A stretch of DNA of 38,743 nt, from positions 1-38,743 of the forward strand of contig CALGPJ010000065.1 of NCBI GenBank assembly GCA_937960645.1, in the 5' to 3' direction. Below, one piece after another: positions 1-38,743 of the stretch. The stretch is from an uncultured Spirochaetia bacterium. GTDB lineage: Bacteria > Spirochaetota > Spirochaetia > JABEVK01. The notes under the pieces are model-generated. The model searched no databases. It saw only the letters and a list, made by a program, of their open reading frames with translations, and had not been told where the DNA came from. A program made the translations under genes and the position numbers. The first letter of the stretch is position 1. Each line of letters opens with the position of its first letter.

Positions 1-22
1 TGGGGACCTGTTTACGGTTCAT
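1..22 (-). CDS. 5' end of a protein running off the left edge
   Basis: Only seven codons lie in the window, reading M-N-R-K-Q-V-P on the minus strand, so no function can be given. The start is chosen because an AAAGGAGG Shine-Dalgarno (complement of about 27-34) sits 4 nt before the ATG at 22. A near-consensus promoter at 82-110 points at it, implying a leader of about 50 nt. This is a real-looking translation start, but the gene is only inferred. Confidence 0.5.
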
Positions 23-81
23 TGAACCTCCTTTCTTTGAACTTCTTCGAAACGTATGAAACACACGCACGAAGGCTTTGA

Positions 82-110
82 ATTATCGAAAACCCGGCAC
101 TTTATGTCAA
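82..110 (-). promoter_or_regulatory. Sigma-70-type promoter reading out of the window to the left
   Basis: On the minus strand TTGACA (complement of 105-110) and GATAAT (complement of 82-87) are separated by exactly 17 nt. It would start transcription near 75 and drive the gene that starts at 22. Confidence 0.6.
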
Positions 111-118
111 GATCGCAC

Positions 119-213
119 AGTGTCATTCCGAACCCTCAGTGTCATTCCGAACGAAGTGAGGAATCTTTAAACCAAAAGTGAGGAATCTTTAAACCAAAAG
201 TGAGGAATCTTTT
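119..213. repeat. GTCATTCCGA repeats with a 22-bp tandem repeat
   Basis: Two copies of CAGTGTCATTCCGAAC start at 119 and 137. The second continues into GAAGTGAGGAATCTTT. The tail, TGAGGAATCTTTAAACC plus AAAAG (22 nt), is then repeated in tandem at 157-178 and 179-200, with a partial third copy at 201-213. A degenerate relative (CGGAATCTTTTAACCAA) lies at about 434-450. Similar GTCATTCCGA...GAGGAATCT elements recur between genes in many bacterial genomes, from memory; their function is unknown to me. Confidence 0.75.
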
Positions 214-521
214 CCTGGTGCCGCGTTGATTGTGCTCAAGTTTTGCCTGTCAACCCCAAAATGGGCCCATGTGGCTTGTGGTTTTCGCCTAAGTGGGAAA
301 ATCCGGTTTTTTGCGGGCGATATTTGTTTCCATTATTTGGGGAATGTGTTCGAGTATCGTGGCTTTTGCGAACATTTTTACTAATTTTGGGCCCAAAAGT
401 CGTTAATTCTGTGGGACAATTGCTGAGGCACTACGGAATCTTTTAACCAAGGACAATCAAGTAATTGCCATCCCTCCTTGCTTCTTTTGGTTATAGGATT
501 TCTTCTCGCTGTTGTTGGTGG
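214..521. other. Non-coding stretch, no convincing gene
   Basis: I see no gene here. A 67-codon open frame at 243-446 lacks a Shine-Dalgarno and has no recognisable product. The stretch has two perfect palindromes, ATGGGCCCAT at 260-269 and TTTTGGGCCCAAAA at 385-398. It may be a decayed mobile or repeat element between the opposed repeat copies at 119-213 and 522-590, but that is inference. Confidence 0.4.
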
Positions 522-590
522 AAGGATTTCTCCTCGCTTCGCTCGTCGAAATGACAGGGGGTGGTGTGCTTCGCTCGTCGAAATGACAGG
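522..590. repeat. Inverted-orientation copies of the GTCATT repeat
   Basis: Two copies of CTTCGCTCGTCGAAATGACAGG end at about 558 and 590, the first preceded by GGATTTCTCCTCG. Read on the minus strand they give CCTGTCATTTCGACGAGCGAAG, a relative of the GTCATTCCGAACGAAGTGAGG element at 119-213 in the opposite direction. They sit immediately after the stop of the BioN-like gene. Confidence 0.7.
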
Positions 591-595
591 TTTGA

Positions 596-1189
596 TTATT
601 TCCCTCTCCTCTCGGAAATTCGCAGGTAGAGCGAGTCTCCCTTGTCCCTGGCCTGCTCCATGCCGCGAACCAGGAGGTTGAACAACACCTGAGCGCGCAG
701 GCGCAGGATGGATGTTTTTCCACCCGCTGTGCGCAGTGCCGCGGCCTCATGAAGCACCTCCAATTCCTGACGAAGCCAGGAGAGGAAGGTCAAAAAGAGG
801 GTCACGGCGGTGGCTAGATCGGGCCAAAAGCCCAGTGTCCCACGGATTTGCCGGGGACTAACCAGGGCGGAAAATAGATCGGAAAACAAAAAAAGGAGCC
901 AATACCGAAAACTCTGCTGCAAGGCGAGAGGCCAACCGCTGGGATCTTGACCAGCAAGGGTGCCGACAGCCCAGGCCAAAAGGGGCAGTCCTGCCACGGG
1001 CCAAAACCTCAAAACATGGCGAAACCACTGAAGCGGAGAGAGGGGGTGGAACAATGCAATCGCCGGCAAGACGGGGAGGAACCACAGCAAATGCCCCCAC
1101 TCGATCTGAGTAGATAACCAGCTCAAAGCCAGATAGAGTGTCAGCTTCAGAAGAAAGGGCGCCTTGCGGGCGCTTACAGCCAGGTGCAC
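596..1189 (-). CDS. bioN: BioN-like energy-coupling factor transmembrane (T) protein
   Basis: This is a 197-residue, strongly hydrophobic protein, probably the membrane coupling subunit linking the ATPase to the substrate-binding membrane protein BioY in a group II-type biotin ECF transporter. Several membrane segments lie in the first two thirds. An amphipathic C-terminal region with Arg/Ala-rich stretches (around AALRTAGG and GMEQARDKGD) fits the coupling helices of EcfT proteins. I chose the GTG at 1189, overlapping the upstream bioM stop by 16 nt, because the open frame further upstream only shadows bioM. No clear Shine-Dalgarno is visible, so the start is uncertain. Sequence similarity within this family is low; the call leans on hydrophobicity and position after bioM and bioY. 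Confidence 0.7.
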   Translation of the reverse strand: MHLAVSARKAPFLLKLTLYLALSWLSTQIEWGHLLWFLPVLPAIALFHPLSPLQWFRHVLRFWPVAGLPLLAWAVGTLAGQDPSGWPLALQQSFRYWLLFLFSDLFSALVSPRQIRGTLGFWPDLATAVTLFLTFLSWLRQELEVLHEAAALRTAGGKTSILRLRAQVLFNLLVRGMEQARDKGDSLYLRISERRGK

Positions 1190-1872
1190 GTCGAGTAACC
1201 GTCGGGCCCTGCTCCGGGCGGATGAACCCCCGCAGCGTCGAATTTGGACCAAACCTCGGAGACCGTTCCCGCGGCCATGACAGTGCCCTGTTGGAGTAGA
1301 ACCACCCTGTCCGCGTGTGCCAGGCACTTCTCCAGATCATGGGTGATCACGAGAACCCCCGTGCCGGCTCGGGATCGTTCGAGCATGACGCGCAGGGTCT
1401 CTCGAACCCCATCTCGATCCAGGGCGTTGAAGGGCTCGTCGAGGATGAGGTAAGGAGGGTTCAAGGCCGTAGCCGTGGCCAGAGCCAAGCGGCGCTGCTC
1501 GCCACCGGACAGCAGGAGGGGGGGCACCTCGGCGTAGGGCTCCAAACCGAATCGTCTCAACACCCCGGAGACATCGACACCGCGGCGACCGAACCCCACC
1601 TCCTCGGCGCAACTCAGCCCCAGAAAGTGGCGCTGGGGGTCCTGGATGACGTAACCGATGGACTGCCGGGCCCTGTCGCGATTCCAGGATGCGCCGTCGA
1701 TGGTAATACTTCCTGTAAAATCCTCCAGGCCCAGGAGGCACCGGGTCAAAAGGGTCTTGCCCGCCCCATTGGCCCCGGCCAGGAGGGTGATGCCCCCACC
1801 CCAATCCAGATCGATGTCATGAAGGACGCGATGGCCCGCCTTGACCAGGGAAAGGGAACGGATCAGGATCAA
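1174..1872 (-). CDS. bioM: BioM-type ABC ATPase of the biotin ECF transporter
   Basis: A 232-residue cytoplasmic ATPase that powers biotin uptake with BioY and the BioN-like protein. Walker A is GANGAGKT at residues 33-40, the Q-loop glutamine is at about 77, the ABC signature LSGGEQRR is at 121-128 and Walker B LILDEP is at 142-147. The start is a TTG that overlaps the bioY stop as TTGA, indicating translational coupling. It resembles CbiO/EcfA ATPases. On sequence alone it could serve cobalt or nickel, but the adjacent BioY makes biotin the likely substrate. Confidence 0.88.
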   Translation of the reverse strand: MILIRSLSLVKAGHRVLHDIDLDWGGGITLLAGANGAGKTLLTRCLLGLEDFTGSITIDGASWNRDRARQSIGYVIQDPQRHFLGLSCAEEVGFGRRGVDVSGVLRRFGLEPYAEVPPLLLSGGEQRRLALATATALNPPYLILDEPFNALDRDGVRETLRVMLERSRAGTGVLVITHDLEKCLAHADRVVLLQQGTVMAAGTVSEVWSKFDAAGVHPPGAGPDGYSTCTWL

Positions 1873-2429
1873 GCCTGGTTCGAGTCTGTCTGTTGAGACG
1901 AATCCAGGCGAACCAGGTAGGGCTTGAGTGCGAAAAGCACCAAACTGCCCACCACTGCCTTGGCGGCATCCCCCACCATGTAGGGAAGCATGGCCACGAA
2001 GGCAGCCCCAATGCCGTCCAGGGCCTCCACCCTGGCATCGAGCCAGGGCAAGCCCACGGCGTAGAGGACCACGAAGCCGGCCAGGACAGCGAGGATGTTG
2101 CGCAAAACGTTGTACCCCTTACGGTCGGCCAGAAAACCGGCGACCACCGCGGAAAGAAGGTAACCGATGAGAAAGCCCCCGGTCGGACCGAGGAAGACGG
2201 CGAAGCCCCCACTGCCGCCGGCGAACACGGGCAGCCCCAGGGCCCCGAGCCCCAGATAAAGCAGAACGGCCAAGCCGCCCCAAAGCGGACCGAGCACTAC
2301 CCCGCTCAGTGCTGCCACCAAATTGGCCAGAACGACCGGAACCGGGGGAATGGGCAGGGACAACCAGGCGCCGCCCGCGGTGAGGGCTGCGAACAAGGCA
2401 ATCAGGCTGATTCTGTGACTGACTTTCAT
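1869..2429 (-). CDS. bioY: BioY biotin transporter, substrate-binding membrane subunit
   Basis: A 186-residue integral membrane protein of the BioY family, the S component that binds biotin. The conserved BioY core is visible: a GPLWGGLAVLLYLGLGALGLP segment followed by GGSGG and a GPTGGFLIGYLLSA segment. I chose the ATG at 2429, not the one at 2441, because a GGAGGT Shine-Dalgarno lies 4-5 nt before it and the upstream ATG is part of that ribosome site. It is the first gene of a three-gene unit with bioM and the BioN-like gene. Its promoter hexamers coincide with the arms of an inverted repeat, suggesting repression, plausibly in response to biotin. Confidence 0.9.
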   Translation of the reverse strand: MKVSHRISLIALFAALTAGGAWLSLPIPPVPVVLANLVAALSGVVLGPLWGGLAVLLYLGLGALGLPVFAGGSGGFAVFLGPTGGFLIGYLLSAVVAGFLADRKGYNVLRNILAVLAGFVVLYAVGLPWLDARVEALDGIGAAFVAMLPYMVGDAAKAVVGSLVLFALKPYLVRLDSSQQTDSNQA

Positions 2430-2445
2430 ACTGACCTCCATCCTG

Positions 2446-2475
2446 AGTTTACTTATTCTCGTGACTTAGTCAACT
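2446..2475 (-). promoter_or_regulatory. bioY promoter with overlapping inverted repeat
   Basis: On the minus strand TTGACT (complement of 2468-2473) and TAAACT (complement of 2446-2451) are 16 nt apart. The plus-strand arms AGTTTACTT (2446-2454) and TAGTCAACT (2467-2475) form an inverted repeat matching at 7 of 9 positions with a 12-nt spacer. The arms lie on the -10 and -35 boxes, as expected for a repressor site. The arm order does not match the BirA consensus I know. Confidence 0.55.
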
Positions 2476-2477
2476 AT

Positions 2478-2849
2478 TTACCTCTGGAATAGGGTGATGA
2501 ATCGCGGCAGAAAGATGATGAGACCAATCACCAGGGCGACCAGGGCGGCAAACAACACGGCCCCAGCCGCAATATCCAACAGCAGCCCGGCCTCGGAATG
2601 GTGCTCGCGTACCAGGATTCGCACCAGGTACTCGATGGCGGTGTTGAACAACTCGGATACGATCACCAGGCCGATGGCGAAAATCACCCCCACCCACTCC
2701 ATTTCCTGGAGTTGGAAAAAGAACCCCAGACCAATTACGAGGATCAGGAACACGAAATGGTACTTGAAGCTGTTGTCGGTCACGAAGGCCCGACCCATAC
2801 CGCGGAAAGCGTAGCCAAACTTTTTGAGCAAGTGCCGGAAAAACCGCAT
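2478..2849 (-). CDS. dgkA: Diacylglycerol / undecaprenol kinase
   Basis: A 123-residue membrane protein of the small prokaryotic DgkA family, which phosphorylates diacylglycerol or undecaprenol in the inner membrane. It has the N-terminal amphipathic part RGMGRAF, a first membrane helix after NSFKYHF, the conserved helix ending SELFNTAIEYLVR with the family's E..NTAIE signature, and a third helix. Gram-positive-type members act on undecaprenol; which lipid is used here cannot be told. The ATG at 2849 is preferred over a TTG at 2864, because a promoter -10 box ends 5 nt before it and no Shine-Dalgarno exists, which suggests a leaderless mRNA. Confidence 0.88.
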   Translation of the reverse strand: MRFFRHLLKKFGYAFRGMGRAFVTDNSFKYHFVFLILVIGLGFFFQLQEMEWVGVIFAIGLVIVSELFNTAIEYLVRILVREHHSEAGLLLDIAAGAVLFAALVALVIGLIIFLPRFITLFQR

Positions 2850-2852
2850 GGC

Positions 2853-2883
2853 CGAGATTAACAAATCTCGATTTTTTTGTCAT
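2853..2883 (-). promoter_or_regulatory. dgkA promoter overlapping a perfect 7-bp inverted repeat
   Basis: On the minus strand ATGACA (complement of 2878-2883) and TAATCT (complement of 2855-2860) are 17 nt apart, and the ATG follows 5 nt after the -10 box. A perfect inverted repeat, CGAGATT-AACA-AATCTCG (2853-2870 on the plus strand), covers the -10 region, so it may be an operator. On the plus strand it precedes seven T residues like a terminator, but no plus-strand gene ends here. Confidence 0.5.
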
Positions 2884-2891
2884 GACGTGAT

Positions 2892-2920
2892 TTGACTAAA
2901 ACCAACAATACCGCTAGACT
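2892..2920 (+). promoter_or_regulatory. rrf2 promoter placing +1 at the ATG
   Basis: TTGACT (2892-2897) and TAGACT (2915-2920) are 17 nt apart. The ATG at 2927 lies 6 nt after the -10 box, where transcription should start, and no Shine-Dalgarno is present. This predicts a leaderless mRNA. Confidence 0.65.
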
Positions 2921-2926
2921 TATTCT

Positions 2927-3337
2927 ATGTTTTCCCTTTCCACTAAATCCCTTTACGGCCTTCTGGCCATGATCCACCTCAGCCGTCAGGGCAACAACTC
3001 CGTGCAGATCAAGGAAATCGCGGACACCTACAACATCAGCCAAAACTACCTGGAACAGCTTTTATTGGCCCTGCGAAAGGGAGGTCTGCTTAAAAGTCAG
3101 CGCGGTGTGAACGGCGGTTATCTCCTCTCCCGCCCCCCCGAATTGATCTCCGTTCTGGAAATCCTGGAGGTCCTGGAGGGGCCGGTGGAGATCCTGCGGG
3201 ACACCCAGGGTTACGAAATGCTGGATTTCTTCTGGAAGCAGCTGGGCGAAAAATTCAAGGCCATTCTTTCTCTTAGCCTCCGCCAATTATCCGAAAAAGT
3301 TAGAGAAAACACCCAGCCCATCGATTACGTGATCTAG
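2927..3337 (+). CDS. Rrf2-family transcriptional regulator without cluster cysteines
   Basis: A 136-residue Rrf2-family DNA-binding protein. The start is typical (MFSLSTKSLYGL), followed by a winged helix with IKEIADTYNISQNYLEQLL at about 28-46 and the wing SQRGVNGGYLLSRPP. Rrf2 proteins such as IscR and NsrR sense Fe-S status or NO through three cysteines. None is visible in this protein, so it cannot bind a cluster in the classical way and is closer in that respect to cluster-free members such as CymR. Targets are unknown; the inverted repeat at 2853-2870 in its own divergent promoter region is a candidate. Its last 4 nt overlap the convergent fumarase gene. Confidence 0.88.
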   Translation: MFSLSTKSLYGLLAMIHLSRQGNNSVQIKEIADTYNISQNYLEQLLLALRKGGLLKSQRGVNGGYLLSRPPELISVLEILEVLEGPVEILRDTQGYEMLDFFWKQLGEKFKAILSLSLRQLSEKVRENTQPIDYVI

Positions 3338-4725
3338 GTCGCAGATGGCCCGAGCATCGTACTCGGGTCCAGGATTTTGTCCAGCTCCTCCGGGGGCAGG
3401 ACCTCGAGCTCCGTGCAAACCTGACGAATCGTCTTGTTTTCTCGAACCGCCCGATAGGCGATTTCTGCGGCCCTGTCGTAGCCAATTTTTCGGGCCAGGG
3501 GCGTAACCATGGCCAGACTCCACTCCACCCCGGCCTGAAGCCGCTGGGCGTCGGCCTGGAGACCCTGGATGCAAAGCTCGTCCAGGGCTCGGACCGCGTT
3601 GGTCAAAAGCTGGATGGAGGTAGTGGTGTGATAGATCAACAAGGGCAGCATGAGGTTGAGCTGAAGGGTGGCAAACTGGTTGCTGATGGCAACCATGGTC
3701 TGGACCCCCAGCACATGGGTGCCAACCTGGATCACCGCTTCGGGGATCACGGGGTTGACCTTGCCCGGCATGATGGAACTTCCCGGTTGGAGGGTGGGCA
3801 GGATGATCTCGCCCAGGCCGGCACGCGGTCCGCTTGCCAGCAGCCTGAGGTCTCCGGCAATCTTGATGAGGGCGCTCGCTGTTTGGGCCACGGCCCCGAA
3901 AAAGCCCACCTGGATATCGCGGCCGGCGATGAGCTCGAAAAGGTTCGCCGCGGGTTTGAACGGTATGGAAAAGATGTCCTCGAGTTCCCGACAAACCCTT
4001 ACCGCAAACTCCGGGTGGGTGTTCAACCCCGTCCCCAGGGCGGTACCTCCCATCGGAAGCTCGGTCAGCTGCCCAAAAAAAGAGCTCAGGGTGACTGAGG
4101 CGCGGCGGATCTGGGCGGCAAAGGCCCCCAGCTCCTGGCCCAGGGTCATGGGGACGGCATCCTGCAGGTGGGTACGGCCGATTTTGACGAGCCCGGAAAA
4201 GGCGCTGGACCGCTCTTCCAGACTCACCGCCAGCCGATCGAGGGCATCGACCAAATTGGCCGCCGCCAAACGGTTGGAAATCTGCAACACCGAGGGAATG
4301 ACGTCGTTGGAGCTTTGGCCCAGGTTGACGTGGTCGTTGGGATGGACGGGGCTGCGTCCCCCGCGGCCGAAGCCCAGGATCTCGTTGGCGCGGGCGGCCA
4401 GCACCTCGTTGATGTTCATGTTCCAGCTGGTGCCGCTGCCGGTCTGGAACACATCCAGAGGAAAGTCGTCCGGGAAGCGCCCTTCGCGCACTTCGGCCGC
4501 GGCCCGGGAAATGGCCTGTGAAAGGTGCGGGTCGAGCAGTCCCAGGTCTCGATTCACCCGCGCGGCTCCTTCCTTGACGGCGGCCAGGGCATCCAGGGCC
4601 AGATCGGGGATGCGGTAATCGCTGATCATGAAGTTTTGCCGGGCTCGTTCGGTTTGGGCGCCCCAATATCGATCGCCGGGAATCACGACCTCACCCAGAC
4701 TGTCTTTTTCGATACGGTGGTCCAT
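3334..4725 (-). CDS. fumC: Class II fumarate hydratase
   Basis: A 463-residue member of the fumarase/aspartase superfamily, of normal length, interconverting fumarate and malate in the cytoplasm. It has TGSGTSWNMN at about 95-104, GRTHLQDA at 183-190 with the catalytic-pair histidine H186, and the signature GSSIMPGKVNP at 315-325 carrying the mobile-loop serine. THLQDA favours fumarase over aspartase, which usually has TQLQDA. An AAGGAGGT Shine-Dalgarno precedes the ATG. It follows the PreP-like gene by 21 nt, so it is probably the last gene of an operon beginning with the rhodanese-like gene. Confidence 0.92.
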   Translation of the reverse strand: MDHRIEKDSLGEVVIPGDRYWGAQTERARQNFMISDYRIPDLALDALAAVKEGAARVNRDLGLLDPHLSQAISRAAAEVREGRFPDDFPLDVFQTGSGTSWNMNINEVLAARANEILGFGRGGRSPVHPNDHVNLGQSSNDVIPSVLQISNRLAAANLVDALDRLAVSLEERSSAFSGLVKIGRTHLQDAVPMTLGQELGAFAAQIRRASVTLSSFFGQLTELPMGGTALGTGLNTHPEFAVRVCRELEDIFSIPFKPAANLFELIAGRDIQVGFFGAVAQTASALIKIAGDLRLLASGPRAGLGEIILPTLQPGSSIMPGKVNPVIPEAVIQVGTHVLGVQTMVAISNQFATLQLNLMLPLLIYHTTTSIQLLTNAVRALDELCIQGLQADAQRLQAGVEWSLAMVTPLARKIGYDRAAEIAYRAVRENKTIRQVCTELEVLPPEELDKILDPSTMLGPSAT

Positions 4726-4746
4726 CCTTACCTCCTTCGTGCGATC

Positions 4747-7608
4747 TCAGGATTGTTCCAAAAAGTCCCTCATCCCGGGAACGGGATCGGCATCGTAGAC
4801 CTCTTTGCCCGCTACACTGACCCAGGCGGCGTTACCCCAGTTGTCCAGAAGCTCCTCGGCAAACCTGCCCAGGTCCTCAGGGGATATCTCGAAAAGCCGA
4901 TCACGCGTAAATTGGCGGGTGTCCCAATCGAGGCCGCAAAGTTCCCGGATCAAGGTGTGGTATCCCCTCTCCTTGGGAGGAATCGGGGCAATCAGATCGC
5001 CGATGACCCCCTGGAGAGTTCGGTCCAGCTCCTCTTGATCCGGCCTTTGCCGGGCCAGGTCCTCCACAGCCCGTCGGAAATCGGCGAAACTCGCCCCCAC
5101 CCGGGGGTCACGGTAGGTGGAAAAAACGCTTATTCCCGAAAGGGGATGCGAATGCAACGAGACTCCGTAGGCTCCGCCCAGCTCCCGGTGCAGCCGGTGG
5201 AGAGCCACCTGGCCCAGATGGGCGTCGAAGAGTTCGGCCACGGGGGCACGCTCCAATCCGGCCGCAAAGGCCACAGCCAGGGCGTTGAAGGCGCTGTCCA
5301 GCTGGTAAAGGTAGCGTTCACGCCTGGTGACAGCCGCCCGCTTCGGCAGAGATGGCTCCGAGGAGGATGCCGACACAGAAAAGAGTTCGGAGCTGAAAGA
5401 AGGCCATTCCTTCTGCAGTTGCCCCAGGCCCTCCGCGTCCGTGGTCCAAAGGACCTTCGCCGGTGAATTCAGGACCTGTGCCCAAATCTTTTCAAACTCC
5501 TGGCTAAGTCGGTCGGAAGGATCGAACTGGCCGTGAAGGATGCGGTGAACGATGTCCAGGCCCTCGGAGCGGTCCTGAAGCTCATGAAGGGGATCGTGAA
5601 GGGCCTGGGCCCGGCTGGTGGCGAACATGTTGCCATGGGCGCTCAGGAGGCTTCGAGCGCTGTGCTGAATCTCCAGCATGCTCTCCCTGAGGCGGCGCCG
5701 TGACTCCCAATCGATTTCGAGGAGGAGTTTTTTCACCAGATCGAGGGCCTGGGGGGCTTTTTGGTTACGGAAGCTGAACCGCAGGCGCAGGAACACCGAG
5801 GGTCGCAGATCCGTGGTCCGTCGAAACACCAGCTGGGAGCTAAAGCTCCCCAGGAGGAGCTTTTGCATATTGACATGCCGCTCGTAAGGCATTCCCTTGA
5901 GGTCCAGCAAGCCCAGTAGCTCGGTGAGGAGGCCCAGGTGGCCGTAGTCGTCCGGAGAAAGACCGCCGAGCTCCCAGAGGACGTCGATGTAAGAGATGCC
6001 CAGGGTATCGGTTTCGTGCAGGTAGATCGGAGCGGTCAGACCCTCGATGCGGCTCAGCGGCCAGTACTGAATTTCTCTGGGCAACTGGTTTCGTCCCAAC
6101 GTCGGCAAATTCACCGCTGCCGGCTGAAGGCTCAAATCCTGGAGCAAGGCAGACTGCCGCCGATGCACCCGATCGGGATCACCCATGCGGGACAGGGCCT
6201 CCTTCACGGTTTGTTGCCGCCGCTGCTCGTAATTTTTCATGTAGTCGGGGTCTGGGACCGCGGTGATTTCGACGCGGTGCGGGTTTTCCAACAGGTACCG
6301 ACGGATCAGCTCGCCCCAAAAATTGGGGTCGCGACCGAATCGATCCTTCAATTCGGAAAGCTGATCGAGACGGGAGAGCCTCTGGGGCCAAAGATCCGGA
6401 AGAAGGACGTACTTGGCCAGCCGGCGCAAGAGCCGCAGCCCCTGATGCTTCTGGGCTTCCCGGATCTGGAAATTCCGGTGCTCGATTTCAGCCTCGATGA
6501 GCTCGGCCTCGAGGCCCTTCGCGGCGATCCCGGAGAGCGTTTCGTCGATAAGGTCTCTGAGTCGAGCCAGGTTTTTGGGATCTACCCCGGAAAAACCGAA
6601 CTGCAGGGCCCCCTCCCGCTCCTGGGTGACCCTGTCGGTGAGCTTGTCGGTGTCCTCCGCCAGGCCGGACTCCAGGACCGTCTGCTTCAACAGCCCCCCC
6701 TCCCCCATCAGCAAAGAGGTCAACAGGTCCAGGGCGATTTCGTCCGTACCCTGGCCCACATCCTCTGCCAACCAGCCGAGCACCAGCGCATTTTTGGCCT
6801 CGACGTTTTCGGCGGGAAAGGACAGAACCAGTTGTCGTGGCTCGGTTCGACGGACCTGCCGATCGGCCGCCGTGGCCCGGGGCCTGGGTTCAAACTCCCG
6901 AAGTAGCTCATCGAGCCTTTTCAGGAAGTGATCGGGTTCTACTTTTCCGTAAAGGTAGAAGACCGCGTGGGAGGGGTGGTACCACCTTCGGTGGAAGTCC
7001 CTGAGCCCCTCGTAACTGAGTTTGGGAATCTCCAGGGGATCGCCCCCGCTGTTGACGCTGTGGGGGCCCCGAGTCCAAAGGTTTTGAGACACCTTGTCCG
7101 ATATTAAGCTTTCCAGAGTGGCGGCATCCCCACGCATTTCGTTGTAGACCACCCCGGTGATGTCGTAGCGGCCGTCGACCCGCTGAAGCCGCCAGCCTTC
7201 CTGCAGAAAACTGGCCTCCCGTAGCAGGGGAAAAAACACGGCGTCGGTGTACACCTCAAAGAGGTTGCGAAAATCTTCGGCATGGGGACTCGCGAAGGGA
7301 TAGATGGTGGTCGCCGGATAGGTCATGGCATTCAGGAAGCTGCTGAGGCTTCCTCGGCTGAGCTCGAAGAAGGTGGCCGTGCCCGTAAACCTCTGACTGC
7401 CGCAGAGTACGGTGTGCTCGAGGATGTGGGGCGCACCGCTGGAGTCCTCGGGATGGGTGGGAAAACAAAAGGCTCCAAAAAGTTCGGGGTCCTCAGCCTT
7501 GGCCCAGAAGAAGAGGAGACCGGTCGATTTTTGCCGATACACCCGACAGTCGGCCGCAAAGTCACTCGGCTTGAAGGAGTCGATCAGAACCCAGTTATCA
7601 TTGGTCAT
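4747..7608 (-). CDS. PreP-type M16C zinc metallopeptidase
   Basis: A 953-residue peptidase of the presequence-protease (M16C) family, large clam-shaped zinc enzymes that degrade short unfolded peptides. The inverted zinc motif HILEH is at residues 61-65 (ligands H61 and H65, catalytic E64). The distal ligand is in VVYNEMRG at about 153-160 (E157). The rest fits the four-domain M16C architecture, with a PxxxRGxH-like substrate-pocket region near the C terminus (IPPKERGYHTL). No signal peptide is seen, so it is probably cytoplasmic. The ATG overlaps the stop of the rhodanese-like gene (ATGA). Spirochaetes commonly carry such a peptidase. Confidence 0.9.
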   Translation of the reverse strand: MTNDNWVLIDSFKPSDFAADCRVYRQKSTGLLFFWAKAEDPELFGAFCFPTHPEDSSGAPHILEHTVLCGSQRFTGTATFFELSRGSLSSFLNAMTYPATTIYPFASPHAEDFRNLFEVYTDAVFFPLLREASFLQEGWRLQRVDGRYDITGVVYNEMRGDAATLESLISDKVSQNLWTRGPHSVNSGGDPLEIPKLSYEGLRDFHRRWYHPSHAVFYLYGKVEPDHFLKRLDELLREFEPRPRATAADRQVRRTEPRQLVLSFPAENVEAKNALVLGWLAEDVGQGTDEIALDLLTSLLMGEGGLLKQTVLESGLAEDTDKLTDRVTQEREGALQFGFSGVDPKNLARLRDLIDETLSGIAAKGLEAELIEAEIEHRNFQIREAQKHQGLRLLRRLAKYVLLPDLWPQRLSRLDQLSELKDRFGRDPNFWGELIRRYLLENPHRVEITAVPDPDYMKNYEQRRQQTVKEALSRMGDPDRVHRRQSALLQDLSLQPAAVNLPTLGRNQLPREIQYWPLSRIEGLTAPIYLHETDTLGISYIDVLWELGGLSPDDYGHLGLLTELLGLLDLKGMPYERHVNMQKLLLGSFSSQLVFRRTTDLRPSVFLRLRFSFRNQKAPQALDLVKKLLLEIDWESRRRLRESMLEIQHSARSLLSAHGNMFATSRAQALHDPLHELQDRSEGLDIVHRILHGQFDPSDRLSQEFEKIWAQVLNSPAKVLWTTDAEGLGQLQKEWPSFSSELFSVSASSSEPSLPKRAAVTRRERYLYQLDSAFNALAVAFAAGLERAPVAELFDAHLGQVALHRLHRELGGAYGVSLHSHPLSGISVFSTYRDPRVGASFADFRRAVEDLARQRPDQEELDRTLQGVIGDLIAPIPPKERGYHTLIRELCGLDWDTRQFTRDRLFEISPEDLGRFAEELLDNWGNAAWVSVAGKEVYDADPVPGMRDFLEQS

Positions 7609-7979
7609 GGAAGCAAGGGACCGGTCCAGTTGCGTATTTTACCGAAGATGTAAACCCGACGATACCCCAAGGTTTCCAGAGCGTATTTGGCCCGGGTTGC
7701 CCGGTTACCGAAGCGGTCCACGAGCACGATGACGGCATTGAAATTTCGGGTGGGCAGTCGCTGCACGATGATCTCCACCGGAATGTTGATCGAACCGGGG
7801 ATACGTTTTTGACGGAATTCATCGGGGACACGCACATCCACCAGGAAAAAGTCCGGCTGCCTGTTTTGCAGAGCGTTCAGGATGGCCTCGGTGGTCTGGT
7901 AGGGATGCGTTTGGTCCGATCCCTGGGCCCAAATCGGGAACAGCACAAGAAACATCGCCGCTATCGCGCTCGATTTCAT
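7605..7979 (-). CDS. Exported rhodanese-like protein lacking the active-site cysteine
   Basis: A 124-residue protein with a likely signal peptide (about residues 1-19, ending in WAQG) and one rhodanese domain. DVRVPDEF at 48-55 and GSINIPVEI are the usual fold landmarks. The catalytic loop reads VDRFGNRATR instead of the usual YCRSGNRS form, so aspartate 88 replaces the sulfur-carrying cysteine and sulfurtransferase activity is not expected. The ATG at 7979 is chosen because a signal peptide follows and a promoter with perfect TTGACA places its -10 box 6 nt before it. The open frame extends to 8045, but without support. It is coupled (ATGA) to the PreP-like gene. Confidence 0.8.
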   Translation of the reverse strand: MKSSAIAAMFLVLFPIWAQGSDQTHPYQTTEAILNALQNRQPDFFLVDVRVPDEFRQKRIPGSINIPVEIIVQRLPTRNFNAVIVLVDRFGNRATRAKYALETLGYRRVYIFGKIRNWTGPLLP

Positions 7980-7985
7980 CGATTC

Positions 7986-8014
7986 AGTTTGAACCAGAGG
8001 ATGGAAGCTGTCAA
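7986..8014 (-). promoter_or_regulatory. Promoter of the rhodanese-PreP-fumC operon
   Basis: On the minus strand TTGACA (complement of 8009-8014), a 17-nt spacer and CAAACT (complement of 7986-7991). The ATG at 7979 follows 6 nt after the -10 box, with no Shine-Dalgarno, predicting a leaderless mRNA. Confidence 0.55.
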
Positions 8015-8038
8015 GGTAGGCCGGAGTATCGGTGCCGG

Positions 8039-8066
8039 TTGCCATTCCTGCAGGATCGGTTAGAAT
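8039..8066 (+). promoter_or_regulatory. pyk promoter
   Basis: TTGCCA (8039-8044) and TAGAAT (8061-8066), each matching consensus at 5 of 6 positions, are 16 nt apart. The predicted leader of about 22 nt carries a GAGGT ribosome site, unlike the leaderless promoters nearby. Confidence 0.55.
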
Positions 8067-8094
8067 GGTGTTAATTCAAACGAAGAGGTAAAAA

Positions 8095-9531
8095 ATGGAT
8101 AACCTTTTTCGGCGATCGGTCAAGATCGTCTGCACCCTGGGGCCCGCCACGGACACCTACGAAATGATCCTGGAGCTCGCCAGGGCTGGAATGAACGTGG
8201 CCCGGATGAACTTCTCCCACGGCGCCTACGAAGATCACCAGCGCCGATTCGAGTACGTCCGGCGTGCCGAGAAAGAATTGAACACCCACATCGCCATCCT
8301 TCAGGATCTTCAGGGCCCCAAGATCAGGGTCAAAAAGTTCAAAGAGGGGCAGATCAGGTTGGAAAGCGGCCAGCTTTTCGTGTTGACCGTGCGTGAAGTC
8401 GAGGGCGACGAGAAACAGGTTTCGGTGAGCTACCCGACCTTCAACAAAGATGTCAAATCCGGGGACACCGTCCTGCTCGACGACGGCAACCTGAGTCTGA
8501 CGGTAGAGCGGGTGGAAGGACCGGACGTGTATTGCCGCGTGGTTTACGGCGGAATCCTCAAGAACAACAAGGGTGTGAACCTCCCCGGCTGTGTGCTCTC
8601 CGTGGATTGTCTAACCTCCAAGGACAAGGATGATCTGGCCTTCGGCCTGAAACTCGGTGTCGATTATGTGGCCCTGAGCTTCGTTCAGAAACCCGAAGAC
8701 ATCCGAGAAATCAAGGAACTGATCGCGAGTCACGGAAAGGACACTCCCGTCATCGCCAAGATCGAAAAACCTCAGGCCGTGGATCGAATCAACGAAATCC
8801 TGGACCTCACCGACGGTGTGATGATCGCCCGAGGGGACATGGGTGTCGAGATGCAGGTTCACGAGGTGCCGCCCATCCAGAAAGAACTCATCGCCCTGTG
8901 CAACCGCAGGGGCCGGCCGGTGATCACCGCCACCCAGATGCTGGAGAGCATGATCGCCAACCCCCGACCCACCCGTGCCGAGGCCACCGACGTGGCCAAC
9001 GCCGTGCTGGACGGTACCGATGCGGTGATGCTCAGTGCCGAAACCGCCAGCGGCCAGTACCCCATCGAGGCGGTGCGCAACATGCACCAAATCATCGTGA
9101 GTATCGAGAAACGCCGAAACCAGCCCTGGAACAAGCGGGAAACCGATCGACTCCTCGATGAGAGCTACACCCACTCGGCTGCGATCGCTGAGGCCAGTGC
9201 CCGCGCGGCCCAGTCCCTCAGGGCGGAAAAGATCCTCTGCCTCACCGACAATGGCCGAACAGCCAAGCTGATCAGCCGCTTCCGGCCCCAGGCCACCATC
9301 ATCGCCGCCAGCCCCTCTGAAACCGGCCTGCGCCAGCTGGCCCTGTACTGGGGTGTTTGGGGTGTGCTCATCCCCCAGTTTCGGGACAACATCGACAAGG
9401 CGGTCGAGGAGCTTTTGAGCCGGTTCCGCAATGCGGACATCGTGAAGAGCGGTGAAAAAATCATCATCACTGCCGGACTGCCCTTCACAGCCAAACGCGA
9501 AACCAACATGATGCGCATCGAAACGGTCTGA
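8095..9531 (+). CDS. pyk: Pyruvate kinase
   Basis: A 478-residue glycolytic enzyme converting phosphoenolpyruvate and ADP to pyruvate and ATP in the cytoplasm; length is typical. It begins with KIVCTLGPATD and the substrate motif MNFSHG. The active-site signature TPVIAKIEKPQAV is near residue 220, and MIARGDMGVE and ATQMLESMI follow. The C-terminal allosteric domain is present and ends near GLPFTAKRETNMMRIE. A GAGGT ribosome site precedes the ATG. 4-alpha-glucanotransferase follows after 54 nt with its own promoter. Confidence 0.95.
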   Translation: MDNLFRRSVKIVCTLGPATDTYEMILELARAGMNVARMNFSHGAYEDHQRRFEYVRRAEKELNTHIAILQDLQGPKIRVKKFKEGQIRLESGQLFVLTVREVEGDEKQVSVSYPTFNKDVKSGDTVLLDDGNLSLTVERVEGPDVYCRVVYGGILKNNKGVNLPGCVLSVDCLTSKDKDDLAFGLKLGVDYVALSFVQKPEDIREIKELIASHGKDTPVIAKIEKPQAVDRINEILDLTDGVMIARGDMGVEMQVHEVPPIQKELIALCNRRGRPVITATQMLESMIANPRPTRAEATDVANAVLDGTDAVMLSAETASGQYPIEAVRNMHQIIVSIEKRRNQPWNKRETDRLLDESYTHSAAIAEASARAAQSLRAEKILCLTDNGRTAKLISRFRPQATIIAASPSETGLRQLALYWGVWGVLIPQFRDNIDKAVEELLSRFRNADIVKSGEKIIITAGLPFTAKRETNMMRIETV

Positions 9532-9550
9532 AGTACGCGGCTGGCGGCCC

Positions 9551-9578
9551 TTGCCAGATTCCATTTTTTTGATAGGAT
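9551..9578 (+). promoter_or_regulatory. malQ promoter
   Basis: TTGCCA (9551-9556) and TAGGAT (9573-9578) are 16 nt apart. The ATG at 9586 lies 7 nt after the -10 box, so the transcript may be leaderless. A weak AGAGG near the ATG means a short leader cannot be excluded. Confidence 0.5.
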
Positions 9579-9585
9579 AGAGGCC

Positions 9586-11175
9586 ATGCATAAATATAAA
9601 CGCTTGAGCGGCCTGCTCCTGCAGCCCACATCCCTACCCGGTCCCTACGGCGTCGGCGAACTTTCCCGAGAAGCCTACCGATGGGTGGATTTTCTGGCAC
9701 AATCGGGCCAGAGCCTTTGGCAGATACTGCCTCTTGGCCCCACCGGCTACGGGGACAGCCCCTACGCCAGTTTCAGCACCTTCGCGGGCAATCCGCTGTG
9801 GATCAGCCTGGACACCCTGGTCAAGGATGGATGGCTTACCGGGAAAGACCTGGCCGACAAGCCCGATTTTCCCGCCGAAAAGGTGGACTACGGTTGGGTG
9901 CAGCATTGGAAGTTTCCCAAACTCAACCTCGCTGCCGAGCGCTTCCTCGATAACTGGCAGGAATCGAACAAACCCGCCCACCGAAGTTTCCGCAAGTTCA
10001 TTCGGGAAGAAGGTTATTGGCTGAACGACTTCGCCCTCTGGATGGCGGTCAAGGACCACTTTCAGAAAAAGGCCGACCAGGAAGGCGTGATGGGCAAACG
10101 CTGGAACAACTACTGGGACCGGGACATCGCCCTCAAGGAACCCAGGGCCGTGGAAGCCTGGACCAAAAAGCTCGAAAAACAGATCCTCGTAAAAAAGGTC
10201 ATCCAGTTCTGGTTCTACCAGCAGTGGTTAAAACTCAAGCAATACGCCAACAAAAAAGGGATACGCATCATCGGGGACATCCCCATCTACGTGGCCGAGG
10301 ACAGCTCGGACGTCTGGGCCAACCGGCGCCTCTTCCACCTGGACGACAACGGCGTGCCCAGGGTGGTGGCCGGTGTTCCGCCGGATTATTTTTCCGCGAC
10401 AGGGCAGCTTTGGGGCAACCCTCTCTACGACTGGGCAGCCATGCAACAGGAAGGGTTCCATTGGTGGATTCAGCGAATCAAGGGAATGCTTCGGCTCACG
10501 GACATCCTGCGTATCGATCACTTCCGCGGTTTTGAAGCGTACTGGGAGGTGCCCTACGGCTCCCCCAACGCGATCAACGGACGCTGGGTGAAGGCCCCCG
10601 GTCAGGAACTTTTCACGGCCGTCAAAAAAGCCCTGGGCAACATTCCCATCATCGCCGAGGATTTGGGCGTCATCACCCCGGAGGTGGAGGCCCTGCGTGA
10701 CGGCTTCGAGCTGCCCGGCATGAAGATCCTGCAGTTTGCCTTCGATTCCAGCGAGGCCGGAGCCGCCGGGGAAAACCTCTTCCTCCCGCACAATTACACC
10801 CCCAACAGCATCGTGTATACCGGGACCCACGACAACGAAACGACCCGGGGCTGGTTCGACAACGCCAAGCCCGCGGACAAGGCCCTGGCCATGAAGTATT
10901 GTCAGGTCAAACGCGAAAAAGATGCGGTCTGGGGTATGATCCGAGCAGCCTGGGCCAGCGTCTCCCGTATGGCCGTGGTTCCCGTTCAAGACATCCTGGA
11001 TCTGGGCAACGAGGCGCGCATGAACACGCCCTCCCTGCTCAGCGACAAAAACTGGAGCTGGCGTCTCACCGCCATTCCTAAAAAGATGGCCAAAAAATTG
11101 CTTGAACTGAGCCGTCTTTTCGGCCGTTTGAACAAGGGTATTCCCCTGGATGTTTCCAAGGAGACCGCTTTTTGA
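9586..11175 (+). CDS. malQ: 4-alpha-glucanotransferase (amylomaltase, GH77)
   Basis: A 529-residue GH77 enzyme that transfers alpha-1,4-glucan segments between maltodextrins or glycogen chains in the cytoplasm. Family motifs are clear: LPGPYGVGEL at about 17-26, GDSPYASFS, the nucleophile D311 in RIDHFRGFEAYW, the acid/base E358 in AEDLGVITP, and the third carboxylate D416 in THDNETTRGW. Length matches bacterial amylomaltases. It follows pyruvate kinase and is coupled to the SixA-like gene by a TTGA overlap. The context suggests glycogen or maltodextrin feeding glycolysis. Confidence 0.95.
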   Translation: MHKYKRLSGLLLQPTSLPGPYGVGELSREAYRWVDFLAQSGQSLWQILPLGPTGYGDSPYASFSTFAGNPLWISLDTLVKDGWLTGKDLADKPDFPAEKVDYGWVQHWKFPKLNLAAERFLDNWQESNKPAHRSFRKFIREEGYWLNDFALWMAVKDHFQKKADQEGVMGKRWNNYWDRDIALKEPRAVEAWTKKLEKQILVKKVIQFWFYQQWLKLKQYANKKGIRIIGDIPIYVAEDSSDVWANRRLFHLDDNGVPRVVAGVPPDYFSATGQLWGNPLYDWAAMQQEGFHWWIQRIKGMLRLTDILRIDHFRGFEAYWEVPYGSPNAINGRWVKAPGQELFTAVKKALGNIPIIAEDLGVITPEVEALRDGFELPGMKILQFAFDSSEAGAAGENLFLPHNYTPNSIVYTGTHDNETTRGWFDNAKPADKALAMKYCQVKREKDAVWGMIRAAWASVSRMAVVPVQDILDLGNEARMNTPSLLSDKNWSWRLTAIPKKMAKKLLELSRLFGRLNKGIPLDVSKETAF

Positions 11176-11654
11176 TCGTTTACCTGGTTCGTCACGCCAA
11201 GGCGGAAGCATCGCACCCCGAAGGTGACCATGCCCGCCGTCTCTCCGAGAAAGGGATAGGGCGGCTCAACACCCTCGTTCAACCGCTCAGGGAAAAGGGC
11301 GTCCGCCCTCAACGCCACTTTACCAGCCCCCTGGTGCGTGCCCGCCAGACCGCCCGGATCCTCGCGGAGGGTCTGGGCTGGCGGGGGGAGCCGGAGAGCC
11401 TCGACCTCATCCTACCTTCCTCACAGGCTTCGGATTTTCCGCCCTTTCTTCGGGAGCTCGGTGATGTGTCCAGTGCCGCCTTTTACACCCACAACCCCTT
11501 CGTTCAGGAATTGGCCGACTACCTCCTGGATCCCGCAACCGTCACCGAGGACATCGTGTTCCACACCCCGAGCGTGCTCGCCCTCGAGATAAGTCCCCCC
11601 TATCGGCCGGGTAGCGGGAAGTTCTTGTGGATCCTTCACCACCGTGGTGACTGA
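11172..11654 (+). CDS. SixA-like histidine phosphatase
   Basis: A 160-residue member of the histidine phosphatase superfamily. It begins YLVRHAKAE, the RHG motif with the nucleophilic histidine, then has SPLVRARQTARIL and a second catalytic histidine in YTHNPF. The small size and absence of a signal peptide match SixA, which removes phosphate from phosphohistidine in signalling proteins; the actual substrate is not visible. The start is a TTG overlapping the malQ stop (TTGA). It overlaps mutY by 11 nt, so malQ, this gene and mutY are probably co-transcribed. Confidence 0.8.
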   Translation: MIVYLVRHAKAEASHPEGDHARRLSEKGIGRLNTLVQPLREKGVRPQRHFTSPLVRARQTARILAEGLGWRGEPESLDLILPSSQASDFPPFLRELGDVSSAAFYTHNPFVQELADYLLDPATVTEDIVFHTPSVLALEISPPYRPGSGKFLWILHHRGD

Positions 11655-12666
11655 GCCCAACGAAAACTTTCCCTGGCAGAAACTGCTGGATTGGCACCGA
11701 CAACGAAGCCCCTACCCCTGGTCAAACCTGTCGGATCCCTATCCCGTTTGGGTCAGCGAGGCCATGCTGCAGCAGACCACAGCAGCAACCGTGAAAAACC
11801 GATTCACCGCCTGGTTTGAGGTTTTTCCCACGGTGGAAGATCTGGCCAGGGCGGAAGAAGGCCAGGTCCTCAAGGCCTGGGAAGGTTTAGGTTACTATGG
11901 AAGGGCCCGACACCTTTATCGTGCCGCCCAGGCCATTGTCCGGGACGGCTGGCCGGATAGCCCACAGGCTTGGCAGACTTTGCCCGGGGTAGGACCCTAC
12001 GCGGCGCGGGCGATCAGCAGTTTTACCACCGACTATCCCACCATCGCCTTCGACACGAACATCAGGCGCATCCTCTGCCGGCTGGAGGGTCAGGCCGACT
12101 GGGACAAAAAGGTCGAGGAGCTCTGGGAGGATCGGTTTCAGCATCTTTTTGAACGCGGTGTTTCCAGCAAACAGATCAATGCTGCCCTGATGCGCCTTGG
12201 CCAGGAAGTGTGCCGCCGGCGCTCGCCCGATTGTCCGTCCTGCCCGCTGGCGGAAGCCTGCCAGGCCAGGCAGCAAAACACCCAGTCCCTCATACCTCAC
12301 GCCCCTCCCAAACCCACGCCGGTTCACGAGGAGCTTTATCCCATGTTCCTCATCCGGCGATCGACCCAGGCCCTGCTTTTGGAAAAATCAGCGACTTCCC
12401 GCTTCCAGGGCCAGTATCTTCCCAGGTTTGGATCCAGGGAATGGTGGCGTGATTACGAGGCTCACTACTACCTGGGAAGTTTTCGGCACACGGTGACTCA
12501 TCACCGGTATCGGCTGGAATGCTGGGCGGCATTTACCGATTCAGATTTGAATGGAAACTGGGTTCCGGTGAGGGACCTCGAACACTACCCCATGCCCTCG
12601 ATTTACCGCAAAATCGTGGTGGGGCCCCTGCTCACTTTTTGTCGACAGGTAGGTTTTCCAGCTTGA
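11644..12666 (+). CDS. mutY: A/G-specific adenine DNA glycosylase
   Basis: A 340-residue MutY, which removes adenine mispaired with 8-oxoguanine. The catalytic glutamate is E39 in SEAMLQQTT, the helix-hairpin-helix LPGVGPYAARAI is at 113-124 and the catalytic aspartate is D137 in FDTNIRRIL. The 4Fe-4S ligands C190, C197, C200 and C206 follow the usual C-X6-C-X2-C-X5-C spacing. The shortened C-terminal domain with HTVTHHRYRLE resembles the 8-oxoguanine-recognition domain. The common VDGN reads FDTN here, a mild departure. The start is a GTG inside the previous gene; its 3' end overlaps fapA by 35 nt. Confidence 0.92.
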   Translation: MVTEPNENFPWQKLLDWHRQRSPYPWSNLSDPYPVWVSEAMLQQTTAATVKNRFTAWFEVFPTVEDLARAEEGQVLKAWEGLGYYGRARHLYRAAQAIVRDGWPDSPQAWQTLPGVGPYAARAISSFTTDYPTIAFDTNIRRILCRLEGQADWDKKVEELWEDRFQHLFERGVSSKQINAALMRLGQEVCRRRSPDCPSCPLAEACQARQQNTQSLIPHAPPKPTPVHEELYPMFLIRRSTQALLLEKSATSRFQGQYLPRFGSREWWRDYEAHYYLGSFRHTVTHHRYRLECWAAFTDSDLNGNWVPVRDLEHYPMPSIYRKIVVGPLLTFCRQVGFPA

Positions 12667-13999
12667 TGCTGTGGCCATCCGGGCTCAGCCGAAACACCTT
12701 GCGGTGAAGGGGCTCGCGAACCTCGTAGACCACGTGGCCCAGCTCGATGATGGAGGAGGGATGGACGTGCCCCGTGACTTTCAGGGCGGCCTCGTTGTTG
12801 ACCATCTTGACGTTGAGGTCATTGTACTGCTGCACAAGGGCGGCAAGTTCCTTTTCAAGGAGCTCCAGCCGAGCCAGGGCAGTCTGGTCGGGGTTGGGCA
12901 AGGATTTTAAGGCGATTTTCTGGTTTTCCAAATCGATCATGACGAGCTGTAGCGCGTCCGCCTTTCTCTTGAGCACAAAATCGATCCCCACCACGATTCG
13001 GGCCCCGCGGGTGGGGTTACCCACCTCGGCCAGCTCGCAGTTTCCGCGCACCATGAGGAGGCTAGCCAACACCTTGCCGCTTTCTCCCATCGAAAAATCG
13101 CCGTTGACCATGACCTCGGAGTGAAGGATGGTTTTACGGATAAAGGCGTTTCCCAGCACATCGATCTTGGCGTTTTCGGCGAAATCCGCATTGAAATCAC
13201 CCCCTACCCGCACCAGGCCCCGCATCTTCCCCAGAACCCCGCCCTTGACCTCGAGGTTGCCGTGTACGTAAACATCGGTGGCATCCAGGGTGGCATTTAC
13301 CTTGAGATCCTGACCCACCCAAACCTTGAATCCCTCCAGGACCCCATTCTTGACGAGCACATGGCCGGGAAACTTGATGTGACCGGTGGCATAACCGACT
13401 TCTTCCACCTCGAGGGCATCATCGACGTGGAAGTAGGTTCGATCCTGGATCAGGCGGCCGGAGATTTTGGCGTAAGCCTCCCCGCCATGGATGTAAGTGT
13501 TCCTGCCCGGCAGGATTTTCACCACGTCTTTCTTACCGTATGGGATGGCCTCCCCGCGCACGTTGTAGCCGAGTTCTCCAGGTTTGGGTGCAACCGCGCG
13601 TGCCAGGAGCTGGTTGGCATGGACCACGATGTAGGGCGACCACTCTTTATAATCGATTTTGCCCTCGGGCGTCTGAGACCTTTCCTGGAAGAGTCCGGGT
13701 TCCAGGCGCCAGTAGGCGGGAACCTCCTTTTTCGGTGGAGTCCCGACCGCCACGACCACGTTTTCGAGGTGCTTTTTCTCGGTATTGCACTCGTAGATGG
13801 CGCGCTGTAATTCCCTGGACTGAATTCCGTGGACGATGCCCTTATCTGCCAGGAAGGCTTCGACCTGTGACTGAACCAGAAAAAGCCGGCCGGCCTCGGG
13901 AGGGTAGAAATCTGCTGTGAGGTTCATGGCATCATCGGAGAGATGAAAGTCGATTCGAGCATCACCTTTTGAACCCAGGAAGGAGAACTCCGTCACCAT
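12632..13999 (-). CDS. FapA/DUF342-family protein
   Basis: A 455-residue DUF342 (FapA, flagellar-assembly-protein-A-type) protein. The central part, from about 180 to 320, is a run of short beta-turns rich in Gly and Val, such as HGNLEVKGGVLGKM and VGGDFNADFAENAKI, typical of the right-handed beta-helix of this family. A coiled-coil segment follows (LARLELLEKELAALVQQYNDL). Spirochaetes often have several copies; proposed roles involve polar localisation and flagella, but the activity is not established. The ATG at 13999 has no Shine-Dalgarno. It is preceded by CCGATAATGAAAT, the same 13-mer found before the gene at 15072. Confidence 0.85.
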   Translation of the reverse strand: MVTEFSFLGSKGDARIDFHLSDDAMNLTADFYPPEAGRLFLVQSQVEAFLADKGIVHGIQSRELQRAIYECNTEKKHLENVVVAVGTPPKKEVPAYWRLEPGLFQERSQTPEGKIDYKEWSPYIVVHANQLLARAVAPKPGELGYNVRGEAIPYGKKDVVKILPGRNTYIHGGEAYAKISGRLIQDRTYFHVDDALEVEEVGYATGHIKFPGHVLVKNGVLEGFKVWVGQDLKVNATLDATDVYVHGNLEVKGGVLGKMRGLVRVGGDFNADFAENAKIDVLGNAFIRKTILHSEVMVNGDFSMGESGKVLASLLMVRGNCELAEVGNPTRGARIVVGIDFVLKRKADALQLVMIDLENQKIALKSLPNPDQTALARLELLEKELAALVQQYNDLNVKMVNNEAALKVTGHVHPSSIIELGHVVYEVREPLHRKVFRLSPDGHSIKLENLPVDKK

Positions 14000-14046
14000 A
14001 TTTCATTATCGGTCGATTTATCCGCCGTGAAGGAGCCTCTGCGACC

Positions 14047-14075
14047 TTTACCAGGAAAGGAAATTTTCTTATATT
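14047..14075 (+). promoter_or_regulatory. trxB promoter
   Basis: TTTACC (14047-14052), a 17-nt spacer and TATATT (14070-14075) in an unusually AT-rich stretch (14061-14093). The expected leader of about 22 nt includes the GAGGAG ribosome site used by trxB. Confidence 0.5.
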
Positions 14076-14104
14076 TATAAAATCATATATATTGAGGAGC
14101 TACC

Positions 14105-15058
14105 ATGGGATCGCATGAGAAAATTATCATCATTGGCTCGGGGCCTGCGGGACATACGGCCGCCATCTACTCGGCCCGGGCCATGCTCAGTCCCCTCATG
14201 TTCGAGGGGTTCATGGCCGGGGGAGTGGCGGCCGGCGGACAGCTCACGACCACCACCGAAATCGAAAACTTTCCGGGCTTTCCCGAACCCATCACCGGGC
14301 CCGAGCTCATGGAGAAAATGCGGGAGCAAAGTCTCAAAACGGGTACACGCATCCTCACCGAAACCGTGCATCGGATCGATCTCAAACAACGCCCCTTCGT
14401 TATCGAAGCCGACTCGGGAACCTACACCGCGGATGCCCTCATCATCGCTACCGGTGCCACGGCCAAGAAAATGGAATTACCGGGGGTGGATCAATACTGG
14501 CAGCGGGGCATCAGCGCTTGCGCTGTCTGCGACGGGGCCCTGCCCGTATTCCGCAACAAACCCCTCGTGGTCATCGGCGGGGGCGACAGCGCCGCTGAGG
14601 AAGCCACCTACCTCACCAAATATGGATCCACGGTGCATCTCCTGGTTCGGCGGGGCGAGATGCGGGCCTCCAAGGCCATGCAAAAGCGGGTGATGGAAAA
14701 CCCCAAAATCACGATTCACTGGCACACCGAGGCAAAGGAGGTTTTGGGCGACGGCAGGCTGCTGACGGCAGTAAAAGTGTTCAACAACCAGACCCAGGCC
14801 GAGGCGACGATCGAAGCCAGCGGCCTCTTTTTTGCCATCGGGCACAAGCCCAACACCGACTTTCTCGTCGGCCAGATCGATCTCGACGATTCGGGCTACA
14901 TCCTCACCCAGCCCGGAACGCCCATCACCAGTGTCGAGGGCGTCTTCGCTGCCGGAGACGTCCAGGACAAGGTATGGCGCCAGGCAGTGACGGCGGCCGG
15001 AAGCGGTTGTATGGCCGCCCTGGCCGCGGAGCGTTGGCTGGAGGCACAACACAGCTAA
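14105..15058 (+). CDS. trxB: Thioredoxin reductase
   Basis: A 317-residue flavoprotein that passes electrons from NADPH via FAD to thioredoxin in the cytoplasm. The FAD-binding GSGPAG is at 11-16 and GGQLTTTTEIENFPG at about 44-58. The redox-active CAVC motif is at 139-142, the NADPH-binding GGGDSAAEEA near 157-166 and the second FAD motif GVFAAGDV near the C terminus. Length is standard. A GAGGAG ribosome site lies upstream of the ATG. It probably supports thiol homeostasis alongside the rubredoxin encoded nearby. Confidence 0.94.
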   Translation: MGSHEKIIIIGSGPAGHTAAIYSARAMLSPLMFEGFMAGGVAAGGQLTTTTEIENFPGFPEPITGPELMEKMREQSLKTGTRILTETVHRIDLKQRPFVIEADSGTYTADALIIATGATAKKMELPGVDQYWQRGISACAVCDGALPVFRNKPLVVIGGGDSAAEEATYLTKYGSTVHLLVRRGEMRASKAMQKRVMENPKITIHWHTEAKEVLGDGRLLTAVKVFNNQTQAEATIEASGLFFAIGHKPNTDFLVGQIDLDDSGYILTQPGTPITSVEGVFAAGDVQDKVWRQAVTAAGSGCMAALAAERWLEAQHS

Positions 15059-15071
15059 CCGATAATGAAAT

Positions 15072-15467
15072 GTGCTTGGTTACTTGCAGCAGTTGTTCAA
15101 GATGTTTGTCCTGTTGGGGCTCATCCCTCAGGCTCCAGCGCCCCTCGATAATGGCCTGACCTGGCTGGAAGCACGCACCGCACGTCGGATTTTGGCCCCC
15201 TGCCGTTACGTCGTGGTGGTGCCGGATCCAGATAAAGCTTACCTGCGCGGGGGGCGCGAGGTTCTCTGGTTTCCTCGCTTCGACATCTACCCTCGCGGTC
15301 AGGGATGGTGGGGGATTCGGATGAACGAGGCACCCCTCGTTTTCGAAGGACTCTACATTCCTTATCGGGGACGCTTGGTCCACTTTCCCACCCTCTTCAC
15401 GTATGGATCGCGGCCCTTGCCCCCCAGTGAATATCCCTATGCACTCGAAGAGTACCTCAGGGAATAA
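15072..15467 (+). CDS. Unrecognised 131-residue protein
   Basis: I do not recognise this family. The protein starts with a short hydrophobic segment (FKMFVLLGLIP) that could be a weak anchor, then is rich in Pro, Tyr, Trp and Arg, with a beta-like core around RYVVVVPDPDKAYL and GWWGIRMNEAPLVFEGLYIPYRG. The GTG at 15072 is chosen because CCGATAATGAAAT, seen in the same position before fapA, directly precedes it. An ATG at 15102 is the alternative. It follows trxB by 13 nt and is ended by the terminator at 15471-15492. Confidence 0.65.
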   Translation: MLGYLQQLFKMFVLLGLIPQAPAPLDNGLTWLEARTARRILAPCRYVVVVPDPDKAYLRGGREVLWFPRFDIYPRGQGWWGIRMNEAPLVFEGLYIPYRGRLVHFPTLFTYGSRPLPPSEYPYALEEYLRE

Positions 15468-15470
15468 AAA

Positions 15471-15492
15471 AAACCGCCAGGGCCGGCGGTTT
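15471..15492. terminator. Bidirectional rho-independent terminator
   Basis: A perfect 8-bp stem, AAACCGCC and GGCGGTTT, around the loop AGGGCC. On the minus strand it runs into eight or more U residues (complement of 15466-15473), a strong end for rubredoxin. On the plus strand only TTTGATTT follows, a weaker end for the gene at 15072. Confidence 0.8.
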
Positions 15493-15513
15493 GATTTGGA
15501 ACAAGGGTCTTGA

Positions 15514-15675
15514 TCAGTCGGCGATGGAAAAATCTTCTTTCGATGCTCCGCACATCGGGCACACCCAGCCATCGGGGAGGGCTTCGAACGAAGTCCCCGG
15601 TTCCACGCCGTTATCGGGATCTCCAAGCTCCGGATCGTAGATGTAGCCGCAGATATCGCAAACGTATTTCTTCAT
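15514..15675 (-). CDS. Rubredoxin
   Basis: A complete 53-residue rubredoxin, a small cytoplasmic electron carrier with one iron held by four cysteines. Ligands are C6 and C9 in [11 protein letters not shown] and C39 and C42 in [10 protein letters not shown]. The spacing, the aromatic core residues and DGWVCPMCG are standard. A GGAGG ribosome site lies 4 nt before the ATG, and promoter and terminator both flank it, so it can be expressed alone. Rubredoxins in anaerobes donate electrons to superoxide reductase, rubrerythrin or flavodiiron proteins; no partner is encoded in this window. Confidence 0.95.
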
Positions 15676-15694
15676 GGTTCCTCCAATACCTTTA

Positions 15695-15723
15695 ACTATA
15701 ATATGGCCGGGGTTTTTTGTCCA
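15695..15723 (-). promoter_or_regulatory. Rubredoxin promoter
   Basis: On the minus strand TGGACA (complement of 15718-15723), a 17-nt spacer and TATAGT (complement of 15695-15700), each 5 of 6 to consensus. The -10 box overlaps the stop codon of the upstream TIGR02757 gene. Confidence 0.6.
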
Positions 15724-16463
15724 CGAGCTCGATGCATTCCCAGTTGCGCCAGGCTAAAATCGTATCGGCAGGGATCGTCGGGGACGAGTTCCCGAAAAAA
15801 GTCCGTCAGTTGCCGTGCTGCAGCCCGATCGGGTTGCCGCCGTGTTATCAGCCCCCGCTCCCGAGCCCAACGAAATAGATGCGTATCCAGGGGAATGGCC
15901 AGCTCGGCCGGGCGCAGCAGAGTCCAGCCACCGGGGTCGATGGCATCGGATCGAACCATCCAGCGCAAAAAGAGCATGGGCCGTTTGAGCGCAGAGGAGC
16001 TCAAAGCCCGGGGCAGGAGCATCCCGGGATCCGAGGGGCAGAAGGCGCGCAGGGACCTTAACCAGGAATCGACCTTTTGCCAGGTGTCCCCCTCGATGCC
16101 GAGTCCCTGCTCCAAACTCCCCCATGTCCGAAGAGCGCGTCCCAACCCCGCCAGGAAACTCGACAGCATCGACCGGTTGAAAAACCTGTAGTACCTCGGC
16201 CCCTCCTTCCCCCCATGGGCCAGGGGGCAGCCCTCCATCACGAAACGCGCTGGTCTTGGCCCCAATTCTCTGAGAATCGAGTCCAGGGTGGCTCGGATCG
16301 ATTCCACCCGCCCCAAAGCGTGGGCCATCACGACCATGCCCACGACCTCGCGATCCAGGGGATCCGGGTAACGGTGCAAAAAACCCACGGGGTCGCGATC
16401 GAGATACTCCGGACGATGGTACAGACTGTGAATCGCTTCCAGGCTCGATCTTTGCTTGTCTAT
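15696..16463 (-). CDS. TIGR02757 (DUF2400) family protein
   Basis: About 255 residues, a conserved family of unknown function common in spirochaetes and Bacteroidota. Landmarks are [36 protein letters not shown] and the C-terminal [14 protein letters not shown]. The N terminus is unusual: there is no ATG, GTG or TTG where homologues begin. A GGAGG ribosome site is followed by ATC and ATA codons (16466 and 16463), overlapping the stop of the upstream gene, so a non-standard start is suspected. The only upstream canonical start is a GTG at 16550, which would add 29 residues that look like an overlap shadow. It is last in an operon with the STAS and glucosaminidase genes. Confidence 0.8.
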
Positions 16464-17026
16464 GATCCTTCCTCCAGGGCCCTGGCATGACGATACAATC
16501 GGTACAACAAATCCAGGATTTTCCGATGGTACTCCACGTCGGAGGCCCACCGTCCGGAAAGCTCGTAAACGGTGAGGGCGCTTCCCGGCCGCACGTAGAT
16601 GCCCCGTTGATGGACCGGTGGATGGGCGTACTGTTCCCCCCCGGCGTAGCGTTTCAGGTGCTGGATCTGACCGCGAATCCCGGTCCTGACGTCGGGGAAA
16701 CTCAGACCGGCCTGCCCCCCATCCAGGGCACCCAAACCGGCAAAATTGTTTTGATGGGCCGCAACCTGGCCCCCAAAACGCAGGAAGGATGTCTCGAGGA
16801 GCATCTGTGCCCAGGCGATGTCGTGATTGACACCCTCCAGATCGGCTTCTTCCACGTAGATTTCCGCCAAACTCAGGGCCATGGATGGCTCGACTCCTGG
16901 GTTAACGCTGACCAAAAAGGAGGCCATTTCGTAGGGTGTAAACTCTCCCCTGGAAAGGATGAAGGGGTTAGGTTCCCAGTCCTGAGCGAGAACCCGGGCA
17001 ACCTCGAGCATGAAAACGAGTATCAC
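16460..17026 (-). CDS. Exported glucosaminidase-type peptidoglycan hydrolase
   Basis: A 188-residue protein with a short signal-peptide-like start (ILVFMLEVARVLAQ) and a glucosaminidase (FlgJ/LytG-like) domain. The domain core is AWAQMLLETSFLRFGG with the likely catalytic E78, followed by NNFAGLGALDGG and a region around FPDVRTGIRGQIQHLKRYA. Such enzymes cleave glycan strands in the periplasm, for growth or flagellar assembly. The GTG start overlaps the STAS stop as GTGA. An ATG at 17011 is a less likely alternative. Confidence 0.82.
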   Translation of the reverse strand: MILVFMLEVARVLAQDWEPNPFILSRGEFTPYEMASFLVSVNPGVEPSMALSLAEIYVEEADLEGVNHDIAWAQMLLETSFLRFGGQVAAHQNNFAGLGALDGGQAGLSFPDVRTGIRGQIQHLKRYAGGEQYAHPPVHQRGIYVRPGSALTVYELSGRWASDVEYHRKILDLLYRLYRHARALEEGS

Positions 17027-17409
17027 GTATGGATGGAACTCAGGTGCTCCAGCATTTGCTTCTCGCTTTTGAAGCAGGGGATGAACTCCTGCAGCTTCAC
17101 GAGCGAAAAAACTTCCATGATCTTGGAATTGACGTTCATGAAGATCATGTCCCCATTCTTGGAGCGGAGTAATTTGGCGAGGTTGATCAAAACCCCGATA
17201 CCCGTACTGTCGATGTATTTTAGCTCGGCCAGATCTACAGCCAATCTCCGCATGCCTCCAGCAAATAACGTGTTGGAAAGTGCGGTGAACTCTTCTACAA
17301 ATTCAACGACAAAATTGCCGTTCAGGTAGACCTTGTAAATGTAATCCGAGCTTTTGGTCTCTTTCTCATTGATCCCGAGAGGTCTTGCTATCTGGATACC
17401 AAACTGCAT
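17023..17409 (-). CDS. STAS-domain anti-sigma factor antagonist
   Basis: A 128-residue single-domain STAS protein of the anti-sigma-antagonist type. The phosphorylation site is S68 in KYIDSTGIGVLINLAKLL. In this family the unphosphorylated form binds an anti-sigma kinase and frees its partner; no kinase, phosphatase or sigma factor partner is adjacent. A GGGAG ribosome site precedes the ATG, with a good promoter at 17427-17454. It heads an operon with a glucosaminidase and a TIGR02757 protein, which may link it to envelope or flagellar control. Confidence 0.88.
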   Translation of the reverse strand: MQFGIQIARPLGINEKETKSSDYIYKVYLNGNFVVEFVEEFTALSNTLFAGGMRRLAVDLAELKYIDSTGIGVLINLAKLLRSKNGDMIFMNVNSKIMEVFSLVKLQEFIPCFKSEKQMLEHLSSIHT

Positions 17410-17426
17410 CTTTATCTCCCTATATC

Positions 17427-17454
17427 ATTTTAATCGATTCCTGCGAAAATGCAA
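17427..17454 (-). promoter_or_regulatory. Promoter of the STAS operon
   Basis: On the minus strand TTGCAT (complement of 17449-17454), a 16-nt spacer and TAAAAT (complement of 17427-17432). A GGGAG ribosome site follows in the short leader. Confidence 0.6.
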
Positions 17455-17488
17455 TGTTTTTTTTGCTGAACCCTAGACAGGCGGGCTG

Positions 17489-17532
17489 TTGTATTGTATA
17501 TTTTACTTATTATATTGTGAAATACGGAACAA
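17489..17532 (+). promoter_or_regulatory. rex promoter with Rex-box-like operator
   Basis: TTGTAT (17489-17494), a 16-nt spacer and TATATT (17511-17516). Across the -10 end and expected +1 lies TTGTGAA-ATAC-GGAACAA (17515-17532), matching the known Rex box TTGTGAA-N4-TTCACAA in the full left half and in the ACAA of the right half. Rex autorepression is the natural reading. Confidence 0.65.
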
Positions 17533-17535
17533 CAA

Positions 17536-18231
17536 ATGAAGAAGCGACTGAATAAAGAGCTGGTCATACGCCTCATCAAGTACCGCCGCATCCTGAACCA
17601 GCTCAAAAGTTTGGGCTTCGAGCGGGTTTTTTCCAATAACCTGGGAGACGCCATCGGGGTTGCCCCCGCCCTCGTCCGTAAGGATTTTTCCCTCCTGTTT
17701 CTCGGAGGCAACAAACGCGGGGGGTACAACATCGATTACCTCTCGGAAAAGCTCGATGCGATTTTGGGGAAGGCACAAAACCAGAAGATCATCATCATGG
17801 GGATGGGCAAAATCGGCACGGCTCTGGCCCAGTACAAGGGCTTCGTTCAGGGAGGTTTCGAGGTGGCCGCGGGCTTCGACATCGACGTCAGTCTGCCCCG
17901 GGAAGTTTCGATACCCGTGCTCCCGCCGGAAAAGATGCAAGATTTCGTCAGGGAAAACAACATCAGGGTCGCTGTGCTGACGGTTCCCGAAGATTCGGCC
18001 GCCCTCTGTGTCAAAATGCTCAAGGAGGCGGGCATTCAGGGGATACTCAACTTCACCCCGGTCGAAATCAAGAGCACCCCGACATGTTTCGTGCACAACA
18101 TCAACATCGCCGTGGAAATCGAAAACCTCTTTTTCCAGGTCATCAAAAACGGGGCCCCGCCCGAAGACTGGGAAACCGAGTTGCCCGACGAAGAGGGCAT
18201 TTGGGAAGAGGAAGAGGCCGAGAACTCCTAG
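17536..18231 (+). CDS. rex: Redox-sensing transcriptional repressor Rex
   Basis: A 231-residue Rex protein, which reads the NADH/NAD ratio and represses fermentation and respiration genes when NADH is low. The N-terminal winged helix includes RVFSNNLGDAIGVAPALVRKDFSLL at about 30-54. The Rossmann domain begins IIIMGMGKIG, with its glycine motif at 89-94, and FTPVEIKS and VHNINIAVEIE follow. An acidic tail (DEEGIWEEEEAE) extends beyond the usual end. A likely Rex box lies in its own promoter. Its last 4 nt overlap the convergent gene at 18228. Confidence 0.93.
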   Translation: MKKRLNKELVIRLIKYRRILNQLKSLGFERVFSNNLGDAIGVAPALVRKDFSLLFLGGNKRGGYNIDYLSEKLDAILGKAQNQKIIIMGMGKIGTALAQYKGFVQGGFEVAAGFDIDVSLPREVSIPVLPPEKMQDFVRENNIRVAVLTVPEDSAALCVKMLKEAGIQGILNFTPVEIKSTPTCFVHNINIAVEIENLFFQVIKNGAPPEDWETELPDEEGIWEEEEAENS

Positions 18232-18806
18232 GTCTCTTTGGGAACACTGGCCCTGACCTCGTCCCAAAAGGTTTTTCGATCGATCTTCCCCTCCAGCAAA
18301 ACCACGATGAGCTTGCATACCCGCTCCGGGAGCTTGCTCCAGATGACCTTGGTCCAGTCACTGCCCAGGCTTTCTCGCAGCTCGGCCTCCTTGCGAACGG
18401 GCAGGCGGCCCTCCGCATAGGCCAGAAAATCCTCGGTCATGGCCAGTACCGCCCCTTGGGGGAGTGTGGGCCGGGGAGGCGCCTGCCTGGGAGCCCCCGG
18501 CGGCGGAGCCCAGGCATCCGTCAATTCCTGGATTTGATCCTCGCTCAGTTCCGGGGCCTTTTCGCGGATCATGTTTTTGATCAAATCGGTGACCATGTTG
18601 TGGATCCTTTGCTGGGTCAGCCCCTGCTGATCCTCGATCTGACGCGCCGCATTCCGCGCCATCTTGCCCAGGCTCCCGCCCACGGCACCCACCCGGTTGA
18701 GGTCACGTGCCCTTCTCTCGAGGGCTTGCTTGATAATCTCGATCTCCTCGAAGTCGGCATCGTTGAGGATGAGGCTCAAGACCCTTTCCAGCTCGGCTCG
18801 GGTCAA
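18228..18806 (-). CDS. Unrecognised helical protein downstream of YchF
   Basis: I do not recognise this 192-residue protein. It is mostly helical and charged, with no membrane segment or signal peptide. A proline-rich linker (WAPPPGAPRQAPPRPTLP) at about 99-116 separates an N-terminal helical half, with GAVGGSLGKMARNAARQIEDQQGLTQQ divided over residues 40-66, from a C-terminal helical half. It starts with TTG overlapping the previous stop (TTGA) and has an AGGAGGT ribosome site. It is co-transcribed with the TPR-like membrane protein and probably ychF. Confidence 0.72.
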   Translation of the reverse strand: MTRAELERVLSLILNDADFEEIEIIKQALERRARDLNRVGAVGGSLGKMARNAARQIEDQQGLTQQRIHNMVTDLIKNMIREKAPELSEDQIQELTDAWAPPPGAPRQAPPRPTLPQGAVLAMTEDFLAYAEGRLPVRKEAELRESLGSDWTKVIWSKLPERVCKLIVVLLEGKIDRKTFWDEVRASVPKET

Positions 18807-19642
18807 GATGCCACCTCCTGATACTCCCTCTCGATCAGCTTTTTTTCAAAGGTGCTTAAACCATGAAAAGGACAATCCAGGGCTCGAAGGTAGGCCGCTC
18901 GTGCCTCCTCTCTCAGCCCCCGCCGCCGACAAAGTCGGGCCCAATGGATCCAGGCATCCGCAAAAGAGGGATTTCGTGGAATGATTTTTTCCTCGAAAAG
19001 TTTTTGTGCCTGGTCCAGCCGGCCTCTTTCGATGAGGTAGGCTCCCTCGTTGTCCAAAAGGCCGAGATCTTCGGCATCGTAATCCAGGGCGATGGGCCGC
19101 AGCTTTTCAAAGCGTTCCCAATCGTGAAGCTCGAGCAGATACACACCCAGGCTGGTGAGCAAGGCCAGGGTTTTGTAGGAACTCTCCAGTAAACTCCAAA
19201 GCTCATCCGCAGCCTTCTGACGCTGTCCCTGTTTCCACCAGAGCATGGCCCGATAGGTCCGCAGAAGGGGCATATTTTTTTCGCCCACAAACCAGGGGCC
19301 GCCTGACTGCATTTCAGAAAAACACCGCTGTGCTTCCTCCCAGTGCTCTGCTTTCATTAGAAGGTAGGCGAAGGTGATTTGAGTCTGGGGATCCAGGGCC
19401 CGAGATTTCCAGGCCTTGCGTAACCATTCGAGGGCCGCCTCGAGCCCCCGGCTCTTGTAGGCCTGATTGGCGAGGAGGGTCATGAAAAACCCTCTCCGGT
19501 CGTAGAGGAATAAGGCCAGCCCCAGAAAAATCACGACAAGCCCATAGGCCAGCTCCAGGGTCGCGATGTAGAGGCCACCCAGGATGAGAACCAAAACCAG
19601 GGCGGCCTGGACGATTTGAAACACCCGGTGGGACAAGCTCAC
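18803..19642 (-). CDS. Membrane-anchored TPR-like protein
   Basis: A 279-residue protein with two N-terminal membrane segments (about 8-27 and 30-47) and a helical-repeat domain. The repeats look like tetratricopeptide repeats: ALEWLRKAWKSRALDPQTQITFAYLL divided over 70-95, then AEHWEEAQRCFSEM, GAYLIERGRLDQAQKLFEEKI and ADAWIHWARLCRRRGLREEARAAYLRAL. TPR domains hold protein complexes together; the partner is unknown. The GTG start has an AGGGGG ribosome site and lies 9 nt after ychF. Confidence 0.75.
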   Translation of the reverse strand: MSLSHRVFQIVQAALVLVLILGGLYIATLELAYGLVVIFLGLALFLYDRRGFFMTLLANQAYKSRGLEAALEWLRKAWKSRALDPQTQITFAYLLMKAEHWEEAQRCFSEMQSGGPWFVGEKNMPLLRTYRAMLWWKQGQRQKAADELWSLLESSYKTLALLTSLGVYLLELHDWERFEKLRPIALDYDAEDLGLLDNEGAYLIERGRLDQAQKLFEEKIIPRNPSFADAWIHWARLCRRRGLREEARAAYLRALDCPFHGLSTFEKKLIEREYQEVAS

Positions 19643-19651
19643 GACGGCCCC

Positions 19652-20746
19652 CTATTTGTTGAAGCGGAAAAACATCACATCACCGTCCCTGACGACATAA
19701 TCCTTTCCTTCCACACGAAGCTTGCCCCGGGAGCGGATTTCCGCCTCGGACTTGAGGGAAAATAGGTCCTCCACGTGGTAGACCTCGGCCTTGATGAAGC
19801 CTTTTTCGAAATCCGTGTGGATGATTCCGGCAGCCTGGGGCGCCTTGAAACCCTCGTGAAAGGTCCAGGCACGCACCTCCTGGGGTCCCGCCGTGAAAAA
19901 GGTACGGTAGCCGAGGGTGTGATAGCAAAGCCGGGTCAAACGGGCCAGGCCGCTTTCCTCCAGGCCGGCAGCATTCAGGAATTCGCGGCGCTCCTCTTCG
20001 GTTTCGAGCAGGGAAATCTCGCTTTCGAGCTTGGCACAGATGATCATCCAATCGGCATTCACGCGCTGTGCGTACTCCCGCACGGCCTCGGTATGCCGAT
20101 TCCCCCTCAGGGAGGATTCATCGACGTTGCACACCAACACTTCGGGTTTGAGGGTCAGAAGCTGCACCTCCCGCAAAACTGCCTGCTCGTCCTCGGTGAG
20201 GTTGGCCCCTCGGGCCGGCCTGGCCGCCTCCAGCTCGCCCCGAACCTTAAGCAGGACATCGTAGAGTTCTTTGGCCTCTTTCTGGCCGCTTTTGGCCTGC
20301 TTTTCCACCTTAACGATCCGCTTATCGACGGTTTCCAGGTCGGCCAGGGCCAATTCGGTGTGGATGGTTTCGATGTCGCTCAGGGGATCGACCCGACCCT
20401 CGACGTGGATCACGTCCGGATCCTCGAAGCTGCGGACCAGGTGCACGATGAGTTGGGTTTCCCGGATGTTAGCGAGAAACTGATTTCCGAGCCCCTCGCC
20501 CTTGCTAGCTCCCCGAACCAGCCCGGCGATGTCCACGAATTCGAACACCGCGGGGACAATCCGCTGGGTGGGGATGAGCTGGGCGATGCGCTGCAACCTG
20601 GGATCGGGCACCTCGACAACGCCGACATTGGGTTCGATAGTACAAAACGGATAATTAGCGGCCTGGGCGGGAGCCCGAGTCAGGGCCGAAAAAAGGGTGG
20701 ATTTCCCGACGTTGGGAAGACCGACGATTCCTGCTTTCAGAGACAT
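19652..20746 (-). CDS. ychF: Ribosome-binding ATPase YchF
   Basis: A 364-residue Obg-family P-loop protein that binds ATP rather than GTP and associates with ribosomes. G1 is GLPNVGKST at 9-17, G3 is [10 protein letters not shown] and the nucleotide-specificity position is NVDE in place of NKxD, as expected for YchF. The coiled-coil insertion and C-terminal TGS domain (VRAWTFHEG to [11 protein letters not shown]) are present, and length is standard. A weak AAGG lies before the ATG. It heads a minus-strand unit with the TPR-like and unknown genes. Confidence 0.95.
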
Positions 20747-20763
20747 AATTTACCTTATCTAAA

Positions 20764-20792
20764 TTGACGGATTTTTTCGAGTGCCTTATACT
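20764..20792 (+). promoter_or_regulatory. Promoter of the diguanylate cyclase gene
   Basis: TTGACG (20764-20769), a 17-nt spacer and TATACT (20787-20792). The ATG at 20801 follows after 8 nt without any Shine-Dalgarno, so the mRNA is predicted to be leaderless or nearly so. Confidence 0.65.
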
Positions 20793-20800
20793 ATCTGATC

Positions 20801-21856
20801 ATGGAGAAAAAAGTTTTTTGTATTCTTTCCGGTGTTACAGCAGGCTTTTTCCTTTTCGTCCTCACACCCCTCGCCTTCCTCTATCAACCCTTCAGTTTTG
20901 CCACAATAACGATCGTGAGTTTTGGTTTGGCGATAGCGGTACTCTTCGTTCTTGCCCAGTTTTTCGGCAAGGTTTACCCGGATCTCGCCCTTTGGGCCTT
21001 TTTTCTCAGTTCGGTCCCGCTGTGGCTCCACTTTGGCGGTTCTCGGGGTCCCATGCCCCTGGTCTATGTGCTCAACATGGTGCTGATCAACGCCTTTTTT
21101 CGAGGCTCCAAACTCAACATCTATATCGCGCTGACTCTGCTTCTGGGGACCGGTCTATCCGTGTACGAGCAAATCTATCCAGACCAGGTATTCAGCCTGC
21201 CGGGTACCCTGCCCGCCATCATCCAGAACTCCGTCGGTCAGCTTTTGATCTTCAGTTTCTCCTTTATCGCCATTAGGAGCATCTTCGCGGCCCTGGATGC
21301 GGAACACGAGAAGGTGCGGATCTACGCAATCGAACTGGAAAAACGCAATCAGGAACTGCAGGAGCTGGCCCTGCGCGACCGGATGACCGGTCTGTACAAT
21401 CACCATCACACCTTCGAGGTGTTGAACCAGGAGTGCCACCGCGCCCGCCGCCACGATTACCCGCTTTCCATCGTGATGCTGGACATCGACAACTTCAAGA
21501 AAATCAACGATTCCCACGGTCACCTGGCCGGAGACCAGGTCCTGATCAAGGCTTCGGAAATCCTGAGGTCCTGCGTTCGGAATGTGGACGTCGTGGGCCG
21601 TTACGGCGGAGAAGAGTTCCTCGTCATCCTCCCTCAGACCCCGCTCATGGGGGCAGTGGACGTCGCCGAACGCATCCGGAGAGAGTTTCACCGGCGGGAG
21701 TTTGGCCAGCCGATGCTCCGAGTCACCGTGAGCTTGGGGGTGGCCGAGTACAACGGCGAGGATACCGAAAAATTCGTGGACCGGGCCGACCAGGAGCTGT
21801 ACCGAGCCAAGCAGGCCGGCCGTGACCAGACCTCCTGGAGTTTCAGCCTGGTGTAG
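20801..21856 (+). CDS. Membrane-bound diguanylate cyclase (GGDEF)
   Basis: A 351-residue inner-membrane enzyme that makes cyclic di-GMP from two GTP. About five to six membrane segments fill residues 1-165, followed by a short coiled coil (EKVRIYAIELEKRNQELQEL divided around 170-189) and a GGDEF domain. The active-site motif is GGEEF at 269-273. The feedback I-site RxxD is R260-D263, five residues upstream, so product inhibition is likely. The sensor is only membrane helices, so the input is unknown. A PilZ c-di-GMP receptor is encoded at 27627-28664. The 3' end overlaps pabB by 14 nt. Confidence 0.92.
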   Translation: MEKKVFCILSGVTAGFFLFVLTPLAFLYQPFSFATITIVSFGLAIAVLFVLAQFFGKVYPDLALWAFFLSSVPLWLHFGGSRGPMPLVYVLNMVLINAFFRGSKLNIYIALTLLLGTGLSVYEQIYPDQVFSLPGTLPAIIQNSVGQLLIFSFSFIAIRSIFAALDAEHEKVRIYAIELEKRNQELQELALRDRMTGLYNHHHTFEVLNQECHRARRHDYPLSIVMLDIDNFKKINDSHGHLAGDQVLIKASEILRSCVRNVDVVGRYGGEEFLVILPQTPLMGAVDVAERIRREFHRREFGQPMLRVTVSLGVAEYNGEDTEKFVDRADQELYRAKQAGRDQTSWSFSLV

Positions 21857-23627
21857 GGGGCCAGACCGCCTCCATCCAACCCCGCAGCGAGTTGAAACAG
21901 GCAGCCCTTTCGGCAAGAAGGACCTCGTTCTTGTGAAGATCTGCCTCGATCAGCCTTCCCTGCCGGATAAGAATCTGACGCATCACTCCGTTCAGCAGGG
22001 GCCGTTTCAAACTCGGTGTCAACCAGCGTCCACGCAGGAAAAAGGCCACATTCGTAAAGGTCCCTTCCAACACCCAGCCTTCCGGGTCCCAGAGCAGGGC
22101 TTCTTCACCGGGCGAGGGGCGAAACGCCTCGTAAATATCCCGCCGGGATGTCTTGAGCCGGCGTAACAGCTCGGGACCTTCCATAGGCCGGTCAGCAAAA
22201 GCGAGCACGAGGGGCCGGTTCGATGCTTTCAGGGGCTCGCTGGCCAGATGCCAATCGCCCCGGGGAGTGAGGGCCAACCGTATCCTCAGAGGATCACGAG
22301 CGTTGCGGGCCGCCTCCCTTACCAACCCCAAGGCCTTCGCGGTATCGATGGGGCGGCGCAGCAGCCGAGCGGCCTGTGTTATTCGGCGGGCATGAAGCGG
22401 CCAGTTCACCAGCCCACGCTCCGGATCCCATCGCAGGGTCTCGATGAGGTCGAAGTCGGCCACCCGGGAAGAGAGGAAGACGGCCTTGCTCAGGGCCTCG
22501 CGGTACTCCTCGGCGGGCTGGCTGTCCCAGACCACGCCTCCGCCCACCCCGTACACCCCCCGGCCGCTCGCGATATCGACCTGAAGGGTGCGGATCAGCA
22601 CTGAACTTTCAAAACGGCCGTCCGGGGCGATGACGAACGATACCCCGGTGTAGGCACTCCGCTCCCAGCCCTCGATCCGGTGGATCCATGCCATGGTGCT
22701 GCGCTTGGGGGCCCCGGTGATACTGGCGGGCGGGAACAGCAAACGGACGATGTCGGGGAAGGGATGATGCGGATACGGTGCAGCGGCCCGGACGGTGCTC
22801 GTCATTTGCCAAAGGGTGGTGAGTGCCTCCACCTCGAAAAGCCGATCGGTCGACACCCGCCCGCCCCGCTGGGCGACCAGCTCGGAAAATTCGTTGCGGA
22901 CCATGTCGGTGATCATCAGGTTCTCGGCCCGGGTTTTCGTTCCCCGAAAGAGCTCGAGCGCCTGGTTTAGATCCCGAGAAGGATCAGAGGACCGGGCGGC
23001 CGTGCCCTTCATGGGACGGGACTCGATGTGCCAGCTTCCCCCCTCCGGCCAACCCCGGATCCAGCTCTCCGGACTCCAGGATAGCAAGGCGAACCTGCAA
23101 GCCGGAAAGCGGGCATCTTCGGGATAGATGAACCCTGCGTGATACCGAGGGGATTGGGCTCCCACGCCGCGCCAGAGCTCCCAGAGCTCGTCGACCGACA
23201 GCCTCCCCCTTCGCCCTCGGACTTCGGGAAAAAAAAGTGGCCGGATCAAGCGGGTCTTCATCGGGAAGGTGAGATTGATCTGATATGTTTCGCCCCGACG
23301 CAGGGCCTGCCGGCAGGTCTGGAAGGCCTGGATATAGCGCTCGGCGTTCCAGGCCGGCTCAAGCACCTGGAGCCAGGGTCCGCCTGGCTCGGAGGTGTCG
23401 GGTCCGGCATCGGGCCGGGGATCCTGGTCGTGGACCTCTAAATAAATCTGAGCCTCGGATGGCCGGCCGGGATAGGCCAGGTAGCCCCCCAGCCAATACC
23501 CCCGTTCGAGCGATGGCGCCAGCAGACTCTCCAGCGTTTTTACCGAGTGGTGACGCAACCGGTGCCGATGAATCGAACGCGGCTTCTCGAAACGGAGGTA
23601 TCTGCCCTCGAATCCCAGGATCAGCAT
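21843..23627 (-). CDS. pabB: Fused aminodeoxychorismate synthase / lyase (PabB-PabC)
   Basis: A 594-residue bifunctional enzyme making 4-aminobenzoate from chorismate for folate synthesis. The first about 370 residues are PabB, with RPMKGTAAR (the PabB-type PIKGT lysine), KTRAENLMITDMVRNEF and ASITGAPKRSTM. The rest is a class IV PLP aminodeoxychorismate lyase, with the probable PLP lysine in LKTSRRDIYE and EGTFTNVAFF. The ATG at 23627 is used because it overlaps the folC stop by 7 nt; the frame upstream shadows folC. The glutaminase partner PabA is not in the window. Confidence 0.9.
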   Translation of the reverse strand: MLILGFEGRYLRFEKPRSIHRHRLRHHSVKTLESLLAPSLERGYWLGGYLAYPGRPSEAQIYLEVHDQDPRPDAGPDTSEPGGPWLQVLEPAWNAERYIQAFQTCRQALRRGETYQINLTFPMKTRLIRPLFFPEVRGRRGRLSVDELWELWRGVGAQSPRYHAGFIYPEDARFPACRFALLSWSPESWIRGWPEGGSWHIESRPMKGTAARSSDPSRDLNQALELFRGTKTRAENLMITDMVRNEFSELVAQRGGRVSTDRLFEVEALTTLWQMTSTVRAAAPYPHHPFPDIVRLLFPPASITGAPKRSTMAWIHRIEGWERSAYTGVSFVIAPDGRFESSVLIRTLQVDIASGRGVYGVGGGVVWDSQPAEEYREALSKAVFLSSRVADFDLIETLRWDPERGLVNWPLHARRITQAARLLRRPIDTAKALGLVREAARNARDPLRIRLALTPRGDWHLASEPLKASNRPLVLAFADRPMEGPELLRRLKTSRRDIYEAFRPSPGEEALLWDPEGWVLEGTFTNVAFFLRGRWLTPSLKRPLLNGVMRQILIRQGRLIEADLHKNEVLLAERAACFNSLRGWMEAVWPPTPG

Positions 23628-24895
23628 GGCACCACAAGCTCTCGCACCGCAGCCGCCAAATACAAGGATCCCGTCACCACGACCAGGCCCCCCGGGGGGC
23701 ACATCTGGCAGGCACGCACAAAGGCGAGCTGGGGATCCGGGATGACCTCGGCATTTCTGCCAAAAAAGGGCACGAGTTCCGCGGGAGGCAGGGAACGGGG
23801 ATGTCCGGATTGGGTGAGGACGGCCCGATCCGCCAGGCCGTCCAGTCGGCGCGCCATGGCCCCGACGTCCTTGTCCGCATTCGCCCCGTAGACCAACACC
23901 AGGGGACGAGCCAGCCTTCGCAGAACCTGCACCAATTCCTCGATGCTTTGCGGAGTGTGGGCCCCATCCAACAAAACCGGTGGATCGCCCGCAATCCACT
24001 CCATCCGGGCCGGCAGACTAACCTTCGGGAGATTTTGTAGCAACGCATCGATGCCCTCCTCACTCGTTTGCTCAGCCTCCAACACGCAGGCAAGCGCGAG
24101 GGCAGCATTTCGGGCAATCGCGAAACTCAGGTTGGGCTGCTTCCAGCGATACGTCGATCCGGGTCGCTGCATTTCGACCGAGACCCCACCCGCCTCGGCT
24201 ATCCCTTTCCACTCATATTCCTCCTCCAGGACGTACAGGGGCGATCCCTGCCGAGCGGCGGTTTCGGCTAAGACCGAGGCCGCCTCGGGGTGTTGCCTAT
24301 AGGTCCAGACCGCTACACCCGGCTTGATGATTCCCGCCTTCTCGGAGGCGATTTCCGTCAGGGTATTTCCCAAAACGTCTGTGTGTTCCAGCTCGAGCCG
24401 CGTGATGAGGCAGCGAAAGGGGGAAACCAGATTGGTGGCATCGAGGCGGCCGCCCAAACCAACCTCGATGACTGTCCGCTCGCAACCCTGTTGCAAAAAT
24501 AACAACCAAGCTGCCAGGGTAAGGATTTCGAACACTGTCTCGTCACGGACGGCGTATTGCAGGGCCTGGCCCAGGGCCTGCTCGTAGGCGCGGCTGTCCC
24601 AGAAGATACCGGCCCGGGTGATGCGCTCGGACCAGAAACTCAGGTGGGGGCTGGTGTACAGGCCGGTCTTGTAACCGAGGGTTTCCAGCAAACCCGCCAG
24701 GAAAAGGGCGGTGGACCCCTTTCCCTTGGATCCGGCAACGTGGTAGACGCCCCGCAAGGCATCCTGGGGGTTTCCTGCTCGCTGGGCGTAGAGCCTCATC
24801 CGATCGAGTTTGTAGGGATCCCGGGGTCCCTTTTTTCTCTCCCAGTCGGAGCGGTGGCGCAACTCCGCAAAAATATCGGGATCGCGGTAACTCAC
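23621..24895 (-). CDS. folC: Folylpolyglutamate / dihydrofolate synthase
   Basis: A 424-residue Mur-ligase-family enzyme that adds glutamate to dihydropteroate and/or folates. The P-loop GSKGKGS is at 55-61, followed by GLYTSPHL, EVGLGGRLDATN and HTDVLGNTLTEIASEKAGIIK divided around 180-200. The C-terminal domain carries LLDGAHTPQSIEEL. Length is standard. The GTG start overlaps the hisD stop as GTGA, and its stop overlaps pabB, so the three genes are one operon devoted at least partly to folate. Confidence 0.93.
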   Translation of the reverse strand: MSYRDPDIFAELRHRSDWERKKGPRDPYKLDRMRLYAQRAGNPQDALRGVYHVAGSKGKGSTALFLAGLLETLGYKTGLYTSPHLSFWSERITRAGIFWDSRAYEQALGQALQYAVRDETVFEILTLAAWLLFLQQGCERTVIEVGLGGRLDATNLVSPFRCLITRLELEHTDVLGNTLTEIASEKAGIIKPGVAVWTYRQHPEAASVLAETAARQGSPLYVLEEEYEWKGIAEAGGVSVEMQRPGSTYRWKQPNLSFAIARNAALALACVLEAEQTSEEGIDALLQNLPKVSLPARMEWIAGDPPVLLDGAHTPQSIEELVQVLRRLARPLVLVYGANADKDVGAMARRLDGLADRAVLTQSGHPRSLPPAELVPFFGRNAEVIPDPQLAFVRACQMCPPGGLVVVTGSLYLAAAVRELVVPC

Positions 24896-26190
24896 GAAAA
24901 ACGGTCTTGGACCGCCCGCTTGTGCGACGGAAAGCCTTCGTAATCCGCCAGCACCTGGACATGCGGGGCCAGATTTTCAAAACCGGCCCTGGTCAGACTG
25001 ACGATGCTCGAGGCCTTCATGAAATCACGGACGGAAACGGGGCCCCAGGTCCTGGCCCGTCCCCCTGTCGGCAGCACGGCGTTGGGCCCTGTGGCGTAAT
25101 TGGCGGCGCTGAATGGCAAATGGGGACCCAACAGGATCTCCCCGGCGTGTTTGATCAGGTGGAGAGCCGCAAAAGGCTCGGATGTCTGGATGCTCAAATG
25201 CTCCGGCGCAAAAATATTGACCCAGTCGGCTGCTTCCTCGATGGTATCAAAAACCAGAATGGCCCCGTACCGTTCAAACGATTTTTCCAGATAGGTGCGG
25301 CGCGGTTGCGGCGTCTCCAGGATGTGATGCTCTGCCAGGGTTTGAACCTTCTGCGCCAGTTCCATCGAGTCCGTTGCGAGGAAGGCACAGGAATCGGGGC
25401 CATGTTCGGCCTCGACCAAAAGGTCCAGGGCCAGGAGGCGGGCGTCGGCTGTTTCGTCGGCCAAAATCACCGATTCACTCGGACCGGCGGGGAGACCCAC
25501 ATCCACCAGATCGGCAACCAGTCTCTTGGCCGCCGTGACAAAACTCGAGGCCGGCCCCACGATCTTGTCCACCTTTGGAATTGAGGGAGTTCCGTAGGCC
25601 AGGGCGGCAATCGCATGTGCACCTCCCACCCGGAAGACCTCGTGGACCCCGCAGCGGCGGGCCGCGTAAAGGCAGGCCGGATCCACGCTCCCATCCGGAT
25701 GCGGCGGCGTCACCAGGACCACCCTTTTGACCCCGGCGAGAACGGCGGGGACGGCCAGCATGTAGACCATGCTGGGAAAGCTCCCCTTCCCACGGGGCAC
25801 GTACAGACCCACCGAATCCAGGGCCAGCCAACGCTCCCCGGCCAGGATACCGGGCCGGACTTCGGTAAAGTCCATGCTCAAAGGTTTTTGGATCCGATGG
25901 AAGTTTTGCACGTTTTCGATCACGTAGTCCAGGGCTCGCACCAGATCGGGGCTCAGACGAGAAACCGCCTCGTCGATATCTTTTTCGGAGAGTCGCAGGG
26001 GTAAGTCGGGATCGACGCCATCGAACTTATGATTGAACTCGCGCACCGCTTCATCCCTCCGGCTTTTAACTTCCAGGACGATCGAACGGGCCTCGGGCAA
26101 GATTCGATGGATATCTTCCTCGGCACGGCTAATGATGGACGTTCGGCGCTCTTCGTCCAAATCCCTCCAGCGAAGAATGGGCACGATCAT
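24892..26190 (-). CDS. hisD: Histidinol dehydrogenase homologue with altered active site
   Basis: A 432-residue member of the histidinol dehydrogenase family, zinc- and NAD-dependent enzymes that oxidise histidinol to histidine. GLYVPRG, GPSESVILAD, AEHGPDS and the general-base pair EH in FAPEHLSIQT are present. Compared with the E. coli enzyme, from memory, the zinc ligand Q259 is Glu here (VEAEH), D360 is Asn and H367 is Ala (ANYATGPNAVLP). H419 is kept (SHKRAV). It may be a paralogue with another substrate, since no other his gene is present and it leads a folate operon. The ATG at 26190 lacks a Shine-Dalgarno but has a promoter-like box 6 nt upstream; an open GTG at 26232 is less likely. 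Confidence 0.85.
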   Translation of the reverse strand: MIVPILRWRDLDEERRTSIISRAEEDIHRILPEARSIVLEVKSRRDEAVREFNHKFDGVDPDLPLRLSEKDIDEAVSRLSPDLVRALDYVIENVQNFHRIQKPLSMDFTEVRPGILAGERWLALDSVGLYVPRGKGSFPSMVYMLAVPAVLAGVKRVVLVTPPHPDGSVDPACLYAARRCGVHEVFRVGGAHAIAALAYGTPSIPKVDKIVGPASSFVTAAKRLVADLVDVGLPAGPSESVILADETADARLLALDLLVEAEHGPDSCAFLATDSMELAQKVQTLAEHHILETPQPRRTYLEKSFERYGAILVFDTIEEAADWVNIFAPEHLSIQTSEPFAALHLIKHAGEILLGPHLPFSAANYATGPNAVLPTGGRARTWGPVSVRDFMKASSIVSLTRAGFENLAPHVQVLADYEGFPSHKRAVQDRFS

Positions 26191-26196
26191 GGATGC

Positions 26197-26226
26197 ATGG
26201 TATTCGGAAGGGGGGTCTTTTATCAA
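26197..26226 (-). promoter_or_regulatory. Putative hisD-folC-pabB promoter
   Basis: On the minus strand TTGATA (complement of 26221-26226), an 18-nt spacer and TACCAT (complement of 26197-26202), with the ATG 6 nt after the -10 box. The -10 match is only 4 of 6, so this is weaker than the others. Confidence 0.4.
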
Positions 26227-26240
26227 GTCCACGCCTACAC

Positions 26241-26246
26241 TATGAT
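26241..26246 (+). promoter_or_regulatory. -10 box of the RnfE-like/CheR-like fusion gene
   Basis: TATGAT matches the -10 consensus at 5 of 6 positions and ends 6 nt before the ATG at 26253, so the A of ATG would be +1. No good -35 box is present; the best-placed candidates are T-rich (26218-26224). No Shine-Dalgarno is seen. Confidence 0.45.
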
Positions 26247-26252
26247 GAACGC

Positions 26253-27611
26253 ATGAGACTTCCCTTCATGACCATCCTCTACTTCAGTCTCACCCCCTTT
26301 CTCGGGATGACCGACAGCCTGGCGGGGGGGATGCTGCTCGGACTTAGCTGGTTGGTGTTGATCATCCTGGAATTTCCCATCCTCTGGGGACTGGGCCAGG
26401 CCAAAATCTCCTCGAGATACAAAATTGCGGTTGCCGCCCTGGTCAATATCCTCCTCGTGTTTGTCCTGGACCTGATCTTTTATCTCGTCATCGGCCCTTC
26501 CTACCTGGCATATCAGCTTTACGTGAGGCTTTTGGCCTTCAATCCCTTGCTGATTTATTTTGCATTTCGGGAAGACAGCCCTGCCGATTTTTCGGAAGGC
26601 CTGGTCTTTTTTCTCCGAATCACCGGTTTTCTCCTCGCCGCCTCGGTTCTGGCCGGTATGTTTCGTGAATTTTTGGGAGCGGCGAGTTTCACTCCCTGGT
26701 TGGGACTCGAACCCCTGGTTTGGAACGAGGTCCGCCCCTGGATGCCGCAGTTCATGGTGGGGCCGGTTGGCGGTTTCCTCACCTTAAGTCTGTTCGGCTA
26801 CATCCTCGGCCGCTTTCTGGACAAACCTTCCCTGCGAGCACGGCGTGTGAGCTCTCGCCCCGCCCCCTCTCTCGATGCCACCAACCAAACCCCAGAACCT
26901 TTTTTAGTCATCCAGGAAGAAATTCCTGAGACCATCCCTGAACTGATTCCGGCGGCACCACAGCCCTCCGAACAGGCTGCAGAAATCGAAACTACGACTG
27001 GACCCGAGGTTGAAGAAGGCCATGTTGCCGACCTCGCCTGGGGCGAATCGGAGACCGAGTTATTGGAGAGCCTGAGGCACCATCGTCCCTTCGACAAGAA
27101 ACGCATCCTGGTCATTGGCTGCGGAACGGGAGAAATCGTTTACGAGATGGCCATCCGGCTCTTGAGTCTCCACCGAGACAAGGGACACGCCAATTTTCGG
27201 ATTCGAGGTATCGACACCTTCCAAACCCGGATCGAAACGGCCCGGGAGGGTGTCTACCGGGAAAGCCAGTTTCCCAACCTGACCGACGAACAGAAGAGCC
27301 GGTATCTGCTTCGGCACAAACACGAAGAGGCACGGCTCGTCAAGGTATCGCAGGAACCTCGGCTCTACGTCGAATTCCTCAACACCGACTTCCTGTCGCC
27401 GAGTATCTTTTTTCAGAAACCCGCCGATCTGATCGTGGTGAACTTCGAACTGGATTTTCTCCCCTTACCCAAATTGGTCCAACTGTTCGTGCAGCTTCGG
27501 TCCAATCTCCATCACGAAGGCGCCCTCCTGCTCCGACACGAGGCCCCGCGCGAAGCCTGGTCCCATGGCTGGAAAAAGACGGGGAATCAGGTGTTGCGCA
27601 AACTGCGCTGA
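26253..27611 (+). CDS. RnfE/NqrD-like membrane domain fused to a CheR-like methyltransferase domain
   Basis: A 452-residue chimera. Residues 1-190 form about six membrane helices resembling the RnfA/RnfE/NqrD family: SLTPFLG at 12-18 sits where GLCPLLA occurs, FNPLLIY at 96-102 where TNC occurs, and SEGLVFF...REFLG where DGFSIG...REIIG occurs. Both cysteines that hold the iron centre in that family are replaced (T14 and P98). Residues 190-275 are an acidic proline-rich linker. Residues 283-430 resemble the CheR catalytic domain: GCGTGE at 289-294, GIDTFQTRIETAREGVYRE, NLTDEQKSRYLLR and DLIVVNFELDFL. The CheR N-terminal helical domain is absent and the usual CRN motif is VNF. Membrane topology and the CheR likeness are fairly clear; the Rnf likeness is my reading and unsearched. 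Function unknown. Confidence 0.72.
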   Translation: MRLPFMTILYFSLTPFLGMTDSLAGGMLLGLSWLVLIILEFPILWGLGQAKISSRYKIAVAALVNILLVFVLDLIFYLVIGPSYLAYQLYVRLLAFNPLLIYFAFREDSPADFSEGLVFFLRITGFLLAASVLAGMFREFLGAASFTPWLGLEPLVWNEVRPWMPQFMVGPVGGFLTLSLFGYILGRFLDKPSLRARRVSSRPAPSLDATNQTPEPFLVIQEEIPETIPELIPAAPQPSEQAAEIETTTGPEVEEGHVADLAWGESETELLESLRHHRPFDKKRILVIGCGTGEIVYEMAIRLLSLHRDKGHANFRIRGIDTFQTRIETAREGVYRESQFPNLTDEQKSRYLLRHKHEEARLVKVSQEPRLYVEFLNTDFLSPSIFFQKPADLIVVNFELDFLPLPKLVQLFVQLRSNLHHEGALLLRHEAPREAWSHGWKKTGNQVLRKLR

Positions 27612-27626
27612 AGGCATTCGCCGTAT

Positions 27627-28664
27627 TCAGGAGTAGGAAATCCGCTTTTTGATCTCTTTGCGTTCCTCGAAAATGTTATAAACGTAGCTGAGGATCTTAT
27701 TTCTGATCTTGAGCGAAGGCGGTACGGCCTGAATGTGGAGTAGGGACCGGTTTTTGGTCTGATCGAAGCTGATACCCTTGATGATGCCGCACATGACGAG
27801 GGGATGATCCGTCAACGTGAATTGAATCTTCAGTGGCAGTCCCACCTTGGCCTTTCCCCCGACCAGGAGGGCGCAGCCATCTTCGCTGATGTCCACCATG
27901 CGGGCACGCAGTCCCGGAGTTCGTTCCAGGGTTTCGTTGGCAGAATCGATGCTGGGCAGGTTGTAGATATTGGCACCGATATTGACCTCACAACGGATGG
28001 AGCGGCGCTTCTGGCTGCGCACCACGTTATCCGAATGGGCCACATGGATGAGGGGGTAGCGGCGGTCAAGGTAGTCATCGATGACTTTGGACTCAAAAAA
28101 GTAACCGGCGTCCTCGGCTCGCCAGAAATACACGTTGACCTTTTGGCCCTTCCAGGAAAATCCGGGAGGCAGCGCCGGCCCCTGCGGGTAACTCAAGGCG
28201 AGGTATTTTCTTCCCGGCTCGACGACACTGGAAACGTAGCTGGCCCCGGAACCGGCCAGATTGATTCGGACCTTTTGGGAAGCGACGATTTCACGAGTCG
28301 ATTTGATCCCGGCCTTGTATTTGGGCGAGTTGAATTCGACACGTTTTCGAAAATCGTAGAGGTTGGAAATGAAATGAACTGTCTTAGGATCGTCCTCCTT
28401 GCCTTCCGCACGAACCTTGAGAATGTAGTTTTTGATGGTTTTGTCCAGCTGGCGGACGCTCCAAAACAGGGATGTCGGATTGTCCAGACGGGTGTCGACT
28501 GCCGCCTTCCGGAGAAGGCTGATTTCCCCAAAAGAAAACCCCGATTCCTTGCCCTTGGCATAAAAGGCCAGCCACGGAAATCCGAGACCACCATTGAGTT
28601 GAAAATACAAGAGGATGCCACCGATGAAAAATACAATGATCCCGATGGTGATCAGAACGCTCAT
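27627..28664 (-). CDS. Membrane-anchored PilZ c-di-GMP receptor, spirochaetal type
   Basis: A 345-residue protein with one N-terminal membrane helix (about 3-21), a long middle region and a C-terminal PilZ domain. The c-di-GMP-binding residues are R220 and R224 in QKRRSIR and the DxSxxG motif D258-G263 (DISEDG). The part before PilZ (about 128-215, including GFSWKGQKVNVYFWRAEDAGY split around 168-188) resembles the YcgR-type companion domain. This arrangement is typical of spirochaetal PilZ proteins linked to motility, from memory. An AGGAG ribosome site lies 8 nt before the ATG. It lies 51 nt after accA on the same strand, with no strong terminator between. Confidence 0.88.
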   Translation of the reverse strand: MSVLITIGIIVFFIGGILLYFQLNGGLGFPWLAFYAKGKESGFSFGEISLLRKAAVDTRLDNPTSLFWSVRQLDKTIKNYILKVRAEGKEDDPKTVHFISNLYDFRKRVEFNSPKYKAGIKSTREIVASQKVRINLAGSGASYVSSVVEPGRKYLALSYPQGPALPPGFSWKGQKVNVYFWRAEDAGYFFESKVIDDYLDRRYPLIHVAHSDNVVRSQKRRSIRCEVNIGANIYNLPSIDSANETLERTPGLRARMVDISEDGCALLVGGKAKVGLPLKIQFTLTDHPLVMCGIIKGISFDQTKNRSLLHIQAVPPSLKIRNKILSYVYNIFEERKEIKKRISYS

Positions 28665-28715
28665 TCGAGAAACTCCTGTTCCAATTATCGGTTGTCCCGC
28701 CGGCCTCTTAGAGGC

Positions 28716-29687
28716 TCATTTCCTCGAAAAAAGCCTCTGCAAAAAGCCTTGTTTGGGAGCAGCCTCATCCACGAAACGTCCCAGGCTCATGAGCTTGTTC
28801 ATGCGCTCCCGAATCAGCTGGTCGGGGCTCTTGGCGGAAAGCCGGGCAAGACTGTCCTGAACCTGTTGCTGGATCACCGCGGCCGTGGCAGCGTGATCCA
28901 TCTGCGCACCACCCAGGGGCTCGGAGAGGATTCCATCGATGATGCCGAATTGGAGCAGATCCTCGGCCGTCATTTTGAGAAGGGCGGCCGCCTCCTGGGC
29001 CTTGGTAGGATCTCGGAGCAAGATCGAGGCACACCCCTCGGGGGAAATCACCGAATACACCGAGTTTTCCAGCATGTAGACTTCGTTGCCGACCCCGATT
29101 CCAAGGGCACCACCCGAACCGCCCTCCCCGATCACGAAACACACGATAGGGACTCTCAGGGTCGAAAAATCCTTGAGATTTCGGGCGATCGCCTCCCCGA
29201 CACTGCGTTCCTCGGACCCCAGCCCCGGGTAGGCCCCTGCGGTATCGATGAAGGTGATGATCGGGCGGTGGAACTTTTCGGCCTGGTGGGCCAGCCGGAG
29301 AGCCTTACGATAGCCCTCGGGATGTCCCATTCCGTAATTTCGCCGGATGTTTTCCTTCATGGTCCGCCCCTTCTGATGGCCGATGAAGGTGACCATCCGC
29401 CCCCCGATCCGGGCAATACCGCCTACGATGGCCGCATCGTCCCCATAGAGGCGATCACCATGCAGTTCGAGATACTCGCCGTCGCTCATTTTGTCGATGA
29501 GGTCGAGGGTGGTGGGGCGCTCGCTGTTGCGCGCCAATTCCACCTTGCGCCAGGCCTCGGTCGGGCTACTGTGCCCGCTACTCAGCTTTTCCTGGAGACG
29601 ATTGAGGTCATGGGAAATGTCCACACTGCGCTGTTGCGCCAGTCGTTTGAGTTCCTCGATTTTCTGCTCGATTTCGTCCTGCTTCAT
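28716..29687 (-). CDS. accA: Acetyl-CoA carboxylase carboxyltransferase subunit alpha
   Basis: A 323-residue AccA. With AccD it forms the carboxyltransferase that moves CO2 from carboxybiotin to acetyl-CoA, giving malonyl-CoA for fatty-acid synthesis. ARNSERPTTLDLI, FIGHQKGR, NYGMGHPEGYRKALRL and the crotonase-like IVCFVIGEGGSGGALGIG (split around 200-217) are typical, with SPEGCASIL after. The ATG overlaps the accD stop (ATGA). It is the last acc gene of accB-accC-accD-accA. Confidence 0.95.
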   Translation of the reverse strand: MKQDEIEQKIEELKRLAQQRSVDISHDLNRLQEKLSSGHSSPTEAWRKVELARNSERPTTLDLIDKMSDGEYLELHGDRLYGDDAAIVGGIARIGGRMVTFIGHQKGRTMKENIRRNYGMGHPEGYRKALRLAHQAEKFHRPIITFIDTAGAYPGLGSEERSVGEAIARNLKDFSTLRVPIVCFVIGEGGSGGALGIGVGNEVYMLENSVYSVISPEGCASILLRDPTKAQEAAALLKMTAEDLLQFGIIDGILSEPLGGAQMDHAATAAVIQQQVQDSLARLSAKSPDQLIRERMNKLMSLGRFVDEAAPKQGFLQRLFSRK

Positions 29688-30562
29688 GGTCGAATCCTTC
29701 CTTGATGCGCATCGATGAGAAAGGCCAATTTTTCCGGTAGCTGCCCTCTGGGAACGATGGCATCGACGAAGCCCTTCTCGAGGAGAAACTCTGACCTTTG
29801 GAAACCCTCCGGCAGCTTCTGACGAATGGTACCCTCGATGACCCTGGGACCCGCAAATCCGATCATGGCCCTGGGTTCGGCCAGGATCACATCCCCGAGA
29901 GAGGCAAAGCTCGCCGTGACACCGCCATAGGTGGGGTCGGTCAGGACCACGATGAAGGCCTGGCCGGACACCTCGAGCTGGGCGAGGGCCGCCGAGGTTT
30001 TGGCCATCTGCATCAACGAGAAAATCCCCTCCTGCATTCGGGCGCCGCCCGAGGTGGCGAACAACACCACGGGGAGGCCGCGTTCGGCTCCGAGGATGAT
30101 GGCCCGGGCGATTTTCTCACCGACCACACTCCCCATGCTGCCGCCCATGAATTTGAAGGACATGAAGGCAAAGACCGCCTTGCGCCCTTTGACCTCGCCC
30201 GTACCGGTGATGACGGCCTCGTTGAGGCCGGAGGCGGTGCGAGCTTCGAGGATCTTGGCCTCATAGCCCGGAAAGCCGATCGGATTGATGCTGTAAACCT
30301 GGGAGGCGGTCTCCTGGAAGGTTCCCAAATCGACGGTGTATTTGATCCTTTCCTGAACCGTGATTCGGAAATGGTAGCCGCAGTGCCGGCAAACGAAAAA
30401 ATCCCGCTCGAGTTCTCCATCATCCAGGTGGGCGTGGCAATTAGGACACTGGTGTTTTTGCAGCACCTCCGCCCGGTCGTCCCGAGACGCCGCGATCGAG
30501 ACCTCGGTTTCCTGTTTTTGGTTCAGACCCAACGCATTTTTCAGAGAATCGAGCAGGCCCAT
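29684..30562 (-). CDS. accD: Acetyl-CoA carboxylase carboxyltransferase subunit beta
   Basis: A 292-residue AccD, partner of AccA. The N-terminal zinc ribbon has C39, C42, C58 and C61 (CPNC and CRHC). The body carries SFKFMGGSMGSVVGEK, FATSGGARMQEG and the C-terminal GFAGPRVIEGTIR, all characteristic of AccD. A GGAG ribosome site lies 8 nt upstream, and the ATG overlaps the accC stop by one base (TGATG). Confidence 0.95.
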   Translation of the reverse strand: MGLLDSLKNALGLNQKQETEVSIAASRDDRAEVLQKHQCPNCHAHLDDGELERDFFVCRHCGYHFRITVQERIKYTVDLGTFQETASQVYSINPIGFPGYEAKILEARTASGLNEAVITGTGEVKGRKAVFAFMSFKFMGGSMGSVVGEKIARAIILGAERGLPVVLFATSGGARMQEGIFSLMQMAKTSAALAQLEVSGQAFIVVLTDPTYGGVTASFASLGDVILAEPRAMIGFAGPRVIEGTIRQKLPEGFQRSEFLLEKGFVDAIVPRGQLPEKLAFLIDAHQGRIRP

Positions 30563-31884
30563 CAGCCAATCTCCTTCATGATCTTTTCGAGGGCCCCCGT
30601 CCCGAAGCCGCCGCGGCGAAAGGTGGGGCTGTTGATGATCTTCATTTGTTCTTCCTTGTTGGTGGGGACCCCATCGAGGTAGAATTCGTCGAGGACGGCA
30701 AGCATTTTTTGAATGCCCTCCTGCCGGTTTCGGGCCCCGACGATGACCTTGGCTACCATCGAATCGTAGTGCGGGGGAACCTGATAACCGGTGTACAGGA
30801 AGCTGTCCACCCGAACCAAAAAGCCGCTGGGGGGACGGAACTCCTTCACCTTTCCGGGCGCCGTGGCGTTGATGCGCACTTCCATGGAATAGCGGTCGAA
30901 TCGAATGTCCTCCTGCCGATACTGCAGAGGCTCCCCTCCGGCGACAAGGATCTGTTGACGCACCAGATCTACCCCGGTGACAGTCTCGGTGACTGGATGC
31001 TCCACCTGAATCCGGGCGTTGACTTCCATGAAATAGTACTTGCCATCCTTAAAAAGAAACTCGATGGTCCCGGCTCCGGAGTAATTGAGTCCCTGAAAAA
31101 GGCGGATGGCATCCTCCCCCATCTTCTGTCGAATTTCCGGTGTCACCTGGGGTGAGGGGCTTTCCTCCACCAGTTTCTGATGGTTGCGCTGAACCGAACA
31201 ATCACGTTCGCCCAGGTGGATAACGTTGCCATGACGATCGCCCAGCATTTGCATTTCCACGTGGGCCCCGTCGACGATGTATTTTTCCAGGTAGACCGTA
31301 CCATCGCCGAATGCTGCCTCCGCCTCGGCTGCAGCGATCTTGAGGTTGCTCGCGAGGTCCCTGGGATCGCGGACGACCCGCATTCCCTTGCCCCCTCCGC
31401 CCGCTGCCGCCTTGACGATGACCGGGTAACCGATTTCCTCGGCCGCCTTTTGAGCGGAAGCCAGATCCGACACAGACCCTTCAATCCCCGGGATGCAGGG
31501 GACACCATACTTTTTGGCGGTACTCTTGGCCTGAACCTTGTCCCCCAGAAGGTCGATGGTGTCGGGATTTGGCCCCACCCAAATCAGACCAGCGCCCAGA
31601 ACCAGGCGGGCGAAGTCGGAATTTTCGGCCAGAAAGCCCACTCCCGGGTGAACGGCATCGGCCTCGCACATCAGGGCCGCGGTAACGATGTTATTTTTAT
31701 TCAGGTAACTTTGTTTGGAGGGAGCCGGACCGATGCAAACAGCCCGATCGGCCATTTTGACGTGGAGGGATTCGCGGTCAGCCTCGGAATAAACAGCCAC
31801 GGTCTTGATCCCAAGCTCCTTGCAGGCCCGAATGATCCGAACCGCGATTTCCCCCCGGTTTGCAATCAGGAGGGTTTTGATCAT
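30562..31884 (-). CDS. accC: Biotin carboxylase subunit of acetyl-CoA carboxylase
   Basis: A 440-residue ATP-grasp enzyme that carboxylates the biotin on AccB using bicarbonate and ATP. It starts KTLLIANRGEIAVRIIRA, carries the glycine-rich ATP loop AAAGGGGKGMRVV, GERDCSVQRNHQKLVEESPS split around 230-249, FMEVNARIQVEHPVTE and the C-terminal RINATAP. Length is standard. The ATG overlaps the accB stop (ATGA). Confidence 0.96.
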   Translation of the reverse strand: MIKTLLIANRGEIAVRIIRACKELGIKTVAVYSEADRESLHVKMADRAVCIGPAPSKQSYLNKNNIVTAALMCEADAVHPGVGFLAENSDFARLVLGAGLIWVGPNPDTIDLLGDKVQAKSTAKKYGVPCIPGIEGSVSDLASAQKAAEEIGYPVIVKAAAGGGGKGMRVVRDPRDLASNLKIAAAEAEAAFGDGTVYLEKYIVDGAHVEMQMLGDRHGNVIHLGERDCSVQRNHQKLVEESPSPQVTPEIRQKMGEDAIRLFQGLNYSGAGTIEFLFKDGKYYFMEVNARIQVEHPVTETVTGVDLVRQQILVAGGEPLQYRQEDIRFDRYSMEVRINATAPGKVKEFRPPSGFLVRVDSFLYTGYQVPPHYDSMVAKVIVGARNRQEGIQKMLAVLDEFYLDGVPTNKEEQMKIINSPTFRRGGFGTGALEKIMKEIG

Positions 31885-32363
31885 TTTTTGACTACCTCAA
31901 AGAGGGGGGCCCCATATTCAACCAGGGTCGCATTCGGCACAAGGATCTTGACGATGACACAGTCAAACTCGGCTTCGAGCTGGTTCATGTTCTTCATGGC
32001 CTCGAGGATGCAGAGGGTTTGGCCTTTCTTGACCTCCTGCCCCTCCTCCACGAAGGCCGGGGCGTCGGGAGCGGCAGATCGGTAGAAGGTTCCAACGATG
32101 GGGGCAGTAATGGTGACGGTATTGGTCGCGGAGGGTTTGGAAGGTTCGGTGGAAGCTGCCGCTGCAGCGGGAGGAACCTGAGGGGCTGTGGGAACCGAAA
32201 AGGCCGGCACCGGCGGATAGTTCATGGACACTGGGGGAGGAACTGCCGGACCACCCGCCCACCGCTTCAAAATCAGCTCGTGATCTCCCTGGCGAAATCG
32301 GATTTCCGCCAAACCGCTTTGATTGAAACTTTCCAGGATTTCAAGAACGTCCTTTTTATCCAT
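31881..32363 (-). CDS. accB: Biotin carboxyl carrier protein
   Basis: A 160-residue AccB that carries biotin between AccC and AccA-AccD. The N-terminal helical part is followed by a Pro/Ala-rich flexible linker (about 38-82) and the biotinyl domain. The biotin-accepting lysine is K124 in EAMKNMNQLEA. The ATG at 32363 has an AAGGAG ribosome site 5 nt upstream and is preferred to the in-frame start at 32387. It is the first gene of a complete four-subunit acc operon with a strong promoter. Biotin is probably supplied by the BioY system encoded at 596-2429. Confidence 0.94.
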   Translation of the reverse strand: MDKKDVLEILESFNQSGLAEIRFRQGDHELILKRWAGGPAVPPPVSMNYPPVPAFSVPTAPQVPPAAAAASTEPSKPSATNTVTITAPIVGTFYRSAAPDAPAFVEEGQEVKKGQTLCILEAMKNMNQLEAEFDCVIVKILVPNATLVEYGAPLFEVVKK

Positions 32364-32387
32364 GAGCGCTCCTTCAGCATTCCACAC

Positions 32388-32428
32388 GTTGACCCTTCAA
32401 CCCTAACATAGGCACCGCCAGGTGTCAA
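32388..32428 (-). promoter_or_regulatory. acc operon promoter with a palindrome at +1
   Basis: On the minus strand perfect TTGACA (complement of 32423-32428), a 17-nt spacer and TAGGGT (complement of 32400-32405). The palindrome GTTGA-CCCT-TCAAC (32388-32401) covers the expected start of transcription and could be a repressor site. It does not match the FapR site I know. Confidence 0.55.
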
Positions 32429-32506
32429 CGGTGAAAAAAATCTACACCTCTTCAAGATTTCGGTTTAACATAGTTCTTATCGTCAGATTCAATAAAGGAG
32501 CCTTTT

Positions 32507-32923
32507 ATGGACATCGAAAAATTGCTACCCCACAGAAAACCTTTTCTTTTCGTCGATGAGATCGTCGAGGCCACCCAGGAAAGGATCGTTGGAACCAAGA
32601 CGTTCACTCCGGACGAATTTTTCTTTCCGGGCCACTTCCCTGGCTATCCGGTGGTCCCGGGGGTGATCCTCGTGGAAACCATGGCCCAGGTTGGCGGCGC
32701 CGGCATGGCGAAGCTGGGGGTGCTGGAGAACAAGATATTCTTTTTCGCCACCGCGGATAAGGTCAAGTTTCGAAAACAGGTCAAACCCAACGATACCGTA
32801 CGCATCGAGGTTACCAACATCCGGGTCAGTTCCCGGATGCTGCGGCAATCGGGCCGGGTCCTGCTCGGGGACGAGGTAGCGGCCGAAGCGGAGTGGATGT
32901 GCCTGGTGGGAGACGCCACATGA
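32507..32923 (+). CDS. fabZ: 3-hydroxyacyl-ACP dehydratase FabZ
   Basis: A 138-residue hot-dog-fold enzyme that dehydrates 3-hydroxyacyl-ACP in fatty-acid elongation. The catalytic pair is H43 in FPGHFPGYPVVPG and E57 in LVETMAQ. It starts with the usual LLPHRKPFLFVDEI. Length is standard. An AAAGGAG ribosome site lies 6 nt before the ATG. It is divergent from the acc operon across 143 nt and coupled to the acyl-CoA ligase gene. I saw no strong sigma-70 promoter upstream; the region around 32464-32487 is AT-rich. Confidence 0.95.
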   Translation: MDIEKLLPHRKPFLFVDEIVEATQERIVGTKTFTPDEFFFPGHFPGYPVVPGVILVETMAQVGGAGMAKLGVLENKIFFFATADKVKFRKQVKPNDTVRIEVTNIRVSSRMLRQSGRVLLGDEVAAEAEWMCLVGDAT

Positions 32924-34812
32924 CGGTTCCCCAGCTCTTGTTTCAAGTGGGCCAAAAACGCGCCCAAAACCCCGTTCAATGGACCAAAAACGGAGACAAA
33001 ACCTTTCATCAGGTGAGCTGGACGGAGTGGATGAGTCAGGTCGAAGAGGCGGCCTATGGCCTGTACGAACTCGGTTTGAAGCGCGGCCACAAGGTCGGCA
33101 TCATCTCGGACAACCGCCCCCAGTGGCTGGTCGCGGATGTGGCCATCATGGCCCTGGGCGCCGCGGACGTTCCCAGAGGGGCGGATTCCACCGCCGCCGA
33201 AATTCGCTTTATCCTTCACCATTCCGAAAGCCTCGGCGTGATCTGCGAAGATTACGCACAATGGGAGAAAGTCCGCACGGGGCCAGGACCCGACCCGGCG
33301 CTCTCGTTTTGCATTCTGTTTCAGGGTGACCCGCCCGCCCCAACCGAGGGCCATACGCGGATGCTCTCCTGGACCCAACTCGTCGAGCTCGGCAAAAAGA
33401 GCAGGACCGATAACCCGCACTTGTTTCACGATCAACTCAGCCTCGGATCCGAGGATGATCTTGCCACGATCATTTACACATCGGGGACCACCGGGGAACC
33501 CAAGGGGGTGATGCTGGCCCACCGAAGTTTCCTGTTCCAAATCGACAAAATCAAAAAAATCCTGGACCTGGAAAGCAGCGACGTGATGCTCAGTGTCCTG
33601 CCCATATGGCACAGCTTCGAGCGGGCAGTCGAATACATCATTTTAAGTTACGGCGGGAGCGTGGCCTACTCCAAGCCCCTGGGCAAGGTGCTGATCGAAG
33701 ACATGGCCATGGTCAACCCGACCTTTTTTCCCTCGGTACCGCGAATCTGGGAGGGAGTGCTGAATGCCGTGATGCGCAACGTTCGCTCCAAGAGTCCGGT
33801 GCAGCGTGCCCTGTTTCACTTTTTCCTCGGAATCGGCAAGATTCACGCCGATCTTCTGATGCTCTTCGAGGGGCGCGTGCCGCAGTACCACATCCCGAGC
33901 TTTCCCTGGGACCGCATCCTGAGTTTCTTTCCCCTCATTCTCTTTACCCCTTTGAACTTTTTGGGAAATCTTTTGGTGTTCAACAAACTCAAAAAGCTTT
34001 TGGGCAAAAGATTCCGTGCCGGAATCAGCGGGGGCGGGGCCCTGCCCTCCCACGTGGATCACTTCTTTCGGGCTGTGGGGATCAAGGTTCTGGAGGGATA
34101 CGGCCTTACCGAGACGGGGCCGGTGCTCAGCTGCCGGGTTCAGCGACGCCCCGTCCCCCGGACCGTCGGCCCGCTGTTGGAAGGGATCGAGTACAAGGTG
34201 GTGACCGAGGATGGCCGTGAGGTCAAGAACGGGGAAAAGGGTGTTCTCTGGGTAAAAAGCCCCCAGGTCATGATGGGCTACTACAAAAACCCGGAAAAAA
34301 CCGCCGAAGTGCTCAAAGACGGGTGGCTCAACACCGGCGATTTGGTGATCGCCACGATTCACCGCGAAATCCGCATCGTGGGGCGGGCCAAGGATACCAT
34401 CGTTCTCCGTGGCGGCGAGAACATCGAGCCCGAACCCATCGAGCAGGTGCTGTTGCAATCCGAGGCCATCGACCAGGTGATGGTGGTGGGACAGGACCAA
34501 AAGTCTCTGGGGGCCCTCATCGTCCCCAACTTTGAGGTCGTCGAACGGGTGGCGAGGGAGCGGCGCCTGAGCTACTACGAAAAAGAAGAGCTCATTCACA
34601 ACGACCTGATCCGGGATTACTTCAACACGATCATTCAAAATGCCGTCAACGCCAACACGGGATTCAAACCCTTCGAGCGAATCACGCGTTTCACCCTCCT
34701 GGAAGCCCCCTTCGAACCCCTGGTCGAAGTCACCGCCACCTTGAAACTCAAACGCAACGTGATCGCCCAGCGACGGGCCGACATTATCCGTGAGATGTTC
34801 GTGGAACGGTGA
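32920..34812 (+). CDS. Long-chain acyl-CoA synthetase (AMP-binding enzyme)
   Basis: A 630-residue adenylate-forming enzyme, probably activating long-chain fatty acids to acyl-CoA or acyl-ACP at the membrane. The P-loop-like YTSGTTGEPKG motif comes first, then WHSFERAVEY, GGGALPSHVDHFF, GYGLTETGPVLS, the D in WLNTGDL and a C-terminal catalytic lysine region TLKLKRNV. A hydrophobic insertion (PWDRILSFFPLILFTPLNFL, about 325-344) may bind membrane. The ATG overlaps the fabZ stop (ATGA), so the two are co-expressed. The exact chain length cannot be told. A large hairpin terminator follows. Confidence 0.9.
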   Translation: MTVPQLLFQVGQKRAQNPVQWTKNGDKTFHQVSWTEWMSQVEEAAYGLYELGLKRGHKVGIISDNRPQWLVADVAIMALGAADVPRGADSTAAEIRFILHHSESLGVICEDYAQWEKVRTGPGPDPALSFCILFQGDPPAPTEGHTRMLSWTQLVELGKKSRTDNPHLFHDQLSLGSEDDLATIIYTSGTTGEPKGVMLAHRSFLFQIDKIKKILDLESSDVMLSVLPIWHSFERAVEYIILSYGGSVAYSKPLGKVLIEDMAMVNPTFFPSVPRIWEGVLNAVMRNVRSKSPVQRALFHFFLGIGKIHADLLMLFEGRVPQYHIPSFPWDRILSFFPLILFTPLNFLGNLLVFNKLKKLLGKRFRAGISGGGALPSHVDHFFRAVGIKVLEGYGLTETGPVLSCRVQRRPVPRTVGPLLEGIEYKVVTEDGREVKNGEKGVLWVKSPQVMMGYYKNPEKTAEVLKDGWLNTGDLVIATIHREIRIVGRAKDTIVLRGGENIEPEPIEQVLLQSEAIDQVMVVGQDQKSLGALIVPNFEVVERVARERRLSYYEKEELIHNDLIRDYFNTIIQNAVNANTGFKPFERITRFTLLEAPFEPLVEVTATLKLKRNVIAQRRADIIREMFVER

Positions 34813-34848
34813 TTCGCCCAGGGCTGGATCTTTTCTTTTTCCTCTCCG

Positions 34849-34895
34849 AAAACTCCAGCTGAGGTTGGCCTAACAATCGACCTGGCTGGAGTTTT
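34849..34895 (+). terminator. Rho-independent terminator after the acyl-CoA ligase
   Basis: A perfect 11-bp stem, AAAACTCCAGC (34849-34859) and GCTGGAGTTTT (34885-34895), with a second AGGT/ACCT pairing inside and TTTTGTTAG at the end. Confidence 0.8.
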
Positions 34896-34940
34896 GTTAG
34901 AAAACGGATGCATTTCCTCTCGCCTGCACATTTCCTGACC

Positions 34941-34956
34941 TGGCATGATTATTGCT
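34941..34956 (+). promoter_or_regulatory. Sigma-54 (RpoN) promoter
   Basis: TGGCATGATTATTGCT fits the sigma-54 consensus TGGCAYRNNNNTTGCW at every defined position, with the GG and GC at -24 and -12. Transcription would begin near 34967, 24 nt before the ATG at 34991. No activator binding repeats are obvious in the short space after the terminator at 34895. Confidence 0.75.
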
Positions 34957-34990
34957 TTACTCTATTACCAAAAGTCAAGGAGGAAAGTGT

Positions 34991-35836
34991 ATGGATAGTT
35001 TGACACAAAAGGTGATCCAGACCCAGGGTGGTGTCTCGGACCTCAGGCCTTTGATCAAGGAGGTGGGGGAACTCGCCTATCGAAGTTTGGCGGAGTGCTG
35101 GGGTCTCGGCCGGGATGACATCCACGAGATTTTTGCGGATTTTTATCCCAAGATCCCAACGATCATCCAGCGATTTCACTACACGGGAGCGAGCTTCGCG
35201 AATTATGTCACGGTTTGCCTCAAATACTCGCTCAAAAGGTATCGGAGTAAAAAATTGACATCGGTGGTGGTCCACGGGCTGGAACACGAGGCGGTGGACG
35301 AGACAGCCCAGGAAAATAGCATGCACGATTTTTCGACCCAGCCAGCAATTCCGAACTTGAGTTTGCTATCCACCGGAGTTCCGGGCAAGTTCAAAGAAAA
35401 AAGGAGGTACCACATTTTGGCACTACGCTACTCCTGGTTCCTCAGCGAGGAGCAAATTTCCCAACTTGCTTCAAAATTGGACCTCCCACCACTTACATTG
35501 CTGGACCAGGTTGAACGAATCAGACAGATGCTGCTTCCGCGTCACGTCAAAAAAATGGCGATTGCGGACAAAAGGTCGACCTGCTTGCAGAGGCTTTATG
35601 CCTTGCGCAATAAAGTCGTTGCTGAAACCCGCCCCGACCGACTGGAAAAAGCCCGGATTTTGGAATCGCGCCTTCTCGAAAGGCTCGAACGCCTCAGGGG
35701 CCAATTGGAATCCCTCTCGATGCTGCCCAGTTTGGACATGATCCACGCGGTCACAGGGGTGCCGCGTACCACCATTGCCGGGATGTTGCAGCGTTTATAT
35801 GCCAAGGAGCGTCGACGGCTGGGGTTGAACAACTGA
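34991..35836 (+). CDS. Divergent sigma-70-like protein, sigma-54 controlled
   Basis: A 281-residue soluble, mostly helical and basic protein that I do not recognise as a named family. Residues about 40-90 (GLGRDDIHEIFADFYPKI, then FHYTGASFANYVTVCLKYSLKRYRSKK in two parts) look like sigma-70 region 2: an acidic-aromatic helix, a turn and a basic helix. Residues 140-185 (HILALRYSWFLSEEQISQLASKLDLP) resemble the DNA-binding or region 3/4 helices, and the C terminus (AVTGVPRTTIAGMLQRLYAKERRRL) looks like a helix-turn-helix. The ATG is set by an AAGGAGG ribosome site; an in-frame start at 34952 would overlap the promoter. It may be an alternative sigma factor or regulator switched on by RpoN. Function is inferred. 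Confidence 0.65.
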   Translation: MDSLTQKVIQTQGGVSDLRPLIKEVGELAYRSLAECWGLGRDDIHEIFADFYPKIPTIIQRFHYTGASFANYVTVCLKYSLKRYRSKKLTSVVVHGLEHEAVDETAQENSMHDFSTQPAIPNLSLLSTGVPGKFKEKRRYHILALRYSWFLSEEQISQLASKLDLPPLTLLDQVERIRQMLLPRHVKKMAIADKRSTCLQRLYALRNKVVAETRPDRLEKARILESRLLERLERLRGQLESLSMLPSLDMIHAVTGVPRTTIAGMLQRLYAKERRRLGLNN

Positions 35837-35861
35837 GGGGATTGGATTATACAAGGTGGCC

Positions 35862-36488
35862 ATGAGCCACCTAAGCCGTCCCCTGGTCTGGGTTGCCGGC
35901 CTCTATGTCGGCGCCCAGATTCTCTCCGACATTTCCAGCCTCAGGATTCTGAGTCTCTTCGGCCTTTCCGTGGACGGAGGGACCCTGATCTATCCCATCA
36001 CCTTCACGCTTCGGGACCTCGTGCACAAAACCGGGGGCAAGTCGGCTGCCCGGGATGTGATCCTGGTGGCAGCCCTGCTCAACCTTTTCATGGCCCTGTT
36101 ATTCTGGCTTGTCGGGATCCTCCCTCCCGATCCGGCGGTAGGCTCCCAGGAGAGCTTCGGGGTTCTCCTCAGTCCGGTCTGGCGCATCGTCCTGGCGAGC
36201 ATCGTGGCCGAGCTGTTCAGCGAGTTGGTCGACGGTGAAATCTACAGCCTTTGGGTCAGGACACGGGGTCAAAAACGTCAATGGCTTCGGGTCCTGGTCT
36301 CCAACTCGGTGAGCGTCCCCCTGGACAGCCTGATCTTCAGCCTGGGCGCCTTCGCCTTCGATTTGAGCTGGGAAGTTGTCCTGGGAATCATCCTCGCCAA
36401 CATCGGCATCAAGTGGGGGGTGACCCTGCTCTCTCTCCCCCTGATCTACACCGTACCGGAAGGACAGACGTTCAACGGGGACGGCTGA
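35862..36488 (+). CDS. YhhQ/VUT-family queuosine-precursor transporter
   Basis: A 208-residue membrane protein with about five to six helices, of the YhhQ (VUT) family that imports queuine precursors such as preQ0 or preQ1. The family signature is visible in GTLIYPITFTLRDLVHKTGGKSAARDVI (split around 37-64) and VAELFSELVDGEIYSL, with VSNSVSVPLDSLIFSLGAF after. E. coli-type members have YP.T.l..D...e.yG at this place. The ATG at 35862 has AAGGTG before it; a GTG at 35856 is the alternative. It follows the sigma-like gene by 25 nt and overlaps radC by 17 nt. Confidence 0.82.
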   Translation: MSHLSRPLVWVAGLYVGAQILSDISSLRILSLFGLSVDGGTLIYPITFTLRDLVHKTGGKSAARDVILVAALLNLFMALLFWLVGILPPDPAVGSQESFGVLLSPVWRIVLASIVAELFSELVDGEIYSLWVRTRGQKRQWLRVLVSNSVSVPLDSLIFSLGAFAFDLSWEVVLGIILANIGIKWGVTLLSLPLIYTVPEGQTFNGDG

Positions 36489-37149
36489 CCATTTCTCCTT
36501 CCTGCTGGAGGCTCAAATAGCCCCGAACGGAAACGATGAGGTGGTCCAGGACCGGAATCCCGAGGATGGCACCTGCCTCCGTCAGCCTCCTCGTCACCTC
36601 GAGATCCTCGGAGCTGGGCTGCAGGTTACCGGAGGGATGATTGTGCGCCAGGATGACGCTGCAGGCATTGTCTGCCACCGCACGCCGGAACACTTCCCTG
36701 GGGTGCACCACGGTACGGTTCACCAACCCGACACTCACCGTATGAATGTTAATGGTTTCGTTAGCGCCATTCAGGGTGAGCACGAAAAAGTGCTCCTGCT
36801 CCCGAGCGGCATGATACCTCAAGAGTTGATACACCTGTTCCGGCCCGCTGATCTTGAAGTTTCTGGGGGCATACCGTCGCCGGTAAAACTCCCGGGAGGC
36901 TTGGAGGAGACTGAGCTTGGCCTTACCCAGCCCCTTGATGGGCGATGCAGTCAGTCCCCTTCGGTCCGTATCCAGGTACAACAGGGCGTCTCGGGCCAGT
37001 TCCTGAACCGGCTTTCCTGCACAGCCGCTGCCCAACATCACCGCCAGGAGTTCCAGATCGCTGAGCGTTTCCGCCCCTCCCCGAGCGAGCTTTTCCCTCG
37101 GAAGATCGGTGGGTTCCACGGCATAAACTGTTTGTTTTTCTTCCATCAC
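36472..37149 (-). CDS. radC: RadC-family JAB/MPN protein
   Basis: A 225-residue RadC-type protein with an N-terminal helix-hairpin-helix region (SPIKGLGKAKLSLLQA) and a JAMM/MPN domain. The metal motif is HNHPSGNLQPSSED, with H169, H171 and D182. Despite the name, a DNA-repair role is doubtful in the literature as I recall; the family may act in DNA processing. Length is typical. The GTG at 37149 is followed at once by an ATG at 37146, and either could be used. Confidence 0.9.
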   Translation of the reverse strand: MMEEKQTVYAVEPTDLPREKLARGGAETLSDLELLAVMLGSGCAGKPVQELARDALLYLDTDRRGLTASPIKGLGKAKLSLLQASREFYRRRYAPRNFKISGPEQVYQLLRYHAAREQEHFFVLTLNGANETINIHTVSVGLVNRTVVHPREVFRRAVADNACSVILAHNHPSGNLQPSSEDLEVTRRLTEAGAILGIPVLDHLIVSVRGYLSLQQEGEMVSRPR

Positions 37150-37197
37150 CTGAATAACCCCACAATGCGGCCTTTTGTACGCGTTTTAGGCTCTCCC

Positions 37198-37226
37198 TTG
37201 ACAGAAATCCCTCGTTTTTCTAGACT
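37198..37226 (+). promoter_or_regulatory. tRNA-Leu promoter
   Basis: Perfect TTGACA (37198-37203), a 17-nt spacer and TAGACT (37221-37226). Transcription should start near 37233, just before the tRNA at 37235. Confidence 0.75.
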
Positions 37227-37234
37227 GACAGAGC

Positions 37235-37316
37235 GCCCAGGTGGTGAAATTGGTATACACGCTAGTTTCAGGTACTAGTGCCGCGAGGTGTGCGGGTTCG
37301 AGTCCCGCCCTGGGCA
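37235..37316 (+). tRNA. tRNA-Leu (anticodon CAG)
   Basis: An 82-nt class II tRNA. The acceptor stem is GCCCAGG with CCTGGGC and the discriminator is A37316. The anticodon stem CTAGT/ACTAG encloses the loop TTCAGGT, so the anticodon is CAG (37269-37271) and reads CUG. A long variable arm (TGCCGCGAGGTGT) and T-arm GCGGG-TTCGAGT-CCCGC confirm leucine. The 3' CCA is not encoded. Confidence 0.95.
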
Positions 37317-37424
37317 GTCGGCCACAAATCCTACAATGAAACCTGGAGGGTGGTGAATTCACCGGCGACAGCCCATCCCCGCTGACTTGACAAAATCCCT
37401 ATCTGCTCGAGAATAGCCTAAGAG

Positions 37425-37979
37425 ATGACACGCTTGCCGGCTTGGAGTGTTTTGTTCTCCCTGATGCTCTCCTGTAGCCCCGAAACACAACTCTCGCGGG
37501 TGCAGACCCAGCTCGAGGCTCTGTTTGAAATCCCGACGGTCGAGATGGTCTTTCGCGACGTGGTCTACCACCGAAGCAACCAGACGGCCCTGGGGTTGTT
37601 CTCCTACGACTCTCGCGAGACCCTGTTTCGAGTGCTGGTACGTGTTCAAGCAGGCTTTGACCTGAGCTCCGGGAATTTTTTTGTAGCACGCGAGGCCAAT
37701 CGGATCATCATCCACCTGCCCAAGCCCCAAATACTGATGGCGGATGCCGACGATGAAAGTTTGCACGAATACTTTTCCCATGGTGACAAAATCGGTCTGA
37801 AATTCCTTCAGGAGCGAAAAACCGAACGCGTCGAAGCGGCAAAAGCTCAGGCCCTGAAAAACGGCATCCTCGGGGAAGCGTCCCGGCAGGCGCGCCTGCG
37901 TGTGAGCGAAATCCTCACCGCGCTGAATGTGGAACACTGGGACCTGAAGATCGACGGTGTGAGTGGGGCTGCCCCGTGA
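37425..37979 (+). CDS. DUF4230-family lipoprotein
   Basis: A 184-residue protein with a lipoprotein signal ending LMLSC, so it is probably anchored to a membrane at C17. The rest fits DUF4230, a family of unknown function: VVYHRSNQTALGLF, then RVLVRVQAGFDLSSGNFFV and IIIHLPKPQILMADAD. The C-terminal part is helical and charged. A TTGACA at 37387-37392 lies upstream, but no good -10 box is spaced correctly; TAGCCT at 37414-37419 ends 5 nt before the ATG. It is coupled to the next gene by a GTGA overlap. Confidence 0.8.
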   Translation: MTRLPAWSVLFSLMLSCSPETQLSRVQTQLEALFEIPTVEMVFRDVVYHRSNQTALGLFSYDSRETLFRVLVRVQAGFDLSSGNFFVAREANRIIIHLPKPQILMADADDESLHEYFSHGDKIGLKFLQERKTERVEAAKAQALKNGILGEASRQARLRVSEILTALNVEHWDLKIDGVSGAAP

Positions 37980-38668
37980 GCCGCCTCAAAAAGGTTCTAC
38001 TGATTTCCACCATCCTCCTGCTGATGATTGCGCTGGTCATTTCGTTCTGGCCGGCGTTTCCCTTCAACTGGAGCTTAATCGCGGTGGTTCAGAACGTGTC
38101 GGTGACGAGCCGTTTTGAAAAATTGATCCCCCGAAACACCATCAACTTCGCGAGTTTCTACGGGACCTACATTTTTCCTTACGATTTCTTCGCGGCCGAC
38201 ACGGACTTCCAAAAATGGCGTGCGCTCTCGAACGAGAAGGTCGCCCTCCTCCCCAGCGCCGAAAAAGAGACCTACGAACTGGTTCGCTGGGCGGAAACCC
38301 TTGGAATCAACACCCTGAAGACCAGCCAGTTCTTTCCGATTAAGGTGATGGCCCGTTGTGGTATCGATTTTTCCCAGGACAAACTCGAGGTCATCCAAGA
38401 AGGGGATCATCCCATCCTGATCCTCCCCCCGTTGACGATCACCGAGTTCCAGATTCTGGACGAACCCCTGTCCGACTGGCCCGACTTTCCGTTTTCGGTT
38501 CAGACCTGGCGTGATACCATCCAGACCTTGAAACCGCGCCTTACCCAGCTCGTGCGGCAGGATTCCGGTTTGGAACAGATCGCCGAGGAAAATGGTATAC
38601 GCCAACTCTCCCAGCTCGCCCGATCGGTCGGCTATCATCGGGTAAAAATTCAATTTCGCTCCCCATGA
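37976..38668 (+). CDS. DUF4230-like membrane-anchored protein
   Basis: A 230-residue protein with one N-terminal membrane helix (about 5-25, LKKVLLISTILLLMIALVIS) and a long exported domain. It resembles its upstream neighbour: RFEKLIPRNTINFASF, FPIKVMARCGIDFSQDKLEVI and LILPPLTITEFQILDEPLS match the same DUF4230 pattern of AGiDL and lP.p.il. It is probably a diverged copy. The GTG start overlaps the previous stop (GTGA), and its own stop overlaps the next ATG. Confidence 0.7.
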   Translation: MSRLKKVLLISTILLLMIALVISFWPAFPFNWSLIAVVQNVSVTSRFEKLIPRNTINFASFYGTYIFPYDFFAADTDFQKWRALSNEKVALLPSAEKETYELVRWAETLGINTLKTSQFFPIKVMARCGIDFSQDKLEVIQEGDHPILILPPLTITEFQILDEPLSDWPDFPFSVQTWRDTIQTLKPRLTQLVRQDSGLEQIAEENGIRQLSQLARSVGYHRVKIQFRSP

Positions 38669-38743
38669 AGTTTTGGTGGCCCCTGGCCCTCCTTCTGGTT
38701 TCCTGCCAAAGTCTTTCCCCACCGTCCCTATCCGAGGCGGATC
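38665..38743 (+). CDS. Start of a lipoprotein, cut by the window end
   Basis: Only the first 26 residues are present: M-K-F-W-W-P followed by a hydrophobic LALLLVSC lipobox and then a Ser/Pro-rich stretch. It is therefore probably a lipoprotein and the third gene of the operon with the two DUF4230-type genes. The ATG overlaps the previous stop (ATGA). Function cannot be told. Confidence 0.65.
   Translation, partial: MKFWWPLALLLVSCQSLSPPSLSEAD

Follow-up and report, generated by a model that had tools for sequence, protein, structure and literature searches.

The DUF2400 (TIGR02757) protein encoded in the window, the 38,743-nucleotide stretch of spirochaete DNA analyzed here, is probably made from a near-cognate start codon, either AUA (position 16463) or the AUC immediately 5' of it (16466), which would be selected by a GGAGG motif and probably aided by ribosomes that finish translation at the overlapping UAG of the preceding gene. 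The initial annotation had proposed that this gene has no canonical start and may begin at ATA or ATC, and its reading is supported by the start positions of homologues and by the absence of a matching N-terminal extension among them. We lean slightly to AUA over AUC because of the ATAG overlap that it forms with the upstream stop. The start region is laid out as follows.

Positions 15696 to 16463, minus strand: gene of the TIGR02757/DUF2400 family with profile matches; from ATA it has 255 codons, followed by TAG.
Positions 16461 to 16463, minus strand: candidate start codon ATA, 7 nt after GGAGG, in an ATAG overlap with the upstream TAG stop.
Positions 16464 to 16466, minus strand: candidate start codon ATC, 4 nt after GGAGG and immediately 5' of ATA.
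Positions 16471 to 16475, minus strand: Shine-Dalgarno-like GGAGG, duplex of -9.3 kcal/mol with the assumed anti-Shine-Dalgarno sequence.
Positions 16486 to 16488, minus strand: ATG at a CATGCC element, in a different frame from the DUF2400 core; the element holds the DUF2400 start in relative G004 and reads TATGCC in relative G006.
Positions 16548 to 16550, minus strand: GTG, the nearest in-frame canonical codon upstream, rejected as a start (no Shine-Dalgarno motif, and homologues speak against the extension).
Positions 16440 to 16442, minus strand: CTG, a near-cognate codon bordering the core and a weaker candidate, with a duplex of -2.2 kcal/mol.
Positions 16386 to 16388, minus strand: GTG in DPV, the first canonical codon downstream, within the conserved core.
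Positions 16460 to 17026, minus strand: upstream glucosaminidase-domain gene (PF01832), with its TAG stop at 16462 to 16460 and a mechanically listed GTG start.

Inspection of the frame reproduced the details on which the initial annotation had built. Counting from the GTG at 16550, residue 29 is ATC (16466 to 16464), residue 30 is ATA (16463 to 16461), and residue 31 is GAC, in agreement with the I29-D31 at which the homologous region was said to begin. The spacing given for GGAGG (16475 to 16471), 4 nt to ATC and 7 nt to ATA, is likewise correct. As claimed, no ATG, GTG, or TTG occurs between the GTG at 16550 and the core; the next in-frame canonical codon is the GTG at 16388, codon 26 counting from ATA, which falls in the conserved DP motif region. 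The usual start range of the family is without a canonical codon here, and a strong Shine-Dalgarno motif lies at a working distance from the near-cognate candidates. Further, ATA shares bases with the glucosaminidase TAG (ATAG at 16463 to 16460), so that two co-directional genes would share stop and start bases if ATA is used.

The assignment of the protein to its family rests on profile matches to the whole protein, which scores 186.8 bits against Pfam DUF2400 (cut-off, 25) and, narrowly, 140.7 bits against NCBIfam TIGR02757 (cut-off, 139.2). It is the single match to the family in the genome, and the nearest homologue with an intact gene shares about 40% identity with it. The protein passes the profile cut-offs and keeps the near-invariant residues of the family, departing from it in the start region only. 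An AlphaFold2 model has an all-helical fold similar to that of HhH-GPD enzymes. VIA-align superposes the model on endonuclease III with a Z score of 12.7 over 194 residues (rmsd, 3.8), a score that unrelated helical folds can also reach; the best Foldseek match is to OGG1 at an E value of 0.15, and a profile search gives a weak endonuclease III match (E value, 0.26) that ranks below two designed proteins. An invariant Asp in the PLDTH stretch of DUF2400 appears to resemble the catalytic Asp of HhH-GPD DNA glycosylases. A DNA-glycosylase-like role is a reasonable guess from these comparisons. The model also resembles MutY, OGG, and the queuine salvage enzyme DUF2419 in fold.

We surveyed the start positions of homologues. 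DUF2400 matches occur in 159 of 297 genomes of the class, and the survey loci were taken from part of these: 136 loci were located, and removal of 7 duplicates left 129 unique loci, 16 of them from a related-locus search. Canonical codons were measured relative to the invariant DP motif. The nearest canonical codon of the homologues mostly lies 13 to 40 codons before this motif; in the window, ATA lies 23 codons before it, ATC 24 codons, and the GTG at 16550 52 codons. Homologue starts cluster at the position of ATC and ATA. The initial annotation had named homologues with a matching N-terminal extension as the finding that would speak against its reading. None was found among the 129 loci, and in 82 of them an in-frame stop excludes an extension of the length that GTG 16550 would give (the frame of one, L041, is broken).

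This result bears directly on the GTG at 16550, which would add a 29-residue extension and overlap the glucosaminidase gene by 91 nt. It is the nearest in-frame canonical codon upstream, and a long overlap is in itself no objection, since the two genes overlap by 23, 77, and 95 nt in relatives G003, G006, and G004, respectively. However, in addition to the stops that exclude a comparable extension in homologues, this codon has no Shine-Dalgarno motif (-3.2 kcal/mol), and the extension is another frame of the conserved upstream gene. In a model of the long form read from GTG 16550 (mean pLDDT, 85.5), pLDDT stays below 50 for residues 1 to 23, and residue 26 opens the first helix. The disorder of the extension is weak evidence, because the other 17 rows of the AlphaFold2 alignment are cut near the core and do not cover it. 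Structural alignments point both ways: several HhH-GPD chains (1kg6, 1pu7, 3fhg, and 8dvp) start to align at model residues 29 to 32, the first aligned residue of each chain being among its residues 1 to 9, and other HhH-GPD chains, including the best (1p59, from model residue 15), align into the low-confidence stretch. Altogether, a start at GTG 16550 appears highly improbable.

To compare the candidate ribosome-binding sites, an anti-Shine-Dalgarno sequence was assumed, because no 16S rRNA match was found in the assembly (G000; 99% complete, 75 contigs). The -9.3 kcal/mol duplex of GGAGG stands against -3.2 kcal/mol at GTG 16550, -2.2 kcal/mol at CTG 16442, and +0.3 kcal/mol both at GTG 16388 and at the out-of-frame ATG at 16488. 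By chance, such a site is rare: among 2,556 stop-free stretches of 22 codons, taken out of frame inside long frames of the window and of 200 kb of contig C6, 20 (about 0.8%) hold ATA, ATC, ATT, or CTG with GGAGG 4 to 8 nt upstream. In 198 sampled long frames, the distance from GGAGG to ATG was 4 to 7 nt in 13 of 20 cases, making both ATC (4 nt) and ATA (7 nt) suitable; the distance does not separate the two codons. Only 97 of these 198 frames have a Shine-Dalgarno-like motif before a canonical codon, indicating that motif strength is no strict rule in this genome. RNA structure around the start site is nothing unusual (z, 0.20).

A start at CTG 16442 would also be in frame and near-cognate. 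The nearest canonical codon of some homologues is equally close to the core, and CTG is a candidate start in three other DUF2400 genes (described below). This codon nevertheless has no Shine-Dalgarno motif, and its use would leave the GGAGG-ATC-ATA site as a coincidence; we therefore give it very little weight compared with initiation at AUA or AUC.

The genes around DUF2400 keep their order in relatives, which allowed us to compare the junction across genomes. The additional features are as follows.

Positions 17023 to 17409, minus strand: STAS-domain gene, a conserved upstream neighbor kept in relatives.
Positions 15514 to 15675, minus strand: rubredoxin gene, a conserved downstream neighbor kept in relatives.
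Genome G001 (same genus), locus L140, about 1991 to 2350: DUF2400 remnant between the glucosaminidase and rubredoxin neighbors.

Family relatives G001, G003, and G006 share the order STAS, glucosaminidase, DUF2400, rubredoxin with the window, and G004 has the same order with a ferritin-like gene inserted before rubredoxin. The glucosaminidase is 68% identical between the window and G001. We compared the start region in these close relatives, as the initial annotation had suggested, and found an in-frame ATG in the relatives and a shifted register in the window. In all four relatives (G001, G003, G004, and G006, of which G001 holds a broken remnant), an in-frame DUF2400 ATG lies inside the 3' end of the glucosaminidase gene; in G004 and G006 it sits there in a C/T-ATGCC element. 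Measured from the glucosaminidase WA[ST]D motif, the DUF2400 core lies at a distance of 1 mod 3 in the four relatives and of 2 mod 3 in the window. In the window, the old ATG does not read into the DUF2400 core, presumably because an indel changed the register between the two genes. A lineage-specific indel at the junction would be the simplest cause of this difference; a repeat search found no local duplication that accounts for it. ATC precedes the core by the same number of codons as the ATG of G004. A conserved weak start was sought in the family relatives and was not found, as G003, G004, G006, and the G001 remnant all have the in-frame ATG.

These observations suggest how the start may have arisen. 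An indel in the gene overlap would have shifted the register so that the ATG of the relatives no longer leads into the DUF2400 core, and GGAGG with AUC or AUA at the new junction would have taken over as the start. The strong GGAGG would select AUA or AUC, ribosomes that had just terminated at the glucosaminidase UAG may reinitiate on DUF2400, and initiation at AUA or AUC would be expected to give a low yield. An ATAG overlap would suit the local style, because two genes of the cluster overlap their predecessors by four bases with non-ATG starts: the GTG of the glucosaminidase gene overlaps the TGA of the STAS gene as GTGA (17023 to 17026), and co-directional neighbors overlap as TTGA at 18803 to 18806 (mechanically listed starts in both cases). 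The case thus illustrates how a weak start is likely to evolve, with an indel in a gene overlap letting a new junction site take over. Gene callers in common use recognize no starts other than ATG, GTG, and TTG and would assign this kind of gene a false upstream start or a truncated protein.

Weak starts of this kind have precedents. In Staphylococcus aureus, one study describes AUA starts with extended Shine-Dalgarno motifs in infC, ccpN, and citZ and an AUU start of cvfC1; reporter assays put the weak starts of ccpN, citZ, and cvfC1 at about 10% of the AUG level in poor medium, and ccpN reached as much as 30% in rich medium (PMC13009471). The window start resembles these in combining AUA with a strong Shine-Dalgarno motif. 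The S. aureus starts were detected by ribosome profiling, and conservation is described for those of ccpN and cvfC1, whereas the window start is inferred, is unconserved, and overlaps an upstream stop. We claim no regulatory role of the ccpN or cvfC1 type for it, because the weak codon is unconserved in relatives. For comparison, CUG is given as 0.024% of bacterial starts, with a yield of 0.86% of that of AUG, in a second source (PMC11497404). A third describes reinitiation at overlapping stop and start codons as widespread (PMC6728339), and the window arrangement is similar in its shared bases and in having the Shine-Dalgarno motif inside the upstream gene; unlike the overlaps described there, ATAG joins a non-standard start to a TAG stop, and coupling is putative here. 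As AUA starts are already known elsewhere, the window gene would be another case of an uncommon but established mode of initiation. Among the listings of a literature search, no earlier report of this DUF2400/TIGR02757 start was found; the name TIGR02757 itself gave no match in the search.

The remnant in G001 raises the question of whether the window gene is itself newly dead, the register shift having removed its start and left a frame that yields no useful product and has not yet decayed. The remnant, found by tblastn (E value, 2e-5), contains stops and lacks about 400 nt, with 387 nt rather than 787 nt between the same neighbors, although it still has an in-frame ATG at its start. DUF2400 therefore appears dispensable in this genus, and loss of a start is the type of first lesion that would be expected. 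Against this, the window frame runs for 255 codons without a stop and keeps 25 of 25 near-invariant residues (columns at least 90% identical in the 128 other loci). Its mean identity to 125 other loci is 32.7%, compared with 32.2, 33.2, and 32.4% for family peers, and a GGAGG with a near-cognate codon at the right place would have to be a coincidence of about 1%. The intact residues and ordinary divergence argue against a long decay and would be compatible with a recent loss. The window protein is 32.8 to 39.2% identical to its family peers, which are 46.4 to 66.4% identical among themselves, a pattern expected of a deeper branch or of a lineage that evolves faster. On balance, we consider a dead gene unlikely and initiation at AUA or AUC the better account.

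A sequencing or assembly error that conceals a canonical start is less likely still. The assembly is a draft in 75 contigs, but reading on from the ATG at 16488 would require a frame-restoring indel. With an error upstream of the TAG, the glucosaminidase frame would continue, in the open frame of 244 residues that ATG 16488 begins, across most of DUF2400. Because an upstream indel would merge the two genes in this way, only an additional base in the roughly 20 nt that follow the TAG could be the error, and no run of identical bases there is longer than three. Consensus-level substitution errors are rare.

Outside the window, a few other DUF2400 genes are without a standard start. Seven of the 129 loci have no canonical codon 12 to 45 codons before the anchor; setting aside L041, whose record has a broken frame, and L131, whose ATG lies 48 codons upstream of the anchor, 5 loci including the window have no canonical start and no evident cause. 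L003 (minus strand) has a CTGA overlap with the upstream stop and a GGAGG; L028 (plus strand) has CTG directly after TGA and an AAGGAG; L110 (plus strand) has a CTGA overlap and no clear Shine-Dalgarno motif. L085 has no convincing near-cognate codon, and its record may be an error. As controls, we used coaD, rsmD, and nth genes of the same class (the 30 best-scoring loci per family rather than a random draw), of which 0 of 90 are without a canonical codon. The control criterion first flagged 53 of 90 because the model began too early, and 12 more codons were allowed after this result was seen, leaving search widths unequal at 46 codons for controls and 34 for DUF2400. The difference between 5 of 129 and 0 of 90 is not significant (one-sided chance, about 0.07, or about 0.12 for the 4 of 128 without the window, which prompted the survey).

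The CTGA overlaps of L003 and L110, the TGA-CTG of L028, and the ATAG of the window all lie at or next to an upstream stop. A speculative extension, which we think doubtful, is that loss of the standard start has recurred among DUF2400 genes, with translation then relying on near-cognate codons linked to the preceding gene's stop. If true, very weak starts may suffice for ribosomes that reinitiate, and many such genes may be concealed in gene overlaps. The infC gene of this genome starts with ATG, which does not support a genome-wide habit of weak starts. Among the 122 loci that have a canonical codon 12 to 45 codons before the anchor, only 28 have a Shine-Dalgarno-like motif before such a codon, and many DUF2400 starts seem to be poor in this motif.

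Follow-up and report, generated by a model that had tools for sequence, protein, structure and literature searches.

A predicted ECF-like sigma factor with a split or duplicated region 4, encoded behind a conserved sigma-54-type promoter in Spirochaetia

In the window, the whole 38,743-nucleotide stretch of DNA from an uncultured Spirochaetia bacterium that was analysed, one gene lies behind a sigma-54 (-24/-12) promoter sequence; its likely product is an alternative sigma-70-family sigma factor that stands nearest to the ECF sigma factors (group 4), carries a split or duplicated region 4, and would be switched on by RpoN. The promoter and its conservation, the gene neighborhoods, and the homology to regions 2 and 4.2 of sigma factors were computed here. 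In the proposed mechanism, RpoN together with an enhancer-binding protein would activate the gene at the -24/-12 site, the protein would bind core RNA polymerase via region 2, and region 2 and the C-terminal helix-turn-helix (HTH) would direct the polymerase to a set of target promoters; from the computed features we infer RNA polymerase binding, promoter recognition, a regulon, and a signal for the predicted sigma factor. The elements at the gene start are as follows.

34941-34956, plus strand: candidate sigma-54 (-24/-12) promoter TGGCATGATTATTGCT, an exact match to TGGCAYRNNNNTTGCW, with GC at 34954-34955
34977-34983, plus strand: good ribosome-binding site AAGGAGG, read from the sequence, 7 nt before the ATG
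34991-35836, plus strand: gene of the sigma-factor-like protein, an open reading frame of 281 aa plus stop, with homologs

Translation of the open reading frame yields 281 aa without an internal stop, and the gene is intact. It is present in a single copy in the genome (2.23 Mb, 75 contigs), which also encodes one RpoN, seven clear sigma-70 proteins, and 13 Sigma54_activat matches, among them perhaps some general AAA+ proteins. At G000:C34:669-1205 (L161), the same genome encodes another ECF-like sigma of 217 aa (E 1e-10), which is diverged and sub-threshold as well.

The reading frame is conserved as a protein. A simple protein search found homologs in 37 of 60 relatives (29 of 47 of good quality), at 18-32% identity and with at most one homolog per genome in that search. 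A scan of genome contigs with the single protein returned no relatives because divergence is too great, while a sub-alignment query succeeded. A profile built from 29 members, the window protein among them, has matches at about 20% identity in 287 of 393 Spirochaetota genomes, a count that includes weaker hits and in which weak matches outside the class may be ordinary ECF sigmas. By this search the family is widespread across the class Spirochaetia, with no profile match in G111 (1.1 Mb) or in the genomes listed for f19, a family with small genomes. The named loci with homologs all belong to Spirochaetes, including Rectinema and Treponema.

The candidate promoter TGGCATGATTATTGCT lies 50 nt upstream of the open reading frame, and the TGGCAYRNNNNTTGCW pattern occurs seven times in the 2.23 Mb genome, compared with zero occurrences of the reversed pattern. 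Among 67 unique family members with upstream sequence, scored with GG and GC required, 22 have a perfect site and 44 a site with at most one mismatch, where composition shuffles expect 0.13. In an enlarged set of 92 Spirochaetia members, 34 perfect and 23 one-mismatch sites add up to 57, located 27-87 nt before the start codon. At the same threshold of one mismatch, sites are absent from all 440 other genes of the same loci and from all 11 homologs outside the class. The sigma-54 control that the earlier note had proposed thus gains an exact and conserved site, and on this promoter evidence the sigma-like gene is very probably transcribed by RpoN.

About one third of the Spirochaetia members have no sigma-54 site. 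The expectation that these members lack RpoN failed, as their lineages mostly have it and RpoN is present in 78 of 80 genomes tested; missing sites are therefore not explained by missing RpoN. G401, the only well-completed genome tested that lacks RpoN, also has a gene copy without the site. In the family tree, a branch with support 97 sets the out-of-class homologs apart, and members with a site occur throughout the class, a distribution consistent with an old site that was lost repeatedly.

Sigma-70 ancestry of the predicted factor is supported by family-level profiles rather than by the window protein alone. Searched as a single sequence, the window protein matched no Pfam model, in agreement with the earlier note, which had placed it in no close named family, and TIGR02937 (sigma70-ECF) gave no match either. 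Its best NCBIfam match, the CASP-sigma model NF041236, is weak (E 0.0018, 18.2 bits against a cut-off of 100). Across the family, TIGR02937 matches 23 of 29 members (best 4e-10), with an alignment that spans their length and leaves a large gap for an insertion; the scores of the ten members shown are below the curated cut-off of 42.9 bits. In profile–profile comparison by hhalign, the N domain aligns to region 2 (prob 85, E 6e-6; reversed-sequence controls at least 0.2) and the C domain to region 4.2 (prob 96, E 6e-9; reversed-sequence controls 0.004-0.006), the reference being a profile made from 25 canonical ECFs of related genomes and the E-values those of single pairwise comparisons. A reference of only two ECFs was too thin and region 2 was not seen; it appeared with 25. 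Further, the best PDB profile matches of the region 4.2 segment are the ECF regions 4 of SigW, SigR, and SigH (E 0.003-0.01). The out-of-class homologs match the Spirochaetia family (prob 99.9, E 6e-31) and align with ECFs over their full length (prob 98.5, E 2.9e-15). The sigma-factor-like character first assumed from the single sequence is borne out at the family level, and on these alignments a sigma function of the protein appears probable.

Structure prediction gives a partial view of the same relationship. The full-length AlphaFold2 (AF2) model is all-helical (pLDDT 89.5, pTM 0.56), and Foldseek returned no significant match of it to any fold, so that no non-sigma fold over the whole length, the outcome that had been named as speaking against a sigma factor, came to light. 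The N domain modeled alone (pLDDT 93) has as its top match the T4 gp55 late sigma factor (7d7c; TM 0.74, prob 0.97, E 0.54, identity 14%), followed by the ECF ShbA (9isn; TM 0.66, prob 0.97), and most of its top ten matches are sigma region 2 structures, every one with E above 0.5. T4 gp55 is not known to have a region 4 HTH domain. The suggested structural resemblance to sigma factors hence holds for the identity of the leading N-domain matches, and did not reach significance by E-value or extend to the full-length model. The non-significant Foldseek E-values and the weak individual Pfam scores would be expected of an unrelated helical HTH protein that came to resemble sigma factors by convergence. 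We regard such an origin as extremely improbable, as both regions, 2 and 4.2, align in the expected order while the reversed controls stay clean, and the out-of-class homologs match ECFs from end to end.

With sigma-70 ancestry as the preferred reading, the protein can be divided into the following parts.

34991-35296, plus strand: region-2-like domain (residues 1-102), from hhalign to the ECF profile, AF2, and Foldseek
35108-35119, plus strand: position of the DAED-type acidic motif in region 2 (residues 40-43), GRDD in the window copy and xEDD in the family
35297-35347, plus strand: disordered linker (residues 103-119), AF2 pLDDT below 50
35390-35428, plus strand: helix matching region 4.1 (residues 134-146), from hhalign alignments
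35447-35713, plus strand: extra unit of a degenerate HTH-like segment and a long helical hairpin (residues 153-241), from AF2 and hhalign
35726-35818, plus strand: region-4.2-like HTH (residues 246-276), from hhalign and PDB profile matches

Of 29 members, 27 have at least two acidic residues in the region 2 motif, which serves beta-prime binding in ECFs (PMC8999054); conservation within the family is highest in the 4.2 HTH. The AF2 helices of the extra unit comprise residues 153-162, 167-211, and 215-241. On its own, this unit in the Spirochaetia profile gives a weak region-4-like match (prob 32) and is readable as a worn region 4. With the out-of-class homologs, the ECF profile gives a single alignment over its whole length, interrupted between 4.1 and 4.2 by an insertion of about 90 residues. 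A simple reading as tandem regions 4 was softened, since these homologs align better as one region 4 plus an insertion. Because the weak middle match and the single-insertion alignment point to different histories, region 4 is described as either split by, or duplicated around, a putative helical hairpin unit of about 90-95 residues.

Canonical ECFs consist only of sigma2 and sigma4 joined by a short linker and have a mass of about 20 kDa. The window protein shares with them the succession of region 2 and region 4.2, the DAED-type motif, and the lack of an evident region 1.1 (group 4; TIGR02937, Sigma70_r2, Sigma70_r4_2). It departs from their layout by its length (281 aa compared with about 180) and by the additional helical unit, about 95 aa long, that lies within or ahead of region 4, which agrees with the proposal that it has diverged beyond the shorter simple ECFs; moreover, the scores of the members shown do not reach the TIGR02937 cut-off, and the Spirochaetia copies have no adjacent zf-HC2 gene. 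The protein is thus ECF-like and is not filed as a canonical ECF.

The recognition helix of the window copy reads PRTTIAGM, the family signature PKGSVDSG being lost there and in the genus-mate. The homologs of genus g48 (L162-L164) differ at the C-terminus and have not conserved the recognition helix. The window copy, the genus-mate, and genus g48 may have changed in DNA specificity.

The non-conserved recognition helix in the window's genus and in g48, the strong divergence with an interrupted or duplicated region 4, and a top structural match to gp55, itself a minimal sigma-like factor, could also be read as signs of a regulator of sigma origin that binds RNA polymerase or a different sigma without initiating transcription, as a mimic, appropriator, or co-activator with the hairpin unit as its working part. 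We consider a regulator of this kind unlikely, given that the family has retained the acidic motif of region 2 and the 4.2 HTH and that the out-of-class homologs adjoin zf-HC2 proteins, as ECF sigmas do.

The usual Spirochaetia order, on one strand, is a DHH phosphoesterase gene (NrnA-like), the sigma-54 promoter, the sigma-like gene, rdgB (PF01725), and pepF (PF08439), with rdgB next after the sigma-like gene in 65 of 106 loci (median gap about 10 nt). The window copy lies outside this context, with an AMP-ligase-like gene upstream and a transporter gene downstream.

35856-36488, plus strand: Vut_1 family transporter gene, Pfam PF02592 E 9e-39, 19 nt past the stop

The Vut_1 gene takes the position that rdgB has in most relatives and is possibly co-transcribed with the sigma-like gene. 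The near contiguity of the sigma-like gene and rdgB in most relatives could mean that the promoter mainly serves the housekeeping operon (rdgB, pepF) and that the sigma-like gene is a passenger. It is very unlikely that this accounts for the site, as the genes of the window and its genus-mate are outside the operon yet have kept the promoter, which in positive cases precedes the sigma-like gene itself at short distance.

In Spirochaetia, no conserved zf-HC2 or CHAT neighbor is found beside the sigma-like gene. In contrast, several out-of-class homologs are arranged in the order CHAT-domain protein (PF12770), sigma homolog, and zf-HC2 protein (PF13490), so the search for conserved genomic partners that had been called for returned two different sets, nrnA-like/rdgB/pepF within the class and CHAT/zf-HC2 outside it. 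The CHAT copies keep His and Cys in most cases. At L175, L176, L178, L179, L198, and L199, the CHAT gene overlaps, and a zf-HC2 gene is also present where the contig continues. The flanking genes examined included no conspicuous CRISPR genes, and PADLOC gave nothing decisive. As this gene order is the usual look of a sigma factor with its inhibitor, the zf-HC2 protein would have an anti-sigma-like role. In Spirochaetia, control would then act chiefly at the sigma-54 promoter instead of through a neighboring anti-sigma factor, and relatives in other Spirochaetota classes would follow the classical scheme, with control by a zf-HC2 protein whose gene accompanies that of a CHAT protease.

Of the seven exact sites in the genome, six lie directly before a gene, namely amtB, Hsp20, an EAL protein, a CheY-CheX pair, a group-2 sigma, and the sigma-like gene, the names of the non-sigma genes having been read from the sequences by eye. 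AmtB is a classical sigma-54 target. The sites before the Hsp20-like gene and the EAL-domain c-di-GMP phosphodiesterase-like gene are at L204 and L205; the seventh exact site, at L202 (G000:C2:19435-19450), has no obvious gene directly downstream. The site of the group-2 RpoD/RpoS-like sigma is perfect (G000:C63:5600-5615, L207; also L126, L129, L133, L140, and L211-L227), and beyond the window's own genome a perfect site precedes this gene in 14 of 19 Spirochaetia genomes tested. A second sigma set (L134, L135, and L137) also has sigma-54 sites. RpoD, FliA-type sigmas, and canonical ECFs had none among those tested. With sites before both the group-2 sigma and the sigma-like gene, at least two sigma genes stand behind sigma-54 sites in this lineage. 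A tentative extension is an ancestral RpoN network of Spirochaetia in which sigma-54 drives the group-2 sigma and the unnamed sigma family, CHAT/zf-HC2 control having been exchanged for sigma-54; the full cascade from RpoN to the sigma factor as a class-wide feature is likewise put forward with reserve.

Related arrangements are known from other bacteria. In the RpoN-RpoS cascade of Borrelia burgdorferi, a second sigma factor gene is transcribed from a sigma-54 promoter (PMC3037356, PMC11109971). The likeness lies in a sigma-54 promoter before a sigma gene in a spirochaete; RpoS is a group-2 sigma, in contrast to the ECF-like window protein. HrpL is of canonical ECF length. This ECF32 factor of Pseudomonas syringae is transcribed from a sigma-54 promoter and controls type III secretion (PMC8999054); the likeness drawn here is one of regulatory logic, the sigma-54 link of the spirochaete family being conserved across the whole class. 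Type III-E CRISPR systems comprise a set of CASP-sigma, Csx30, and a CHAT protease (PMC10028731). CASP-sigma is the window protein's best NCBIfam match, and the out-of-class CHAT/zf-HC2 neighbors form a similar protease/sigma/inhibitor set; the bit score, however, is far below the NF041236 cut-off, and no type III-E neighbors were recognized in the window. In the part of the literature covered, we found no mention of the sigma-like family or of a class-wide sigma-54 link, and a sigma-54 regulon survey, which includes sigma genes among sigma-54 targets, reports neither this family nor a Spirochaetia sigma link in the passages covered (PMC12316311). An ECF under sigma-54 and a sigma-54-driven spirochaete sigma are each known separately; their conserved combination in an ECF-like subfamily appears to be new.

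The family offers a natural test of how an extra helical unit within region 4 affects a sigma factor, and the relatives with CHAT and zf-HC2 neighbors suggest that the Craspase sigma switch has a CRISPR-free counterpart. Work on the Borrelia RpoN-RpoS cascade has treated it as a special virulence switch. Should RpoN stand above one or two such factors across all of Spirochaetia, in Treponema-like, Sphaerochaeta-like, and free-living members, that cascade would look like one derived form of an older arrangement, which could then be studied in free-living laboratory spirochaetes.
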